This document shows positions 1 through 64,000 of a stretch of DNA of 64,000 nucleotides, piece after piece (within the stretch, counting starts at the first letter, position 1; each line of letters opens with the position of its first letter). A model generated the notes under the pieces. The model was not told the DNA's origin. It searched no databases and saw only the letters and a program-made list of their open reading frames with translations. The position numbers and the translations under genes are program-made. Source of the stretch: Pseudomonas sp. LFM046 (GTDB lineage: Bacteria; Pseudomonadota; Gammaproteobacteria; Pseudomonadales; Pseudomonadaceae); assembly GCF_000949385.2 (NCBI RefSeq), contig NZ_JYKO02000001.1:514161-578160 (forward strand), given 5' to 3'.

Positions 1-153
1 CACTGCCAATACCCCTGCGACGAAGGCCCCACCGCCAGCCTTCAGCCCGACGGCGAGTGGTACTGCATTCGCAATGAGGAAGAGGTGCTGCGCTGGGTGC
101 AGGAGCGGATCGTGGAAGACCGGCCGGTGCCGGAGATGTTGATGAAGGCGTGA
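1..153 (+). CDS. C-terminal end of an unidentified protein (5' truncated)
   Basis: The first 50 codons of the window are open in frame 1 and end in TGA at 151-153. The visible tail has a Cys-x3-Cys pair (HCQYPC), a further Cys in WYCIRNEEE, and a charged, probably helical end. The cysteines suggest a small metal-binding or disulfide element, but I do not recognise the family. The start lies outside the window. It ends just before the convergent chelatase gene. Confidence 0.55.
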   Translation, partial: HCQYPCDEGPTASLQPDGEWYCIRNEEEVLRWVQERIVEDRPVPEMLMKA

Positions 154-210
154 CCGGGGCGGCGTCATTGATGGGTTTAACGCCGCCCGCCCATCTAAGG
201 AGCCGCCACG

Positions 211-243
211 TAGGATGGGTAGAGCGGAGCGAAACCCATCGAT
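211..243. repeat. Short dispersed intergenic repeat (TAGGATGGGTAGAGC type)
   Basis: The stretch reads GTAGGATGGGTAGAGCGGAG followed by CGAAACCCATC. The ends form an imperfect inverted repeat (GATGGGT / ACCCATC). A related, diverged copy lies near 36345-36410. Elements of this kind are common between pseudomonad genes. It sits between two convergent genes and could act as a weak terminator. Confidence 0.5.
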
Positions 244-906
244 TCACAGCTCGGAGATGGTCCTGTACTCCGCGCCCAACTCCTCCGCCAGCTTCTTCGC
301 ACGCCCCAGGCGAATCGGCCCCCCCTCGATATTCACCAGCAGCGTCGGGCAACCCAGCGGCTCCAGCGCCGGCCATTCCTTCAAACGCCCATCGGTGAGG
401 ATCAGCATTCGCTGCTCCTCGGCCGGCTTCTGTCGTTGCCGACGTGCCAGCCAGTGTGCTGATTGCTGCAGCGCGTCGATCAATGGAGTGCCACCGCCGG
501 CACCAAGTTCGGCGAGCCAGTGGTGCAGGGCGGGGGAGGCTTTCTGACCCTGCCAGAGCCACTGTGGCTGGCGCCCAGTGGCGTGGAGCACGGCGAGGCG
601 GGTGCGCTGGCGATAGGCGGCGTCGAACAGATTGGCCAGCAGCCCCTTGGCCTGGGCCAGCGCGCCGTGGCGGCGGGTGGAGGCGGAGGCATCGACGACC
701 ACCAGCCAGAGCTGGTCAGGGCGCTGGCTGCGCGGCGCACGCACCAGGTCGGCGGCCTTGCGCGGGCGACCGCGCAGGAGCGTGGGCAACCACTGGATTG
801 CACCATTGGCGCCCGAGCGGCGAGCGCCGCTGCGGCCGTTGCCAAGAGTGCCGGGTCTGGGCCGGGCACCCGCCCCTGTGACCGTACGCGGGCGGATGCT
901 CAGGGC
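244..906 (-). CDS. ChlD-like VWA domain, read by -1 frameshifting from the upstream ChlI-like frame
   Basis: This is the C-terminal half of a chelatase medium subunit. The frame encodes a basic Pro/Arg/Gly linker and then a von Willebrand A domain. A full MIDAS metal site is visible: DASAS (D-x-S-x-S), the Thr of GGGTPL, and the Asp of LTDGR. No ATG or GTG exists between the upstream in-frame stop and the VWA domain. The only conventional start is a TTG near 789, which would cut off the linker. Entry at 906 by a -1 shift from the ChlI-like frame instead gives a continuous protein of about 552 residues, the usual AAA-linker-VWA layout of ChlD/BchD. With CobN it would form the ATP-dependent cobalt chelatase. 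A sequencing frameshift is the alternative, but the slip site argues against it. Confidence 0.8.
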
Positions 907-912
907 TTTTTT
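868..912 (-). promoter_or_regulatory. Programmed -1 ribosomal frameshift signal (A AAA AAG plus downstream stem)
   Basis: On the minus strand the heptamer A AAA AAG (906-912) lies in the correct phase as CCA AAA AAG, followed by CCC TGA. A slip by one base gives AAA AAA GCC CTG and joins the VWA frame exactly. Eight bases downstream, ATCCGCCC (890-897) can pair with GGGCGGGT (868-875), with one U:G pair, to form an 8-bp stem with a 14-base loop. That is a suitable position for a stimulatory structure. I see no strong upstream Shine-Dalgarno-like stimulator. The heptamer is the one used by E. coli dnaX. Confidence 0.8.
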
Positions 913-1901
913 GGCCAGCGCGGCAGGTCGCGCCGTTCACCCATGGGCACCGCGTGTGCCGGCAATTCGCCCCATTGGCCTTCGCCACCGGATGCCTGCG
1001 ATTGCGAGCCAGCGGGCGGGGACTGCGGCGGCTGGGACGCGGGCGGCGGCGTATGAGTACGGCGATGAGCCAGCGCGAAATGCTCGACGGCGTCGATATC
1101 CGCCGCCTCGATCCGCTCGGCACCTCGCCAGGCGGCATGGGCGCGGGCGGCACGCAGCCAGACCAGGTCGGCGCGCAGGCCGTCGACTCCGGCGGCGAAG
1201 CAGCGCTGGGCGATGTCATCCAGGGCGGCATCGTCCAGCGGAATGTTCGCAAGACGTGCGCGGGCATCCTGGCAACGGTGGGCGAGGGCCTGTTGCTCGT
1301 CACTCCAGCGGGCGATGAAACCCTGCGGGTCGGCGTCGAATGCCAGGCGACGGCGGACGATCTCGGCGCGCTCGGCCGGTTGTGGCTGGCCGTCCTGCAG
1401 TACCTTGAGACCAAAGCGGTCCAGCAGCTGTGGGCGCAGTTCGCCTTCCTCGGGGTTCATCGTGCCGATCAACACAAAGCGCGCCGCGTGGCGGTGGGAG
1501 ATGCCGTCGCGCTCCACCTGGTTCACGCCGCTGGCGGCTACATCCAGCAGCAGGTCCACCAGGTGGTCGGGCAGCAGGTTCACTTCATCCACGTAGAGCA
1601 CGCCGCCGTGGGCCTTGGCCAGCACGCCGGGGGAGAAGCGGGCGCGGCCTTCGCCGAGTGCGGCGTCCAGATCCAGGGTGCCGACGATGCGTTCCTCGCT
1701 GGCGCCCAGCGGCAGGGTGACGAAGATGCCGTCCGGCAGCAGTTCGGCAATGCCCCGGGCCAGGGTGGACTTGGCCATGCCGCGCGGACCCTCGATCAGC
1801 ACGCCGCCAATGGCCGGGTCGATGGCCGCGAGGTAGAGCGCCAGTTTCAGCTCGTCGGCGCCGACGACGGCGCTCAGGGGGAAGTTGGGAAGCTCGGACA
1901 T
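900..1901 (-). CDS. ChlI-like AAA+ chelatase subunit (short, unshifted product)
   Basis: A 333-residue AAA+ ATPase of the magnesium/cobalt chelatase family. The P-loop is GPRGMAKST (around residue 40), Walker B is LYVDEVNLL, sensor 1 lies in IGTMNPEEG, and the arginine-finger segment is LLDRFGL. The C-terminus is a Pro/Gln/Ser-rich linker, normally seen between the AAA and VWA domains of ChlD, so this frame looks like the N-terminal part of a longer protein. The ATG at 1901 is chosen because AGGA lies just upstream and the protein begins with the family-typical [10 protein letters not shown]. The stop directly follows a frameshift heptamer. The unshifted product could serve as the small subunit and the shifted one as the medium subunit. 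The gene is divergent from the DAHP synthase. Confidence 0.88.
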
Positions 1902-1969
1902 GGCTGGTTCCTGCAAAAGCATGCCGCGCATGTTAGCGAAAGGTCTGAATAGCCGATAGAAATCAGTGA

Positions 1970-1998
1970 TTGAACGGTGCGCGGCGATGAAGTAGGTT
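1970..1998 (+). promoter_or_regulatory. Candidate sigma70 promoter of the DAHP synthase leader
   Basis: TTGAAC (1970-1975) and TAGGTT (1993-1998) are separated by exactly 17 bases and lie about 27 bases before the leader peptide start. The -10 match is modest. No other good candidate lies between the divergent chelatase gene and the leader. Confidence 0.4.
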
Positions 1999-2024
1999 AG
2001 CCAGCATTCGCTTTGGAGATTGTC

Positions 2025-2144
2025 ATGCCGCACCTCGCTTCCACTTCGCTCACCGCTCGCCAGGCTCAGGCCGTGGCGCGTGTGCGTGTGGCCGCTGCGG
2101 CCAGCTATTTCTATGGGTATTGGTTTAGCCACGGGCTGGCCTGA
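2025..2144 (+). CDS. Aromatic-rich leader peptide for attenuation of DAHP synthase
   Basis: A 39-codon open frame starts at ATG 2025 with GGAG seven bases upstream, and ends in TGA at 2142-2144. Residues 28-34 are YFYGYWF: six aromatics in seven positions (Tyr, Phe, Tyr, Tyr, Trp, Phe). An aromatic run just before a hairpin array and an intrinsic terminator is the arrangement of amino-acid attenuator peptides such as TrpL and PheL. The next long gene is the first enzyme of aromatic amino-acid synthesis, so the readout fits. The codons for Gly-Tyr lie inside one arm of the first hairpin, TGGGTAT (2114-2120) with ATACCCA (2144-2150). A ribosome stalled for aromatic tRNA would therefore change the folding. 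Its role is inferred from layout. Confidence 0.78.
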
Positions 2145-2154
2145 TACCCAATCA

Positions 2155-2182
2155 GGCGGCCCACTCCAGCAGGGTCGCCGCC
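2155..2182 (+). promoter_or_regulatory. Middle hairpin of the attenuator leader
   Basis: GGCGGC (2155-2160) can pair with GCCGCC (2177-2182). It lies between the first hairpin, which overlaps the leader peptide end, and the terminator at 2194. It is the natural candidate for the alternating segment of the attenuator. I cannot compute which fold wins. Confidence 0.4.
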
Positions 2183-2193
2183 AAAGCTCCACG

Positions 2194-2227
2194 AAACCCC
2201 CGGTCGGCAACCCGACCGGGGGTTTTT
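2194..2227 (+). terminator. Intrinsic terminator (attenuator) upstream of DAHP synthase
   Basis: CCCCCGGTCGG (2197-2207), loop CAAC, CCGACCGGGGG (2212-2222), then TTTTTG. Three A:T pairs can extend the stem. It lies about 50 bases after the leader peptide stop and about 190 bases before the DAHP synthase start. That is too far upstream to serve the divergent gene, so it acts as the attenuator of this transcript. Confidence 0.85.
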
Positions 2228-2276
2228 GTTTTCCGGCTCACAAGGCCACTCACCGAGATACAGACAGGATCGCACC

Positions 2277-2378
2277 ATGATCAGCTACCGCACCTACCAG
2301 ACCTATTACCGCAACTCCGACTGGCGATTTAGCCGCTTCAGCACCGCTCAGACACCTTTGAATCGAACACCCAGATAG
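2277..2378 (+). CDS. Second small Tyr-rich open frame before DAHP synthase
   Basis: A 33-codon frame from ATG 2277 to TAG 2376-2378, with AGGA about ten bases upstream. It lies after the attenuator, so it would be translated only on read-through transcripts. Tyr occupies positions 4, 7, 10 and 11, Trp 16, Phe 18 and 21, again an aromatic bias. It ends 42 bases before the DAHP synthase start, so it might couple translation or act as a second sensor. It may also be a chance frame. Confidence 0.4.
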   Translation: MISYRTYQTYYRNSDWRFSRFSTAQTPLNRTPR

Positions 2379-2420
2379 CGCCGCGCGCGGATCGAGCCGC
2401 GCCGGCTGAGGACGCCAGTC

Positions 2421-3512
2421 ATGAATTCGCATCTATCCGTTCTGTCCACCACTGTACAGCCGCTCCACGCCATCGCGCTGGAGGCTGCCTTGCCGCCATC
2501 CCGCAGCACCCGCCCGCTGCCCACGCCCGCCGAACTGCGCCAGCGCCTGCCGCTGACCCATGAATGCTCCCGCCAGATCAGCGCCCAGCGCGATGCCGTG
2601 CGCGCCGTGCTGGACGGTGAGGATTCGCGCCTGCTGGTGGTGGTCGGTCCTTGCTCCATCCACGACCCGGAATCCGCCCTCGACTACGCCCGCCGCCTCG
2701 CTGCGCTGGCGCCGGAAGTCAGCGACCAGCTGCTGCTGGTGATGCGCGCCTACGTCGAAAAGCCGCGCACCACCGTGGGCTGGAAGGGCCTGGTGTATGA
2801 CCCGCACCTGGATGGCCGCAGCGACATGGCCGAGGGCCTGGCCCTGAGCCGCCGGCTGATGCTGGAGATGGCCGAGCTGGGTCTGCCGGTCGCGACCGAA
2901 CTGCTGCAGCCACTGGTGGCCGGTTACCTGGACGACTTGCTGAGCTGGGCCGCCATCGGCGCGCGCACCAGCGAATCGCAGATCCACCGCGAGATGGTCA
3001 GCGGCCTGGACCTGCCGGTGGGCTTCAAGAACGGAACGGACGGCAGCCTCGGCATCGCCACCGACGCCATGCGTGCGGCGGCCCATGCGCACCAGCACTT
3101 CGGCATCGACGCCCATGGCCGCCCGGCGCTGGTGGAGACAGCCGGCAACGCCGATACCCACCTGGTGCTGCGCGGTGGCCACAAGGGGCCTAACCATGAC
3201 GCCGCCAGTGTGCAGACGGCCCGCGAAGGGCTGGAGAAACTCGGCATCGCACCGCGCATCATGGTCGATTGCAGTCACGCCAACAGCGGCAAGGACCCGC
3301 TACGCCAGCCGGCGGTGCTGGAAGACGTGGTCAATCAACGCCTGGCCGGCCAGGACTCCCTGCGCGGCGTGATGATCGAGAGCCACCTGTTCGATGGTGC
3401 GCAGTCGCTGTCCTGCGAACTGCGCTACGGGGTTTCGGTTACCGATGGGTGCCTGGGCTGGGAAGGCACCGAGCGCATCCTGCGGGAGGCGGCAGAAAGG
3501 TTGCGGGGGTGA
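2421..3512 (+). CDS. aroF: Class I 3-deoxy-7-phosphoheptulonate (DAHP) synthase
   Basis: Condenses phosphoenolpyruvate and erythrose 4-phosphate to DAHP, the first step of the shikimate pathway, in the cytosol. At 363 residues it has the normal length of the AroF/AroG/AroH type. Visible family motifs include VVGPCSIHDP (metal Cys and PEP region), YVEKPRTTVGWKG, GARTSESQ, GFKNGTDG, LRGGHKGPN and DCSHANSGKD, and the C-terminal SVTDGCLGWE. ATG 2421 is preceded by GAGG. Sequence alone does not tell whether Tyr, Phe or Trp is the allosteric inhibitor, so the symbol is by similarity. Transcription appears to be attenuated by the leader upstream. It faces the end of cobN, as I recall for the same enzyme in P. 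aeruginosa. Confidence 0.93.
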   Translation: MNSHLSVLSTTVQPLHAIALEAALPPSRSTRPLPTPAELRQRLPLTHECSRQISAQRDAVRAVLDGEDSRLLVVVGPCSIHDPESALDYARRLAALAPEVSDQLLLVMRAYVEKPRTTVGWKGLVYDPHLDGRSDMAEGLALSRRLMLEMAELGLPVATELLQPLVAGYLDDLLSWAAIGARTSESQIHREMVSGLDLPVGFKNGTDGSLGIATDAMRAAAHAHQHFGIDAHGRPALVETAGNADTHLVLRGGHKGPNHDAASVQTAREGLEKLGIAPRIMVDCSHANSGKDPLRQPAVLEDVVNQRLAGQDSLRGVMIESHLFDGAQSLSCELRYGVSVTDGCLGWEGTERILREAAERLRG

Positions 3513-3540
3513 TTTGCCGAGCTCCGAGCGGCGCCGGGCA

Positions 3541-3588
3541 TCCCTCACCCCAACCCTCTCCCAAAGGGAGAGGGGGCGGGGGTGAGGG
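3541..3588. repeat. Palindromic intergenic repeat, copy 1 (CCCTCACCCC type)
   Basis: CCCTCACCCC with CCCTCTCCC on one arm and GGGAGAGGG with GGGGGTGAGGG on the other form a long imperfect hairpin between the convergent DAHP synthase and cobN genes. A shorter relative is at 7411-7456. The position suggests use as a bidirectional terminator or mRNA end. Confidence 0.7.
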
Positions 3589-3618
3589 CAGCATCAGGTC
3601 GCTCGGTGCATCCGGGAA

Positions 3619-6600
3619 TCACTGCTCCTCACTATCCAGCAACAGGTTCTCGATCGCCTCGCGGTACGCCCCCGGGTTTTCCCAGAGCCCACGCTGCTGC
3701 GCTTCCACCAGCCGCTCGGCGATATCGCGCAGGGCTTCGGGGTTGTGTTGGTGGATGAACTCGCGGGTGTCTGCGTCCAGCAGGTAGGCGTCGGCCAGCA
3801 GCTGGTACTGGTGGTCGTCCACCAGTTCGCTGGTGGCGTCGAAAGCGAAGAGATAGTCCACCGTCGCGGCCAGCTCGAAGGCGCCCTTGTAGCCGTGGCG
3901 TTTCATGCCGGCGATCCACTTGGGATTGGCGGCGCGGGCGCGGACCACGCGAGCGAGTTCTTCCTTGAGCGAGCGTATGCGCGGCAGGTCCGGCTGGCTG
4001 TGATCGCCGTGGTAGCTGGCGACCTTCTCGCCGCGCAGGGTTTCGGCGGCGGCGAGCATGCCGCCCTGGAACTGGTAGTAGTCGTTGGAATCGAGGATGT
4101 CGTGTTCGCGGTTGTCCTGGTTCTGCAGCACCGCCTGGAGCCGCTCCAGGCGCTGGGCGAATCGTTCCCGCGCTGGCGTCCCCGCATCCTGGGCGCCGTA
4201 GGCATAGCCGCCCCAGTTGAGGTAGACCTCGGCCAGCTCGGCGCGGTCCTGCCATTGGCGTTCCTCGATAGCGCCCTGCACGCCAGCGCCATACGCGCCG
4301 GGCTGAGCGCCGAACACCCGCCAGCCGGCCTGCAGGCGGGCGTCCTCGACGGCCAGGCCCTCGCTGGCGAGGCGTGCGCTTTCCTGCTTCACCCGTGCGG
4401 CCAGTGGGTTCATGTCCTCGGGCTCGTCCAGTTCCGCTACGGCTTGTACGGCAGCGTCGAACAGGCGGATCAGGTTGGCGAAGGCATCGCGGAAGAAGCC
4501 TGACACGCGCAAGGTCACGTCCACACGCGGACGGTCCAGCAGCGACAGCGGCAGGATCTCGAAATCCTCCACCCGTTGGCTGCCGGCCTGCCACACCGGG
4601 CGCACGCCCATCAGTGCCAGGGCCTGGGCGATATCGTCACCGCCGGTGCGCATGGTGGCGGTGCCCCACACGGAAATACCGAGCTGGCGCAGGTGGTCGC
4701 CGTGGTCCTGCAAGTGGCGCTCCAGCAGCAGGCTGGCGGACTGGAAGCCCAGGCGCCAGGCGGTGGGCGTGGGCAAATTGCGCACGTCCACGGTGAAGAA
4801 GTTGCGGCCGGTGGGCAGCACGTCGAGTCGCCCGCGACTGGGGGCGCCGCTGGGCCCGGGCGGGACGAAGCGGCCTTCAAGGGCGGCCAGCACGGCGCCG
4901 ATTTCGGCAGCGCCACAGGCGTCCAGGGTCGGCGCGATCACCGCGCGCAGGGTGTGGATAACCGCATCGCTCGCCGGTCCGATGGACTCGGTTTCCGGCG
5001 CCGTGATCATCCGCAAGGCCAGCAGTTCCAGGCGCTCGCGGGTATCGCCATTGCTGCGCCAGGGTTCAGCGCTGGCCCCTTCCAGCACGGCCGGACGCGG
5101 GCCTTGCCAGGGCTCGGCCCAGTTCAGGTCCAGTGGGTCGGTGCCCAGTGCCAGGTCGGTGGACAGGGCGCGTAGCAGGCTGGCGTTGGCGCCTTTGCCG
5201 TCGCCACGGGGGATGCGCACCAGTGACAGCAGGGTGTCGTCCCGCAGGCGCCCGGCGGGGGACTCGCCGAATACATGGAGACCGTCGCGGATCTGCGATT
5301 CCTTGAGGTCGCAGAGGTAGGCATCCAGTTGCGGCAGCCAGCTTTCCGGGTCGTCGTTGATGACGAGATTCAGCTCGCGGTCGAGCGCGGTGGCTTTCAC
5401 CAGCTCGAGGATTTCCCCGCGCAATTGCACGGCCCGGCGTGGGTCGAGCAGGGAGGCGTCGTAGTACTCGTCGGCCAGGCGCTCCAGGTCCCGCAGCGGG
5501 CCGTAGTTCTCGGCGCGGGTCAAGGGTGGCATCAGGTGGTCGATGATCACCGCCTGGGCGCGGCGCTTGGCCTGGGCGCCTTCGCCGGGGTCGTTGACGA
5601 TGAACGGGTAGAGGTTCGGCAGCGGGCCCATCACCGCATCCGGCCAGCATTCGGCGGACAGGCCGACGCCCTTGCCCGGCAGCCATTCCAGGTTGCCGTG
5701 CTTGCCAACGTGGATCAGCGCGTCAGCGGCGAACACTTCCCGCAGCCAGAAGTAGAAGGCGAGGTAGCCGTGGGGCGGTACCAGGTCGGCGTCGTGGTAG
5801 ATGGCCGCTGGGTCCAGTTGGTAGCCGCGGGCGGGTTGGATGCCGACGAAGGCCAGGCCGAAACGCAGACCGGCGACCATCATGCGGCCGCTGCGGAACA
5901 TCGGGTCCTGCTGCGGCTCGCCCCAGCGCTCGCGTACGGCGCGCTGGTTGGCCTCGGGCAGGCGGACGAAGCAGGCGAGGTAGTCGGAGAGGGCCAGGCT
6001 CTGGGCGCACGGGCGCAGGTCCAGGCTGTCCAGGTCGTTGCTGACGCCGCCCAGCAGGCTGTGGATAAGCGCGGTGCCGCTGTCCGGCAGGCCGGCGAGC
6101 GGATAGCCCTCGGCCTCCAGCGCGCGGAGGATGTTCAGGGCGGCGGCCGGGGTGTCCAGCCCCACGCCGTTGCCGATGCGGCCGTCGCGGGTGGGGTAGT
6201 TGGCGAGGATCAGGGCGACGCGCTTGTCGGCATTACGCTTGTTCGCCAATTCGCACCAGCGCCGCCCCAGTTCGGCGACGAAGTCCATGCGCTCCAGCTG
6301 CGGCAGGTAGCAGACGACGTCGCTCTGGCTGCGTTCGCTGCGCCAGGCCAGGCCCTTGAAGCTGATGGGGCGGGTGATGATGCGGCCGTCCAGTTCCGGC
6401 AGGGCGATGTGCATGGCCAGGTCGCGCGGGCCCAGGCCTTGGGGGTTGTCGCACCACAGCGGTTCGTTGTCCAGGGAGCAGATGGCCTGCAGCACCGGGA
6501 TATCGCGGCGGAAGGGGCGCAGGCTGGGGGCGTCGGGGTTGGACTGGGCGAAGCCAGTGGTGTTGATGATCAGGCCGGCTTCGGCAGCATCGAGCCAGTC

Positions 6601-7353
6601 TTCCACCGTCGCCAGGCACTCGGCTTCCTTGAGGCTGGCCACGGCGATGGGCAGGGGATTGAGACCCTGGGCCGCCAGGCGCTCGCAGAACGCGTCGATA
6701 AAGGCCGTGTTCGCGGCCTGCAGGTGGGTGCGGTAGAAGAGCAGGGCGGCCACCGGCTGGTCCGGCTGCCAGTCGGCTTTCCACTCCTCCAGCCGCGCAT
6801 TTCGCAGGCGCGGGTGGTACAGGGCGACCCGCGGCAGCGCTCGGGGCTCGTTCCAGGGGTAATCGCGGCCGAGCCAGCGCCCGGCCAGGCAGTTGAAGAA
6901 TTGCCGGGCATTGTCCAGGCCGCCCTGGCGCAGGTACTGCCAGAGGCGCTCGGCATCTTCGGCCGGCACGTTGCAGAGGCTGGCCAGTTCCGGGTCGGGG
7001 CGGTCGTCGCCGGGGACCAGGATCAGCTTCGCGCCGCGTTCGGCCAGGGCCACCAGTTGCTCGATGCCGTAGCGCCAATAGCTCACCCCGCCGTGCACCG
7101 AGATGAAGATGACCTTGGCGTGCTGCAGCACCTCGTCCACGTAGAGGTCCACCGAGGCGTGGTTCTGCAGCTGCATGGGGTTGGCCAGGCGCAGGCTGGG
7201 GAAGCCTTCGGGGAGTTCGCGGGCGGTTTCGGCCAGCAGCGCCAGGTGCGAATCGCCGCTGCAGAGGATCACCAGCTCGGCGGGCGTCTGGGCCAGGTGG
7301 GCGATGCCGTCGTCGGGGACGAAGCCGCCGGGTTGGGTGCGCAGGAGGTGCAT
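3619..7353 (-). CDS. cobN: CobN, large subunit of aerobic-type cobalt chelatase
   Basis: A 1244-residue cytosolic protein that binds hydrogenobyrinic acid a,c-diamide and, with the AAA+ and VWA subunits, inserts cobalt at the cost of ATP. The length matches CobN (about 1250). Recognisable blocks are GKHGNLEWLPGKG (about residue 550), YPFIVNDPGEGAQAKRR, GNGVGLDTPAA and the C-terminal HGYKGAFE. CobS/CobT-type partners are absent here; the chlI/chlD-like gene about 2 kb further on probably supplies them. ATG 7353 starts a conserved MHLLRTQPGGFVPDD. It follows cobW with about 100 bases holding a palindromic repeat, and should lie on the transcript controlled by the cobalamin riboswitch at 8.7 kb. 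Confidence 0.95.
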   Translation of the reverse strand: MHLLRTQPGGFVPDDGIAHLAQTPAELVILCSGDSHLALLAETARELPEGFPSLRLANPMQLQNHASVDLYVDEVLQHAKVIFISVHGGVSYWRYGIEQLVALAERGAKLILVPGDDRPDPELASLCNVPAEDAERLWQYLRQGGLDNARQFFNCLAGRWLGRDYPWNEPRALPRVALYHPRLRNARLEEWKADWQPDQPVAALLFYRTHLQAANTAFIDAFCERLAAQGLNPLPIAVASLKEAECLATVEDWLDAAEAGLIINTTGFAQSNPDAPSLRPFRRDIPVLQAICSLDNEPLWCDNPQGLGPRDLAMHIALPELDGRIITRPISFKGLAWRSERSQSDVVCYLPQLERMDFVAELGRRWCELANKRNADKRVALILANYPTRDGRIGNGVGLDTPAAALNILRALEAEGYPLAGLPDSGTALIHSLLGGVSNDLDSLDLRPCAQSLALSDYLACFVRLPEANQRAVRERWGEPQQDPMFRSGRMMVAGLRFGLAFVGIQPARGYQLDPAAIYHDADLVPPHGYLAFYFWLREVFAADALIHVGKHGNLEWLPGKGVGLSAECWPDAVMGPLPNLYPFIVNDPGEGAQAKRRAQAVIIDHLMPPLTRAENYGPLRDLERLADEYYDASLLDPRRAVQLRGEILELVKATALDRELNLVINDDPESWLPQLDAYLCDLKESQIRDGLHVFGESPAGRLRDDTLLSLVRIPRGDGKGANASLLRALSTDLALGTDPLDLNWAEPWQGPRPAVLEGASAEPWRSNGDTRERLELLALRMITAPETESIGPASDAVIHTLRAVIAPTLDACGAAEIGAVLAALEGRFVPPGPSGAPSRGRLDVLPTGRNFFTVDVRNLPTPTAWRLGFQSASLLLERHLQDHGDHLRQLGISVWGTATMRTGGDDIAQALALMGVRPVWQAGSQRVEDFEILPLSLLDRPRVDVTLRVSGFFRDAFANLIRLFDAAVQAVAELDEPEDMNPLAARVKQESARLASEGLAVEDARLQAGWRVFGAQPGAYGAGVQGAIEERQWQDRAELAEVYLNWGGYAYGAQDAGTPARERFAQRLERLQAVLQNQDNREHDILDSNDYYQFQGGMLAAAETLRGEKVASYHGDHSQPDLPRIRSLKEELARVVRARAANPKWIAGMKRHGYKGAFELAATVDYLFAFDATSELVDDHQYQLLADAYLLDADTREFIHQHNPEALRDIAERLVEAQQRGLWENPGAYREAIENLLLDSEEQ

Positions 7354-7410
7354 GGGGTGCCTTTACGTCCTCGGAGGGAGGGTGGGGGAGCGTCCCAGTG
7401 GGCGGAGGCT

Positions 7411-7456
7411 TCCCTCACCCCCGGCCCCTCTCCCAGGGGGAGAGGGGAGAAGAGTG
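7411..7456. repeat. Palindromic intergenic repeat, copy 2
   Basis: TCCCTCACCCCCGGCCCCTC and the opposing GGGGGAGAGGGGAGA form an imperfect hairpin between cobW and cobN. It is related to the 3541 element. Within an operon it could modulate read-through or protect the cobW mRNA end. Confidence 0.6.
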
Positions 7457-7460
7457 GAAC

Positions 7461-8513
7461 TCACGCCAGCGCGGTACGCAGCTCGTTGGCGATGGCCGCC
7501 TGATCCAGTTCCTGGCCGATGACCACCAGGCGGGTGCTGCGGGTTTCGCCTTCCAGCCACTTGCGGTCGAAGTGCTTGTCGAAGCGCTTGCCGACGCCCT
7601 GGATCAAGAGGCGCATGGGCTTGCCGGGAATGGCAGCGAAGCCCTTGATGCGCAGGATGGCGTGGCGCTCCACGAGTTGGCCGAGGGCTGCCAGCAGGGC
7701 GGCTTCGTCCACTTCCGGCAGGTCGACGTGGAAGGAGTCGAACTCGTCGTGGTCGTGGTCCTCATGGCCTTCGTGATCATGGTGGGTGGGGCGGCTGTCG
7801 ATGTGCAATTCAGCTTCGGCATTCAGGCCCAGCAGCACGGAGAGCGGCAGCTTGCCGGCGCTGGCTTCGACGATCTTCACCGCCGGCGGCAATTCCTCGG
7901 CCACTTCGGCGCGTACGGCGGCCAGGGCTTCAGGGCTGAGCAGGTCGGCCTTGTTCAGCACCACCAGGTCGGCGCTGGCCAACTGGTCTTCGAACAGCTC
8001 GTGCAGCGGGGATTCGTGGTCGAGGTTCGGGTCCTGCTTGCGCTGCTCGTCCACCTGCTCGGGGTGGGCGGCGAAGGTGCCGGCGGCCACGGCGGGGCTG
8101 TCCACCACCGTGATCACCGCGTCGACGGTGCAGGCGTTGCGGATTTCCGGCCACTGGAAGGCCTGCACCAGGGGTTTGGGCAGGGCGAGGCCCGAGGTCT
8201 CGATGAGGATCTGGTCGAGGTCGCCGCGACGGGCCACCAGTTCGCGCATCACCGGGAAGAACTCTTCCTGCACGGTGCAGCACAGGCAGCCATTGGCCAG
8301 CTCGAAGACGCGGCCCACGGCTTCCTCTTCGGTGCAGCCGATGGAGCATTGCTTGAGGATTTCGCCGTCGATACCCAGTTCGCCGAACTCGTTGACGATC
8401 ACCGCGATGCGGCGGCCTTGGGCGTTGTCCAGCATGTGGCGGAGCAGGGTGGTTTTACCGGCGCCGAGGAAGCCGGTGACGATGGTGACGGGGAGTTTGG
8501 CCAGGGATTTCAT
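7461..8513 (-). CDS. cobW: CobW-family GTPase (putative cobalt chaperone of B12 synthesis)
   Basis: A 350-residue G3E-family GTPase thought to deliver Co(II) to the chelatase. The P-loop is GFLGAGKTT (residues 13-21), the conserved metal site is GCLCC, the guanine specificity motif is NKAD, and a His/Asp-rich segment (HHDHEGHEDHDHDE) lies between the GTPase and C-terminal domains. ATG 8513 gives the standard MKSLAKLPVTIVTGF start; further upstream the frame runs into riboswitch sequence. It is the first gene after a cobalamin riboswitch and precedes cobN in the same direction, so both are probably repressed by B12. Confidence 0.93.
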   Translation of the reverse strand: MKSLAKLPVTIVTGFLGAGKTTLLRHMLDNAQGRRIAVIVNEFGELGIDGEILKQCSIGCTEEEAVGRVFELANGCLCCTVQEEFFPVMRELVARRGDLDQILIETSGLALPKPLVQAFQWPEIRNACTVDAVITVVDSPAVAAGTFAAHPEQVDEQRKQDPNLDHESPLHELFEDQLASADLVVLNKADLLSPEALAAVRAEVAEELPPAVKIVEASAGKLPLSVLLGLNAEAELHIDSRPTHHDHEGHEDHDHDEFDSFHVDLPEVDEAALLAALGQLVERHAILRIKGFAAIPGKPMRLLIQGVGKRFDKHFDRKWLEGETRSTRLVVIGQELDQAAIANELRTALA

Positions 8514-8611
8514 GCGCGCCTCTGCGTGGTCGGTCGGCGGGCATGACGAGCGCAGCGGGGAGAGCCCCGCGCAACGGATTCGCCACCGGATCACCCCGCC
8601 CGGTTGTCTGG

Positions 8612-8800
8612 AAATTCGTCGAGGCAGGTCTCCTGGCTCACGACCCTGCGCGTGGCGCGGCACCTTCGCCTTCCCGCTTTCGCAGTGGCATTTCGAAGGG
8701 CCCGGGGGCGTTCACAGTTGCGGGGGCAGCCGTGGCCTTGACCACGTTCCCTCTTAGCTCCGGCCCATGACCGGAGAACCTCGAAAGGGCGAAGGCTACG
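8612..8800 (-). promoter_or_regulatory. Cobalamin riboswitch controlling cobW-cobN
   Basis: Read on the minus strand the region contains the family landmarks in order: GGTTCTCCGG, AAGAGGGAAC, GCTGCCCCCGCAACTGT (the L4/J3-4 core), GCCACTGCG, GGGAAGGCGAAGG, and the B12 box AGCCAGGAGACCTGCC (complement of 8623-8638). Its 3' end is about 100 bases before the cobW start, leaving room for an expression platform. Adenosylcobalamin binding would lower expression. Confidence 0.93.
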
Positions 8801-8867
8801 CAGCGTCCAGGTGGCGGTCAATCACGGCAGTTGACGCTTGGTCGGACTCGTGATGTCCTAGCACGGT

Positions 8868-9066
8868 TTTTTCAGGTGCCCTGCGTCGCCGTACGCGGGG
8901 TGAAACGGGAAGTCGGTGCGTCCATCTCGGACAAGTCCGACGCTGCCCCCGCAACGGTAAGCGACCGTAGGGTTAAGTACGCCACTGTGCCGATCCGGCA
9001 TGGGAAGGCATGCCCATCCTGCCCCTGGCAGGCGTCGCAAGCCCGGAGACCGGCCTGATCACGTTT
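8868..9066 (+). promoter_or_regulatory. Cobalamin riboswitch controlling cbtB-cbtA-cobE-cobM
   Basis: On the plus strand the landmarks are CAGGTGCCCTGCG, GTGAAACGGGAAGTCGGTGC, GCTGCCCCCGCAACGGTAAG (about 8941-8960), GCCACTGTG, CATGGGAAGGC, and the B12 box GCAAGCCCGGAGACCGGCC (about 9037-9055). It lies about 110 bases before cbtB. With the divergent copy on the other strand it gives both sides of this B12 locus their own sensor. Confidence 0.93.
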
Positions 9067-9175
9067 TGGCAACCCGCGGTGGGCGGGCGCAAGCCGGAAA
9101 TCTGGGTGCCTGTGCGCCCGCTTCCCTCGCGCGCGTTCCGCTGCCGGTATCACACACACTGCAGAGGGAACCTTC

Positions 9176-9361
9176 ATGTCCAGCCGCGTCCTGTCCCAAT
9201 CCGCCGTCTCCTCCTCGACCCTGGCCCAGCGCCTGCTGCTGGCCATCGGCGCCGGCCTCGTCGGCCTGTCCCTGGTGTATTTCGCCGGTTTCTCCCACAT
9301 CGAGGCGGTGCACAACGCCGCTCACGACACGCGCCACAGTTCCGCGTTCCCCTGCCACTGA
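9176..9361 (+). CDS. cbtB: CbtB, small subunit of a B12-regulated cobalt transporter
   Basis: A 61-residue protein with one transmembrane helix (about residues 20-40) and a short His-containing tail (HIEAVHNAAHDTRH), the hallmark of CbtB. CbtB and CbtA are predicted cobalt uptake proteins first recognised through B12 riboswitch control. ATG 9176 follows AGGGAACC. cbtA starts 11 bases after its stop, so the two are translated together. The riboswitch directly upstream supports the assignment. Confidence 0.88.
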   Translation: MSSRVLSQSAVSSSTLAQRLLLAIGAGLVGLSLVYFAGFSHIEAVHNAAHDTRHSSAFPCH

Positions 9362-9372
9362 GTGGGTTCCCG

Positions 9373-10074
9373 ATGATCAAGCGCATCGCCCAGACGGCCG
9401 GTTTCGCCGGCCTGATCGCCGCCATCGTGCTGACCCTGCTGCAGAGCCTGTGGGTCGCCCCGCTGATCCTCCAGGCGGAAACCTATGAAAATGCCGCGCC
9501 GGCGGAGCAGGTCCAGGACCACCAGCACGGCGGCCCCGCCGTTGCCCATACCCATGAACACAGCGACGAGGCCTGGGCGCCGGAGGACGGCTGGCAGCGC
9601 ACCCTCTCCACGGGAGGCAGCAACCTGGTGGTGGCCGTGGGCTTCGCCCTGATCCTCGCTGGACTCTTCAGCCTGCGCGGCCCGACCCGTGCCTGGCAGG
9701 GCCTGCTCTGGGGACTGGGCGGTTTCGCCACCTTCGCCCTGGCGCCGTCCCTTGGGCTGCCGCCGGAGCTGCCGGGCACCGCCGCTGCTGACCTGGCCGA
9801 GCGTCAGGCGTGGTGGATCAGCACTGCCGCGTCGACTGCTGCGGGACTCGCCCTGATCGCTTTCGGCCGCCATTGGGCCCTGCGCATCGTCGGCGTGGCT
9901 GTTCTGGTGATCCCTCACGTCGTGGGCGCACCGCAGCCGGAGGTGCATTCCAGCCTGGCGCCGGAAGCCCTGGCCCGTGAGTTCATCGCCGCGTCCCTGA
10001 TCACCAATGCGGCGTTCTGGGCGGTGCTCGGTTGGGCTGCCGCCTGGCTTTACCAGCGTCACACGACCGCTTGA
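9373..10074 (+). CDS. cbtA: CbtA, membrane subunit of a predicted cobalt transporter
   Basis: A 233-residue inner-membrane protein with about five predicted helices: residues 8-32 and four in the C-terminal two thirds. A His-rich periplasmic loop (HQHGGPAVAHTHEHSDE) after the first helix probably captures metal. ATG 9373 is chosen because it starts the hydrophobic MIKRIAQTAGFAGL, directly after cbtB. The stop overlaps the proposed cobE TTG start. Cobalt taken up here would feed CobW and CobN. Confidence 0.9.
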   Translation: MIKRIAQTAGFAGLIAAIVLTLLQSLWVAPLILQAETYENAAPAEQVQDHQHGGPAVAHTHEHSDEAWAPEDGWQRTLSTGGSNLVVAVGFALILAGLFSLRGPTRAWQGLLWGLGGFATFALAPSLGLPPELPGTAAADLAERQAWWISTAASTAAGLALIAFGRHWALRIVGVAVLVIPHVVGAPQPEVHSSLAPEALAREFIAASLITNAAFWAVLGWAAAWLYQRHTTA

Positions 10075-10481
10075 AGCTGGTCGCCGGGCTGGGCTGCCGA
10101 CGTGGCTGCCCAGCGGACGAGTTGCACGGTCTGCTGTGGCAGTGCCTTGCGGAGGCTGGGGCGTCCATCGATTCGCTGGTCGCCCTGGCCAGCAGTGAAG
10201 CGAAGGCTGCCGAACCAGGCCTGGTTGCCCTGGCCGAGGGGCTGGGGTTGCCGCTGCACGTCCTGCCTGTGGATATCCTGGCGGCCTGTGAAGCGCGCCT
10301 GAGTCAACCGTCCGAGCGGGTTCGCGCCGCGACGGGCAGTCCGGGGGTGGCCGAGGCCGCCGCCCTGGCCCAGGCCGAAGCGCTGTTCGGCGAACGCGCC
10401 ATCCTGCTGATCGACAAACGCCGCAGCGCCAGTGCCACCTGCGCCCTGGCCTGCATCCATCACGAGGCTGAACGGCCATGA
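10071..10481 (+). CDS. cobE: CobE / CbiG C-terminal-domain cobalamin biosynthesis protein
   Basis: A 136-residue protein with the CbiG C-terminal fold signature: VAGLGCRRGCP at the N-terminus, a Thr/Ser-rich middle, PSERVRAATGSPGVAEAAAL and a final LLIDKRRS. CobE is needed in the aerobic B12 pathway around ring contraction, but its exact role is unclear. TTG 10071 is proposed: the family block begins right there and it overlaps the cbtA stop. The upstream extension gives non-conserved residues. The stop overlaps cobM as ATGA. The non-AUG start and lack of a clear Shine-Dalgarno site suggest coupling to cbtA. Confidence 0.8.
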   Translation: MKLVAGLGCRRGCPADELHGLLWQCLAEAGASIDSLVALASSEAKAAEPGLVALAEGLGLPLHVLPVDILAACEARLSQPSERVRAATGSPGVAEAAALAQAEALFGERAILLIDKRRSASATCALACIHHEAERP

Positions 10482-11248
10482 CGGTCTATTTCATTGGTGC
10501 CGGCCCCGGCGATCCGGAACTCATCACGGTGAAGGGGCAGCGGCTGATCCGCTCCTGTCCGGTGATCCTCTACGCCGGTTCGCTGGTGCCGGAAGCCGTG
10601 CTGGCCGGGCACAGCGCCGAGCGGGTGGTGAACACCGCCGAGCTGCACCTGGATGAAATCGTCGCCCTGCTGGCAGAGGCCCACGACCGGGGGCACGACG
10701 TGGCGCGGGTGCATTCCGGTGACCCGTCGCTCTATGGCGCCATCGGCGAGCAGATCCGCCACCTGCGCGAACGGGGTATTCCCTATGAAGTGGTGCCGGG
10801 CGTCACCGCCACTGCCGCCTGCGCCGCGCTGCTGGGTTGCGAGCTGACCCTGCCGGACGTGTCCCAGACGCTGATTCTCACGCGCTACGCCAGCAAGACG
10901 CGGATGCCGGAGGGAGAAGCGCTGGGTGACCTGGCACGCCACCGCGCCACCATGGCCATCCACCTGGGGGTGAGCCAGTTGGCGAAGATCGTCGACGAAT
11001 TGCTGCCCCATTACGGCCCGGCGTGCCCTATCGCCGTGATCCACCGCGCCAGTTGGCCGGATCAGGAGCAGGTCACCGGCACCTTGGGCGACATTCTGCC
11101 CAAGGTGGCGGCGCGGGACTTTCGCCGCACCGCGCTGATCCTGGTGGGCGAGGTGCTGGCCGCCGAAGGTTTCGCCGACTCGTCCCTGTACCGAGCCGAC
11201 CACGCCCACCTCTACCGCCCTGCGACGACAGAGCCGCCACGCGGCTAG
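10478..11248 (+). CDS. cobM: Precorrin-4 C11-methyltransferase
   Basis: A 256-residue SAM-dependent tetrapyrrole methylase acting in the corrin ring pathway. N-terminal FIGAGPGDPELITVKG, the central RVHSGDPSLYGAIGEQ, VVPGVTATAACAALLG, and the late MAIHLGV and IAVIHRASWPDQ blocks are diagnostic of CobM/CbiF. ATG 10478 overlaps the cobE stop by four bases. It is the last gene of the cbtB-cbtA-cobE-cobM unit; about 100 bases without a gene follow. Confidence 0.94.
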   Translation: MTVYFIGAGPGDPELITVKGQRLIRSCPVILYAGSLVPEAVLAGHSAERVVNTAELHLDEIVALLAEAHDRGHDVARVHSGDPSLYGAIGEQIRHLRERGIPYEVVPGVTATAACAALLGCELTLPDVSQTLILTRYASKTRMPEGEALGDLARHRATMAIHLGVSQLAKIVDELLPHYGPACPIAVIHRASWPDQEQVTGTLGDILPKVAARDFRRTALILVGEVLAAEGFADSSLYRADHAHLYRPATTEPPRG

Positions 11249-11344
11249 TGACGTCTGGCGGTTAAACCCGCAGAATGCGGCTCTTATGCGGCGGGCGGAT
11301 GGCCCGCCCACTCCCTTAACCGGCTTTAAGCGACCTTTTTCTCT

Positions 11345-12221
11345 ATGCGAATGCGCTTGATGCTGTTGGGTGGCGGCAACTCACTCGGACAGGCGCTGAT
11401 TCGCCTCGGCGCCGAGGAAGACATAGGTTTTCTCGCTCCGCGCCCGCCCGAAAAGGGCTGGGACGCCGCCAGCCTGACCCAACTGCTCGACGACACCCGG
11501 CCCGACGCCGTGGTCAACCTCGCCTACTACTTCGACTGGTTCCAGGCCGAGGAAGTCAGCGAAACACGCCTGGCTGCCCAGGAGCGCGGGGTGGAACGCC
11601 TCGCCGAACTCTGTCAGCACCACGGCATCATCCTGCTGCAACCGTCCAGCTACCGGGTCTTCGATGGTTCCCGCGCCACCGCCTACAGCGAGAAGGACGA
11701 GACCGCTCCCCTCAGCCTGCGTGGCCAGGCCATCTGGCGCATGGAGCAGAGCGTTCGTGCGGCGTGCCCCAAGCATGTGCTGCTGCGGTTCGGCTGGTTG
11801 CTGGACGACAGCCGCGAAGGGGCGTTGGGGCGTTTCCTCAGTCGAGCCGAGCACGACAAGGAGATCTGCCTGGCCGACGACCGTCGTGGCAACCCCACCC
11901 CCGTGGACGATGCCGCGCGGGTGTTGCTGGCGGTAATCAAGCAGCTGGATTGCCAGGCGCCGCTCTGGGGCACCTACCACTACGGTGGCCACGAGGCGAC
12001 CACGCCGTTGGCCCTGGGCCAGGCGCTGCTCAGCGAGGCTCGCAGCCTGCATCCGCTGACGGTGCAGGACATCACTCCGCAGGCCCACGCTGCCCGTCCT
12101 GACGCCGCGGACGAGCCGCAGAATGCGGTGCTGGCGTGCAAGAAGATCCTCCATACCTTCGGCATCAAGCCGCGTGCCTGGCGCGCCGCGCTGCCGACCC
12201 TCCTGGACCGTTACTACCGTC

Positions 12222-12229
<8 letters not shown>
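11345..12229 (+). CDS. RmlD-like sugar-nucleotide reductase family protein
   Basis: A 294-residue Rossmann-fold protein of the dTDP-4-dehydrorhamnose-reductase type. The glycine-rich start is MLLGGGNSLGQAL. The usual RmlD blocks appear in altered form: PDAVVNLAYYFD, then LLQPSSYRVFDGS in place of the catalytic Ser region, then VLLRFGWLLDDS. The Tyr-x3-Lys pair is not obvious, so substrate and even activity are uncertain. Two in-frame ATGs (11345, 11351) are possible. It overlaps the following epimerase by eight bases, so the two are co-translated. As I recall, the same pair lies next to oprG in P. aeruginosa. Confidence 0.75.
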
Positions 12230-13151
<922 letters not shown>

Positions 13152-13170
13152 GGCCCCTACAGTGATTCGC

Positions 13171-13198
13171 AAAAAAGGCGCCCGAAGGCGCCTTTTTT
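13171..13198. terminator. Bidirectional intrinsic terminator between the epimerase and oprG
   Basis: AAAAAAGGCGCC, loop CGAA, GGCGCCTTTTTT: a perfect 12-bp palindrome with A and T tracts on both sides, between two convergent genes. Confidence 0.92.
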
Positions 13199-13216
13199 CA
13201 TGGGGAGTGTCCGGGC

Positions 13217-13888
13217 TCAGAACTTGTAGCCGACGCCAACCATGTAGACCCACGGGTCCACGTCCACATCCACTTTCACTTTGCCCACGCCCGCCAGATC
13301 GGTGGTGGCGGTGGTGTCGATGTCGATGTACCAGACCGCGGCGTTGAGCAGGATGTTGTCGGTCAGCATGTAGTCCATGCCCACCTGCGCGGCCAGGCCG
13401 ACGGAGTCGTCCAGATCCAGGTTGCTGAAGCCTTGGGCTTTGCGCTCGCTGGTCAGGTCTTCGTCGAAGAACAGGGTGTAGTTGATGCCGGCGCCGACGT
13501 AGGGCTGGAACGCCGAGTTCGGGTCCAGCGGGTAGTACTGGAGGCTCAGGGTCGGCGGCAGGTGCTTGACGTCGGCCAGCTTGCCGTCCAGGCCGCCGAG
13601 GCCCTTCACGCCCACTTCGTGCTTGAAGGGGGTGGCGGCCAGCAGTTCCAGGCCGATGTGGTCGGTGAGCATGTAGGTGCCGGTCAGACCCAGCTGGGTG
13701 TCGCTGTCCAGGGTGGCCTTGGTGCCGCCAACCTTGGTGCCGGCGATCGACAGGTTGGAACTGTCTTCATTCGGGGCGACGGTGGCGGCGCCTGCGCGGA
13801 CGATCACGTCGCCGGCCTTGTGGGCGTGTGCCAGGGGCGAAGCGATGGCAAGGGCGAGCAGGGATGCGGTGAGAAGATGCTTGCGCAT
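13217..13888 (-). CDS. oprG: OprG/OmpW-family outer-membrane protein
   Basis: A 223-residue protein with a signal peptide (MRKHLL..., cleavage likely after AHA) and an eight-strand beta-barrel pattern ending in the outer-membrane C-terminal motif VGVGYKF. OmpW/OprG barrels pass small hydrophobic molecules through the outer membrane. ATG 13888 is preceded by TGGAG. An ANR/FNR-type box lies about 70-80 bases upstream; oprG of P. aeruginosa is known to respond to ANR and iron. It is transcribed alone and ends at the bidirectional terminator. Confidence 0.9.
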   Translation of the reverse strand: MRKHLLTASLLALAIASPLAHAHKAGDVIVRAGAATVAPNEDSSNLSIAGTKVGGTKATLDSDTQLGLTGTYMLTDHIGLELLAATPFKHEVGVKGLGGLDGKLADVKHLPPTLSLQYYPLDPNSAFQPYVGAGINYTLFFDEDLTSERKAQGFSNLDLDDSVGLAAQVGMDYMLTDNILLNAAVWYIDIDTTATTDLAGVGKVKVDVDVDPWVYMVGVGYKF

Positions 13889-13956
13889 GAAAGGCTCCAG
13901 GGAGTTTTAGAAGTGTTTGGCTGGAGCCAGTTTCGGTAATTAGGAAGCTTTGTATC

Positions 13957-13970
13957 TTGATCCAGAGCAA
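13957..13970 (-). promoter_or_regulatory. ANR/FNR-type box upstream of oprG
   Basis: On the minus strand TTGCTCTGGATCAA matches the TTGAT-N4-ATCAA consensus at 9 of 10 fixed positions. TAATTA (13937-13942) downstream may be the -10. It implies activation at low oxygen. Confidence 0.55.
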
Positions 13971-13991
13971 TACCGCTGGAAGTGGGTAGCA

Positions 13992-14015
13992 AAAGGCCAG
14001 GCAAGACCTGGCCTT
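13992..14015 (-). terminator. Intrinsic terminator of the zinc-linked ABC operon
   Basis: On the minus strand AAAGGCCAGG, loop TCTTG, CCTGGCCTTT and then TGC. It starts 14 bases after the stop of the DUF3299 gene. Confidence 0.7.
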
Positions 14016-14028
14016 TGTGCATTGGAGG

Positions 14029-14547
14029 TCAGTTGGCGGGGGATTCGTACGGGTAGATCTTGGTCGCATCCATCTGGTAGCCGGCTTCGGCCAGCTCGCT
14101 GCTGCTGGCCTTCACCTGCAGTGGACCTTCGATCCAGAAGGGCTGGTAGAGCGCATCCATCAGCACCCCCAGCTCGCTCGTCACATGGACGATCTGGTTG
14201 GACGGCGGCGGCGGTACGTGAATGCAGGCGCCGAAGTAGGGCACCAGGAGGAACTCGGTGACACGGCCTTCCTCGGTCACATCCAGCGGCACGATGTAGC
14301 CGGGCAGCTTCACTTGCTGGCCGTCCAGTTCCTTGACCACCGGCGCGGCCGGCGATTGCTGGCTGGCCGCTGGCGCAGCTTCGGCGTTGAGGGCGTCGGA
14401 TAGCTGCGACAGGTCGTGGATCGGTGCAGGCGGGGCCGGTGGCGGAGCACCCTCGGGAATCATTTCCGCCCAGGTGAGTTCGCGCACCTCGCCGGCCCAG
14501 AGAGGGGTGGAGAGGGACAGCAAGAGAATCAGCAGGATGCGCTTCAT
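14029..14547 (-). CDS. DUF3299 periplasmic protein
   Basis: A 172-residue exported protein. The signal peptide is MKRILLILLLSLSTPLWA; a proline/alanine-rich linker follows, then the DUF3299 domain with LPGYIVPLDV, TEFLLVPYFGACIHVPPPPSNQIV and VLMDALYQPFWIEG. The single conserved Cys-Ile-His in the middle may bind metal. Function is not known in detail. ATG 14547 is chosen over an upstream in-frame start because the signal peptide begins there. It is the last gene of a four-gene unit whose P. aeruginosa counterpart (PA4063-PA4066, from memory) is zinc-starvation induced. Confidence 0.8.
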   Translation of the reverse strand: MKRILLILLLSLSTPLWAGEVRELTWAEMIPEGAPPPAPPAPIHDLSQLSDALNAEAAPAASQQSPAAPVVKELDGQQVKLPGYIVPLDVTEEGRVTEFLLVPYFGACIHVPPPPSNQIVHVTSELGVLMDALYQPFWIEGPLQVKASSSELAEAGYQMDATKIYPYESPAN

Positions 14548-14554
14548 GGACGTC

Positions 14555-15817
14555 TCACAGGCGAATGGACAGACCGTCGGCCAGCGACTGCCGATAGGCA
14601 CGCCAGGCTGGCACCACCCCCATCAGCAGGGCGGCGGCCAGGATAGCGCCAAGCAGCGTCCACTCATAGGCAGTGGGCAGGGCCAGCGGCAGGTAGAGGC
14701 CATAACTGGCCTGCACGTAGCCCTGGCTGAGGCCGATTCCCAGGTAGAGCAACCCCACCCCCAGCACCGCACCGGCCAGGGCCAATGCGAAGGCCTCCAG
14801 CACCAGCAGGCTGCCGACGTGCCAGGGTCGCGCGCCCACCGAGCGAAGGATGGCCATCTCCCGGCGGCGCTCGTTGAGGCTGGTGAGGATGGCGGTGAGC
14901 ATGCCGATCAGGCCGGTGAGCACCACGAACAGCGAGACCACGAACAGCGCCTTCTCCGCCGTGCCCATCAGGCCCCAGAGTTCCTGCAGGGCCACGCCGG
15001 GAAGGATCGCCAGCAGCGGTTCACCCCGGTATTCGTTGATCTGCCGCTGCAGGGCGAAGGTAGCGATCTTGCTGTTCAGGCCCAGCATGAAGGCGGTGAT
15101 GGCCTTCGGCTGCAGGTCCATGGACCGGGCCTGGTCGGCGCTGACCTTGCCGGCGCCGCGCGCGGGCACGCCGTTCTGCCAGTCCACGTGCAGCGCTTCC
15201 ATGCCCGCCAGCGAAATGTGCAGGGTGCGGTCCACCGGGGTGCCGGTGCGGGCGAGGATGCCGACCACCTTGAACGGCTTGTCGTCGTGCTGCACCAGGC
15301 TGACGGTGCTGACACCGTGGGCCAGCACCACCTGGTCCCCCAGCGTGTAATGCAGCGCTTCGGCCACCTCGGCGCCCAGCACCACCTCGAACAGGTCGGC
15401 GAACGGCTTGCCCTCGGCCAGTCGCAGCGGCTGGCCACGGCCGTAGTGGTAATGCTCGAAGTAGGCGGCGCTGGTGCCCATGACGCGGTAGCCGCGGTGG
15501 GAGTCGCCGAGGGAGATGGGGATCGCCCATTTCACTCGCTTGTCCTGGCTGATGGCCTCTAAGCTGTCCCAGCGGATGTTGTTGGTGGCGTTGCCGATGC
15601 GGAACACCGAATAGAGCAGCAGGTTCACCGAGCCTGAGCGGGCGCCGACGATCAGGTCGGTCCCGCTGATGGTGCTGGCGAAGCTGGCGCGGGCTTCGGT
15701 GCGCACGCGCTCCACCGCCAGCAGCAGGCAGACCGAGAGGGCGATGGCGAAGACCGTGAGCAGGGCGGTGAAGCGGCGGTTGGCGAGGCTCGCCAGGGCC
15801 AGGCGCAGCAGATACAT
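14555..15817 (-). CDS. FtsX/MacB-like ABC transporter permease
   Basis: A 420-residue inner-membrane permease: one N-terminal helix (residues 20-40), a large periplasmic domain (about 45-270), and three C-terminal helices, the last ending near MGVVPAWRAYRQSLADGL. This is the type VII (LolC/MacB/FtsX) layout, which moves substrates or transmits force in the periplasm rather than importing solutes. The stop and the DUF3299 start are seven bases apart, and the ATPase gene ends two bases before this start. A role in zinc homeostasis is inferred from operon context. Confidence 0.88.
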   Translation of the reverse strand: MYLLRLALASLANRRFTALLTVFAIALSVCLLLAVERVRTEARASFASTISGTDLIVGARSGSVNLLLYSVFRIGNATNNIRWDSLEAISQDKRVKWAIPISLGDSHRGYRVMGTSAAYFEHYHYGRGQPLRLAEGKPFADLFEVVLGAEVAEALHYTLGDQVVLAHGVSTVSLVQHDDKPFKVVGILARTGTPVDRTLHISLAGMEALHVDWQNGVPARGAGKVSADQARSMDLQPKAITAFMLGLNSKIATFALQRQINEYRGEPLLAILPGVALQELWGLMGTAEKALFVVSLFVVLTGLIGMLTAILTSLNERRREMAILRSVGARPWHVGSLLVLEAFALALAGAVLGVGLLYLGIGLSQGYVQASYGLYLPLALPTAYEWTLLGAILAAALLMGVVPAWRAYRQSLADGLSIRL

Positions 15818-15818
15818 C

Positions 15819-16526
15819 TCAATCCTCCTCGATGCGCGCGGCGTGGTTCAGGTCAGCCAGCGACAGGCTGCGGTCGAACAGCGGGGCCAGGCTCTGGTCG
15901 TGGCTGACGAACAGCAAGCTGGCGCCGGCCTCGCAGCACTCGGCGAAGAGCAGCTGGAGGAACGCCTCGCGGGCATCAAAGTCCAGGGCGGAGGTGGGTT
16001 CGTCGGCGATCACCAGTTCCGGCTGGCCGATCAGGGCTCGGGCGGCGGCTACCCGTTGCTGCTGGCCGATGGAGAGCGCATCGGCGCGGCGTTGCAGCAA
16101 ATCTTCCTTGAGGCCCAGGTGCCGCAATAGCGTGGCGGCGGCTGCATCGACGCTGCCGTGGCGCTGGCGCGCTCGTTCGGCGCGCAGCCGGGAGAAGCGG
16201 CAGGGCAGCTCGACGTTCTCGCGCACGGACAGGAAGGGCAACAGATTGAACTGCTGGAAGATGTAGCCGGTGTGGTCGACACGGAAGTGATCGCGGGCGC
16301 TGGCGGAGAGTGTCGCCAGGTCCTGGCCCAGCAGGCGGATGCTGCCGCGACCGGGTTTCTGCACGCCGCCGAGCAGCCCGAGAAGCGTGGTCTTGCCGCT
16401 GCCGCTGGGGCCCTTGAGGAACAGGCTTTCGCCCCGATTGAGATGGAACTCGGGGATGTCCAGCAGTTCCGGGTGGCCGGGCCAGGCGAAGCCCAGCCCC
16501 TGGAGTTCGATCAGTGTCTGGCTCAT
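15819..16526 (-). CDS. ABC transporter ATP-binding protein (LolD/MacB type)
   Basis: A 235-residue ATPase. Walker A is GPSGSGKTT (about residues 38-46), the Q-loop is at IFQQFNLLPFLSV, the signature is LSIGQQQRVA, Walker B is [12 protein letters not shown], and the H-loop is LLFVSHD. It pairs with the FtsX-like permease, whose start lies two bases downstream. With the upstream DUF2796 gene it belongs to the zinc-linked unit. Confidence 0.9.
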   Translation of the reverse strand: MSQTLIELQGLGFAWPGHPELLDIPEFHLNRGESLFLKGPSGSGKTTLLGLLGGVQKPGRGSIRLLGQDLATLSASARDHFRVDHTGYIFQQFNLLPFLSVRENVELPCRFSRLRAERARQRHGSVDAAAATLLRHLGLKEDLLQRRADALSIGQQQRVAAARALIGQPELVIADEPTSALDFDAREAFLQLLFAECCEAGASLLFVSHDQSLAPLFDRSLSLADLNHAARIEED

Positions 16527-16565
16527 GGGAAATCAGTCGGGTTACCCCGGTTGGTTCTTGGGAAA

Positions 16566-17126
16566 TCAGAAGCTCAGGCTGGCGTTGGTGGCGCTGAGTT
16601 CTGCGCCTTGCTGGCCATTCGGGCCGATGAGTTGTACCTGAATTTTCTGGGTGGCGGGGAAGCGCTTGAGCAGGGGGGTAATGTCAAGGGCCTGCAGCGC
16701 TTCGGGGGTGGCGCACACCAGTGTGTAGTGGGCGTGAATGTCGCTGTGGTCATGGCCCTTGGACGCTTCATCGTCGTGGTGGGCGTTGTCGAAGAGCGGG
16801 CTTTCCAGTTCCCGTGAAGTCACTGTGCAGCCGGCCTCGGTGGGGATGGCGAAGAGCTCCAGGGGGGTGTCCAGGGCAGTGCGGGTGGCGACGACCTTGG
16901 CCTTGTCGGCGTCGCTCGTTGCGACGTGCTCGAAGCCCACCAGGTTCATGGCGGGGCTTTCCAGTTCCAGCTCCAGGGTCTTGCCGTCCAGGGCCACGTT
17001 CAGCTGCGCCACGCCATGTTCGTGGGCGCCTAGGCTGCCGTGCTCGTGGTCATGGTCGTGCTCATCGGCGTGGACAGCGACCAGGGGCAGCAGGGCGAAT
17101 GGCAGGGAAAGCAGCAGGCGACGCAT
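16566..17126 (-). CDS. DUF2796 zinc-uptake-associated periplasmic protein
   Basis: A 186-residue exported protein with signal peptide MRRLLLSLPFALLPLVAVHA and a His/Asp-rich N-terminus (DEHDHDHEHGSLGAHEHG) typical of periplasmic metal binders. The DUF2796 body contains VAQLNVALDGKTLELELESP. A second His-rich stretch (HHDDEASKGHDHSDIHAH) lies in the middle. ATG 17126 has GGAGGA just upstream; the longer frame lacks a signal peptide at its start. First gene of the minus-strand ABC unit, about 30 bases after a Zur-like operator. It likely captures Zn(II) and passes it to, or cooperates with, the transporter. Confidence 0.85.
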   Translation of the reverse strand: MRRLLLSLPFALLPLVAVHADEHDHDHEHGSLGAHEHGVAQLNVALDGKTLELELESPAMNLVGFEHVATSDADKAKVVATRTALDTPLELFAIPTEAGCTVTSRELESPLFDNAHHDDEASKGHDHSDIHAHYTLVCATPEALQALDITPLLKRFPATQKIQVQLIGPNGQQGAELSATNASLSF

Positions 17127-17155
17127 GACACATCCTCCGGTACGGAACGAAATTT

Positions 17156-17173
17156 GCGTTACGTTATAACAAA
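17156..17173. promoter_or_regulatory. Zur-box-like palindrome upstream of the DUF2796 operon
   Basis: GCGTTACGTTATAACAAA contains an imperfect GTTAC-GTT-ATAAC dyad, resembling the GTTATAATATAAC-type Zur operators of gammaproteobacteria. It lies 30 bases before the start of a His-rich zinc-linked gene and also faces the gene at 17233. Confidence 0.5.
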
Positions 17174-17232
17174 TGTATGCATCTCGCCAGCGCCGTGGGA
17201 GCATTGCCCATTCGTTTCTGGAGGAGTTGGAC

Positions 17233-17580
17233 ATGCTGCGTATTCGCGGACAGATCGGTGATTGGCCGGTGGACCTGACGGTGGAGATGGATGCTGAGGA
17301 CTGGGACCAACTGACCAGCCGCCTGTCGCCTGAATTGGCGGCCAAGGCGCCAGCGGCACCGATGGAGCGGAGCGCTCCGCGCAACGACTCACTCTGGGAG
17401 ACCGCCCAGCAGTTGCTACAGAACGCCGGGCAGATGGAAGGCCCGCGCCTGTTGGCCGAGTTGGAGGCACTGGCGGGCGGGGCGGCGGCAGGCAAGCGCC
17501 TGCTGGTGCGGCTGCGCCACAGCGAGCAGGTGCATGTCGAGGTGCGGGAGGACGCGCCGCTCTACGTCTGGAAGGGTTGA
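17233..17580 (+). CDS. Hypothetical 115-residue protein
   Basis: A soluble acidic protein starting MLRIRGQIGDWPVDLTVEMD, with no signal peptide or transmembrane helix. The N-terminal half reads as a small beta-rich domain; the second half is alanine/leucine-rich and probably helical. ATG 17233 is chosen because GGAGGAG lies just upstream. Family not recognised. It is conserved in position next to the DUF2796 operon as I recall P. aeruginosa (PA4062). It shares the upstream region with the Zur-like site, so divergent regulation by zinc is possible. Confidence 0.7.
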   Translation: MLRIRGQIGDWPVDLTVEMDAEDWDQLTSRLSPELAAKAPAAPMERSAPRNDSLWETAQQLLQNAGQMEGPRLLAELEALAGGAAAGKRLLVRLRHSEQVHVEVREDAPLYVWKG

Positions 17581-17605
17581 GGAGCGATGCCTGAAGACCC
17601 TATGC

Positions 17606-17667
17606 GTTGGGCTTCGTGCCTCAGCCCAACCTACACGTAGGTTGGTGCCGAGCCTGCTAGGCCCAAC
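17606..17667. repeat. GTAGGTTGG-type intergenic repeat, copy 1
   Basis: GTTGGGCTTCGTGCCTCAGC followed by CCAACCTAC, then GTAGGTTGGTGCCGAGCCTG followed by CTAGGCCCAAC. The two halves are inverted with respect to each other. Related copies are at 33462-33536 and 62986-63073. It separates two convergent genes. Confidence 0.75.
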
Positions 17668-17678
17668 GGCCGGCACGA

Positions 17679-18548
17679 TCAGTAGATCGCGTTGTACAGC
17701 TTGCGGCGGTAGGTGGTGACCAGCGGATGGTCGTTGCCCAGCAGGTCGAACACTTGTAGCAGGGTCTTGTGGGGCAGACCGTTTTCGTAGCCGCGATTTC
17801 GCACGAACAGCTTGAGCAGAGCGTCCAGCGCCGGTTCGTATTGCTGGCGGGACAACTGCTGGACGGCTAGCTGATAGACCGCCTCGTCATCGCCCGCGTC
17901 TTGCGCCAGGCGCGATTTCAGGTCGGCCACTTCGGGCAGGTTGGCGGCCTGGCGGAGGAAGGTCAGCTGAGCGCGTGCGCCGGCCAGGGCCTGCTTGTGC
18001 TCGTCGCTCTTCACGGCATTGAGCACGGTTTCCGCTTCGCCCAGCTCACCGCGTTCGGCCAGGCAGCGCGCATAGAGGATCAGCCCGGCGGCGTTGGTGT
18101 TGTCTTCGGTCAGCAGTTGCTTGAGCAGGTTCTCGGCGTCGGCGATGCGGCCTTCGGTGAAGGCGATCTGGGCAGCGTCCAGCAAGTTGCCCTGGGGCGT
18201 GGCCGGCATCTGCACATGGGGTTCGAGCATGGCGCGGATGGCCGATTCCGGCTGGGCGCCGGCGAAGCCGTCCACCGGCTGGCCGTCCTTGAACAGCACG
18301 ACGGTGGGCAGGCTGCGGATGCCGAAGCGCATCACGATGTCCTGCTCGATGTCGCAGTTGACCTTGGCCAGCAGCAACTCGCCCTGGTAGGACTCGGTGA
18401 TCTGCGCCAGCAGCGGCATCAGGGCCTTGCAGGGGGCGCACCAGTCGGCCCAGAAGTCCACCAGCACGGGTTTCTGGAAGGAGTTCTGGATGACCGACTG
18501 TTCGAAGTCGGCGCTGGTGGTATCGAAGATGTAGGGAATGTCGCTCAT
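17679..18548 (-). CDS. CnoX/YbbN-type thioredoxin-fold co-chaperone
   Basis: A 289-residue protein with an N-terminal thioredoxin domain, active site WCAPC at about residues 36-40, and a C-terminal TPR-like helical region. E. coli CnoX (YbbN) has the same size and layout but a degenerate SxxC site; here the complete CxxC suggests redox activity is kept. CnoX protects proteins from oxidative damage and hands them to GroEL and DnaK. ATG 18548 starts MSDIPYIFDTTSADFEQ. It appears to be transcribed alone, with repeat-rich spacers on both sides. Confidence 0.87.
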   Translation of the reverse strand: MSDIPYIFDTTSADFEQSVIQNSFQKPVLVDFWADWCAPCKALMPLLAQITESYQGELLLAKVNCDIEQDIVMRFGIRSLPTVVLFKDGQPVDGFAGAQPESAIRAMLEPHVQMPATPQGNLLDAAQIAFTEGRIADAENLLKQLLTEDNTNAAGLILYARCLAERGELGEAETVLNAVKSDEHKQALAGARAQLTFLRQAANLPEVADLKSRLAQDAGDDEAVYQLAVQQLSRQQYEPALDALLKLFVRNRGYENGLPHKTLLQVFDLLGNDHPLVTTYRRKLYNAIY

Positions 18549-18670
18549 CTGGGTTCTCGAAGGCGCAAACGGATGGGCGAATCATACGGCTGCCCGAGGC
18601 AGCCGCCTACCGGAGAACGCGACATCTGCGCGAGCACCTGTCCTTCCCGCTACTCGGTCTGCTTTACCTG

Positions 18671-18772
18671 TAGGGGCGAATTCATTCGCCAACCGGGCCG
18701 AAGGTCCGGCCCCGGATATCTCCCAAGGAGGGAGTGCTGCGCACTCCATTCGCGAATGAATTCGCTCCGACA
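18671..18772. repeat. TAGGGGCGAATTCATTCGCC intergenic repeat, copy 1
   Basis: TAGGGGCGAATTCATTCGCC at one end and GCGAATGAATTCGCTCCGAC at the other form a long inverted repeat with a 60-base interior carrying its own short dyads. A half copy is at 36275-36320. The GAATTCATTCGC core is a known type of dispersed pseudomonad intergenic element. Confidence 0.75.
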
Positions 18773-18792
18773 AGGGGAGTTCGGGGCGACGC

Positions 18793-19446
18793 TCACCGAA
18801 TCGCGTGATACAGGCTCACGGTGCGGAATTCCGCCGGTTCGGCCAGGTCCGGCCAGGTGCAGGCATCCAGCACCGCCAGGCGGGTATAGAGCGGATGCTG
18901 GAAGTCGCGGACCCGCGAGTCGGCCACCAGGGCCTGGCGGCCGCGGCTGAGGAAGTGGTCGAGCAGCGGCAGGTTGGCGCGGTCGTAGAGCACGTCGGCC
19001 ACTATCACCAGGTCGAAGCGGTCTTCCTCCTGGAAAAAGTCGGCCGAGTAACTCAGCTGCACGCCATTGAGTTCGGCATTGGCCCGGCAGGCATCCAGGG
19101 CCAGCGGGTCGAGGTCGCAGGCCACCACTTCGGCAGCGCCGGCCTTCGCGGCGGCAATGGCAGCGACGCCCGATCCCGCGCCGAAATCCAGCACCCGTTT
19201 GCCGGCCACCCATTCGGGCTTCGAAGCCAGCCAGCGCGCCAGGGCCAGGCCGCTGGCCCAGCAGAAGCACCAGTAGGGCGGTTCTTCGAGGATGCGCCGG
19301 GTTTCCTCGGGGCTGAAGGCGCGGTCCATGTTGTCGGGGTCGATCAGCCAGAGGCGCAGGTCGGTGCCGGGCAGGGTTTCCGCACAGAGGCTGGCGTCGC
19401 CCAGCAACTGGTTGAGGGCCTGTTGCAGTGATTCCGGGGCCTTCAT
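18793..19446 (-). CDS. Class I SAM-dependent methyltransferase (ETFB-K/Nnt1-like)
   Basis: A 217-residue protein with SAM motif I VLDFGAGSGVAAIAA (about residues 85-99), acidic motif II VVACDLDPLALDACRANAELNG, and the post-motif VIVADVLYD, where a D-x-x-x-D stands in for the usual NPPY. This pattern is seen in protein-lysine methyltransferases of the METTL20/ETFB type and PrmA relatives. The true substrate is unknown. The ATG overlaps the stop of the upstream lipoprotein gene as ATGA. Confidence 0.8.
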   Translation of the reverse strand: MKAPESLQQALNQLLGDASLCAETLPGTDLRLWLIDPDNMDRAFSPEETRRILEEPPYWCFCWASGLALARWLASKPEWVAGKRVLDFGAGSGVAAIAAAKAGAAEVVACDLDPLALDACRANAELNGVQLSYSADFFQEEDRFDLVIVADVLYDRANLPLLDHFLSRGRQALVADSRVRDFQHPLYTRLAVLDACTWPDLAEPAEFRTVSLYHAIR

Positions 19447-19868
19447 GGGGCGGGCACCATCTGCAGGGGGCCGAGGGACTGGTTTTCCGGTTGCAGGATC
19501 AGCTGCGGCCGCACTTTGAGGATCAGTCGTCCGGACTGGATAGCCCGGGCGCGAAACTCGACCCGTTCGCCACGGGGAAAGGCTTCTGGGTTGAACAGCA
19601 GGCGAAAGGGCAGGGGCCCGCCGTTGCCTTTCAGCGTCAGGCTGCCCAGCAGGCGTTGCGGGCGATCACGGGCGTCCACGGACATCAGCGCGATCTCCAC
19701 CTCGCTACCCGCCGGCGGCACCTGGAGCACACCGCTGATTTCCCGCAGGTAGGCGGGCGTGGCCTCGACCTTGGGGGCCGGCGCGGTGCTGGGCAGCTTC
19801 GGCGCGGGCTTCTCGCTGGCGCAGGCGGCGAGCAAGGCGGCAAGGAGAAGGGGAAGAAGTGGGCGCAT
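19443..19868 (-). CDS. YbaY/YscW-type lipoprotein
   Basis: A 141-residue lipoprotein. The lipobox LLAALLAAC puts the lipidated Cys at about residue 16; an Ala/Pro-rich linker precedes a beta-sandwich domain containing ISGVLQVPPAGSEVEIALMSV and FRLLFNPEAFPRGERVEFRAR, as in YbaY and the YscW pilotin family. Pilotin function is not implied; no secretion genes are nearby. ATG 19868 begins the signal peptide (MRPLLPLLLAALLAAC). First gene of a two-gene unit with the methyltransferase. Confidence 0.78.
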   Translation of the reverse strand: MRPLLPLLLAALLAACASEKPAPKLPSTAPAPKVEATPAYLREISGVLQVPPAGSEVEIALMSVDARDRPQRLLGSLTLKGNGGPLPFRLLFNPEAFPRGERVEFRARAIQSGRLILKVRPQLILQPENQSLGPLQMVPAP

Positions 19869-19980
19869 CTGGGCTTCCTGATCGCTGTGCGCGGGCCTTA
19901 TAGCGCAAAGCCGTCGGCTTGTCTTGCCCCGGGGATGCGCTACCATGGACCACCTTTTCTGCCGATGCCTCTAGAACGCC

Positions 19981-20445
19981 ATGCACTGTCCTTTCTGCGG
20001 GGCCCACGACACCAAGGTCATTGATTCGCGGCTGGTCGCCGAGGGCGACCAGGTGCGCCGGCGTCGCGAGTGCCTGGCTTGCGAAGAGCGCTTCACCACC
20101 TTCGAGACCGCCGAGCTGGTGATGCCCCGCCTGATCAAGCAGGACGGTAGCCGCCAACCCTTCGACGAAGACAAGCTGCGCGCTGGCATGCAGCGCGCGC
20201 TGGAAAAGCGTCCGGTGAGCGTCGAGCGCCTGGAGGCGGCCATCGCCCATATCAAGCACAAGCTGCGGGCCACTGGCGAGCGCGAGGTGAAGTCGCGGGT
20301 GCTGGGGGAACTGGTCATGGCCGAACTGCAGAAGCTCGACGAGGTCGCCTACATCCGCTTTGCCTCGGTCTACCGGCGCTTCCAGGACCTCAACGAGTTC
20401 CGCGAGGAAATCGAGCGCCTGGCCCGCGAGCCGTCGAAAGACTGA
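19981..20445 (+). CDS. nrdR: NrdR, repressor of ribonucleotide reductase genes
   Basis: A 154-residue cytosolic regulator that senses dATP/ATP and represses nrd promoters. The N-terminal zinc ribbon has CPFC and CLAC pairs (residues 3-6 and 31-34). The ATP-cone follows with [16 protein letters not shown] and [20 protein letters not shown]. Length is exactly that of the family. The start [13 protein letters not shown] is invariant. The stop overlaps the ribD start (TGATG), so nrdR heads the riboflavin cluster, a usual pseudomonad order. Confidence 0.96.
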
Positions 20446-21554
20446 TGGCCGCCAGCGATCAGGCCTATATGGCCCGCGCCCTGGAGCTGGCGCGCAAAGG
20501 CATCTACTCCACCCATCCCAATCCGCGTGTCGGCTGCGTCATCGTTCGCGATGGCCAGGTCGTGGGCGAAGGCTGGCACGTCCGCGCCGGCGAGCCCCAC
20601 GCTGAAGTCCATGCCCTGCGGCAGGCCGGCGAGCTGGCTCGCGGCGCCACCGCCTACGTCACCCTCGAACCCTGCAGCCACCATGGCCGCACGCCGCCCT
20701 GTGCCGACGCACTGGTGGCCGCCGGGGTAGGGCGTGTGGTGGCAGCCATGCAGGACCCCAATCCCCAGGTCGCCGGCCGTGGCCTCGAGCGCCTGGCTGA
20801 TGCCGGCATTGCCGTGGAAAGCGGCGTGCTGGAAGCCGAAGCGCGGGTGCTCAATGCCGGCTTCATCAAACGCATGGAGCAGGGCCTGCCCTTCGTGCGG
20901 GTCAAGCTGGCCATGAGTCTCGATGGCCGCACCGCCATGGCCAGCGGCGAAAGCCAGTGGATCACCGGCCCCGAAGCCCGCTCGGCCGTGCAACGCCTGC
21001 GTGCCCGCGCGAGCGTCGTGCTGACCGGTGCGGACACCGTGCTCACCGATGCCGCGCGCCTGACCGTACGTCCCGACGAACTGGGCCTCGATGCCGAGCT
21101 CAGCGCCCTGGCCGTCAGCCGCCCGCCGCTTCGTGTGCTGGTGGATGGCCGCCTGCGAGTGCCGCTGTCCGCGCCTTTCTTCCAGGCGGGCCCGGCTCTG
21201 GTGGCCACGGCCAGTGGGGCTGGCGAAGGCGCCTATCCGGGGCACGAACTGCTATCGCTGCCGGGCGCCGATGGTCATGTCGACCTGCGCCGACTCCTGC
21301 AGGAACTGGCGTCTCGTGGCACCAACGAAGTGCTGGTGGAAGCCGGGCCGCGCCTGGCTGGCGCTTTCGCCCGTGCCGGCCTGGTGGATGAGTACCAGAT
21401 CTTCATCGCCGCCAAGTTCCTCGGCTCCAGCGCCCGTCCGCTGCTGGATTGGCCTCTGGACCGCATGGCCGAGGCGCAGGAACTGAAGATCGTCGAGATG
21501 CGCGCCGTGGGTGACGATTGGCGGGTCATCGCAGTCCCCCGTCCCATTGCCTGA
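20445..21554 (+). CDS. ribD: RibD, bifunctional pyrimidine deaminase/reductase
   Basis: A 369-residue enzyme of riboflavin synthesis: deamination of diaminohydroxyphosphoribosylaminopyrimidine and then NADPH-dependent side-chain reduction. The deaminase zinc site is HAEVHAL plus EPCSHHGRTPPC (residues about 48-85). The C-terminal reductase has VKLAMSLDGRTAMASGESQW and LVEAGPRLAGAF. ATG overlaps the nrdR stop by one base. The FMN riboswitch lies after this gene, so ribD itself is outside that control. Confidence 0.95.
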   Translation: MAASDQAYMARALELARKGIYSTHPNPRVGCVIVRDGQVVGEGWHVRAGEPHAEVHALRQAGELARGATAYVTLEPCSHHGRTPPCADALVAAGVGRVVAAMQDPNPQVAGRGLERLADAGIAVESGVLEAEARVLNAGFIKRMEQGLPFVRVKLAMSLDGRTAMASGESQWITGPEARSAVQRLRARASVVLTGADTVLTDAARLTVRPDELGLDAELSALAVSRPPLRVLVDGRLRVPLSAPFFQAGPALVATASGAGEGAYPGHELLSLPGADGHVDLRRLLQELASRGTNEVLVEAGPRLAGAFARAGLVDEYQIFIAAKFLGSSARPLLDWPLDRMAEAQELKIVEMRAVGDDWRVIAVPRPIA

Positions 21555-21644
21555 ATACCCGACAGCCGACATGGCCTCGGCAGCCGATGCAAGTTCGCCA
21601 CGACTGTGATAAAACGCCTGCCAGCCAGCCTTGAAGGTTGGCTG

Positions 21645-21790
21645 TAACGTTCTCAGGGCGGGGTGCAAGTCCCCACCGGCGGTAATTGCGCGGAATGCGC
21701 ATAGCCCGCGAGCGCTCGTCGAAGGCGAGGTCAGCAGACCCGGTGCGATTCCGGGGCCGACGGTAACAGTCCGGATGAAGAGAGAACGGG
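21645..21790 (+). promoter_or_regulatory. FMN riboswitch (RFN element) upstream of ribE
   Basis: The RFN consensus blocks appear in order: TTCTCAGGGCGGGGTGCAAG, TCCCCACCGGCGGTAAT, GCCCGCGAGCG, GAGGTCAGCAGACCCGGTG, GATTCCGGGGCCGACGGTAA, CAGTCCGGATGAAGAGAGAA. It begins about 90 bases after ribD and ends about 220 bases before ribE. Binding of FMN should reduce expression of ribE and, through read-through, ribBX, ribH and nusB. Confidence 0.96.
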
Positions 21791-22010
21791 ATTGCCTGCC
21801 TGGGCCGGGGTTTCTGCGTACCCGCGCCTGCCAGATCCCTTTCAATCCGATACGCCCTGTTTTTCACGAAACAGGAGTTCCATCGATGTCACATGCAATT
21901 GTCCACTACCTTCCGGCGCGAGCGGCCTGCGCGCGCGCGGGTGAGGGGCGGGCGCTTATAATGCGTCTTTCGCCGGCTCCGGCCGGTTCGCTGCAAGCTC
22001 TGGAGGTCCC

Positions 22011-22673
22011 ATGTTCACCGGCATAATCGAAGCCATTGGCACCATCCGCGCGATCACGCCCAAGGGCGGTGACGTCCGCGTCCTGGTGGAAACCGGCAAA
22101 CTGGACCTCGCCGACGTCAAACTGGGCGACAGCATCGCGGTCAACGGCGTTTGCCTGACTGCCGTGGAGCTGCCCGGCCACGGCTTCTGGGCCGACGTCA
22201 GCCGTGAAACCCTGGCCTGCACCGCCTTCGATGACCTGAAGCCCGGCAGCCCGGTCAACCTGGAAAAGGCCCTGACCCCCACCAGCCGCCTGGGCGGCCA
22301 CCTGGTCAGCGGCCACGTCGACGGCATCGGCGAAGTGGTGATGCGCGAAGACAATGCCCGCGCCGTGCAATTCCGCATCCGCGCCCCGCGCGAACTGGCC
22401 AAGTACATCGCCCTCAAGGGTTCGATCACCGTCGACGGCACCAGCCTGACGGTGAACGCGGTGAATGGCGCCGAGTTCGAGCTGACCATCGTTCCGCACA
22501 CCCTGGTCGAGACCATCATGGCCGACTACCGCCCGGGGCGCCGGGTCAACCTGGAGGTGGACCTGCTGGCCCGCTACCTGGAGCGCCTGCTGCTCGGCGA
22601 CAAGGCGGCCGAGCCCCAGGCCTCCGGCCTGACCGAAAGCTTCCTCGCCGAACACGGCTACCTCAAACACTGA
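22011..22673 (+). CDS. ribE: Riboflavin synthase (alpha chain)
   Basis: A 220-residue enzyme that dismutates two 6,7-dimethyl-8-ribityllumazines to riboflavin. Two tandem lumazine-binding domains are visible: the first starts MFTGIIEAIG and contains INGV-type AVNGVCLTAVE and VSRETL; the second contains GGHLVSGHVDGIG and SITVDGTSLTVN. ATG 22011 follows GGAGG. It lies between the FMN riboswitch and ribBX, in the common pseudomonad order. Confidence 0.96.
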   Translation: MFTGIIEAIGTIRAITPKGGDVRVLVETGKLDLADVKLGDSIAVNGVCLTAVELPGHGFWADVSRETLACTAFDDLKPGSPVNLEKALTPTSRLGGHLVSGHVDGIGEVVMREDNARAVQFRIRAPRELAKYIALKGSITVDGTSLTVNAVNGAEFELTIVPHTLVETIMADYRPGRRVNLEVDLLARYLERLLLGDKAAEPQASGLTESFLAEHGYLKH

Positions 22674-22690
22674 ATTCATAAGGAGGGCCC

Positions 22691-23785
22691 ATGGCTCTCA
22701 ACACGATCGACGAACTGATTGAAGACATCCGCCAGGGCAAGATGGTCATCCTCATGGATGACGAAGATCGCGAGAACGAAGGCGACCTGATCATGGCCTC
22801 CGAGTGCGTGCAGGCCGAGCACATCAACTTCATGGCCCGGTTCGCCCGCGGCCTGATCTGCATGCCGATGACCCGTGAGCGTTGCGAGCTGCTCAAGCTT
22901 CCGCTGATGGCGCCGCGCAACGGTTCCGGCTTCGGCACCAAGTTCACCGTCTCCATCGAGGCCGCAGAGGGCGTGACCACCGGCATCTCCGCCGCCGACC
23001 GCGCGCGCACCGTGCAGGTGGCCGCCGCCAAGGGCGCCAAGGCTGAGGACATCGTCAGCCCCGGCCACATCTTCCCGCTGATGGCCCAGCCGGGTGGCGT
23101 GCTGGCCCGCGCCGGCCACACCGAGGCAGCGTGCGACCTGTCCCGCATGGCGGGCTTCGAGCCCTCCGGCGTGATCTGCGAAATCATGAACGACGACGGC
23201 ACCATGTCCCGTCGCCCGGAGCTGGAGGCCTTCGCCGCCGAGCACGGGATCAAGATCGGCACCATCGCCGACCTCATCCACTACCGCCTGATCCACGAGC
23301 GCACCGTCGAGCGCATCGCCGAGCAGCCGCTGGACAGCGAACTGGGCCACTTCAACCTGGTGACCTACCGCGATGCCGTGGAAGGTGACGTGCACATGGC
23401 CCTGACCCTGGGCAAGATCTGCCCGGAAGAGCCGACCCTGGTGCGGGTGCACAACATGGACCCGCTGCGCGACCTGTTCATGGTCAACCAGGCCGGCCGC
23501 TGGAGCCTGCGCGCCGCCATGAAGGAAGTGGCGGCTGCCGGCAGTGGCGTGGTGCTGCTGCTGGGCAATCCGCTCACCGGCCCGCAGCTGCTGGCCCATC
23601 TGGAGCGCCAGTTGGGGGCCGAAACCAAGGTCACCAACCCGACCACCTACAGCACCGTCGGTGCCGGTTCGCAGATTCTCCGCGACCTCGGGGTGCGCAA
23701 GATGCGCCTGATGAGCTCGCCGATGAAGTTCAACGCGATATCCGGTTTCGACCTGGAAGTTGTAGAATACCTGCCCGCTGAATGA
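22691..23785 (+). CDS. ribB: RibB-type DHBP synthase with a degenerate GTP-cyclohydrolase II-like domain (RibBX)
   Basis: A 364-residue protein. The N-terminal 200 residues form 3,4-dihydroxy-2-butanone-4-phosphate synthase with [52 protein letters not shown] and [16 protein letters not shown]. The C-terminal half has a GTP cyclohydrolase II fold, but the zinc and catalytic block that reads [18 protein letters not shown] in the true RibA at 27910 is replaced here by [19 protein letters not shown], without the three cysteines. That half is therefore probably inactive or regulatory, as in described RibBX hybrids. It starts 17 bases after ribE. Confidence 0.93.
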
Positions 23786-23846
23786 CCCGCAGGGCTCCGA
23801 CCGTCAAGGCCGGGGCCCTCGCTCTTTAATTGACGAGAACTCGCCC

Positions 23847-24323
23847 ATGTCCCTGAAGACCATCGAAGGTACCTTCATCGCCCCCAAAGGCCGCTATGCC
23901 CTGGTGGTCGGCCGTTTCAACAGCTTCGTCGTGGAAAGCCTGGTGAGCGGCGCCGTAGACGCCCTGGTTCGCCACGGTGTCAGCGAAAGCGACATCACCA
24001 TCATCCGCGCTCCCGGCGCCTTTGAAATCCCGCTGGTGGCCCAGAAGGTCGCCCAGCAAGGCGAGTACTCCGCCATCATCGCCCTCGGCGCGGTCATTCG
24101 TGGCGGCACCCCGCACTTCGAATACGTGGCCGGTGAGTGCACCAAGGGCCTGGCCCAGGTATCCATGGAATTCGGCGTACCGGTCGCTTTCGGCGTGCTG
24201 ACCGTCGACTCCATCGAGCAGGCCATCGAGCGCTCCGGCACCAAGGCTGGCAACAAAGGCGCGGAAGCTGCCCTGTCTGCCCTGGAGATGGTCAGCCTGC
24301 TGGCTGCCCTGGAGGCCAAGTGA
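23847..24323 (+). CDS. ribH: 6,7-dimethyl-8-ribityllumazine synthase
   Basis: A 158-residue protein that condenses the RibB product with the ribitylamino pyrimidine; assembles into icosahedral or decameric shells. Motifs are [49 protein letters not shown] and the catalytic-His region just before it, then [15 protein letters not shown]. The TGA overlaps the nusB GTG start (GTGA). Sixty bases separate it from ribBX. Confidence 0.96.
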
Positions 24324-24793
24324 GCAACGCAGACGGTTCGGCACCCAAGGCGCCGAAAGGCAAGATTGCCGCTCGTCGCCAGGCCCGCACCCTGGCGATG
24401 CAAGCTCTGTACTCCTGGCACATCGCCGGTCAGCCGCTCAACGAAATCGAGGCGCAGTTCCGCGTCGACAACGATTTCAGCAAGGTAGACGGCGCCTACT
24501 TCCACGAGATCCTCCACGGCGTGCCGCGCCAGAAGACCGAGATCGACGCCGCTTTCCTGCCCTGCCTGGACCGCGCGCTGGAAGAGGTCGACCCGGTTGA
24601 GCTGGCGATCCTGCGTCTCTCCACCTACGAGATGATGAACCGCGTTGATGTGCCGTACCGCGTCGTGATCAACGAAGGCATCGAGCTGGCCAAGGTGTTT
24701 GGCGCCACTGACGGGCACAAGTTCGTCAACGGCGTGCTGGACAAGCTGGCACCGCGCTTGCGCGCTGCCGAAGTCCGCGGCGGCAAGCGCTGA
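24320..24793 (+). CDS. nusB: Transcription antitermination factor NusB
   Basis: A 157-residue all-helical RNA-binding protein that joins NusE (S10) on boxA of rRNA operons. Family blocks include [47 protein letters not shown] and [16 protein letters not shown] 24320 is chosen as it overlaps the ribH stop and starts just before the conserved region; upstream codons belong to the ribH overlap. Coupled to ribH, as in most proteobacteria. Confidence 0.95.
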
Positions 24794-24806
24794 TCGCAGT
24801 TCGCGC

Positions 24807-25775
24807 GTGGGTGAGTTCGAGCTGATCCGCCGCTTCTTCGCCTCCGCCGCCTGTGCGGCGGGAGGCGAAGGCGTTGCCCTCGGCATCGGCGACGATTGCG
24901 CCCTGCTGCACGTTCCCCCTGGTGAACAGCTGGCGATCTCCACCGATACGCTGGTGGCCGGCGTTCACTTCCCCCTGGACGCCGACCCCTTCCTGCTGGG
25001 GCAGCGCGCCCTGGCGGTTTCCGTCAGCGACCTGGCCGCCATGGGCGCCACGCCCGTCGCCTTCACCCTCGCCCTGACCCTGCCCGATGCCCGCGCCGAT
25101 TGGCTGGACGGTTTCGCCCGTGGCCTCTGCGCCATGGCCCAGGATTGCCGGATCGCACTGGTGGGTGGCGATACCACCCGCGGCCCCCTCTGCCTGACCC
25201 TCACTGTGTTCGGCCGCTTGCCTGTTGGCCTGGCACTGCGCCGTTCCGGCGCGCGGCCCGGTGACCTGCTCTGCGTTGGCGGCAGCCTGGGCGATGGCGC
25301 CGGCGCGCTGCCGCTGGTGCTGGGCGAACGCCAGGACACCGGTCCCGAAGCGCAGTACCTGCTGCAGCGCTACTGGGCGCCGCAGCCGCAGCTGGCCCTG
25401 GGCGAAGCGCTACGCGGTCGGGCGACGGCAGCGCTGGACATTTCCGACGGGCTCCTGGCCGATTGCGGCCATATCGCCCGCGCATCCGGCGTCGCGCTGA
25501 TGGTGGAATCGGCACGATTGCCATTGTCGGACGCCCTGCAAGCACTCTTCCCCAGGGATTTCGCCCTCAACTGTGCGCTGGCCGGTGGCGACGATTACCG
25601 CCTGGCCTTTACCCTGCCGGCCGCTGAGTTGGCCGCCGTCCAGGCCGACTGGCCGGACGTGGCGGTGATCGGTCGGGTCGAGGCCGGGCAAGGCGTGCAC
25701 CTGCTCGATGTCGCCGGGGCCGAACTGCAGCCGCCGGCACTGGGTTATCAACATTTCGGGAGTCAAGGTGACTGA
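24807..25775 (+). CDS. thiL: Thiamine-monophosphate kinase
   Basis: A 322-residue enzyme that makes the cofactor thiamine diphosphate by phosphorylating thiamine phosphate with ATP. Motifs are GEFELIRRFF at the start, GIGDDCALL, TDTLVAGVHFPLD, LAVSVSDLAAMGATPVAF, GGDTTRGP, LDISDGLLADC and GGDDYRLAFT. The start is GTG 24807, immediately ahead of the conserved GEFELI; no ATG is available nearby. It starts 13 bases after nusB and overlaps pgpA by eight bases. Confidence 0.94.
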   Translation: MGEFELIRRFFASAACAAGGEGVALGIGDDCALLHVPPGEQLAISTDTLVAGVHFPLDADPFLLGQRALAVSVSDLAAMGATPVAFTLALTLPDARADWLDGFARGLCAMAQDCRIALVGGDTTRGPLCLTLTVFGRLPVGLALRRSGARPGDLLCVGGSLGDGAGALPLVLGERQDTGPEAQYLLQRYWAPQPQLALGEALRGRATAALDISDGLLADCGHIARASGVALMVESARLPLSDALQALFPRDFALNCALAGGDDYRLAFTLPAAELAAVQADWPDVAVIGRVEAGQGVHLLDVAGAELQPPALGYQHFGSQGD

Positions 25776-26268
25776 TCGCGAATCGGCCACGCCGCAACCC
25801 ATCCCCCATTCGGTGTGGACCAACCCCTGGCATTTCATCGCCTTCGGCTTCGGCTCGGGCACCCTGCCCAAGGCACCGGGTACCTGGGGTTCGATGGTGG
25901 CGCTGCCCTTCATCCCCCTCTGGCAGATGCTGCCCGACTGGGGCTACTGGCTGATGCTGGGGCTGACCATGCTGTTCGGCTTCTGGCTGTGCGGCAAGGT
26001 GGCGGACGACCTGCGGGTGCACGACCATGAAGGTATCGTCTGGGACGAAATGGTCGGCATGTGGATAACCCTCTGGCTGGTGCCCGAAGGCTGGCAGTGG
26101 CTGCTGCTGGGCTTCGTGGTGTTCCGGGTGATGGATATCGTCAAGCCCTGGCCGATCCACTGGATCGACCGCCACGTCCACGGTGGCGTCGGAATCATGC
26201 TGGATGACGTGCTGGCGGGGGTCTTCGCCTGGCTGGCGATGCAACTCATCATCTGGGGTCTGGCCTAG
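25768..26268 (+). CDS. pgpA: Phosphatidylglycerophosphatase A
   Basis: A 166-residue inner-membrane phosphatase that converts phosphatidylglycerophosphate to phosphatidylglycerol. It has about four hydrophobic helices and the conserved FGSGTLPKAPGTWGS and IVWDEMVGMW blocks, including the acidic metal-binding Asp-Glu. GTG 25768 lies within the thiL end and has GGGAG before it; the first 15 residues (TDRESATPQ...) are not conserved. Last gene of the nus-thi-pgp part of the cluster; 47 bases separate it from the next gene. Confidence 0.93.
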   Translation: MTDRESATPQPIPHSVWTNPWHFIAFGFGSGTLPKAPGTWGSMVALPFIPLWQMLPDWGYWLMLGLTMLFGFWLCGKVADDLRVHDHEGIVWDEMVGMWITLWLVPEGWQWLLLGFVVFRVMDIVKPWPIHWIDRHVHGGVGIMLDDVLAGVFAWLAMQLIIWGLA

Positions 26269-26315
26269 GACCGTAGCTGCCCCGCCCAAGTCGACGGCCG
26301 GAGGAGGGAAAAACG

Positions 26316-27071
26316 ATGCGGAGCTGGATATCGAAGGTCCTGATCGCTTGCCTGCTGCTTCCCGCGGCCTGGGCCGAGACCGTACAGGCCGACGAAATCC
26401 AGCTCGCCAGCGAGCTCTGGCCCGGCCATACCAATCCCGACGGTACCGGCCTTGCCTGGGACGTGCTGCGGCGCGTCTACGAGCCTGAAGGCATTCGGTT
26501 GAAGATCCGCTCGGTGCCTTACTCCCGCTCCATTGGCCTGGTGCTGCGCGGCGAGGCGGACGCCTGGCTCGGTTCCTACCGCGACGAGGTCAAGGGTATT
26601 CACTACCCCCGCTGGCACTACGACGCCGACCGGGTCAGTGCTCTGTCCAGCGCCTCCACGCCGGTTCCAACCTTGGCTACCTTGGGGCAGTACCGGCTCG
26701 TCTGGATTCGTGGCTACAACTACGATCGTTATCTGCCCAACCTGAAGCACTTCGAAGAAATCCAGCGGCGCAGCGGTATCCTCTCGATGCTCGATCTCGG
26801 CCATGTGGATTTCTACATCGACGCCCGTACCGAAGTGGACGATGTGCTCAAGAGCGCCGCCGATCCCAGCCGCTACCGAATCACCCCGCTGATGCGCTTG
26901 CCGCTTTACCTGGGTTTCGCTGATACCCCGCGTGGTCACAGCCTGGCGGAAATCTTCGACCAACGCATGGGCGAGCTGGTCGCCAGTGGTGAACTACGCC
27001 CACTGTTCCAGCGCTGGAAGCAGCCCTATGCCTTCGACAAGGACCTGGAGAAACCCCATGCCGCACCCTGA
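26316..27071 (+). CDS. Periplasmic solute-binding-like protein (SBP family 3)
   Basis: A 251-residue exported protein (signal peptide MRSWISKVLIACLLLPAAWA). The body has the bacterial solute-binding family 3 pattern: IQLASELWPGHTNPDGTG, LAWDVLRRVYEPEGIRLKI, SIGLVLRGEADAWLGSY, and a C-terminal LAEIFDQRMGELVASGELRPLF. No permease or ATPase is near, so it may be a sensor or an orphan binding protein. Such lone relatives are common in pseudomonads; the ligand is unknown. ATG 26316 is preceded by GGAGG. Its end overlaps the aspartic protease start by 14 bases. Confidence 0.75.
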   Translation: MRSWISKVLIACLLLPAAWAETVQADEIQLASELWPGHTNPDGTGLAWDVLRRVYEPEGIRLKIRSVPYSRSIGLVLRGEADAWLGSYRDEVKGIHYPRWHYDADRVSALSSASTPVPTLATLGQYRLVWIRGYNYDRYLPNLKHFEEIQRRSGILSMLDLGHVDFYIDARTEVDDVLKSAADPSRYRITPLMRLPLYLGFADTPRGHSLAEIFDQRMGELVASGELRPLFQRWKQPYAFDKDLEKPHAAP

Positions 27072-27711
27072 CCTGCGTACTCTCGCCTTCCTGCTGGCCC
27101 TCGCTCCGGCATTTGCGGGCGCCACCCAGGTCCAGGTGGTCGGTCTGTTTCCCGGCGCCGCCGTGCTCAACGTCGACGGCCAGCGCAAGCTGGTGAAGGT
27201 GGGCCAGACCGGGCCCGGCGGCGTCCAGGTGATCAGCGCCGACAGCAAGGGCGCGGTGCTGCGGGTCGATGGCGTCGAACGCAGTTACGGCCTGTCCCGC
27301 GAATACAACCAGGCGGGTAGCCCCAGCGCGCCGCAGAAGACCCAGATGAGCATCGCCCGCGGCAACAACGGGCACTATCAGGTCGCCGGCTCCATCGAAG
27401 GCCATCCCGTGCAGTTCCTGGTGGACACCGGCGCCAGCAGCGTCGCCATGAGTGAGGGCCAGGCGCGCCGCCTGGGCATCGATTACCGGGTCAACGGCGT
27501 GCCGATGAAGGCCAGCACCGCCAGTGGGACGGTCAATGCCTGGCGGGTGACCTTCGACCGGATCAAGGTCGGTGGCATCGAGGTGCTGGGTGTGGAAGGG
27601 GCGGTGATCGAAGGCGAGGCGCCCGTCGACGTGCTGCTGGGCATGAGCTTCCTCAACCGCGTGCGCTGGCGCGAGGAGCAGGGAGTGCTGATGCTCGAAT
27701 CCAAATTCTGA
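27058..27711 (+). CDS. Periplasmic retropepsin-like aspartic protease (clan AA)
   Basis: A 217-residue exported protein with signal peptide MPHPDLRTLAFLLALAPAFAG, an N-terminal small beta domain (VQVVGLFPGAAVLNVDGQRK), and a C-terminal retropepsin-type domain with the active site FLVDTGASSVAMS (about residues 122-134) and the hydrophobic VDVLLGMSFLNRV. Only one DTG is present, so the active form should be a dimer. Substrate unknown. ATG 27058 follows GGAGAAACCCC and overlaps the end of the solute-binding protein, suggesting coupled translation. Confidence 0.83.
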   Translation: MPHPDLRTLAFLLALAPAFAGATQVQVVGLFPGAAVLNVDGQRKLVKVGQTGPGGVQVISADSKGAVLRVDGVERSYGLSREYNQAGSPSAPQKTQMSIARGNNGHYQVAGSIEGHPVQFLVDTGASSVAMSEGQARRLGIDYRVNGVPMKASTASGTVNAWRVTFDRIKVGGIEVLGVEGAVIEGEAPVDVLLGMSFLNRVRWREEQGVLMLESKF

Positions 27712-27909
27712 AGGCCCGCCGTGGTCTCCGCTGCGTTGTGGTGATGCCGTGTTGAAAGCAGGCACGTTCCGCTCCCGCCCGGCAGATCATTCGCAGGCTT
27801 TCCCGGCGTCTCTTCGAGCCGTTCGATACGTATTCCCAACTATTCAGTCTGACCTGCCGGAAAGCGTGCTGTTACAATGCCGGCCTTGACAGTATCCAGG
27901 AGCTCTTCG

Positions 27910-28524
27910 GTGTCCGTCGTCTTCGTCGCCGCCTCCCAGTTGCCCACCCCGTTCGGTGTGTTCACCATGCACGGCTTTCTTGACGAGGCCAGCGGGAAGG
28001 AACATGTCGCCCTGACTCTGGGCGATGTCGCCAATGGTGAGCCGGTGCTGGGCCGCCTGCATTCCGAATGCCTGACTGGCGACGCCCTGTTCAGCCTGCG
28101 TTGCGATTGCGGCTTCCAGCTGGAAGCGGCGCTGCGCGCCATCGCCGAAGACGGCCGTGGTGTGCTGCTCTACCTGCGCCAGGAAGGTCGTGGCATCGGC
28201 CTGCTGAACAAGATCCGCGCCTACGAGCTGCAAGACGCCGGCGCCGATACGGTGGAAGCCAACGAGCGCCTGGGCTTCGGTGCCGATCAGCGCGACTACG
28301 CCATGTGCGAGCCGATGCTGGAACACCTGGGTATCAAGGCCATCAAGCTGATGACCAACAACCCGCGCAAGGTGAAGGCACTGGAGACCTATGGTCTCAA
28401 GGTGGCCGAGCGGGTACCGCTGCAAACCGGTCTGAACAAGCACAACCGCAAGTACCTGGCCACCAAGGCCGGCAAGCTCGGCCATATGCTGGGCAACCTG
28501 CATCAGGCGGAAGCCGAGTCGTGA
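27910..28524 (+). CDS. ribA: GTP cyclohydrolase II
   Basis: A 204-residue enzyme that opens GTP in the first step of riboflavin synthesis. The zinc site is [19 protein letters not shown] with its three Cys, and the catalytic region includes [18 protein letters not shown] and [16 protein letters not shown] 27910 is used: AGGAGCT lies upstream at a normal distance and the protein then starts [16 protein letters not shown]. An intact active site here contrasts with the degenerate half of RibBX. No RFN element is visible in the 200 bases upstream. The stop overlaps the next GTG. Confidence 0.95.
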
Positions 28525-28940
28525 CCCGCAAGGAAGTCCGCCGTCGTCTGGCCCAGGCCTGGTGGCGTCAGGTGGGTTACACCCTGGCCCCGCTGCTGGT
28601 CATGGGTTACCTGTTCGGCGACGGCGAACCGGTGTTGCCCGTGTTGCAGATGCCGCTGTTCATCGTTGGCCTGACTTCCTTGTTCCTCACCCTGCCGCTG
28701 TTCTCCGCCTATAAGCGTGCCCTGGTTGCCACCGAGGCTTCCCTTGGTCGCGCCGAAGAGCCGGGCGCCTGGCAAGAGCTGGCCCGGCGCCGCAGCAAGG
28801 CATTCCTCGCTGCCGGACTGCCGGCGTGGATCTCCGCGCTCGCAGTACCCTTCGGGCTGAACACCGTTGCGCTGATCCTCCTTGCCCTGAGCAGCCTGGT
28901 GCTGCTCTACCTCTACCGAATTCCCCGCCAGCTCGGCTGA
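28521..28940 (+). CDS. Small inner-membrane protein of unknown function
   Basis: A 139-residue protein with about four hydrophobic segments: near residues 19-33, 43-60, 95-110 and 115-131. Between them are basic loops ([21 protein letters not shown]). GTG 28521 overlaps the ribA stop, and the stop overlaps the next ATG by one base, so it is translationally coupled on both sides. I recall the same gene between ribA and a periplasmic binding protein in P. aeruginosa. No family assigned. Confidence 0.72.
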
Positions 28941-29737
28941 TGCGCCGACTGCTCGCCTCCCTGCTGTTGTGCCTCGCGCTACCCGCCACGGCACAGCTGC
29001 GGGTGGTCAGCCTGGCGCCATCCCTCAGTGAAACCATGATTGACTTGGGCGCTGCCGACCTGCTGGTGGGCGTGCTCGATGGTGGCGAACGCCCCACCGC
29101 CCTGGCTGGCCTGCCCTCCGTGGGGCGTTATGGCCAGCTGCAGGCGGAAAGCCTGCTCAGCCTCAAGCCCGATCTCGTCCTGCTCTGGCCCGATAGCGTC
29201 GGCGCCGCCGGGCGCGAACAACTGAAAAAGCTCGACGTGCCGCTATTGGTGGTAGAGCCCCGGGACCTTTCGCAGCTGTCGCAATCCTTCATCACCATTG
29301 GCGAGCGAATCGACCGCGCCGAGCAGGGCCGCCAACTGGCCGCCCGCTTCGACGCCGGCCTTACGGATCTGCGCCAGCGCTATCGGCGTGACGTGCCGTT
29401 GAAGGTCTTCTATCAGGTCTGGGACAAGCCGCTGTACACCCTGGGCGGACGGCAGATCATCAGTGACGCGCTTCGTGTCTGCGGGGCGGAGAACGTCTTC
29501 GCCGACCTCTCCCTACCGGCGCCCCAGGTGAGCGTGGAATCGGTCCTGCAGCGCAACCCCGAGGTGATCCTGGTGAGCGAACCGACTCAGGCCAAGGCCT
29601 GGGCGGCCTGGTCGCAGCTGACAGCCGTGAAGAAAGGGCAGGTCTGGCCCGTTCCGGACGTGGGCCTGGAGCGGCCGAGCTTCCAGATGCTGGCTGCCAC
29701 CGAAAAGCTGTGCCGGTTGCTGGAGAACGCCAGATAG
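28940..29737 (+). CDS. BtuF-like periplasmic cobalamin-binding protein
   Basis: A 265-residue exported protein (signal peptide [18 protein letters not shown]) of the TroA/BtuF helical-backbone family. Blocks include RVVSLAPSLSETMIDLGAADLLVG, LPSVGRYGQLQAESLLSLKPDLVL, VFYQVWDKPLYTLGG, ISDALRVCGAENVFADL and PEVILVSEP. These match vitamin B12-type binding proteins, although hemes or siderophores are possible ligands. The permease BtuC and ATPase BtuD are not adjacent, and there is no B12 riboswitch here. It is the last gene of the ribA unit. Confidence 0.75.
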   Translation: MRRLLASLLLCLALPATAQLRVVSLAPSLSETMIDLGAADLLVGVLDGGERPTALAGLPSVGRYGQLQAESLLSLKPDLVLLWPDSVGAAGREQLKKLDVPLLVVEPRDLSQLSQSFITIGERIDRAEQGRQLAARFDAGLTDLRQRYRRDVPLKVFYQVWDKPLYTLGGRQIISDALRVCGAENVFADLSLPAPQVSVESVLQRNPEVILVSEPTQAKAWAAWSQLTAVKKGQVWPVPDVGLERPSFQMLAATEKLCRLLENAR

Positions 29738-29863
29738 ATTTTTGCCCAGCGAGAATGGGCCGATTCGGGCGCGGAAGGCAGCGGGGATGTGCAGTATTGC
29801 GAGTGGGTAAAGCAGCGCTCGGAACCCGTCCCCTTCACGACTGAAGAGGACGGGAACGCGGGA

Positions 29864-30205
29864 TCAGACCTTCCGCACGAACTCCGACTTCAGCTTCATG
29901 GCGCCGATGCCGTCGATCTTGCAGTCGATGTCGTGATCGCCATCCACCAGGCGGATGTTCTTCACCTTGGTGCCGACCTTTACCACCAGGGACGAGCCCT
30001 TGACCTTGAGGTCCTTGATCACGGTGATGGTGTCGCCGTCCTGCAGGACGTTGCCAACGGAGTCCTTGATTACCTTGTCGTCGCTGGCCGCTTCTCCGCT
30101 GCCATCAGCGGACCATTCGTGGGCGCATTCCGGGCAGATCAGCAGCGCGCCGTCCTCGTAGGTGAATTCAGAATTGCATTTGGGGCAGGGCGGCAGTGTG
30201 CTCAC
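29864..30205 (-). CDS. PhnA/YjdM family zinc-ribbon protein
   Basis: A 113-residue cytosolic protein. The N-terminal zinc ribbon is CPKC and CPEC (residues 7-10 and 24-27). The C-terminal domain is SH3-like: [23 protein letters not shown] and [24 protein letters not shown]. coli PhnA (YjdM) has this architecture; despite the name it is not shown to cleave phosphonoacetate. ATG 30205. Single gene between two oppositely directed units. Confidence 0.9.
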
Positions 30206-30406
30206 GGTGTACCTCGACGTCGGGTGTTACGAAAATGACCTCAGATTGTATAAGGTTTTGCCATCCCTTTGCCGATTTCTGCGCTTTCGTAAGCGAGATG
30301 TGTCCGGGGGCTTACCGACTTGACCATGTCTAAATCTTCCCTGGAAAACTCGCTGCTAACCTGCATGCACTGACTTTTCGCGGGCTTGACCCGCTTCGAG
30401 GGTGCC

Positions 30407-31111
30407 ATGTTGCAACGTGTTTTCTGGAAGCTGATCCCCAAGGAACAGCGCAACTTCCTGCTCAGCCGCCTGAGCGCGGTGGACCGGCAGGTGGTCAACC
30501 GCTCCCTGTCGGCCAATGTCGGGCTGCCCGCCCAATTCGGCTTGACTGAGTGCCTCTTTATCCACGTGCCCAAGTGCGCCGGCAGCAGCATCAGTTCGGC
30601 GCTGTTCGGTAACTGGCGGCCGGGGCATCTGCCGCTCTACTGGTACGAGCAGCAATTCCCCGAGCACTTCGCGCGGGCCTTCAAGTTCACCTTCGTGCGC
30701 GACCCGCTGGAGCGTGCCTACTCCGCTTACAGCTACTTGCGCAGCAACAAACTGCGGGTGCGGGAAACTCCGGCCCAGCAGATGGTCTGCCGCTATCGGG
30801 ACTTCGATGAGTTCGTCAGCCGCTGGCTGCATGCGGACAACGTGCGCAAACAGGTCCACTTCACGCCGCAGACGGATTTCCTGGTGGATTCCCTTGGCAA
30901 CCTGGCGATGGATTTCATCGGTCGCCAGGAAACCATGAATCGCGACTTCGCCACCCTGTGTCAGCGTTTCGACATCGTCGCCCCGCTGCCGCACATCAAT
31001 CCCACGCGGCATCGGCAGCACCTGCCGGTGCGGGAACTCTGCTCGACCCGCACACGGCGCCTCGTGCGCCGGGCGTATGAGCGCGACTACGAGTGGCTCG
31101 GTTATGAGTGA
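30407..31111 (+). CDS. Sulfotransferase family 2 protein
   Basis: A 234-residue PAPS-dependent sulfotransferase. The 5'-phosphosulfate-binding motif is FIHVPKCAGSSISSALF (around residue 52) and the 3'-phosphate-binding motif is FKFTFVRDPLERAYSAYSYL (around residue 96). A second helper block is DFIGRQETMNRDF. The relatives transfer sulfate to sugars or lipids of the cell surface; no signal peptide or membrane helix is visible. ATG 30407 is preceded by GAGGG. The stop overlaps the APS kinase start by eight bases, so donor synthesis and transfer are coupled. The acceptor is unknown. Confidence 0.84.
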   Translation: MLQRVFWKLIPKEQRNFLLSRLSAVDRQVVNRSLSANVGLPAQFGLTECLFIHVPKCAGSSISSALFGNWRPGHLPLYWYEQQFPEHFARAFKFTFVRDPLERAYSAYSYLRSNKLRVRETPAQQMVCRYRDFDEFVSRWLHADNVRKQVHFTPQTDFLVDSLGNLAMDFIGRQETMNRDFATLCQRFDIVAPLPHINPTRHRQHLPVRELCSTRTRRLVRRAYERDYEWLGYE

Positions 31112-31685
31112 GGCACATCCCCACACCTTGGCCGTGCCCGTCTGGGCCCGGTCGGCCATCAAGCACCAGCGGCCGCGCTGCATCTGGCTGACCGGACTGT
31201 CGGGAGCCGGCAAGTCCACATTGGTCAACGCCCTCGAACTGAAACTCAATGCCCGCGGCCTGCACACCTATGTGCTGGACGGTGACAACCTGAGAAGGGG
31301 CTTGTGTCGTGACCTGGGCATGTCTGTCGAGGACCGCCAGGAGAACATTCGCCGCATTGCCGAAGTGGCGCGGCTGATGGTGGATGCAGGGCTGATCGTG
31401 ATTGTCTCGGCCATCGCGCCCTTTCGCGCCGACCGCGAGGCGGCACGGCGCCTGTTCAATCCCGGAGAGTTCTACCTGGTCTATGTCAGTACCTCCTTCG
31501 ACGCCTGTGCCCGCCGGGACCCCAAGGGTCTGTACCGGGCGGCGCTGGAAGGGCGCCTGCGCAATTTCACCGGCCTGGACAGCCCCTACGAACCGCCGCT
31601 GGATGCGGACTGGGAAGTGGACACCGAAGTGACCGAGTTGCCTGTGGCTGCCCGGGAATTGCTGGGGTTCGTGCTCAGCAATTGA
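31104..31685 (+). CDS. cysC: Adenylylsulfate (APS) kinase
   Basis: A 193-residue kinase that phosphorylates APS to PAPS. The P-loop is TGLSGAGKST (about residues 30-39). Further motifs are VLDGDNLRRGLCRDLG, SVEDRQENIRRIAEVA, SAIAPFRADREAAR and YEPP. A free-standing CysC is of interest because pseudomonads normally carry CysC fused to CysN elsewhere. ATG 31104 lies inside the sulfotransferase end and starts MSEAHPHTLAV. A dedicated PAPS supply for the upstream sulfotransferase is the simplest reading. Confidence 0.93.
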   Translation: MSEAHPHTLAVPVWARSAIKHQRPRCIWLTGLSGAGKSTLVNALELKLNARGLHTYVLDGDNLRRGLCRDLGMSVEDRQENIRRIAEVARLMVDAGLIVIVSAIAPFRADREAARRLFNPGEFYLVYVSTSFDACARRDPKGLYRAALEGRLRNFTGLDSPYEPPLDADWEVDTEVTELPVAARELLGFVLSN

Positions 31686-31703
31686 ACAACGGGCGCGCAC
31701 GCG

Positions 31704-32171
31704 CTAAGGCGTATCGAGCGGCTCGGGAATGCTCAGCAGTCCGGCGTCCGTGAAGTGCCGAGTGCCCCAGAAGCCGCCGCCCAGCTTCCCGCGCAGGGCG
31801 TAGGGAACGTTCTGGAACGGGCTGCCGCTCATGGTCCAGGCCTGGCGCAGCACGGAAAAGGCCGAGATCGTCACCGGCACTTCGATCAACGCTTCGCCAA
31901 ACCCCGCCACGGTTCCGCCGTGGCTGCTGACGCCGCTGGCCAGGGGCAGGTCATTGAGGTCCAGTTCCAGGGCGACGCCGCTGTAGTGGAAGGCCCCTTC
32001 GTTGGGGTTCTGCACCCGCAGCTTGAGGTTGAAGCGCATCTCCAGGCCTTCTCCGGGAATGGGCTCCATGCCGGCCAGGTCGACCTGCAGCGGGTCGTGC
32101 TGGTCGAGTACGGCGCAGCCATGGAGCAAAAGCAGCGGGAACATCAGGGCGGCAAGGCGGAGAGTGCGCAT
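31704..32171 (-). CDS. LEA type 2 / WHy-domain lipoprotein
   Basis: A 155-residue lipoprotein. The lipobox LLLLHGC puts the lipidated Cys near residue 19. The body is a WHy (LEA14-type) beta-sandwich domain with GLEMRFNLKLRVQNPNEGAFHYSG and ALELDLNDLPLASGVS. These domains are linked to desiccation and stress protection, but bacterial function is not settled. ATG 32171 begins the signal peptide. It is convergent with cysC, with about 18 bases between the stops. Confidence 0.85.
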   Translation of the reverse strand: MRTLRLAALMFPLLLLHGCAVLDQHDPLQVDLAGMEPIPGEGLEMRFNLKLRVQNPNEGAFHYSGVALELDLNDLPLASGVSSHGGTVAGFGEALIEVPVTISAFSVLRQAWTMSGSPFQNVPYALRGKLGGGFWGTRHFTDAGLLSIPEPLDTP

Positions 32172-32227
32172 GGTGGCGTCCTGCTCGGAGTCCTGTCTTG
32201 AGTAAAGATCAGGCCGGCTCCAACGTG

Positions 32228-32676
32228 CCCACAATTTCTGTGGAGCGAGCTGTGGATATCTTCTGGATGGATTGCGCTAGAGCCCATGGCTGAGGGCTCG
32301 GCACGGCTTGCTCGGTCATTGATCGACGGAGGTGCAACCGCGAGGCGATTTCCGCCCTTCGGCGTGTGGCTCGGATACCCACGGATTCTGTGGGGCAAGC
32401 TGTGGATAGCTTTTGGATGGGTGGCTGGAGGCCATGCGCTGTCTGGGTTTCAGGGGATTGTGCGGTATTTGTGCAAGCGGGTTTGGCCCACTGGGCCAAG
32501 GTTGCGCCTGGCCGGGCAAGGGCTGCGCACGTTTCACTGCCGGCTCCCGGGGAATGCGCGTTCCGGTGAGGGGAAACGTTCACAAAATCTGTGGGCGTCT
32601 CTGTGGATATCTTCGGGATAACTGTCTGGAAGGCCCATGGGTAAGGGGCCTGAAGCGCTTGCTCGGTTTTTCGGCG
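32228..32676. repeat. Three degenerate copies of a 60-100 base repeat with a CTGTGGATA core; no gene seen
   Basis: Copies start near 32228, 32378 and 32579. Each has CACA..TCTGTGG, about six bases, then CTGTGGATATCTT (or CTGTGGATAGCTT), a GGAT, and a GCCCATGG-like end. Copies 1 and 3 also share GCTTGCTCGGT about 40 bases further on. The core resembles the complement of a DnaA box (TTATCCACA) with one change. The spacer fills the gap between two genes read in the same (minus) direction, and I find no credible coding sequence in it. Confidence 0.65.
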
Positions 32677-33426
32677 TCAGTCGTACTCGGCCGCCTGGTG
32701 ATCCCCCAGCAGACGGCGCTGGCGCGGGGTGCAGGCGTCCAGCACATCGGGATTGAAGCGGAATGCCAGGTAGGGCGAGAACTTCTGCGCCACCATGCGC
32801 CGGCCGTAGTGGACCTGCAGCAAGTAACGGCTGCGATCGGCGGTGCGATTGCGGCTGCCGGCATGCCACAGCTCACTGCGGAACATCAGGACATCGCCGG
32901 CCTTGCACAACACCGCCTCCGCCTGCCGCCCATGCCAGTCGATTTCGCCGGGGCGTGGCCGGCGACCGGCGCGGTGGCTGCCGGGGATGACGCGAGTGGG
33001 GCAGAGGTCGGCATCGATATCGTCAAGGTAGAGATGCGCGGTGCAGACCTGCATCGGCAGACGGAAGCCCGGATCGGCCAGCAGGGTTTCCGGCAACTCC
33101 ATCACCAGGTGGTCCAGGTGCAGGTCGGCACCAACGAAGCCCGGATGGCTGCGCCATGCGGTCTGGCCGATGACGTGGCAGTCTTCGTCCAGTGCCGCTT
33201 CGGCCAATTCGATCACCCCGGGCAGGTCCAGGTAGGGCAGCCACTCCGGGCCCCGGTTGAACACGCACTTGAAGTGGTCGTCCACCAGCCCCTGGTAGTC
33301 CCAGTGGATGGGCTGGAGCGTGTCGATCAGTGAGCGCAGGGTGGCGATGCTCGGCGCATCGAGCACGCCGGGGAGGACGGTGAAGCCCTGGGTGTGGAGG
33401 GCTTCGAGGTGGTCAGCGGTGGACAT
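32677..33426 (-). CDS. PhyH-family Fe(II)/2-oxoglutarate dioxygenase
   Basis: A 249-residue non-heme oxygenase. The facial triad is visible as HLD in ADLHLDHLV (about residues 113-121) and the distal His in ELWHAGSRN (about residue 200). RYLLQVHYGRR lies after it and carries the 2-oxoglutarate-binding Arg. PhyH relatives hydroxylate small molecules such as ectoine, phytanate or antibiotic precursors; the substrate is not predictable here. ATG 33426 is chosen because GAGGA lies seven bases upstream; the alternative ATG at 33432 is too close to it. Single gene with repeats on both sides. Confidence 0.8.
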   Translation of the reverse strand: MSTADHLEALHTQGFTVLPGVLDAPSIATLRSLIDTLQPIHWDYQGLVDDHFKCVFNRGPEWLPYLDLPGVIELAEAALDEDCHVIGQTAWRSHPGFVGADLHLDHLVMELPETLLADPGFRLPMQVCTAHLYLDDIDADLCPTRVIPGSHRAGRRPRPGEIDWHGRQAEAVLCKAGDVLMFRSELWHAGSRNRTADRSRYLLQVHYGRRMVAQKFSPYLAFRFNPDVLDACTPRQRRLLGDHQAAEYD

Positions 33427-33461
33427 GGGCATGTCCTCGTGAGGTGGCACGGTGCTCGACG

Positions 33462-33536
33462 CAGGTTGGGCTGAAGCATGAAGCCCAACGAAGGTGGGCA
33501 CGTTGGGCTTCGCTGCGCTCAGCGCCAACCTACGGT
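33462..33536. repeat. GTAGGTTGG-type intergenic repeat, copy 2
   Basis: GCAGGTTGGGCTGAAGCATG then AAGCCCAACG on the left and CGTTGGGCTTCGCTGCGCTC then AGCGCCAACCTAC on the right form an inverted pair. The right end covers the last codons of the arylamine N-acetyltransferase, so the repeat has entered the coding end. Confidence 0.7.
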
Positions 33537-34372
33537 GTGGCGTTCAGCAATCCCGCCAGTCGGGTGTGCAGCGGTTCGATCTCGTCTTCCGCCAGGTTGA
33601 GCAGGAAGTCGTTCTTCAGCACGCGGACCAGTTCGCCGGCGTCTTCGATTGTGCGGTTTTCCACGCGGCCATCCCGGTGGCGCTTGTTGAGGGTGCCGTT
33701 GGCCAGGGTCAGGCGCCATTCACCTTCGCTGCGGGCGGCCATCAGCATCTGGCGGAACACGCTGTTGGGGTGGGTGGAGGTGTACCAGTTGCGCGGAATG
33801 CAATCGACCCAGGCATTCACCTCCTGGCCGAAGCGGTAGCAGGCCACCCAGCCGGTTTCTGCACGAAAGCTTTCCAGCTGCACTTCACCGCTACCGTCCT
33901 CCTGGGGGCGCAGGCGGTAGGGGAGGTCGGCGGGCACCGGGCCGTCGAGGGGCACGCCGCGCCAGGGTGTGGCAGAACCGAAACCGACGTCCGCCAAATG
34001 CGGACCTTCCGGGAGCAGCACGCGCAGCATCAGGTGAGAGAGCATGGTCTGCGGCGCATCCAGCGGCAGACCCCAGCGCACCCGGCCGCCCAGCAATTCG
34101 ACCTGGAAGCCGAGGGCGAGGAGCAGGCGCGCGAACAGGTTGTTGAGCTCATAGCAGTAGCCGCCACGCTGGCGCTCCACCACCTTGTTGAACACCGCAT
34201 CGGCGTCGATGTGGATGGGCCGGTTGAGCAGCACGTCGACATTCTCGAAGGCCACCCGGCGTTGGTGCGCGGCGATCAGCCGGTCGAGGCTGGCGAGGTC
34301 GGGCTGCTGCGGGGCGGGGGTGTCCAGGTGGCGCAGGTAAGCCTCGGTTTGCTGCGGGGTGAGCGCGTGCAT
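33530..34372 (-). CDS. nat: Arylamine N-acetyltransferase
   Basis: A 280-residue cytosolic enzyme transferring acetyl from acetyl-CoA to arylamines and hydrazines. The catalytic triad is visible as Cys in QRGGYCYELN (about residue 73), His in LSHLMLRV, and Asp in LADVGFGS. N-terminal VAFENVDVLLNRPIHID is also typical. Length matches bacterial NATs (275-285). ATG 34372. The C-terminus (LLNATP) lies inside a dispersed repeat and is probably variable among strains. Confidence 0.92.
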   Translation of the reverse strand: MHALTPQQTEAYLRHLDTPAPQQPDLASLDRLIAAHQRRVAFENVDVLLNRPIHIDADAVFNKVVERQRGGYCYELNNLFARLLLALGFQVELLGGRVRWGLPLDAPQTMLSHLMLRVLLPEGPHLADVGFGSATPWRGVPLDGPVPADLPYRLRPQEDGSGEVQLESFRAETGWVACYRFGQEVNAWVDCIPRNWYTSTHPNSVFRQMLMAARSEGEWRLTLANGTLNKRHRDGRVENRTIEDAGELVRVLKNDFLLNLAEDEIEPLHTRLAGLLNATP

Positions 34373-34763
34373 GATGGGGTCGGCTCCATGACGGGGAAGC
34401 TTCGATGCTAGCAGATGATTCCAGGCCGCCGCCGAACGGTAGCCGGGTGTCTTTCTTAATCAACAGCCACTGTAAAAAATAAAGAACTCAATGGTCACGG
34501 CGTGACGTTGCAAGGCCAGTTAAATCAGTGTATTGAGGCCTATCTTGTCCTGGTAGTCAGAAAGCATTCTGTCGATTTTTTTGCTCATAGACGTTGTAAT
34601 TGTTTGACATATTTTACGTCTTTGGCAGACTGCGCCCCGTGGCACCCCGCCCGTTTGCTCCGGGCCGGGCTCCTCCGCGTCAATAACAAAAACTCCGTCA
34701 GTCGAGGTGCCTGCCCTATCGGGCGCCGTGGCCCCGACAGGCGTGCCTTCGGAACAAGAACAA
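34373..34763. other. 390-base intergenic region with a candidate promoter for the symporter gene
   Basis: AT-richer than its surroundings between about 34440 and 34620. TTGACA (34604-34609) is a perfect -35; 17 bases later lies AGACTG, a poor -10, so this may be an activator-dependent promoter. The divergent side would serve the arylamine N-acetyltransferase. No open frame here has a convincing start and length. Confidence 0.4.
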
Positions 34764-36206
34764 ATGCTGATCTGGTTTGTTGCGGTATACCTGCTGATCA
34801 CCGTTGGTGTCGGTTTCTACGCTACCACCCGCGTCAAGAACTCCACGGACTTCGCATCCGGCGGCCGGAGCATGTCCTTCCCCCTGGTCGTGGCGATGGT
34901 GTTCGCCACCTGGTTCGGCTCGGAAGCCGTGCTGGGCATTCCCGCGACCTTCGTCGAGGAAGGCTTCGCCGGGATCGTCGAAGACCCCTTTGGCTCCTTC
35001 GGTTGCCTGATGCTGGTGGGCCTGGTTTTCGCCCGTCCGCTCTATCGCCTCAACCTGCTGACCATCGGTGACTTCTTCAAGAAGCGCTTCGGCCCGAATG
35101 TCGAGCTGATCACCAGCCTGGTCATCATCGCGTCCTACCTCGGCTGGGTGGCTGCGCAGCTCACCGCGCTGGGCGTGGTGTTCAACGTGCTGACCGACGG
35201 TGCCGTGACCACCACCCAGGGCATGATGATCGGCACCTTCATCGTCCTCCTGCACACCCTGTTCGGCGGCATGTGGTCGGTGGCCATGACCGACTTCCTG
35301 CAGATGATCATCATCGTTGTCGGCCTGTTCTACCTGACCTGGCTGGTGGGCGACATGGCGGGTGGCCCTGAGGCGGTGATCACCAAGGCGGCCAACGACG
35401 GCAAGTTCACCTTCATCCACGGCACCTCGGCCAAGGACATCGTCGCCTTCCTCGGCGCCGCGGTGACCATGATGTTCGGCTCCATCCCGCAGCAGGACGT
35501 GTATGCCCGCGTGATGTCGGCCAAGACCGAGAACATCGCCGCTCGCGCCTCCATGACCGGCGCCTGCTTCTACCTGTGCTTCTGCATGCTGCCGATCTTC
35601 CTGGCGTACTCCGCCTCGATGATCGACCCGGCCATGGTCCAGCACTGGCTGGCCGAGGATTCGCAGATGATCCTGCCGCGCCTGATCATGGAGCACACCC
35701 CGCTGTTCGCCCAGATCATGTTCTTCGGCGCGATCCTCTCGGCGATCATGTCCACCGCTTCCGGCACCCTGCTGGCGCCGTCGGTGACCTTCACCGAGAA
35801 CGTCCTCAAGCGCTTCATCCCGGACATGACCGACCGTCAGGCCCTGCTGGCAATGCGTTGCAGCGTGCTGGCGATGACCTTCGCCACCGGCCTGTTCGCA
35901 CTGAACTCCGAATCCAGCATCTACGAGATGGTGGGCAACGCCTACAAGGTGACCCTGGTCGCCGCTGCGGTGCCGCTGTTCGCCGGCCTGTTCTGGAAGC
36001 GCGCCACCACCCAGGGTGCGCTGATGGCTATCGCCTTCGGCCTGGGCTCCTGGGGCCTGCTGGAAATGACCTACCAGGAAACCGACTTCTGGCCGCCGCA
36101 ACTGGCTGGCCTGCTGTTCAGTTGGGTGGGCATGGTGGTCGGCTCCCTGCTGCCGCAACTCGTGCGCAGCCGTGCCGAGATCATCGGTACCCCGGCCAGC
36201 GCCTGA
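34764..36206 (+). CDS. Sodium:solute symporter (SSS family)
   Basis: A 480-residue inner-membrane protein with about 13 hydrophobic helices. The first is MLIWFVAVYLLITVGVGF. SSS hallmarks are FASGGRSMSFPLVVAMVFATWFG, GDFFKKRFG in the first cytoplasmic loop, and STASGTLLAPSVTFTENVLKRF near helix 9, the usual sodium-binding Ser/Thr region. The substrate cannot be told from sequence. ATG 34764 is preferred over an upstream GTG because it begins right at helix 1. A strong terminator follows, so it is monocistronic. Confidence 0.88.
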   Translation: MLIWFVAVYLLITVGVGFYATTRVKNSTDFASGGRSMSFPLVVAMVFATWFGSEAVLGIPATFVEEGFAGIVEDPFGSFGCLMLVGLVFARPLYRLNLLTIGDFFKKRFGPNVELITSLVIIASYLGWVAAQLTALGVVFNVLTDGAVTTTQGMMIGTFIVLLHTLFGGMWSVAMTDFLQMIIIVVGLFYLTWLVGDMAGGPEAVITKAANDGKFTFIHGTSAKDIVAFLGAAVTMMFGSIPQQDVYARVMSAKTENIAARASMTGACFYLCFCMLPIFLAYSASMIDPAMVQHWLAEDSQMILPRLIMEHTPLFAQIMFFGAILSAIMSTASGTLLAPSVTFTENVLKRFIPDMTDRQALLAMRCSVLAMTFATGLFALNSESSIYEMVGNAYKVTLVAAAVPLFAGLFWKRATTQGALMAIAFGLGSWGLLEMTYQETDFWPPQLAGLLFSWVGMVVGSLLPQLVRSRAEIIGTPASA

Positions 36207-36223
36207 GTACCCTGAGCCTTACA

Positions 36224-36252
36224 AAAGGCCCCGCCAAGTGCGGGGCTTTTTC
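36224..36252 (+). terminator. Intrinsic terminator of the symporter gene
   Basis: AAAAGGCCCCGC, loop CAAGT, GCGGGGCTTTTT, starting 18 bases after the stop. Confidence 0.92.
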
Positions 36253-36274
36253 ATGGGCTGGAGGAGAGCCTTGT

Positions 36275-36415
36275 AGGGGCGAATTCATTCGCCATGCAGG
36301 CCGAAGGTCTGCCTTCCGGAATCCACGGGAGCAGCTCGCGCAGGATGGGGCGGGCGGCGTTCCGCGAGCGGAGCGATACCCATGCGGAAAGAGTTGATGG
36401 GTGGGCTTCAGCCCA
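36275..36415. repeat. TAGGGGCGAATTCATTCGCC copy 2, followed by a diverged GATGGGT-type repeat
   Basis: 36275-36320 repeats the left half of the 18671 element (TAGGGGCGAATTCATTCGCC, then GGCCGAAGGTCTGCC). From about 36345 GAGCGGAGCGATACCCATGC and TTGATGGGTGGGCTTCAGCC resemble the element at 211-243. No gene lies here. Confidence 0.65.
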
Positions 36416-36451
36416 CGCGGCCGGACCGATGGTGCAGTCCGAAGGCGCGTG

Positions 36452-36763
36452 TCAGGCCACCAGCTCGACGAAAGCGCGCAGCACGGTCAGGCCGACAAAT
36501 GCGCTCATGGCGATCTGGCTGCCGCGAGGGACGTCGTCGCAGAGGCTGCGGTAGTTGATGGGGTTGAGGAAGAGGCTGGGCCAGCAGGCGAAGGCGGCGC
36601 AGAAGGTGATCAGGGAGAGCAGCGCGAGGCTGGTCGAGAAGTCGAAGGGTTCGCTGGAGAAGCAGAAGCTGACGAAGATGACGATGGCGAGGCTGATCCA
36701 GCCGCCGGTGACCACTTTCTCGCCCAGGGTACGCGGGGCGGCTTGGGGGCTGTCACTGGCCAT
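36452..36763 (-). CDS. Small membrane protein of unknown function
   Basis: A 103-residue protein with three hydrophobic segments: about residues 20-38, 43-62 and 84-101. A short polar N-terminus (MASDSPQAAPRTLGEK) lies before them. ATG 36763 is chosen because AAGGAAA lies just upstream. Family not recognised. It follows the Tsx-like channel gene in the same direction, about 110 bases away, with a hairpin in between that may separate the transcripts. Confidence 0.68.
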   Translation of the reverse strand: MASDSPQAAPRTLGEKVVTGGWISLAIVIFVSFCFSSEPFDFSTSLALLSLITFCAAFACWPSLFLNPINYRSLCDDVPRGSQIAMSAFVGLTVLRAFVELVA

Positions 36764-36839
36764 CGGAAATTTCCTTATCTGACTGCAGGCGAAGACTGAC
36801 GCGCATTTTCCACCTGCCCTTTCGACGGCGCAAGACAGA

Positions 36840-36864
36840 GGGGCCCGTTGTTGCAACGGGCCCC
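36840..36864 (-). terminator. GC-rich hairpin after the Tsx-like gene
   Basis: GGGGCCCGTTG, loop TTG, CAACGGGCCCC: an 11-bp perfect stem with a three-base loop, eight bases from the stop. The minus-strand side continues TCTGTCTT, only weakly T-rich, so termination may be partial. Confidence 0.6.
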
Positions 36865-36871
36865 GCAATCA

Positions 36872-37690
36872 TCAGAAATGCACCTTGGCCAACAGGCTGA
36901 AGGTGTTCTGGTCGGTGCCGCCGAGGATGTCGTCGCCGAGGAAGCTGTTGTCGTCGATGGCGTACTTGTTCTTCCAGTAGTCGTACTCGATACCGACGTA
37001 GAAGTGCTTCACCGCGCTCCAGCCCATGGCCTTGCCCAGGTCGTACTTGATCTGCGGGTTGAAGTGCAGGTTGGCGTGCAGGTCGTTGGGGCGGTCCGAG
37101 GTGGCGTCCTTGTTGTTCCAGACCCAGTCCATGAAACCGTCGATCAGAACGTCCGAGTTGCCCACCGGAATGGTGTAGGACCACACCGGGGTGACCTGCC
37201 ACTGGCCGGACGGGTTGTTGGTGATGCCATCGGGCTTGCGGTAGTAGAAGTTCAGCTGGAAGTAGTCGAAGCCGGGCACCTTCAGGTCGAAGCCCGGGCC
37301 GAGCAGGTAGTTCTGGTTGCGGTTCTCGCCACGCTCGTAGGTGGCCGCCAGCAGCACGTCGCTGATGGGGCCGAACTCCAGCTTCTGGTCGAACATCTTG
37401 CCGAAGGACAGGCGCGGGGAGATTTCACCGTAGTAGGTGTTCTTGCCCAGGTTGGCGTCTTCCTCGCCGTTGTAGTTGATCTGGTCGACGAAGATGAACA
37501 GGTCGCCGAAGGTCCAGCCGCTGGCGTGCTCGAAGGTGAAGGTCTGCTGGATTTCCGGGTTGACCTGGAAGTTCTTGCCGTAGAGGTAGGTCAGGCTGTT
37601 GTCCTGCCACAGCAGGGGGCCGTCGGCCAGGGCATTGCCCGCGGCCAGCAGGCCGCCGGCGAGCATCAGGGAAGAGAGGGCACGGTTCAT
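36872..37690 (-). CDS. Tsx-like nucleoside-specific outer-membrane channel
   Basis: A 272-residue outer-membrane barrel. The signal peptide is MNRALSSLMLAGGLLAAGNALA. The mature protein begins with the Tsx-type DGPLLWQDNSLTYLYGKNF, and many alternating-hydrophobic strands follow (FGDLFIFVDQINYNGEE, YGEISPRLSFGKM, FYVGIEYDYWKNKY). It ends in a Phe-terminated strand (SLLAKVHF), the BAM signal. Tsx admits nucleosides; ligand choice here is inferred. ATG 37690. No nucleoside catabolic gene lies beside it. Confidence 0.82.
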   Translation of the reverse strand: MNRALSSLMLAGGLLAAGNALADGPLLWQDNSLTYLYGKNFQVNPEIQQTFTFEHASGWTFGDLFIFVDQINYNGEEDANLGKNTYYGEISPRLSFGKMFDQKLEFGPISDVLLAATYERGENRNQNYLLGPGFDLKVPGFDYFQLNFYYRKPDGITNNPSGQWQVTPVWSYTIPVGNSDVLIDGFMDWVWNNKDATSDRPNDLHANLHFNPQIKYDLGKAMGWSAVKHFYVGIEYDYWKNKYAIDDNSFLGDDILGGTDQNTFSLLAKVHF

Positions 37691-37973
37691 CGTGAAGTGG
37701 GCTCCAGGTTCTCGGGATTCTGTCGGCGCGAAATGTGTCGGTTCGGTCAGGTCAGACCGCCGCTGAACGTGCGGCGCCGAGATTCCAGGGCGCCGGGCCG
37801 GGCGCGCGATTATCGGCTGAAAGACAGGTTTTTCAAGGGGTTATTCGAAGATCGCGGCCATTTCCGACTGTTGGGAGGGGCAATGTCGGGAAAATGAATC
37901 TGACTGATTGGACAGACGGGCGCTGAGCCGGGATTGCGGAGGGGGGAACCGCTGGAAGCGCCAAGGTGCCGGC
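37691..37973. other. Intergenic region upstream of the Tsx-like gene
   Basis: About 280 bases holding the promoter side of the Tsx-like gene and the downstream side of the large secreted protein. I see no gene. A GTGTCGGTTCGGTCAGGTCA stretch at 37736-37755 has short GGTCAG/GGTTCGG direct repeats that could be an operator, but this is weak. Confidence 0.35.
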
Positions 37974-38006
37974 AAAAAATCCCCCGGCCACATGGCTGGC
38001 CGGGGG
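37974..38006 (-). terminator. Intrinsic terminator of the secreted-protein operon
   Basis: On the minus strand CCCCCGGCCA, loop GCCATG, TGGCCGGGGG, then ATTTTTT: a 10-bp stem and T tract 17 bases after the stop of the 736-residue protein. Confidence 0.92.
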
Positions 38007-38023
38007 CAACTGGAGAAGATCCG

Positions 38024-40234
38024 TCAGCGGACGCTGATGGGGCCGGTGAGCACGGCACCCAGGGTCGAGCGCACGGTCACGGTGGGATTGGCGCTGGGCA
38101 CTACGGCGGTGGAGTTGTTCACCGTCAGCTTCCAGCGTCCATTGGCCGACGGAGTGGCCGTGCCCAGCAGGACCTGGCCCTGGGTACCGGAGACCAGTAC
38201 CTGGATCTGGTTACCCCGTGGCTGCGAGGTCGTTCCCTGGAAACTCCACGAGAAGCGGTTGTTGGGCCGCGCCTGCACCTGCGCCTGGGTAATGCTCAGG
38301 GTATCGGCGGCCACCACCGGGTTCACCGTGACAGTGACCGTGGTCGGAGTAGACGTGGCACCTGCGGAGTCCTGGGCCTGGTAGGTGAAGCTGACGGTGG
38401 TGGTGGCGGGCACCGTAGCTGGCGGGGTGTAGGTCACCGTGGTGCCGTTGGTGCTGGCGCTGCCGCGACCTGCCGGCGGCGGCGTCACGTTCACCACCGT
38501 CATGGCGTTGCCTTCAGGGTCCACGTCATTGGCCAGCACGTTGATCACCACGGGCGCGCCGGCGTTGGTGGTGGCGGTGTCGGGCGCCACGGTGGGCGGC
38601 AGGTTCGGCCGAACCGTGATGCTGACGTCGGTGGGGGCGGAGAGGGCGCCCAGGGCATCGCGCACCTGGTAGGTGAAGGTCACCACTTCGTTGGCGGCCA
38701 CCTGGGTTGGCGGGGTGTAGATGACGGCGCCATTGCCGCTCTGCGCCAGGGTGCCGACCGTAACCGTGCCCAGGTTGGCGATGGACAGGGGCAGGTTGCC
38801 GTCCGGGTCGGTGTCGTTGGCCGTCAGGTCCAGGGTTACGGCGATGCCGGCGCTGGTGCTGGCGGTGTCCGGATTGGCCACGGGCGGCTGGTTGGCCGGC
38901 GGAGCGGGCGGCGCGCCTTCGATCAGCACGAACTCGGTGTCGCTGCCGCCGGCGGCGGATTTGACCGTGACCTTTGCCGGCGGGTGATCGACATCGCTGG
39001 CGACCAGGCGCTGGTTCACGCCGCTGACCGGCACCAGACGGCCGAAGCCTTGGGCCACCAGTTCCGGTGGTCCTACCTCATCGCTGGAATTGGCTTCCAC
39101 TGTCAGCGTCCGGGTCGACCAGGAGTAGCGGGCGTCACTGATCTTGACGACGTCGGTGAGCGGCTGGCTCTGAGTCGTGGCCTTGGTGGTGGTGCCCTCT
39201 TCCTTGGCCGTGATCAGCACGAAGGGAGGCAGGCTCGTCGGCGCCACATCCTGACCGAAGAAACGGCCGGTGCCGTCGCCGGTCATCTGGAACTGGCACG
39301 GTGACGGCGGATCGCCCACCAGGTCGAGGCTCTCGCGGAAGCACAGCGTTGCGGTGGCGGCGGAGTTGGCGAACACCGAGATCCAGGTGCGCTGGGCGTT
39401 ACGGCTGTAGGACGCACGGTCGACGCCGAGCTGGCTGGGCACGCCGGCACTGAGCACCTTGCCCGACAGGTTGAACAGATTCGTCTCGATACGCAGGCCG
39501 TTGGGCCCGTCGATTCTGATGAAGTTGGTGTTGAAGGGGCTGCCGGTGACCGGCTCGGCGATGTTCGGGTCGCCGATGAAGGTTTCCACCTCGCCCGTCT
39601 CCGGGTTGGTTTCCGTGTAGAGCGGCCCGACGCGGGTGAGGAATGGCCCTATATTGCCGGCCAGCGCACCCGTGAAGTCCCCCGGCGCGCCGATGCCGAT
39701 GTCGCGGGTCAGGTTGATGGCGCGGCGGCCGGGCGCGGTGACGTTGAAGGTTTCCACGCCGTACGGGTGGGTCACCTTGTAGGTACCGGCTACCGGCACG
39801 TTCACCCGGATGCGGATGCGCGCGAAGCTCTGCTGGTCACCCTGGAGGGGCAGCCCGCCGGCGAAGGCCGCTTCGACCCCGGCGACATAGGCCTCCAGCT
39901 CGAGGCCGTTGCCGGGATCGTCGATGCTGGTTTCGGCGAGCATCCAGAAACTCTCATCGGGGAAGTTGGCGGGAAAGACGACCGGCTTGGCCGTATCGAA
40001 GATGCCGGGGTTCGGCAGCAGGGTGCACATGAAGCCACCGGGTACCCGGGAGCTGACCGCCTTGGAAAGGCACAGCTCCAGGGGCACGCTGTTGGCGTCC
40101 TGGTACCAGCGCGGGAAGAAACCGCTGGCGGCGGTGTAGGGGCCTGGGTCCACTGCCGTCAATGCCGCATCAGCGGCCGGGGTGCCGGCGAGCAGGCCCA
40201 GTGCCATGGTGAGTATTCCTGGCCATTTGAACAT
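38024..40234 (-). CDS. Large secreted protein: unknown N-terminal domain plus tandem Ig/cadherin-like repeats
   Basis: A 736-residue exported protein. After the signal peptide (cleaved near ADA, residue 23) comes a roughly 400-residue domain shared with the neighbouring paralogue, beginning LTAVDPGPYTAASGFFPRWY and having a conserved Cys pair in LELCLSKA and GGFMCTLLP. From about residue 450 two or three repeats follow with NQPPVANPDTASTSAG, ANDTDPDGN and YTPP, then LPPTVAPDTATTNAG and LANDVDPEGN. This is the Ig/VCBS type that binds Ca2+ and extends adhesins. The last 100 residues form another beta domain. No LPXTG, anchor or autotransporter region is seen, so it may be released or held on the surface. 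Function unknown. Confidence 0.75.
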   Translation of the reverse strand: MFKWPGILTMALGLLAGTPAADAALTAVDPGPYTAASGFFPRWYQDANSVPLELCLSKAVSSRVPGGFMCTLLPNPGIFDTAKPVVFPANFPDESFWMLAETSIDDPGNGLELEAYVAGVEAAFAGGLPLQGDQQSFARIRIRVNVPVAGTYKVTHPYGVETFNVTAPGRRAINLTRDIGIGAPGDFTGALAGNIGPFLTRVGPLYTETNPETGEVETFIGDPNIAEPVTGSPFNTNFIRIDGPNGLRIETNLFNLSGKVLSAGVPSQLGVDRASYSRNAQRTWISVFANSAATATLCFRESLDLVGDPPSPCQFQMTGDGTGRFFGQDVAPTSLPPFVLITAKEEGTTTKATTQSQPLTDVVKISDARYSWSTRTLTVEANSSDEVGPPELVAQGFGRLVPVSGVNQRLVASDVDHPPAKVTVKSAAGGSDTEFVLIEGAPPAPPANQPPVANPDTASTSAGIAVTLDLTANDTDPDGNLPLSIANLGTVTVGTLAQSGNGAVIYTPPTQVAANEVVTFTYQVRDALGALSAPTDVSITVRPNLPPTVAPDTATTNAGAPVVINVLANDVDPEGNAMTVVNVTPPPAGRGSASTNGTTVTYTPPATVPATTTVSFTYQAQDSAGATSTPTTVTVTVNPVVAADTLSITQAQVQARPNNRFSWSFQGTTSQPRGNQIQVLVSGTQGQVLLGTATPSANGRWKLTVNNSTAVVPSANPTVTVRSTLGAVLTGPISVR

Positions 40235-40247
40235 GACTGCCTCCGTT

Positions 40248-40266
40248 CACCTGCCCCTGGCAGGTG
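40248..40266. other. Short hairpin between the two paralogous secreted-protein genes
   Basis: CACCTGCC, loop CCT, GGCAGGTG: a perfect 8-bp stem in the 42-base gap, ending just before the GGAGG of the downstream gene. It lacks a T tract, so it may tune translation or mRNA stability rather than terminate. Confidence 0.5.
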
Positions 40267-40276
40267 ACTGTTGTGC

Positions 40277-41581
40277 TCAAGGAAGAATCAGGACTTCTTC
40301 GGTGTCGGAACCGCCGTTGCCCGAAATCACATGCACGGTGGCTGGCGGGGCAGTGACTCCCGTGACCTGCAGCTGGCCATTGGTCAGGACGCCCAGACCC
40401 TCGGCATTCAATGCCGGCTGGCCGGCCTGGTCGCTGGAGTTGGCCTCCACGGTCAGCACGGCTGTACCTACGCTGTATTCGGCCCGGGTGATGGTCACCA
40501 GGTCCGCGAGCGGGACGGTCTTGCTGGTGGGAGTGCTGCCGGTAATGACCAGGGAGTTGTCGGCGACGAAGGTCACGCTGCCGTTGGCTGCGAGGTTGCT
40601 GGTGGATTGGCCGTACCAGGCGCCGGAGGCGTTGCCGAGCATGAAGCCGCCAGTGACGACGCCGTCGTTGTAGGTGACCGATCCGGGAGGCGGTGGGGCC
40701 AGGGTGAAGTAATCCTGTTGCACGGCCCCTGGCGATGCGGCGGTGCCACCACGGGAATAGGTGGCGCGCTCGATGACCAGCGGGGTCGGCAGCGGCTCGG
40801 TGGACAGCCTGCCGGAAATGGCGAACAGGCGCGTTTCGGCGATCAGGCCGTTGGGACCTTCGATGCGCACGAAGTTGGTCCCGAACGGGCTGCCGGTGAC
40901 TTCCTCCAGGATGTTCGGGTCGCCGATGAAGGTGTCCGTATTCCCAGTGACCGGGTTTGTTTCCAGATAGGGGCCGTTGACCGATCGCAGGAAGGGGCCG
41001 ATGTCGCCGGCCAGCGCGCCGCGGAAATCCCCCGGTGCGCCGATACCGATATCGCGGGTCATGTTGATGACGCGGGTACCGGGTGCATCCACCTCGAACA
41101 CATCCACGCCATAGGGGTGGGTGACGGTGTAGGTGCCCGCCACCGGCACCGTTGCCCGGATGCGGATGCGGGCAAAGCTGATCTGGTCGCCGGCTGCCGG
41201 CACGCCGCCGCCGAAGGCCGCCTCCAGGGCGGAGACATAGAGCAGGTCGATGCCTGTGTTGGCATCGATGATGGCGGCATCACCGGTGAACCAGAACGCC
41301 TCGTCCGGGAAATTGCTCGGAAAGACGATGGGCTGGGTCTCGTCGAACACCCCGGGCGCCGGCAGCAGGTTGCACATGAAGGCCCCCGGCACCCGCGTGC
41401 TCTGCGCCTTGGATAGGCACAGATCGAGGGCTCGGCCGTGGGTGTCCTGGTACCAGGCCGGGAAGAACCCATTGGCCTGAGTGAAGGGTGTGGGATCGAC
41501 CGCATAGAGCCCGGCCGTGGCCGGAACGGCGGTCAGTCCGAGCAGAAGCGGGAGTGCGAGTTTTGGCAGTGCGTTGTGCAT
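40277..41581 (-). CDS. Secreted paralogue of the 38024-40234 protein, without Ig repeats
   Basis: A 434-residue exported protein (signal peptide cleaved near ATA, about residue 23). It aligns with the first 440 residues of its neighbour: AVDPTPFTQANGFFPAWYQD, LDLCLSKAQSTRVPGAFMC, FPSNFPDEAFWF, FARIRIRATVPVAGTYTVTH, NMTRDIGIGAPGDFRGALAG, TFIGDPNILEEVTGSPFGTN, then SDTEEVLIL at the end. The shared order and 42-base spacing show a tandem duplication, after which one copy gained or lost the Ig repeats. First gene of the two-gene unit. No catalytic motif recognised. Confidence 0.72.
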   Translation of the reverse strand: MHNALPKLALPLLLGLTAVPATAGLYAVDPTPFTQANGFFPAWYQDTHGRALDLCLSKAQSTRVPGAFMCNLLPAPGVFDETQPIVFPSNFPDEAFWFTGDAAIIDANTGIDLLYVSALEAAFGGGVPAAGDQISFARIRIRATVPVAGTYTVTHPYGVDVFEVDAPGTRVINMTRDIGIGAPGDFRGALAGDIGPFLRSVNGPYLETNPVTGNTDTFIGDPNILEEVTGSPFGTNFVRIEGPNGLIAETRLFAISGRLSTEPLPTPLVIERATYSRGGTAASPGAVQQDYFTLAPPPPGSVTYNDGVVTGGFMLGNASGAWYGQSTSNLAANGSVTFVADNSLVITGSTPTSKTVPLADLVTITRAEYSVGTAVLTVEANSSDQAGQPALNAEGLGVLTNGQLQVTGVTAPPATVHVISGNGGSDTEEVLILP

Positions 41582-41966
41582 GGTGTCGCCCTTCCAGTCG
41601 ATGAACTTCGCCGTTTGTCAGGCTCCGATGGGCGGTGGGCCCGTCGTTGGATGCGGAAGGCGCAACTTCCATACCACGTCGCTGCGCGCCCGACAGGGCC
41701 GGGCGCGCAGCCGAAAAACACCCTGATGCGATGGCGAAATGGCTCCTCGACTTCTGGGGACTGGCCCCCATACGTGGGGGAAAAATGGGTGGGAAATCTG
41801 GGTGATTGCGGCGTGACCGTTCAGCGGTCGCCGAACGGTAGGGCCGCCAGCGTCGGGGCCTGCGCTATAACTAACCGGACCCGGCGTGGGAGTCGTCGGC
41901 CGGCTGGCGAGTCCTTCAGGCGCTTCCCTTGGAAGCCAACTGCCGTTCGCCCAAGGGGAGGTCCCA
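41582..41966. other. Divergent promoter region between the secreted-protein operon and the two-component operon
   Basis: A 385-base region without a credible gene. A 5-bp hairpin CCCCCATACGTGGGGG lies near 41766-41783 and is followed by AAAAA. TATAAC (41866-41871) could be a -10 for the kinase gene, but no good -35 is 17 bases upstream. The shared region makes joint regulation of the two units plausible. Confidence 0.35.
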
Positions 41967-43376
41967 ATGAAGACGGCCTTGGCGAAAAAGCCCTTCAATC
42001 TGTTCCGCTGGTTTTCCCTGGTGAGCCTGGTGATCATCCTGGTGGTGGCCATCCTGCTCGGCACGGCGGCGACCCGGTTCCTCATGAACGAGAGCATTGA
42101 TCGCGATGCGATGCTCAGCGCGCAGTTCATCAAGTCCATCGCTGATGTCGAAGTCATCCATGGCAATTTCTCCCCTGGCCTGACCCTCAGCGAATTCCTT
42201 GACAAGCGCGTGGATGGCGCCCGCCTCGGGGTGTCCCACGAGCAACTGGTGAAATCCCACGAAGAATTCTTCGACCACATCGTGCGGCTGCCCGACGTGC
42301 TGTTGGCCACCGTCTATGCCCCCGATGGCATGGTGATCTGGTCCACTCGCCCGGAACTGGTGGGGCACCACGCCGCCAGCGACAGCCGATTGAAGGAGGC
42401 GATCCAGTCCCGCAGCACGGTGACCGTCGACCATCGCGGTGGCGACCAGGCGGTGGAGCGCTACTTCCTCAGCGCGCCCCGTGGCCTCTATCTGGAGAGC
42501 TTCATTCCGCTGCAGGACAGTAACGGGGAAGTGCTGTCGGTAATCGAGATCTACAAGGAGCCGGTGGACCTGATCGCGCGGATGAACCGTGGATTCATCC
42601 TGCTCTGGATCGCCACTGCCCTCGGTGGTGCCGCCATCTACCTCAGCCTGTTCTGGTTCGTGCGTCATGCCTCGCACCTGCTGGACGAGCAGCAGAGCCA
42701 ACTGGTGGAGAACGAAACACTGGCCCTGCTGGGCGAGATGTCCACGGCCGTCGCCCACAGCCTGCGCAACCCGCTGGCCTCCATTCGCTCCAGTGCCGAG
42801 CTGGCGCTTGAAGTGGACCAGGGCCCGCTGCACAAGAACCTGGGCGACATCATCATCCAGGTGGACCGCATGTCGAAGTGGGTGCGCGAGTTGCTGATGT
42901 CGGCCCGCCCGCTCTCGGGCGACCAGGAACCGGTGAACCTGACGGCTGCCCTGGAAGAAACCCTGGCCGCCTATGAACCGCAGATCCGCCATGCCGGCAT
43001 CGCCGTGGACTGGCACCCCGCACAGGCACCTCGCGTGGTCAGCCACCCGGTGCTGCTGCAGCAGTTGCTGGGCAGCGTCCTGTCCAATGCCATCGAAGCC
43101 ATGCCCCGGGGCGGCCGCCTGGCCATCCACCTGGCGCCGGACCCGCGTCGACAGTGGCTGACCCTGACCATCAGCGACACCGGCAGCGGCATGTCACCGG
43201 CCATGCTGGAAATGGCCTTCAAACCGTTTCACACCACCAAGCGTGGCGGCCTGGGCGTTGGCCTGGTGCTGGTGCGCAAGATCATCGAGCGCTTCGGTGG
43301 TGCGGTCAGCATCGACAGCCGGGAGAACGCCGGCACCAACGTGCACCTGACCTTCCGGGCGACGGCAGGGGGATAA
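41967..43376 (+). CDS. Membrane sensor histidine kinase (NtrB-type)
   Basis: A 469-residue kinase: helix 1 (about residues 17-37), a periplasmic sensor domain of about 170 residues, helix 2 (about 210-230), then a HisKA domain with the phosphorylated His264 in [14 protein letters not shown]. The HATPase domain has N in [14 protein letters not shown], and [12 protein letters not shown]. This suits partners of NtrC-type regulators. ATG 41967 is chosen for its AAGGGGAGG site; the upstream in-frame codons lack membrane character. The next gene starts five bases after the stop. The ligand is unknown. Confidence 0.9.
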
Positions 43377-43381
43377 CAACA

Positions 43382-44809
43382 ATGGGCAACAGCATCCTGA
43401 TCGTCGAAGACGACGACATCCTGGCCGACAACTTCTGCACCTACCTGGAGCGGCGCCAGTTCGACGTCATGGTCTGCGGCTCGGCCGAAGAGGCGCTGAC
43501 GATCATCGAAGCGCAGCACCCGGACCTGGTGCTCACCGATTACTGCCTGCCGGGCATGAGCGGCTGCGACCTGATCAGCCGCGCACGCGCCCTGGACGAG
43601 CAGCTCAAGGTCATCATGATCACCGGCCACGGCAACGTGCAGGGCGCGGTGGAAGCCATGAAGGCCGGCGCCAGCGACTACCTGACCAAGCCCGTGGCCC
43701 TGGCCGAGCTCAAGCTGGTGGTGGACAAGGTGCTGGAAGCGCGTCGCCAGGAACAACGGCTGTGCTTCTACCAGCAGCGGGAAGCCCAGGACTCCGGGCT
43801 CGCCGCACTGATCGGCAACTCCGAACCCATGCGCGCCATGAAGGAGATGGTGCGCCAGGTGCTGGCGGCCGAGGAGCGCATGGCCGGTGAAGACCTGCCC
43901 GTGGTGCTGATCGAGGGGGAAACCGGAACGGGCAAGGAACTGGTGGCCCGCGCGCTGCACTTCGACGGCTCGCGGAGCAAGGGCCCCTTCGTCGAATTCA
44001 ACTGCGCCTCGATACCTTCGCATCTGCTCGAAGCCGAGCTGTTCGGCCATGAAAAGGGCGCCTTCACCGACGCCAAGGACCGTCGCGTCGGCCTGGTGGA
44101 AGCGGCGGACGGCGGCACGCTGTTCCTCGATGAAGTGGGCGAGATCGACCTGTTGCTCCAGGCCAAGCTGCTCAAGTTGCTGGAGGACCGCACCATTCGG
44201 CGCCTGGGCTCGGTGCGCGAACGCAAGGTCAACCTGCGCATCATCAGCGCCACCAACTGCAACCTCGAACAGATGGTGCAGGAGGGCAAGTTCCGTCGCG
44301 ACCTGTTCTTCCGCCTGCGCATCATCACCATCAAGGTGCCGCCGTTGCGCGCCCGTGGGGATGACATGCTGACCCTCGCCGAGCACTTCGTCGTGCAGCA
44401 CGGCAAGCGCTATGGCAAGCCGGGCCTGCGGTTCAGCCCCGAGGCCAGGGCCGTGCTCAAGGGCTACAGCTGGCCGGGCAATGTGCGCGAGCTGCGCAAC
44501 ATGCTGGAGCAGACCGTGCTGCTGGCGGCGGGCAGTGTGATCGGCCCGGAGCAACTGAGCATCTGCCGTGGGTTGCTGGCGGGGGCTGGCGTCACCGAGG
44601 ACTCCAGCCAGGCCGTGGAGCGAGACGACCCGGGTTTCCAGGACGAGAACCTGAACCTGTCCGACGCCGAGCGCGAGCTGGTGGTGAAGGTGCTGGGCAA
44701 GACCGACTGGAACATCTCCAAGTCCGCCCGGATGTTGGGCCTGACCCGCGACATGCTGCGCTATCGCATCGACAAGCTGGGCCTTGAACGGCCTGACCGG
44801 CACCTCTGA
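43382..44809 (+). CDS. NtrC-family response regulator with a variant GAFTDA loop
   Basis: A 475-residue activator: receiver domain with phospho-acceptor Asp53 ([13 protein letters not shown]), AAA+ domain with Walker A GETGTGKE and Walker [13 protein letters not shown], and a Fis-type HTH at the end ([21 protein letters not shown]). The sigma54 contact loop, GAFTGA in most members, reads GAFTDA at residues 226-231. A few natural activators show this change, but it can lower sigma54 activation, so promoter use should be tested. ATG 43382 directly follows the kinase gene. Confidence 0.92.
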
Positions 44810-45003
44810 AGCCGCACCGATGTTGGGGGAAACCCCCGGTCCGGGTGGGGAATTGGCGGGGCTGGTGAATCGCTGCTTCCGATCTAGACTCTAGGGATCG
44901 TCGGCCCCGGGCGGGCCGGCGCAGCCTTGGCTCGGATCGTGCAGAGCAGGAATCAGCGGCCAATCCGGCCGCCATCCGGTCTCCTGACAGGGGAGCAGCC
45001 ACA

Positions 45004-45522
45004 GTGTCGAAGAAAGTACTGATCGTCGACGACGAAGAAATCCTCGCCGCCAATTTCAAGACCTACCTGGAGAGGCTGGGTTGCGAGGTGCAGACGGCTG
45101 CCGATGGCGCCACCGCCGTGCAGCGAGTGGCGAGCTTCAAGCCCGACCTGCTGGTGCTCGACTACCGTCTGCCGGACATGACCGGCTTCGAGGTCTTCGA
45201 CGCCCTGCGCCCCCTGCACAGCTGCGAAGCGGTTCTGATGACCGCCCACCCCAGCATCGAAGTCTGCAACCGCGCCATCGAGCGCAGCATCGAGATCATC
45301 CTGCTCAAACCCTTCCCCCTGACGGAACTGGGCAGCGTGGTCCTGCACGGCCTGCCATCCGGCGCGCCAAAGGAGGAACAGTCGGTACCGGTGGAGCGAC
45401 GCAACGGCGGCGAGGTGAGTTTCCCCCTGAAACTCTATGACGGCGCCTGGGTACTCTCCGACCGTCGCCGCCCCACGGCGAGCACCGAGCCGCCGCTGAA
45501 GCACGCCAAGAAGGGCGTGTAA
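45004..45522 (+). CDS. Single-domain response regulator with a C-terminal tail
   Basis: A 172-residue protein: a full receiver domain (DDEE at residues 10-13, phospho-acceptor Asp53 in LVLDYRLPDMTG, the Thr in LMTAHPS, and the Lys in LLKPFPLT), then about 50 residues without a known output domain, ending in a basic KHAKKGV. The phospho-acceptor falls at the same residue number as in the NtrC-type protein, which suggests origin by duplication. GTG 45004 has AGGGGAGCAGCCAC just before it. The 194-base gap suggests a separate promoter. It may act as a phosphate sink or protein-interaction switch. Confidence 0.8.
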   Translation: MSKKVLIVDDEEILAANFKTYLERLGCEVQTAADGATAVQRVASFKPDLLVLDYRLPDMTGFEVFDALRPLHSCEAVLMTAHPSIEVCNRAIERSIEIILLKPFPLTELGSVVLHGLPSGAPKEEQSVPVERRNGGEVSFPLKLYDGAWVLSDRRRPTASTEPPLKHAKKGV

Positions 45523-45593
45523 CTCCTCGGGATTGAACGAGCGCGGGCACTGGCCTGCGCGTTTGCTTTGCGAGGCAGAAAGCCGAAAACGAC

Positions 45594-45626
45594 AAGCCCC
45601 CGAAAGTGATGCACTTCCGGGGGCTT
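45594..45626. terminator. Bidirectional terminator between the receiver gene and tRNA-Ala
   Basis: AAGCCCCCGAAAGTG, loop of two to four bases, CACTTCCGGGGGCTT, followed by CTTTTC on the plus strand and GTCGTTTTC on the minus strand. It lies between convergent units. Confidence 0.85.
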
Positions 45627-45632
45627 CTTTTC

Positions 45633-45708
45633 TGGTGGAGACGAGGAGGATCGAACTCCCGACCTCGGCGATGCGAACGCCGCGCTCTCCCAGCTGAGCT
45701 ACGTCCCC
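45633..45708 (-). tRNA. tRNA-Ala (anticodon CGC)
   Basis: On the minus strand a 76-base cloverleaf ends in an encoded CCA. The acceptor stem GGGGACG pairs with CGTCTCC and contains the G3:U70 pair that identifies alanine tRNA. The D arm is GCTC/GAGC, the anticodon arm CGGCG-TTCGCAT-CGCCG with anticodon CGC at loop positions 3-5, and the T arm GGGAG-TTCGATC-CTCCT. It reads GCG, a frequent Ala codon in high-GC genomes. Confidence 0.95.
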
Positions 45709-45811
45709 GGCCACTCAAGCGTAGTAGCTGCCCGGGGCCGGCGCCTCTCCAAACAGCGGTCACCCCTGCGGAACGATTGCCCCGCTTGCTGCAGAAGCGG
45801 GGCCCAGGCGA

Positions 45812-46750
45812 TCAGCCCCGCTTGAACACCAGCGCCTTCAATCCCGCATCCGGATCGATGTCCTCGAACTCCGGCGGATTCTCCAGCCGCTCCACGAAGC
45901 GCAGCTCCGGTGCTTCCGCCGCCATCCCCTGAACGAGGAAGTCCGGCCCAATGCCCGGATCATTTACGCAGGCCAGCACCACCCCGTTCTCGGTCAGCAA
46001 CTCCGGCAGGCGCCGCAGGATTTTCTGGTAGTCGCGGGTCAGCGCGAAGCTGCCTTTCTGGAAGGACGGCGGGTCGATGATCACCAGGTCATAGGGGCCG
46101 CTCTTCTTCACCTTGCCCCAGGACTTGAACAACTCGTGGCCGAGGAAACTCACCCGGCTGAGGTCATGGCCATTGAGCCGGTGATTGTCCCTCCCTCGGC
46201 TCAACGCCGAACTGGCCATGTCCAGGTTCACCACATGCTCGGCCCCACCCTCGATGGCCACCACGGAAAAGCCGCAGGTGTAGGCGAATAGATTGAGCAC
46301 CCGCTTGCCCTGCGCATTGGCACGAACCCAGTCGCGGCCGTAGCGCATGTCGAGGAACAGACCGTTGTTCTGCTTCTTGCCCAGGTCCAGCTTGAAGCGC
46401 AGCCCGCCTTCGCTGACCACGCACTCATCGGTCATTTCGCCCCAGAGCAATTCCACGGTGCTTTCCAGCAGATAGCGATGCTGCAACAACAGACTCCGCG
46501 CCTCGCTGCGCTGCCAAACCGGCGACTCCACCAGCCGAGCCAGCATCGCCTTCAGCGCCACCAATTCCTCTTCCGCCACTTCGCGGAACAGCGATACCAG
46601 CACCACACCCTCCAGCCAGTCGACCGTCACCTGCTCCAGCCCCGGCCAACGCCGGCCTCGGCCATGGAACAGGCGGCGGATTTCATGCGGAGGGGATTCC
46701 AGGGCGGAAATGAGGTGTTGTTCCAGGGTGGAGAGCGCGTCGTGGTTCAT
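45812..46750 (-). CDS. Class I SAM-dependent rRNA methyltransferase (RlmI/RlmK-like)
   Basis: A 312-residue protein. The C-terminal methyltransferase domain has GLFLDMRYGRDWV, VLNLFAYTCGFSVVAIEGGA (motif I), VNLDMASSALSRGRDNHRLNG and the catalytic-type DLVIIDPPSFQKGSFAL. The D-P-P-S-F block is diagnostic of 23S rRNA cytosine-5/guanine-N7 enzymes RlmI/RlmK. There is no PUA domain at the N-terminus, so the exact target is unknown. ATG 46750 is chosen as the first start within the conserved part. Confidence 0.85.
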   Translation of the reverse strand: MNHDALSTLEQHLISALESPPHEIRRLFHGRGRRWPGLEQVTVDWLEGVVLVSLFREVAEEELVALKAMLARLVESPVWQRSEARSLLLQHRYLLESTVELLWGEMTDECVVSEGGLRFKLDLGKKQNNGLFLDMRYGRDWVRANAQGKRVLNLFAYTCGFSVVAIEGGAEHVVNLDMASSALSRGRDNHRLNGHDLSRVSFLGHELFKSWGKVKKSGPYDLVIIDPPSFQKGSFALTRDYQKILRRLPELLTENGVVLACVNDPGIGPDFLVQGMAAEAPELRFVERLENPPEFEDIDPDAGLKALVFKRG

Positions 46751-46859
46751 GGTGGGTGGTTCGAGAAAAAGCGGGGGCGGGATTCTAACCTGAGCGCTCG
46801 GTTGGGACGCCGTACTCACCCGTGAAGCCATCGAATTAAGGGGGAGGGCGCCTATCGGC

Positions 46860-47105
46860 TCACTCCGCCTCGCGTGGTCGATTCGCCTTGGACTTGTCGA
46901 CCGGTATGGCCAGCTCGGTCAGCGATCTGGAGATGGCATCCGCGTTGTCCAGTAGCGTTCCCAGCCGGTTTCGAATGCGCTCAGCGACCTCTTTCTGACC
47001 GCATGAGTCAGCCCAGTTGGCAAGCTCGACGATGGCGCAGGCGATTGCGGCCTGATTCTGGCTAATGCGATAGAGCGCGGTTTGGAGGTTGTTCCGGTCC
47101 GGCAT
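46860..47105 (-). CDS. Small hypothetical protein (81 residues)
   Basis: A soluble, largely helical protein: NNLQTALYRISQNQAAIACA and LVELANWADSCGQKEVAERI-like helices, then a polar C-terminus with KSKANRPREAE. ATG 47105 has GAGGTGG a few bases upstream. The family is not known to me, though small helical proteins of this size are common in pseudomonads. It stands alone between the methyltransferase and the ABC transporter. Confidence 0.55.
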   Translation of the reverse strand: MPDRNNLQTALYRISQNQAAIACAIVELANWADSCGQKEVAERIRNRLGTLLDNADAISRSLTELAIPVDKSKANRPREAE

Positions 47106-47303
47106 CGCGACCACCTCGAGCGAGTGTCAGCGCAGGAAGGATAGTTCACCGAGTGGACTGGAGCGCTCAGCGTTCGGACGAGCTGAACAGGAAGGCAACC
47201 GATGGGTAAGAAAAGCAGATCAGCAACTGCCCACTGGGCCTCCGCACGGGGCTCCGGCCTGGTCCTGTCGGCTCGCCACGCTCCGGGTGCAACCCGGCCA
47301 GCG

Positions 47304-48071
47304 CTACTTCAGGCTGCTGGCAAGGAACTGCTTCAACCGCTCGCTCTCGGGGTGGTCGAACAGACGATCCGGCGGTCCCTCTTCCTCCACCAGCCCCTGG
47401 TGCAGGAACATCACGTGGCTGGAAACCTGCCGTGCAAACGCCATTTCGTGGGTGACGACCACCATGGTCCGCCCTTCTTCGGCAAGCTGCTGCATGACTT
47501 TCAGGACTTCGCCGACCAGCTCCGGGTCGAGTGCGGAGGTCGGTTCATCGAACAACATCACCTCCGGCTCCATCGCCAGGGCCCTGGCAATTGCAACGCG
47601 TTGCTGCTGACCGCCGGACAGTTGCGAGGGGTACTGGCCCTCGACCTTTTTAGGCAAACCGACCTTGGCCAGGTAGTTGCGGGCGCGCAGCGTCGCTTCA
47701 TCCCGCTCGATGCCCAGCACATTCATCGGGCACTCGATGATGTTTTCCAGCACCGTCATATGGTTCCACAGGTTGAAGTGCTGGAAGACCATGGACAATC
47801 GCGTGCGTATTGCCTGCAACTGCCTGGGGTGGACAGCACAGAGTTCGCCCAGCGAATTCCTGCGGGTCAGCAACTCTTCGGCGTTGACGCTGATTCGCCC
47901 ACTGCTGGGTTTCTCCAGGTAATTGATACAGCGCAGGAAGGTGCTCTTTCCGGAGCCGGACGAGCCAATGATGCTGATCACATCACCGGCCTTGGCCCTG
48001 AGCGAGATGCCCTTGAGTACTTCATGGCTGCCGTAGCTCTTGCAAATGTCTTCAACCAACAAACGGTACAT
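47304..48071 (-). CDS. Polar amino-acid ABC transporter, ATP-binding protein (HisP type)
   Basis: A 255-residue ATPase. Walker A is GSSGSGKST (about residues 38-46), Q-loop [10 protein letters not shown], signature [10 protein letters not shown], Walker [13 protein letters not shown], and H-loop [28 protein letters not shown] and [11 protein letters not shown] match HisP/GlnQ. ATG 48071 is preferred over the GTG at 48077 for its AGAGG spacing. Last of the four transporter genes, all in the same direction and closely spaced. Confidence 0.93.
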
Positions 48072-48087
48072 GCTCACCTCTACGGAA

Positions 48088-48801
48088 TCAGTGGGTTTTC
48101 GGTCGCTGGTAGGCCAGCCAATGCTCTTCCCCGCTCCGGAACATCCAGATCAGGAAGAAGGCGCTGCAGGCATAAAGCACGCCGGCAATGCTGAACGCGA
48201 TGAAGGGCGCATAGGTTGCAGAGCTCACGTCCCGGGCGATTTTCAGCAGGTCGGGCACTGTGGCGGTAAAGGCTACCGAGGTGGAGTGCAGCATCAGAAT
48301 CACCTCGTTGCTGAAGAACGGCAGGGCCCGACGCAACGCCGAGGGCAGGATGATCCGGCGGTAGAGGGTGAACTCGCTCATGCCGAATGCCCGCGCCGCC
48401 TCCACTTCGCCGTGGTGGGTACTCCTGATCGCGCCGGAGAATATTTCCGTCATGTAGGCACAGGTGTTGAGTACGAAAGCCAGCACTGTGCAGTTGAAGC
48501 CGTCGCGGAAAAACGCGCTCAGGAAGTCCTGAGTGCGAACGATATGCAGGCTGTATATCCCCGTGTAGAAGAACAGCAGCTGGATATACAGCGGCGTCCC
48601 CCTGAACACGTAGGTGTAGAACCACACCGGCCCACGGACGAAGGGGTTGCGGCTGACGCGTGCAACCGCCAGCGGGACGGCCAGCAGGAAACCGAGCACT
48701 ACTGCGAGAATGAGCAGCCACAGGGTCATTGCCAGGCCGGAAAGATGCGCTCCGTCAGTCCAGAGATACGCCTTCCAGTATTCGTCGAGAATGCCAGTCA
48801 T
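48088..48801 (-). CDS. Polar amino-acid ABC transporter permease (HisM type)
   Basis: A 237-residue inner-membrane permease with about five helices. The EAA loop is [25 protein letters not shown], the docking site for the ATPase. Adjacent blocks are [16 protein letters not shown] and [17 protein letters not shown], typical of the HisM/ArtM group. ATG 48801 overlaps the previous gene's stop by four bases. Partners are the HisQ-type permease and the HisP-type ATPase on either side. Confidence 0.92.
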
Positions 48802-49487
48802 AGCAGTGCCCTTTTGACGCCGATCGAGTAGCGGCGCTCCAGCCACATCAATCCGCCATTGGACAGGCTGGTGATGGCGAGGTAGATGAGGCCGCCGACC
48901 AGGGTGAAGTAGAAGAACTGCATCGAGCCCTTGCCCGCATCCTGGGTGGCCTTCACCACGTCGCTCAGGCCGATGATCGAGACCAGGGCCGTCGACTTGA
49001 CCAGCACCTGCCAGTTGTTGCCGATGCCGGGTAGCGCATGGCGAAGCATCTGTGGGAAGAGCACCCTGCGGAACGTCCTCCAACTGGACATGCCATACGC
49101 CGTCGCCGCCTCGATCTGGCCGGCGGGCACCGCCAGGAAGGCGCCCCGGAAGGTTTCGGCAAAGTACGCGCCATAAATGAATGTCAGCGTCACGGTGCCC
49201 GCGATGAAGGGATCGATGTCGATCTGCGTGAAGCCGAGTCCATCGGTGATTCGATTGAGCAGCATCTGCAGACTGAAGAACAGCAGCAGCATGATGACCA
49301 GATCGGGCACGCTGCGAATCAGCGTGGTATAGGCCGTGGCGAACGCTCGCAACGAGCGACTCTGGGATAGCTTTGCGCTGGCAGCTAGCAGGCCGAGCAG
49401 GACGGCTCCCAGAAGTGACGACAGTGCCAGCTCGATCGTGACCAGCGTGCCGGCCAGTATCTGAGGGGCAAATCCTTCCAGAAACAT
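48798..49487 (-). CDS. Polar amino-acid ABC transporter permease (HisQ type)
   Basis: A 229-residue permease with five to six helices. The EAA loop is GQIEAATAYGMSSWRTFRRVLFPQ, with the upstream YAYFAETFRGAFLAVP-like block as YGAYFAETFRGAFLAVPAGQ. ATTLIRSVPDLVIMLLLFF corresponds to the family N-terminal signature. Its stop overlaps the HisM-type start (ATGA), so the two subunits are made together. Confidence 0.92.
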   Translation of the reverse strand: MFLEGFAPQILAGTLVTIELALSSLLGAVLLGLLAASAKLSQSRSLRAFATAYTTLIRSVPDLVIMLLLFFSLQMLLNRITDGLGFTQIDIDPFIAGTVTLTFIYGAYFAETFRGAFLAVPAGQIEAATAYGMSSWRTFRRVLFPQMLRHALPGIGNNWQVLVKSTALVSIIGLSDVVKATQDAGKGSMQFFYFTLVGGLIYLAITSLSNGGLMWLERRYSIGVKRALL

Positions 49488-49566
49488 TTCACTCTCCTAT
49501 TGTTCTTGTCAGGTCGAGGTGAAGGCGATACAGGGCGGCGCCCTGTATCAAGGGATTGGTCTCAAC

Positions 49567-50355
49567 TCATTGCGCGCCGTAAATGTCGAAGTCGAAGTAC
49601 TTCTTGTTGATGCGCGCATAGGTGCCATTGGCGAGGATGGTGGCCAGAGCCTTGTTCAGGTCCTCGCGCAATTCCACGTCCTCCTTGCGCAGGCCGATGC
49701 CGTCGCCGACACCGAAGAATTTGTCGTCCTGCAAGGTGGTTCCCGCAAACTCGAAGTCCTTGCCCGCCGGCTTGTCGAGGAAGCCATAGCTGGCCTGGAT
49801 GGAGCCTTGCAGAGAGGCATCCAGGCGTCCCACGGTGAGGTCGGCGTACACCTGGTCCTGATTCTGGTAGGAAACGATTTCGACGCCCTTCGTCCCCCAT
49901 TCCGCCTTGGCGTAAGCCTCCTGGCTGGAGCCCTGCTCCACGCCGACGCGCTTGCCGGCGAGCGATTCCGCGGTCGGAATCAGCGGGCTGCCCCGCCTGG
50001 CGACCAGGCGGGTGGGCGCGTTGGAAATCCTGTTGGTGAATGCGATGTGTTCCATCCGCTTGGGGGTGATCGTCATCGACGACGCGATGGCGTCTATCTT
50101 GCGCGCCAGTAGCGCCGGGATGATCCCGTCCCAGCTGCTCTCCACCCACAGGCACTTGGCATGCAGCTCGGCGCAGAGCGCTTCGGCGATGTCGATCCCG
50201 AAGCCGGCCAACTGACCGTTCGGGTTCTTGTACTCCAGCGGTGGGTAGGTGGGGTCGACGCCCAGGCGCAATACTTTGCCGGACCAGTCGGCCGCACCCG
50301 CGAAAGGAGACGCCGTCAGGAGCAGCAGCGACAGGGTAGCGATTGTCTTCTTCAT
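49567..50355 (-). CDS. Periplasmic binding protein of the basic amino-acid/opine type
   Basis: A 262-residue exported SBP family 3 protein. The signal peptide is MKKTIATLSLLLLTASPFAGA. Ligand-site blocks are VLRLGVDPTYPPLEYKNPNG, GFGIDIAEALCAEL, WDGIIPALLARKIDAIASSM, and the C-terminal LNKALATILANGTYARINKKYF. The pattern fits HisJ/ArgT-type proteins that bind Lys, Arg, ornithine, His or their opine derivatives. ATG 50355 is chosen over the upstream extension, which lacks a signal peptide. Confidence 0.9.
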   Translation of the reverse strand: MKKTIATLSLLLLTASPFAGAADWSGKVLRLGVDPTYPPLEYKNPNGQLAGFGIDIAEALCAELHAKCLWVESSWDGIIPALLARKIDAIASSMTITPKRMEHIAFTNRISNAPTRLVARRGSPLIPTAESLAGKRVGVEQGSSQEAYAKAEWGTKGVEIVSYQNQDQVYADLTVGRLDASLQGSIQASYGFLDKPAGKDFEFAGTTLQDDKFFGVGDGIGLRKEDVELREDLNKALATILANGTYARINKKYFDFDIYGAQ

Positions 50356-50426
50356 TGTTTTCTTCCTCTCTCGTTGCACGGAGCCGGATCGCTTTCGCAC
50401 CCGGCGTAACCCTGAAAAGCCGCCAC

Positions 50427-51596
50427 TCAGCCCAGGAAGCGCTCGACCAGCTTCACCCAGTAGCTGGCGCCGATGGCCAGGCAGGCATCGTTGAAGTCGT
50501 ACCCGGGGTTGTGCAGCAGGCAACTGCCATCACCCTGGCCATTGCCGATCACCAGGTAGCTGCCGGGGCACCGCTCCAGGAGAAAGGCGAAGTCCTCGCT
50601 TGCGGTGAACGGACGCAGGTCCTCGATGAGTCTGTCCTCCCCCAGCCAATCCCGCGCCACCTCGCGAGCAAACGCGGTCTGCTCCGAATGGTTGATCAGG
50701 ACTGGATGGCAATGCTGATAGTCGATCTGCGCACTGGCGCCAAAGCTCGCGGCCTGCCCCTGTACCAGCTCAGTGATCCGGCGTTCGAGCAGCGCGCGCA
50801 CGTCGGGCGTCAGCGCCCGCACGCTGAGGCACATTTCGGCGTAGGCGGGGATGACATTCGAGACGGTGCCGGAGCGAATGGAGCCAACGGTGACGATGGC
50901 GGTTTCCTGGGGATCAACGTTGCGCGACACGATGCTCTGCAACGCAATCACGATCGACGAGCAGACCACCACCGGATCGACCGCCTTGTGCGGTACTGCG
51001 CCGTGGCCGCCGGTGCCGATGATCCTGATCGACACCGTATCGGCAGACGCCATGAACGGGCCGCTGTAGAAGCCGAGATGACCCGCCGGGTAACCCGGCA
51101 CGTTGTGCATGGCGAAGATGGCCTCGCAGGGGAAACGCTCGAACAGGCCGTCCTCGAGCATCTTGCGCGCCCCGCCCAGACCTTCCTCGGCGGGCTGGAA
51201 AATGAGGTGGAGCGTGCCCTTGAACGTGCCGGACTCCGCCAGGCACTTCGCCGCAGCCAGCAGCGTCGCGGTATGCCCATCATGACCGCAGGCGTGCATG
51301 ACACCATCCACGCGGCTGGCATAAGGCAGACCGGTTTCCTCCTGGATCGGCAGCGCATCCATATCCGCACGCAGGCCGAGCGAACGGCCATCGCCATTCT
51401 TGAGCGTGCCGACCACCCCCGTCTTGCCGATGCCTCTGCTGACCTGGTATCCCCACGCCGTCAGGCACTCGGCAATGAGTTCACTCGTCGCGAATTCCTC
51501 GAAGCCCAACTCGGGATGGGCATGGATCCGGTGGCGCAACGCGACCATCTCCGGCTGCAGGTCCGCCACTACGGGCAGGATGTGGGAGGCACTCAT
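50427..51596 (-). CDS. M20D family amidohydrolase (hippurate hydrolase/aminoacylase-like)
   Basis: A 389-residue metal-dependent hydrolase that removes acyl groups from N-acyl amino acids. Metal-binding blocks are MHACGHDGHTATLL (about residue 100), PAEEGLGGARKM and the C-terminal ASEDFAFLLERCPG; the N-terminal RHRIHAHPELGFEE is typical of HipO/AmhX. ATG 51596 has GGAGAAGAGCA upstream. Located 70 bases before the binding-protein gene in the same direction, it probably cleaves a substrate brought in by the transporter. Confidence 0.9.
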   Translation of the reverse strand: MSASHILPVVADLQPEMVALRHRIHAHPELGFEEFATSELIAECLTAWGYQVSRGIGKTGVVGTLKNGDGRSLGLRADMDALPIQEETGLPYASRVDGVMHACGHDGHTATLLAAAKCLAESGTFKGTLHLIFQPAEEGLGGARKMLEDGLFERFPCEAIFAMHNVPGYPAGHLGFYSGPFMASADTVSIRIIGTGGHGAVPHKAVDPVVVCSSIVIALQSIVSRNVDPQETAIVTVGSIRSGTVSNVIPAYAEMCLSVRALTPDVRALLERRITELVQGQAASFGASAQIDYQHCHPVLINHSEQTAFAREVARDWLGEDRLIEDLRPFTASEDFAFLLERCPGSYLVIGNGQGDGSCLLHNPGYDFNDACLAIGASYWVKLVERFLG

Positions 51597-51717
51597 TGCT
51601 CTTCTCCTCGGCAAGGCCAATCAGCCCTTCAGGGCTCTCCTGGCGAGTCCTGCAATGCTGTTCGAGGCCGATGATAGGGAGCAAAAAACGCCTCCGGGAG
51701 GCTCAGTTTGGCTATGA

Positions 51718-51736
51718 TGACAACCAGCCGTTGTCA
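51718..51736. promoter_or_regulatory. Perfect palindrome between the amidohydrolase and the LysR regulator
   Basis: TGACAAC-CAGCC-GTTGTCA, a 7-bp perfect inverted repeat with a five-base spacer. It sits 13 bases before the LysR-type ATG and about 120 bases before the divergent hydrolase. The likely role is the regulator's own binding site. Confidence 0.65.
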
Positions 51737-51749
51737 CCCTGGTAAGCAG

Positions 51750-52703
51750 ATGAAACTCCATCAATTGCAGGCCCTGATCGCCAGCGCCGAAACCGGGAGC
51801 ATCCGCGCCGCCGCGCGCACGCTCGAAATCTCGCAGGCGGCCGTCACCAAGGCTCTACGCGAACTGGAAACCTCCCAGCAATTGCCCTTGTTCGTGAGGA
51901 CGCCCACCGGCCTGCACTTCACCGAAGCTGGAAAGGTGCTGCTGACCCATGCGCGGCTCGTCATGAAGCAACTCGAACATGCGCAGATCGAACTCGATCA
52001 TTTGCGGGGCAAAGCCAAGGGGCGGCTGTGCATCGGCGTGACACCGTGGGTTGCATTGACCTTTCTGCCTGAGGCTGTCCTGGCATTTCGGGAGCAGATG
52101 CCGGAGGTCCAGTTGGAGCTGTACGAGAGCCTGATGGCGGTCGCCCAGCCGCTGCTGCGCGATGGCAGCATGGACTTTGCCATCGGTCAGCTTCATCCCG
52201 CTCAAGCGACCCAGGAATTCAGTGGCGAACACCTGCTCGACTACGAGACATCGGTGCTGGTGCGCCATGGCCATGCCCGGCAGCAGTGCCGATCGATCCA
52301 CGACCTGCTCGACCAGGACTGGGCCCTGAACTACGCGCCGGACGGACAGGAGGCGTTGATGCAGGACGTCTTCTGGAAACACGGTGCAAGAATCGACGAG
52401 AAGCGCATCGTTCGAGCCCACTCGATGGCAATCCTGCAGATGCTGGTGGAGCGGGCCGACATGTGTACCTGGGTCCCCACGATCATGAGCAGCACTCCGC
52501 TGTTTCTCGGCAGGGTGGCCCGCGTGCCGCTGACCGAGCAGTTCGAGCCCCGGAAGTTGAGCATCATCACACGTCGCAATGCCGCGCTGAGCAATCCCGC
52601 CCTCTGCTTCATCGACTGCCTGATGCGGACCATCCGCAGCCACGCCCGCTCGGCCAGGAAGGATGACCTGCAACTCTTCGAGACCTTGCGCATGCTGATC
52701 TGA
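51750..52703 (+). CDS. LysR-type transcriptional regulator
   Basis: A 317-residue regulator. The N-terminal winged helix has LHQLQALIASAETGSIRAAART and LEISQAAVTKALRELETSQ (residues 3-44), and the C-terminal periplasmic-binding-like domain follows (GRLCIGVTPWVALTFLP, LDYETSVLVRHGHA). ATG 51750 is chosen as it opens MKLHQLQALI; an upstream frame start adds unstructured residues. It is divergent from the amidohydrolase-transporter unit, which it most likely controls in response to the imported compound. Confidence 0.92.
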   Translation: MKLHQLQALIASAETGSIRAAARTLEISQAAVTKALRELETSQQLPLFVRTPTGLHFTEAGKVLLTHARLVMKQLEHAQIELDHLRGKAKGRLCIGVTPWVALTFLPEAVLAFREQMPEVQLELYESLMAVAQPLLRDGSMDFAIGQLHPAQATQEFSGEHLLDYETSVLVRHGHARQQCRSIHDLLDQDWALNYAPDGQEALMQDVFWKHGARIDEKRIVRAHSMAILQMLVERADMCTWVPTIMSSTPLFLGRVARVPLTEQFEPRKLSIITRRNAALSNPALCFIDCLMRTIRSHARSARKDDLQLFETLRMLI

Positions 52704-52887
52704 GACCGGACCGATCACTTCGGCCACGACCGGCAGCGATCGGCCAAGGGCAGCTACTGGCGAGCGACCCAGCGTTGCCGGAGCGAGTCTGCAGTGGGCC
52801 GCTCGCCCATTGGAAAAGCCGACTTTAATTTTAGTAATGCCCTCAGGATCGGAATTCTCCTCGGCTATTCGCATCGGGAGAGCGGCC

Positions 52888-53244
52888 ATGAAAAAACTGC
52901 ATGTCGTAACGATCGTAGCGCTGGCGGCCATCGGCGGCTGCTTCGGCAACCCCGTAACCTATCGCGACCAACCACTGGTGGCGGACGTCCAGATGGGTAT
53001 GAGCAAGCGGCAGGTCCTTGAAATCGGTGGTGAGCCTGCCATGACCGTGGCCCGCAAGGCGTACCCAGGCACCTGCTTTGAATACCTGTTCATCCACGAA
53101 GGCGAGCGTCAGCCGTATATGGTCAGCTTCAATGCCAGCGACAAGGTTGACCATAAGGACTTCCGAACCTGCGCCTTTTGGGATCAGCAGCAAGAAGATG
53201 ACAAAGTGCCGTTTTATATGGACCCCGGTTACGGTGGCTATTGA
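52888..53244 (+). CDS. osmE: OsmE-like lipoprotein (BamE/SmpA fold)
   Basis: A 118-residue lipoprotein. The lipobox is LAAIGGC (Cys near residue 17). The mature part has a BamE-type fold: NPVTYRDQPLVADVQMGMSK, RQVLEIGGEPAM and KVDHKDFRTCAF. OsmE is osmotically induced and anchored to the outer membrane. ATG 52888 starts the signal peptide and follows GGGAGAGC. The next 160 bases, up to the terminator, hold no gene that I can support. Confidence 0.8.
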   Translation: MKKLHVVTIVALAAIGGCFGNPVTYRDQPLVADVQMGMSKRQVLEIGGEPAMTVARKAYPGTCFEYLFIHEGERQPYMVSFNASDKVDHKDFRTCAFWDQQQEDDKVPFYMDPGYGGY

Positions 53245-53406
53245 TCCTGGCGTTTTGACATCTGGGGGCTCCAATGACTGCCCGAAGGCCAGTCCTTCGA
53301 CGTTGAAAACAGCCTCTGCGTTTTTCTGCGGATCACGTTCGCCGATGAGAGCGGAGCCAAGTCGCTTGAGCGATGGGTGAACTGCGCCCAGTTTTTCCCA
53401 GGCAAT

Positions 53407-53433
53407 AAAAAAGCCGGCTTGTGGCCGGCTTTT
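53407..53433. terminator. Bidirectional terminator after osmE and ppa
   Basis: AAAAAAGCCGGC, loop TTGTG, GCCGGCTTTT: A and T tracts on both sides, 17 bases from the ppa stop. Confidence 0.9.
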
Positions 53434-53449
53434 CATGAGAGGTCGGGGC

Positions 53450-53977
53450 TTACTTTTGGTAGGCCGCAACCGCTTTAGTGATTTCTGCGCGGGCTTCGTC
53501 GGCGTTACCCCAGCCTTCTACTTTCACCCACTTGCCCTTTTCGAGGTCTTTGTAGTTCTCGAAAAAGTGCTTGATCTGCTCCAGCAGCAGGGCCGGCAGG
53601 TCGGTGTATTCCTTCACGTCCTTGTACAGGACGCTCAGCTTGTCGTGGGGAACGGCCAGCAGTTTGGCGTCGCCGCCGGCTTCGTCGGTCATGTGCAGAA
53701 CGCCGACCGGACGGGCGCGGATTACGGCACCCGGAGCAACCGGGTAGGGGGTGACGACCAGCACGTCCAGGGGATCGCCGTCGTCAGCCAGGGTGTTCGG
53801 GATGTAGCCGTAGTTGGCCGGATAGAACATCGGGGTGGCCATGAAACGGTCGACGAACAGGCAGTCGCTGTCTTTGTCGATTTCGTATTTGATCGGCGCG
53901 TGGTTGGCCGGAATTTCGATCGCGACGTAGATGTCGTTCGGCAGGTCTTTGCCAGCCGGGATCTTGCTGTAGCTCAT
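53450..53977 (-). CDS. ppa: Inorganic pyrophosphatase (family I)
   Basis: A 175-residue soluble enzyme that splits PPi to two phosphates and pulls biosynthetic reactions forward. It has the Mg2+ and substrate motif GDPLDVLVV, plus [28 protein letters not shown] and [15 protein letters not shown]. Length matches pseudomonad Ppa. ATG 53977 lies after TGGGAGTTGACC. It is single, ending at the bidirectional terminator. Confidence 0.97.
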
Positions 53978-54055
53978 GGTCAACTCCCAGGAAGTGGGCC
54001 AAAAAAGTGGGCGCGATTATAGGCACATTCAAAGGCCGATGCCACGCCGTTCTGC

Positions 54056-54874
54056 TCATCCATTGGTCGCGTCGCGATAGTCCGGATGATTCTCCTGAAG
54101 CCGCTTCAGGCGGCCCAGCGGGTCCTGGCGATAGAACGCCTGGAGCTGGCGGTAGACAGCGGGGAAGGCCTGGTTCAGCAGGTCCGGCGCGGTGAAGAAG
54201 TATTCGCTGGTGACGGCGAAGAACTCCGCCGGGTCTTCCGCGGCGTAGGGATCGATGGGTGTTTCGGCCTCCGGGTCGCGGTCGAGCTGGGCATTGAGTG
54301 CGTCGTAGGCGCTTTTCATGGCCAGCGCCCAGTCCGATTGGCGCATGTCGCGGTGCAGCGGTGGCAGGCCATTGGGGCTGCCGCTGAGCATGTCGAGCTT
54401 GTGCGCCAGCTCGTGGATCACCAGGTTGTAGCCGTCCCAGCCGCCGCTGGCCGTGACGCCGGGCCAGGCGAGGATGACCGGACCGAACTGCCAGGATTCG
54501 CCGCTGCGCTCGTCGTCCCACTCATGCACCACGCCGCTGGCGTCACGGTTGCGCTGGGGGCTGACGAAGTCGTCGGGGTAAAGGACCAGTTCGTGGAAGC
54601 CCTGGTACCAGTTGAGGTCCGGCAGGTGCAACAGGGGCAGTTGCGCCTGGGCGGCCAGCAGCAGGCGGTCCTTGCTGGACAGCTCGACGCCGGGCAGGGC
54701 GGTCAGGTGCTTCTCATGCAGGAACAGCACGCAACGCTCACGCAGACGCTGTTCTTCGGCCTCGTCCAGGCCATCGAGTATCGGCAGGTGCCGACGCACG
54801 GCCGCCCACTCCTGCGGGTCGACCGGATTACGCGCGAGAATTCGCTGGCGGCGCCAGCGGCGGAAGGACCACAT
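54056..54874 (-). CDS. MtfA-type zinc metallopeptidase
   Basis: A 272-residue cytosolic protein. The zinc site is HELAHKLD (about residues 153-160), with the third ligand in PAEFFAVTSEYFF. The N-terminal DEAEEQRLRERCVLFLHEK is typical of MtfA (family M90), the protein that binds Mlc in E. coli. Mlc itself is not expected in pseudomonads, so its target here is open. ATG 54874 is chosen because the conserved WSFRRWRRQR begins there. It lies 10 bases from the DedA gene in the same direction. Confidence 0.85.
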   Translation of the reverse strand: MWSFRRWRRQRILARNPVDPQEWAAVRRHLPILDGLDEAEEQRLRERCVLFLHEKHLTALPGVELSSKDRLLLAAQAQLPLLHLPDLNWYQGFHELVLYPDDFVSPQRNRDASGVVHEWDDERSGESWQFGPVILAWPGVTASGGWDGYNLVIHELAHKLDMLSGSPNGLPPLHRDMRQSDWALAMKSAYDALNAQLDRDPEAETPIDPYAAEDPAEFFAVTSEYFFTAPDLLNQAFPAVYRQLQAFYRQDPLGRLKRLQENHPDYRDATNG

Positions 54875-54884
54875 GGACCGATGT

Positions 54885-55544
<660 letters not shown>

Positions 55545-55646
55545 GGGACGCCTTGTGGATGGCTGCGCCGGACGAGGGCAGTGATCGCCGCATTATAGGG
55601 GCAAGTTCCCTGGTGTCGGCGAGCCCCTGGCCGACTGGTGGGCGGC

Positions 55647-57281
55647 ATGAAGCCTGCAACGGATGCCGAAGTTTCCCGGACCGGATGCGCCCTCATGCCC
55701 TTGCAGTTGCTGGAACATCCCGCCGTGAGCCTCGCCCAGGGGCACGGCCTGGACCTGCCCACCCAGGCGGCGCGCGCCCGCGCAACCTGGGTGGCCGGGC
55801 GCCAGGGGCGACCGCCGCTGATGTTGGTGGCCCTGCTCTGGGGACGTTCATGCACCAGCGTGGTGCGGATGCTGGAGCAATTCCTGGATGCCCTGTTCGC
55901 CGACTATGCCTGCACCCCCGAAGGTTGGAGCGAGACCCAGGCGGCGCGGCAGGTGCTGGCGGCGCTCAATCTGCAGCTTTATCGCCGGCGTCAGTCGGGG
56001 GAAAACGTCCCGGAGCTGAGCGCCGGATTGCTGCTGGTGCAGGACGGCGAGGTGCAGTTCCTCCAGGCTGGCTCTGTCGGCCTGGTGCACTTCCAGGGGG
56101 CGCGGATTCAGGGGCTGGTAGGCCGTGATAACCCCCTGGGCGGTCAGGCGGAGCTGGCGGTGATCCAGCACAGCCTGCCGCTGACGCCGAACCAGCTCCT
56201 GCTGCTGGCACCTCAGCCGTTGCTGGAAGTGGCTGACCTGAACGCTCTGGGTGAAGCCTGCGCCGACTTGCAGCCCGGCCAATTGGGCGGGCTGCTTGAG
56301 CCGCTGCTCTCAGCACCGGGTGCCGCCGCCCTGGTGTTGCCGGGTGAGCCCAATTGCCTGCCGCCCCCGGCTCCAGGCGTCCACTGCCCGAAGCTGGATG
56401 CCCCGGCTCCGGGCATGGAGGTGGATGGCTGGACCCTGCTCGCCCCATGCGACTACGGCCCGCCGGGTCGTCTGTTCCGTGCTGTGGAGGACGGACGTGA
56501 GGCGTTGCTCTGGCTGGCCGAAGCAGATGCCGACGAAGCCTTCTGGCAGCGCGAGTGGGTGTTGCGGCGCAGCCCGGTGGCGACCTTGCCCCAGGTGCTG
56601 TCACCGCGGCAGGGGCGTCAGCATGCCTACCAGCTTTTCACCTTGCCGCCGGCCGGTGCGCAGAGTCTGGCGAAGCTGCGGGAAGCGCACGGGTCGATGG
56701 ATGCCGATGCCATCCTGGCGATCCTGGTGCAGTTGATCGAGGCGGTGCGCTCGTTGCAGCGGCGCGGGATGCAGGGCCTCTGGCTGAATCCCCGGCAGAT
56801 TCTGTTGGACGAGCGGGGGCACCTGCTGTTGATGCCGGAATTCGCGGCCATCCTGCCTGGCGTCGCCCGGCAAGCCACTCCCGCTCAGGCAGTGCCCCTA
56901 GCGCCGGAGTTACGCCACGGCCGCGCCCTGGACGGCAGCGCCGATCAGTTCGCCCTGGCTGCGCTCGCCTATTGGCTGCTGGGTGGTGAGTGGCCGGAGG
57001 CGGCGCGCCCGGAGGGCGGCCAGGCCAGCCGCTATGTGCCCTTGGCGGGACGGGTCCCGAATCTGCCCGAAGGCTGGGATGGCGTGCTGGCGAAGGCACT
57101 GGCGCCGCAGCCGCGTGCGCGCTTCGAGGCACTGTCGGAGTTCCAGTTGGCCCTGGAGCGGCTATTGGGGCAAGCGCACCGGCAGAAGCCCGCTCCTCGG
57201 CATAAGAGAGCGTGGCATCTGGCTATGGTGTTGGCGCTGGGATTGCCCCTGTTGCTGGGGCTTTGGTTGGGGTTGAGCTAG
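55647..57281 (+). CDS. Degenerate PP2C plus protein-kinase fusion (pseudophosphatase-pseudokinase)
   Basis: A 544-residue protein with the overall layout of the bacterial PP2C-kinase fusions: a PP2C-like half (about residues 1-250), a kinase-like half (about 265-500) and one C-terminal helix (LALGLPLLLGLWLGL). The catalytic marks are missing: QAGSVGLVHF stands in place of the GDSR block, LLLAPQPLLEV in place of SDGL, and no early D-G-x-G-G. In the kinase half the VAIK Lys is lost (ALLWLAE), the HRDLKPxN block reads GLWLNPRQILLDERG and the DFG reads PEF. Activity is unlikely; binding or scaffold roles fit better. ATG 55647 is taken for its GGTGGGCGG site. Confidence 0.72.
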   Translation: MKPATDAEVSRTGCALMPLQLLEHPAVSLAQGHGLDLPTQAARARATWVAGRQGRPPLMLVALLWGRSCTSVVRMLEQFLDALFADYACTPEGWSETQAARQVLAALNLQLYRRRQSGENVPELSAGLLLVQDGEVQFLQAGSVGLVHFQGARIQGLVGRDNPLGGQAELAVIQHSLPLTPNQLLLLAPQPLLEVADLNALGEACADLQPGQLGGLLEPLLSAPGAAALVLPGEPNCLPPPAPGVHCPKLDAPAPGMEVDGWTLLAPCDYGPPGRLFRAVEDGREALLWLAEADADEAFWQREWVLRRSPVATLPQVLSPRQGRQHAYQLFTLPPAGAQSLAKLREAHGSMDADAILAILVQLIEAVRSLQRRGMQGLWLNPRQILLDERGHLLLMPEFAAILPGVARQATPAQAVPLAPELRHGRALDGSADQFALAALAYWLLGGEWPEAARPEGGQASRYVPLAGRVPNLPEGWDGVLAKALAPQPRARFEALSEFQLALERLLGQAHRQKPAPRHKRAWHLAMVLALGLPLLLGLWLGLS

Positions 57282-57323
57282 AGCGGCGAGCCCGATCGGG
57301 TGGATCGGGCTGGCAGGCTGAAC

Positions 57324-57782
57324 TCAGTCGCTGCTGATCGGCAGGATGTAGTTCTTGAATTCGGTGTCTTCGTGGAAGCCGATGGACTCGTACACCTTCT
57401 TCGCCACTTCGTTGCCGACGCTGGTGGACACGCGCATGCGCACGGCATTGGTTTCCCGCGCCATCTTCTTCGCAGTCTGCAGCAGGCGGTCGGCCACCAG
57501 TTGGCGGCGGGCATCTTCGGCGACGTAGATGTCGTTAAGGATCCAGACGCGCTTCAGGGCCAGGGAGGAGAAGCTCGGGTAGAGCTGGCAGAAACCCAGC
57601 AGGCGGTTTTCATCGTCGTCCGAAAGGGCGAGGTAGATCACCGATTCCTGGCGGCTCAGGCGCTTTTCGAGGAATTTCTTCGAGGACTCCGGGAACGGCA
57701 GTTCACCGTAGAACTCACGGTACTTCACGAACAGCGGCGTAAGCAGGTCCAGATGGTCCAGAGTGGCTTGGACGATGCGCAT
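57324..57782 (-). CDS. GNAT-family N-acetyltransferase
   Basis: A 152-residue acetyltransferase. The acetyl-CoA loop (motif A) is IYVAEDARRQLVADRLLQTAK with the R-x-x-x-A variation, and motif B is YESIGFHEDTEF. The N-terminal half carries MRIVQATLDHLDLLTPLF. Substrate unknown. As I recall, the same gene stands beside eutC in P. aeruginosa, but a link to ethanolamine use is not shown. ATG 57782. A GC-rich hairpin lies between it and eutC. Confidence 0.87.
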   Translation of the reverse strand: MRIVQATLDHLDLLTPLFVKYREFYGELPFPESSKKFLEKRLSRQESVIYLALSDDDENRLLGFCQLYPSFSSLALKRVWILNDIYVAEDARRQLVADRLLQTAKKMARETNAVRMRVSTSVGNEVAKKVYESIGFHEDTEFKNYILPISSD

Positions 57783-57913
57783 GATGGGCCTCGGCATTTT
57801 TGAGTGGGCATTTTTGGCGATGCAGATGCTGTGCCAGCAAACGCCAATGATGCTGCACCAGAAATTGTGGAAAACGCAATCCAAGCAAGCGTTTGAAAGG
57901 CTGCTCGTCTCGA

Positions 57914-57935
57914 GGCCGCCGAACGTGCGGCGGCC
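57914..57935. terminator. GC-rich hairpin after eutC
   Basis: GGCCGCC, loop GAACGTGC, GGCGGCC, 17 bases beyond the eutC stop. No T tract on either side, so termination is uncertain. Confidence 0.4.
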
Positions 57936-57951
57936 CCGGAACACGCGGGGT

Positions 57952-58785
57952 TCAGTGGTGGTCGTTGGCGAGCAGGAAGTTGCCGGCCAGGGCGCGGTCG
58001 GGCTCACCCGCTATGCTCGGTACCTCGGCCTCATCCTTCAGGTTGACCCCGGACAGCTGGCGACGGCAGGCCTCGCGCATCAGGTAGAGCAGGCGGTGCG
58101 CGGCCATGCCGTAGCTGAGGCCCTCCAGACGTACGTTGGAGATGCAGTTGCGGTACGCATCGGTGAGGCCCACCTTCGGCGCCCAGGTGAAGTACAGGCC
58201 GAGGCTGTCCGGCGAGCTGAGGCCGGGGCGCTCGCCGATGAGGATCACCACCATCTTCGCGCCGAGCAGCTCCGCCACTTCATCCGCCACCGCCACGCGG
58301 CCCTGCTGCACCAGCACCACCGGCGAGAGCGACCAGCCCTCGGCCAGGGCCTGCTCTTCCATGCGTTCTAGAAAGGGCACGCTGTGGCGCTGCACGGCCA
58401 GGGCGGAAAGGCCGTCGGCCACCACCACGGCGAGGTCGTAGCCGCCGGGATTGGCGCGGGCGTGTTCCTGCAGCTTTTCCCGCGAGGCCGCATCCAGGCG
58501 CCGGCCCAGGTCCGGGCGTTGCAGGTAGGTGTCGCGGTCTGTCGCGGCACTGTGCAGCAGCAGGGTTTCACGTCCCCGTTCGGCCAGCTTTGCGCTGAGG
58601 CCCTGGTGGTCGAAGGGCAGGTGCACCGCATCCCGCGCCTGGGCGTGGGCGTACTGGAAATTGAGTTGCGCATTGGTGGGCAGGCTGATGCCGGCGCGGC
58701 CCAGGGCGATACGCGCTGGCGTCAGGCGACGCAACTCCTGCCAGGGGTTGGCGGTGTGGCCGGAGGTGGGGCGTGGAGTTTTCAT
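57952..58785 (-). CDS. eutC: Ethanolamine ammonia-lyase small subunit
   Basis: A 277-residue subunit of the adenosylcobalamin-dependent enzyme splitting ethanolamine into acetaldehyde and ammonia. Blocks are [77 protein letters not shown], and [13 protein letters not shown] with the conserved Cys. Starts 17 bases after eutB. No carboxysome-like shell genes are present, as in other pseudomonads. Confidence 0.96.
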
Positions 58786-58801
58786 ACATCTCTCCTCGGG
58801 G

Positions 58802-60196
58802 TCAGGCCAGTCGTGCGATGGCCTGACGGAAAGCGGGCGGCAGCTGGTCGCCGAGCATCACCCGGCCATCGCTCTGCACCAGGATGCCCATGCGTTCGAG
58901 CCAGGCCTCGAACTCCGGCGCCGGCTTCAGGCCCAGGCTCTGGCGGGCGTAAAGGGCGTCGTGGAACGAGGTGGTCTGGTAGTTGAGCATCACGTCGTCG
59001 GAGCCGGGGATACCCATGATGAAGTTGATGCCCGCGACCCCCAGCAGGGTCAGCAGGGTGTCCATGTCGTCCTGATCGGCTTCGGCATGGTTGGTGTAGC
59101 AGATGTCGCAGCCCATGGGCACGCCCAGCAGCTTGGCGCAGAAGTGATCCTCCAGCCCCGCGCGGATGATCTGCTTGCCGTTGTAGAGGTACTCCGGGCC
59201 GATGAAGCCCACCACCGTATTCACCAGGAACGGGTTGAAGTGGCGCGCCACGGCGTAGGCGCGGGTCTCACACGTCTGCTGGTCGACACCGTGGTGGGCG
59301 TTGGCCGAGAGGGCGCTGCCCTGGCCGGTCTCGAAGTACATCAGGTTGTTGCCCAGGGTGCCGCGCTTCTGTGACAGCCCCGCCTCGTAGCCTTCCTGGA
59401 GGATCTTCAGGCTCACCCCGAAGCTGGCATTGGCCGCCTCGGTGCCGGCAATGGACTGGAACACCAGGTCCAGCGGTACGCCGCGTTCGATGGCGGCGAT
59501 GGAGGTGGTGACGTGGGTCAGCACGCAGGCCTGGGTGGGGATTTCGTAACGCTGGATGATGGCGTCGAGCATCTCCAGCATGGCGCAGATCGAGGAAATG
59601 CTGTCGGTGGCCGGGTTGATGCCGAGCATGGCGTCGCCGTTGCCGTAGAGCAGGCCGTCGAGGATGCTCGCGGCGATCCCGGCGGGTTCGTCCGTGGGGT
59701 GGTTGGGTTGCAGCCGGGTGGAGAGCCGGCCGCGCAGGCCCATGGTGTTGCGGAAGCGGGTGACCACACGGATCTTCTGCGCCACCAGCACCAGGTCCTG
59801 CACCCGCATGATCTTCGACACGGCGGCGGCCATCTCCGGCGTCAGGCCTTTCGCCAGGGCCCGCAGGCCGGCTTCGTCGGCATGCTCGCTGAGCAGCCAG
59901 TCGCGGAAGCCGCCAACGGTGAGATGGCTCACCGGCGCGAAGGCGGCGCGGTCGTGGCTGTCGATGATCAGGCGGGTGACTTCGTCCTCCTCGTAGGGGA
60001 TCAGTGCCTCGTCGAGGAAGTGCTTCAGCGGGATCTCCGCCAGGGCCATCTGTGCGGCCACGCGCTCGCCATCGCTTGCGGCGGCAACGCCGGCCAGGTA
60101 GTCGCCGGAACGAGCCGGGCTGGCCTTGGCCATGACGTCCTTGAGGCTGTCGAAGCGCCAGGTCTCGCCCCCGACGCTATGGGAAAAACTGCTCAC
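58802..60196 (-). CDS. eutB: Ethanolamine ammonia-lyase large subunit
   Basis: A 464-residue (beta/alpha)8 barrel subunit that binds substrate and cobalamin with EutC. Diagnostic regions are [50 protein letters not shown]-like [16 protein letters not shown], and [18 protein letters not shown] 60196 begins [15 protein letters not shown]. It lies about 55 bases after the permease gene. The need for adenosylcobalamin links it to the cob genes in this window. Confidence 0.97.
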
Positions 60197-60251
60197 TCGA
60201 AGCTCTCCTTGGTGAGGCGCCCCGGTCCGCGTGCGGTGGGGCGCAACGGAA

Positions 60252-61619
60252 TCAGGCGCGGTTCAGCAGGGCATCGGCCGGTGCGCTGGCGCGATGGTGG
60301 GCGGTGAACTGGAAGTAGATGTAACCCGCTGCCATGAAGCCAAGGAAGATGAATCCGATCAAGGTGTTGAACCAGGCCATCGCCAGCAGGCAGACCACGG
60401 CCAGCACCAGGGCGATGGCCGGCACCACCGGATAGCCCGGCGCGCGGAAGGTGCGCTCCAGGTTCGGCTCGCTGGCGCGCAGCTTGAACAGGCTGAGCAT
60501 GCTGATGATGTACATGACGATGGCGCCGAACACGCTCATGGTGATCATCGCGGCGGTCAGGGTCATGCCTTGCAGGTTCACCATGCCGTCGCTGTAGATG
60601 GCGGCGATGCCCACCACGCCGCCGGCGATGATGGCGCGGTGCGGCGTCTGGAAGCGCGACAGCTTGGCCAGGCCGCGAGGCAGGTAGCCGGCGCGGGCCA
60701 GGGCGAAGAACTGCCGCGAGTAACCGAGGATGATGCCGTGGAAGCTGGCCACCAGGCCGAACAGGCCGATCCACACCAGCATGTGCATCCAGGTGGAGTC
60801 ATTGCCCACCACGGCCTTCATGGCCTGGGGCAGCGGGTCATTGATGTTCGACAGCGTGCGCCAGTCGCCCACGCCACCGGCCATCACCATCACGCCGATG
60901 GCGAGGAACACCAGGGTCAGGATGCCGGCGATATAGGCACGTGGGATGGTGCGTTTCGGGTCCTTGGCTTCTTCGGCGGCCATGGCCGCGCCTTCGATGG
61001 CGAGGAAGAACCAGATGGCGAAGGGGATGGCGGCGAAGATGCCGGAGATGGCCTGGCCGCTGAACTCATTGCTGCCGGCCCAGCCGTTGAGCACGAAGTT
61101 GGAGAAGCTGAAGCCCGGCGCCACCACGCCCATGAACACCAGCAGCTCGGCCACGGCGAGCACGGTGACCACCAGCTCGAAGGTGGCGGCGATGCTGACG
61201 CCGAGAATGTTCAGCGTCATGAAGACGATGTACGCACCCACCGCCGCGTGCTTCGGATCCAGTTCCGGATACTGCACGTTGAGGTAGGCGCCGATGGCCA
61301 TGGCGATGGCCGGCGGCGCAAAGACGAATTCGATCAGGGTGGCGATGCCGGCGATGAGTCCGCCCTTCTCGCCGAAGGCGCGGCGGCTGTACGCGAAGGG
61401 GCCGCCAGCGTGGGGGATGGCGGTGGTCAGTTCGGTGAAGCTGAAGATGAAGCAGGTGTACATGGTCGCCACCAGCAGCGCGGTGACCAGGAAACCGAGG
61501 GTGCCGGCGGTGCCCCAGCCGTAACTCCAGCCGAAGTACTCACCGGAGATCACGAGACCGACGGCGATGCCCCAGAGATGCAAGGTGCCGAGCGTGGGTT
61601 TTAGTTGTGTTGTGCTCAT
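60252..61619 (-). CDS. eat: Ethanolamine permease (APC family)
   Basis: A 455-residue inner-membrane protein with 12 predicted helices. The APC/amino-acid permease marks are GLVISGEYFGWSYGWGTAG in helix 1 and IPFAIWFFLAIEGAAMAAEE. Position directly before eutBC makes ethanolamine uptake the likely role. ATG 61619 has GAGGAGTCCC upstream and is chosen over the longer frame, whose extra residues lack membrane character. It starts the eut unit, facing an AraC regulator. Confidence 0.9.
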   Translation of the reverse strand: MSTTQLKPTLGTLHLWGIAVGLVISGEYFGWSYGWGTAGTLGFLVTALLVATMYTCFIFSFTELTTAIPHAGGPFAYSRRAFGEKGGLIAGIATLIEFVFAPPAIAMAIGAYLNVQYPELDPKHAAVGAYIVFMTLNILGVSIAATFELVVTVLAVAELLVFMGVVAPGFSFSNFVLNGWAGSNEFSGQAISGIFAAIPFAIWFFLAIEGAAMAAEEAKDPKRTIPRAYIAGILTLVFLAIGVMVMAGGVGDWRTLSNINDPLPQAMKAVVGNDSTWMHMLVWIGLFGLVASFHGIILGYSRQFFALARAGYLPRGLAKLSRFQTPHRAIIAGGVVGIAAIYSDGMVNLQGMTLTAAMITMSVFGAIVMYIISMLSLFKLRASEPNLERTFRAPGYPVVPAIALVLAVVCLLAMAWFNTLIGFIFLGFMAAGYIYFQFTAHHRASAPADALLNRA

Positions 61620-61693
61620 CGGGACTCCTCTGCCCTTGGGGGCTTTGTCGTTGGGTGACCGGAGCTCGATCTTATCCAGCGACCCCGCCCAGG

Positions 61694-61734
61694 ACTTGAC
61701 CGTGGAGGACGCTGTTCGGCACCTGCGGTCAAGT
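61694..61734. promoter_or_regulatory. Inverted 9-bp half-sites, candidate AraC-regulator operator
   Basis: ACTTGACCG (61694-61702) and CGGTCAAGT (61726-61734) are perfect inverted copies, 32 bases apart centre to centre, about three helical turns. They lie about 80 bases before the permease gene and about 190 bases before the divergent AraC-type gene. Confidence 0.6.
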
Positions 61735-61921
61735 TGCACGGCACTGTTACCCATCGCCCCAACTGCCTGTGCCCCGACTCGGGGCGAGGGGCGTCCGAGA
61801 TGCTCGCAAATGGCCCGTGAATGAGCCCTTTGGCGGCCGCTGAGGTACGGTCCACGGGCGTCCGCGCGAGGGCATGGGTTTTGCTTGAATGAGTGATCAA
61901 AAAAAGACGTGGTAGTCCGTG

Positions 61922-62974
61922 ATGAGCCAGCCCCTGTTTTCCAGTGTCAGCCTGCAGGCGCCCATGGCGAGCAATGTCGGCGTGCTGTCGGCCGCCGCCA
62001 GCGGCCTTGATCGCTTCATCACGGATCAGGGCGGTGATCTGGACCTGGTTTTCGGTCGTTCCGGCATCGACCCGGAGCAATTGCTCCATCCCACCCTGAG
62101 CCTGGCCCTGCCCAACTACTGCCAGGTGTTGGAAGAGGCTGCGCGGCAATCCGGCTGTGACAACTTCGGCCTGCGCTATGGCCAGCAATTCCAGCCACGG
62201 GCCTTGGGCTTGCTGGGCTATGTCGGGCTCTGCTCGGACACCCTGGAGGCGGCGCTGAAGAACTTCGCCGCGGCCTTTCCCTATCACCAGCACAGCACCC
62301 TGATCCGCCTGGTGGATTGCGGTGAGTGCTACCGCTTCGACTATCAGGTCCGCCACGGCGCCATCCTGGATCGCCGGCAGGATGCCGAGCTGACCATGGG
62401 CATGGCCCTGAACCTGATGCGTCACGTACTGGGCCGCGACTGGACGCCGCGTGCCGTGGCCTTCGAGCATGAGCGCCCGGAAAGCTGGCAGGAGCACAGC
62501 CAGGTGTTCGGTGCGCCGGTGCAGTTCGGGCGGTCCTGCAACTTCCTGCTTGTACCCAAGGGGGATGTGCAGGGCAAATCGATGCCCGAGCGTGATCCCA
62601 ACCTGCTGTTCCTCGTTCAGGACGTGATCCGTCGCCTGGGCGAGCAGGATGTTCGACCGAGCCTGCTGGAAGAAGCGGGGACTCGAATTCGCCTGGTTCT
62701 GGCCGAGGGCGAACCCTGTCTGGAACTGATCGCCGAATCCCTCGAACTCACCCCGGCGGGTCTGCAACGGCGCCTGCGCGAGGAGGGGCTGAGCTTCAGC
62801 CAACTGGTGGAACAGACCCGCCGTGAGCTGGCGCTTCATTACCTGCGCCAGCGTCAGCGACCCATTTCCGAGCTGGCGCCCTTGCTGGGCTATTCCGAGA
62901 CCAGCGCCTTTTCCCGCGCCTTCCGCCGCTGGTTCGGCGTGAGCCCCCGGCAGTGGCGGGGCGACGAGCGCTGA
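61922..62974 (+). CDS. AraC-family transcriptional regulator
   Basis: A 350-residue regulator. The N-terminal two thirds form a ligand or effector domain (ALPNYCQVLEEAARQSGCDNFGLRYG, ALGLLGYVGLCSDTLEAAL), as in the OruR/ArgR-type group. The C-terminal AraC double HTH has ALHYLRQRQRPISELAPLLGYS and SAFSRAFRRWFGVSPRQWRG. ATG 61922 is used; GTG 61919 directly before it would only add one residue. It is divergent from the eut unit, and the inverted half-sites lie in the shared region, so control of ethanolamine genes is the likely job. Pseudomonads also use the sigma54 regulator EatR here, which I do not see. Confidence 0.87.
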   Translation: MSQPLFSSVSLQAPMASNVGVLSAAASGLDRFITDQGGDLDLVFGRSGIDPEQLLHPTLSLALPNYCQVLEEAARQSGCDNFGLRYGQQFQPRALGLLGYVGLCSDTLEAALKNFAAAFPYHQHSTLIRLVDCGECYRFDYQVRHGAILDRRQDAELTMGMALNLMRHVLGRDWTPRAVAFEHERPESWQEHSQVFGAPVQFGRSCNFLLVPKGDVQGKSMPERDPNLLFLVQDVIRRLGEQDVRPSLLEEAGTRIRLVLAEGEPCLELIAESLELTPAGLQRRLREEGLSFSQLVEQTRRELALHYLRQRQRPISELAPLLGYSETSAFSRAFRRWFGVSPRQWRGDER

Positions 62975-62985
62975 TCTGATGTTGT

Positions 62986-63073
62986 CGTAGGTTGGTGCCG
63001 AGCGCAGCGAGGCCCAACGATGCGGGAGTCCGGCATTGCCATGTTGGGCTTCGTTCCTAAGCCCAACCTACGG
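62986..63073. repeat. GTAGGTTGG-type intergenic repeat, copy 3
   Basis: CGTAGGTTGGTGCCGAGCGC then AGCGAGGCCCAACG on the left, and TTGGGCTTCGTTCCTAAGCC then CAACCTACGG on the right. This is the most complete copy; the outer ends form an inverted repeat of about 12 bases. Confidence 0.8.
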
Positions 63074-63078
63074 AAATG

Positions 63079-63106
63079 AAAAAACGCGGCCGAAGCCGCG
63101 TTTTTT
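63079..63106. terminator. Bidirectional terminator between the AraC regulator and the aldehyde dehydrogenase
   Basis: AAAAAACGCGGC, loop CGAA, GCCGCGTTTTTT: a 12-bp perfect stem flanked by A and T tracts, 17 bases from the dehydrogenase stop. Confidence 0.93.
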
Positions 63107-63122
63107 CATTGCGTGCCGGGGA

Positions 63123-64000
<878 letters not shown>

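Follow-up and report, generated by a model that had tools for sequence, protein, structure and literature searches.

In dnaX of E. coli (tau/gamma), an A AAA AAG heptamer followed by a downstream hairpin leads to the formation of a pair of AAA+ proteins from a single gene; there, the slip yields the shorter protein and is helped by an upstream Shine-Dalgarno element. In the chelatases BchIDH and CobST, the I and D subunits function as distinct proteins. Frameshifting in chelatase genes has been described. Antonov 2013 (PMC3711429) reports a −1 shift in 23 magnesium-chelatase genes, Pseudomonas being one of the six genera concerned, and gives reporter results for three relatives (63, 40 and 10 % shifting, cassettes with 11, 9 and 7 A). 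In Atkins 2016 (PMC5009743), the A_AAA_AAR site is reported to be under purifying selection, the stem-loop of P. protegens is printed, the sequence of the structure is described as not strongly conserved, and regulation is said to merit study. For cobalt chelatase, the idea of two subunits from one gene is stated in Kuznetsov 2022 (PMC9227772; excerpt). Since Pseudomonas, the shift site and the hairpin are already in print, the phenomenon is known, in agreement with an earlier note on the present DNA which had referred to described frameshifting in chlD genes of cobN-containing bacteria. The literature search, with Antonov 2020 (MBE msaa081) lying outside its range, yielded no frameshift measurement for the Pseudomonas junction of A6G and hairpin. 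The present analysis adds tests of codon identity and covariation, the association with cobN (272 of 272 genomes of the host family) and a caution from genomes with fused genes.

The window analysed here, a stretch of 64,000 nucleotides from Pseudomonas sp. LFM046, contains, within a vitamin B12 gene cluster, a chlI/chlD gene (Table 1) that very probably is of this frameshifted kind (fs-chlD), a slip at the heptamer yielding two products which work with CobN as an aerobic cobalt chelatase. It shares with the fs-chlD cluster the ChlI-like AAA domain in the zero frame, the VWA domain in the −1 frame, the A_AAA_AAR site, the presence of cobN and the absence of a separate small-subunit gene from the search results, and does not differ from it substantially; the cassettes measured in 2013 had 7, 9 or 11 A, whereas the window has A6G together with a covarying hairpin. 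In contrast to dnaX, the shift lengthens the protein and no clear upstream element is apparent. The arrangement of CobNST (large CobN, AAA+ small and VWA-bearing medium subunit) is retained, but the models for CobS and CobT match nothing here. The AAA and VWA domains are homologous to those of BchIDH magnesium chelatase (1g8p, 2x31), which has separate bchI and bchD genes instead of one gene near cobN.

Table 1 Features of the chelatase region (positions within the window)
Feature	Position	Strand	Basis or remark
-1 frame: linker and VWA domain, 220 residues post-shift	244..906	minus	stop 246-244
TTG, sole start-like codon of the VWA frame in the window	787..789	minus	ORF reading
Stem 3' arm GGGCGGGTGC	866..875	minus	pairs with 899-890
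Stem 5' arm GCATCCGCCC, 10 bp	890..899	minus	pairs with 875-866
Spacer CCCTGA including zero-frame stop TGA	900..905	minus	between heptamer and stem
ChlI-like AAA+ zero-frame ORF (short product)	900..1901	minus	333 codons/aa; TGA at 902-900
Slippery heptamer A AAA AAG, zero-frame phase	906..912	minus	junction reading and conservation in relatives
cobN, cobalt chelatase large subunit	3619..7353	minus	TIGR02257 1737 bits, curated cut-off 822
cobW (longest ORF)	7461..8663	minus	TIGR02475 564 bits, cut-off 332, for 7464-8540
Cobalamin riboswitch ahead of cobW-cobN	8606..8798	minus	RF00174, 108.8 bits

The zero frame, which carries the AAA domain, ends with the codons TGG CCA AAA AAG CCC TGA, such that the heptamer terminates three bases before the stop. 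The overlapping −1 frame with the VWA domain is open from just 34 bases ahead of this stop and would be read after a slip as K K A L S and onwards through to its own stop, the joined AAA and VWA product comprising 552 residues. The earlier note had placed an in-phase A AAA AAG just ahead of the ChlI-like stop, had given 333 residues without and 552 residues with a slip, and had seen no usable ATG or GTG in the VWA frame; the heptamer is indeed located there (912-906), both lengths were reproduced, and the −1 frame of the window offers ahead of the VWA domain neither ATG nor GTG, but a single TTG (789-787), which is probably not used as a start.

Among the NCBIfam models, the ChlI-like protein best matches TIGR02442 (putative cobaltochelatase, E 3e-123) and TIGR02030 (BchI/ChlI, E 6e-98). 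Both scores stay below the curated whole-protein cut-offs, as expected since the ORF represents one half of a split protein. Its closest solved chains are BchI (1g8p) and ChlI (8osf). The VWA domain is recognized by PF13519 (E 2e-7) and has 2x31_A (Mg-chelatase 60-kDa subunit, E 3e-6) as closest solved chain; 2x31 holds chains of both I and D subunits. MIDAS-like residues (DASAS, T, D) were identified by eye.

Downstream of the 6-base spacer, the RNA can form a 10-bp stem with one G-U pair and a 14-base loop (889-876). The stem proposed in the earlier note thus exists, but not with the dimensions given there (8 bp, beginning eight bases downstream); those 8 bp constitute the inner part of the 10-bp stem. 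In most of the relatives compared, the best stem begins 5 or 6 bases past the heptamer. Since the window's own 50-base fold is weak evidence by itself (z −1.79; 11 of 200 shuffles as good), it is the comparison with relatives that makes the hairpin convincing. In 60 distinct Pseudomonas-type sequences, the stem positions are paired in 96.0 % of 600 cells, while slid versions of the stem pair only in 33–60 %. Cells with double changes number 19 as compared to a shuffle mean of 7.2 (0 of 500 shuffles as high), 16 of them being changes from C-G to U-A at columns 18/43; shuffling overstates the significance of this covariation, the sequences being related. Two of the five covariation measures do not go beyond shuffling, i.e., the number of stem pairs with changes in both arms (3, a value attained in 54 of 500 shuffles) and that of further stem pair types (8, attained in 37 of 500), and pair 22/39 is broken in 15 of the 60 sequences. 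The sequences derive from 96 loci minus 11, i.e., 85, of which 60 are distinct; left out were loci lacking an A6G heptamer at a distance of ten bases from the stop (L082, L109, L111, L114) or with another loop length or distance (L088, L089, L091, L096, L099, L108, L110).

The 50 bases past the heptamer fold with a median z of −3.0 in the Pseudomonas type, 91 of 108 contexts being below −1.5, compared to 17 % of 200 control windows drawn from Pseudomonas-type genes among the first 40 contexts. Contexts of other types are often ordinary in this respect, with 7 of 22 below −1.5. In the Pseudomonas type, the downstream RNA structure is represented by a covarying stem, for which stimulation of the shift is putative. 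An upstream Shine-Dalgarno stimulator of the dnaX type was considered and rejected, since the 20 bases upstream of the heptamer display only a slight excess in anti-SD energy (median −3.2 versus −2.5 background; −6 or lower in 15 % versus 8 %).

Conservation was assessed with 178 relative loci, of which 145 have a VWA profile match in the −1 register. In 8 of these the VWA domain lies about 1 kb further on, reflecting an ordinary bchI followed by bchD, so that 137 frameshifted loci remain (67 from named records and 70 from genomes; 130 distinct 90-base contexts). The others are fused in frame (20), in the same frame but separate (2, bch type) or without assignment (11). These loci are the ones returned best first by the searches rather than a random sample, and one search of relatives kept 80 matching stretches out of at least 587. 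All 137 frameshifted loci possess an in-phase A AAA AAR that ends either immediately before the zero-frame stop or 3 bases ahead of it. A set of 96 loci used for closer comparison was obtained from 110 by leaving out 14, namely 8 fused ones, 3 without a stop in the available stretch (L095, L098, L100) and 3 in which no VWA was found (L017, L102, L116). From a further set of 26, L133 and L136 (no stop) and L135 (no VWA) were left out; 23 divergent loci were readable with VWA in −1.

The shift site reads AAA AAG in all 91 Pseudomonas-type genes, and its two Lys codons are the only ones among 184 conserved multi-codon columns to reach a codon identity of at least 0.99. Elsewhere in these genes, Lys is encoded by AAG (268) and AAA (114). 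For the VWA frame, a median dN/dS of 0.184 was obtained from 135 pairs of genus members, as compared to 1.46 and 3.09 for the other two frames, pointing to purifying selection on the −1 frame. The persistence of heptamer and stem in relatives, on which the earlier note had let its proposal depend, is thus evident for both elements, for the stem within the Pseudomonas type.

In a phylogenetic tree of 90 AAA domains, the frameshifted state needs at least 3 changes, of which the starred branches force only 1, and it forms one group in 0 % of 200 bootstrap trees; judged from these sequences, a single origin may apply. The records L097 and L089 (Pantoea sp. Cy-639, Paucimonas) carry genes of the Pseudomonas type which group within Pseudomonas in the AAA tree, and are mislabelled, contaminated or transferred. 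Matches also occur in 2 phage and 43 plasmid records. A chlI-VWA pair with heptamer and hairpin is found in L187 (OQ572414.1, 20214-24227), labelled as Pseudomonas phage Y13 (unverified), which may contain host DNA; a 308-kb plasmid of Azotobacter chroococcum (L188, NZ_CP066311.1) harbours cobN, the frameshifted gene and cobF.

The CobN protein encoded in the window passes the cut-off for CobN and not that for BchH. Between chlI and cobN, a DAHP synthase gene is located on the opposite strand. The genome (5.97 Mb, 4 contigs) contains no match to CobS (TIGR01650) or CobT (PF06213), the Caulobacter control being positive, and no second close ChlI relative, the next best match having E 1.2e-4 over 71 residues. 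Thus, cobN is present without a separate small-subunit gene and without the CobS and CobT of CobNST; the whole-genome search for cobS, cobT and a separate chlI that the earlier note had suggested found none of them.

A second cobalamin riboswitch (8857-9072, plus strand) is arranged back to back with the one preceding cobW and faces genes of the other strand. Ahead of the DAHP synthase gene (2421-3512), a 39-residue ORF (2025-2144, plus strand) overlaps the Rfam Pseudomonas 'sRNA P15' (RF00627, 2102-2222, plus strand) and is followed at about 2192-2228 by a terminator-like hairpin with a T run (by eye). This region resembles an aromatic-amino-acid attenuator more than a free sRNA.

Among 398 genomes of the host family, 272 have a match to the ChlI query at E ≤ 1e-60 and 321 a match to the CobN family at E ≤ 1e-3, and all 272 fall within the 321. 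CobT is found in 13 of the 398 (10 above the family cut-off), 7 of them among the 272. Reading of the DNA covered 65 of the 272 gene-bearing genomes: 61 have the −1 arrangement, 4 are without assignment (contig ends or no VWA found) and none is fused. The long open frame of one genome (G149) had been a candidate for a fused version within the family and was rejected, being −1 like the rest. A CobN relative does not imply the frameshifted gene, since none of the 49 genomes with a CobN-family match and without the frameshifted gene has a TIGR02442 match at E ≤ 1e-20. The CobN-family proteins of these 49 genomes are possibly HmuS-like or otherwise orphan CobN proteins.

According to the mechanism proposed here, ribosomes would ordinarily read past A AAA AAG and terminate at the TGA three bases on, releasing the 333-residue ChlI-like subunit. 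The hairpin 6 bases downstream would stall a fraction of them while two Lys tRNAs occupy the heptamer; the stalled ribosomes would then slip back by one base, miss the stop and continue into the VWA domain to yield the 552-residue ChlD-like subunit. At the level of sequence, the shift site with its phase and spacing, the hairpin, the selection acting on the −1 frame and the gene content are established; slipping in Pseudomonas sp. LFM046, its rate and the joining of both products to CobN are what we infer.

Frameshifting could take place with only the long product being of importance, the short one representing a by-product or a dose setter. This is unlikely, but receives some support from fused genes in other families. 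All 12 genomes with a fused gene that were searched in their entirety have a single ChlI-like match (E ≤ 1e-40; at most 6 candidates scored in each), so that these organisms apparently manage without a separate small subunit of the ChlI kind, such a subunit may not be required in every organism, and the need for both subunits is itself something that we infer. Moreover, most fused genes display no heptamer route to a short product, since an in-phase A AAA AAR past codon 200 is present in only 2 of 21 (L112, L154; both rich in A runs). Other in-phase heptamers occur in 6 more fused genes without a common position; a reverse signal, by which a slip would yield the short product, was rejected after these 21 genes had been checked. 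On the other hand, the I and D subunits of the homologous BchIDH and CobST systems work as two proteins, and all 137 frameshifted loci retain shift site plus stop although a one-base indel would fuse the frames. The fused genes may also do a different job, since cobN is found in the flank (1.5 to 3 kb) of 2 of 20 fused genes as compared to 105 of 137 frameshifted genes, flanks being so short that the window's own cobN lies just past such a flank; they may belong to another pathway, or CobN may be encoded elsewhere. The neighbours of two fused genes without cobN in the flank resemble, by eye, cbiQ, cbiO, cobO and cobB (L103) or cobB and cbiD (L115).

Very unlikely is the formation of the VWA domain as a separate protein from its own start or by translational coupling, e.g., from the TTG at 789-787, in the way databases annotate it. 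Apart from the availability of this TTG, the annotation of Azotobacter has separate genes for AAA and VWA (in A. chroococcum with the VWA gene starting at a CTG located 16 bases ahead of the zero-frame stop), PA2941 appears alone as VWFA protein in a proteomics table for PAO1 (PMC13411936, partial text), and 38 of the 96 loci have an ATG or GTG downstream of the heptamer. However, 58 have neither, 29 lack TTG there as well, and 6 are devoid of all three codons throughout the open VWA frame ahead of the domain. The most frequent downstream offset (+122) is shared by 30 loci, and a start codon at the offset of the window's TTG (+113) by 11. A start-like codon at −73 (48 loci) corresponds to conserved Gln-Trp codons (by eye) and is severed in the window by an intervening stop; median anti-SD energies at such positions range from 0.3 to −3.4, as compared to −4.3 at the chlI start of the window. 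Separate initiation would furthermore leave the invariant AAA AAG and the hairpin unexplained. Since the 96 loci have no start in common, an independent VWA start was rejected in favour of the slip, which explains the data better.

Transcriptional slippage on the A run, producing mRNAs with one base more or less, has very little probability. Runs of 7 to 10 A at 14 of the 137 sites would suit it; the other 123 have six A only, and codon phase and hairpin, neither of which is required for transcriptional slippage, are both kept. A sequencing error or decaying pseudogene, suggested by the frame change alone, is practically negligible, and chance or error was rejected because the heptamer is conserved with the same frame change in 137 loci, the hairpin displays compensatory changes and the −1 frame is under selection.

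The reading as a programmed −1 frameshift, put forward in the earlier note, is thus supported by site, spacer, covarying hairpin and selected −1 frame, and backed further by the lack of a conserved start codon, the genuine cobN nearby and the absence of cobS, cobT and a second chlI from the genome. PA2941 (VWFA protein) is taken by us as the putative VWA part of the frameshifted gene and PA2942 presumably is the AAA part, judged from the gene order. For a PAO1 mutant without BatR (PA3049, given as rmf, ribosome modulation factor), the table of decreased proteins, of which the text counts 21, includes PA2941, PA2942 not being named in the main text (PMC13411936, partial text). From this one table row, one may speculate that the ratio of short to long product is tuned by ribosome state rather than fixed, which is highly improbable at present. 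If true, i.e., with the AAA part unchanged in the BatR mutant, a ribosome factor would act on frameshifting itself and thereby tie B12 synthesis to the growth state.

The frameshifted gene shows how an aerobic cobalt chelatase may operate in many pseudomonads with no need for cobS, cobT or a chlI gene of its own, and accounts for the stray VWA protein without a good start codon in databases. With its conserved covarying hairpin, Pseudomonas represents a clean system for asking whether the subunit ratio is fixed or regulated.
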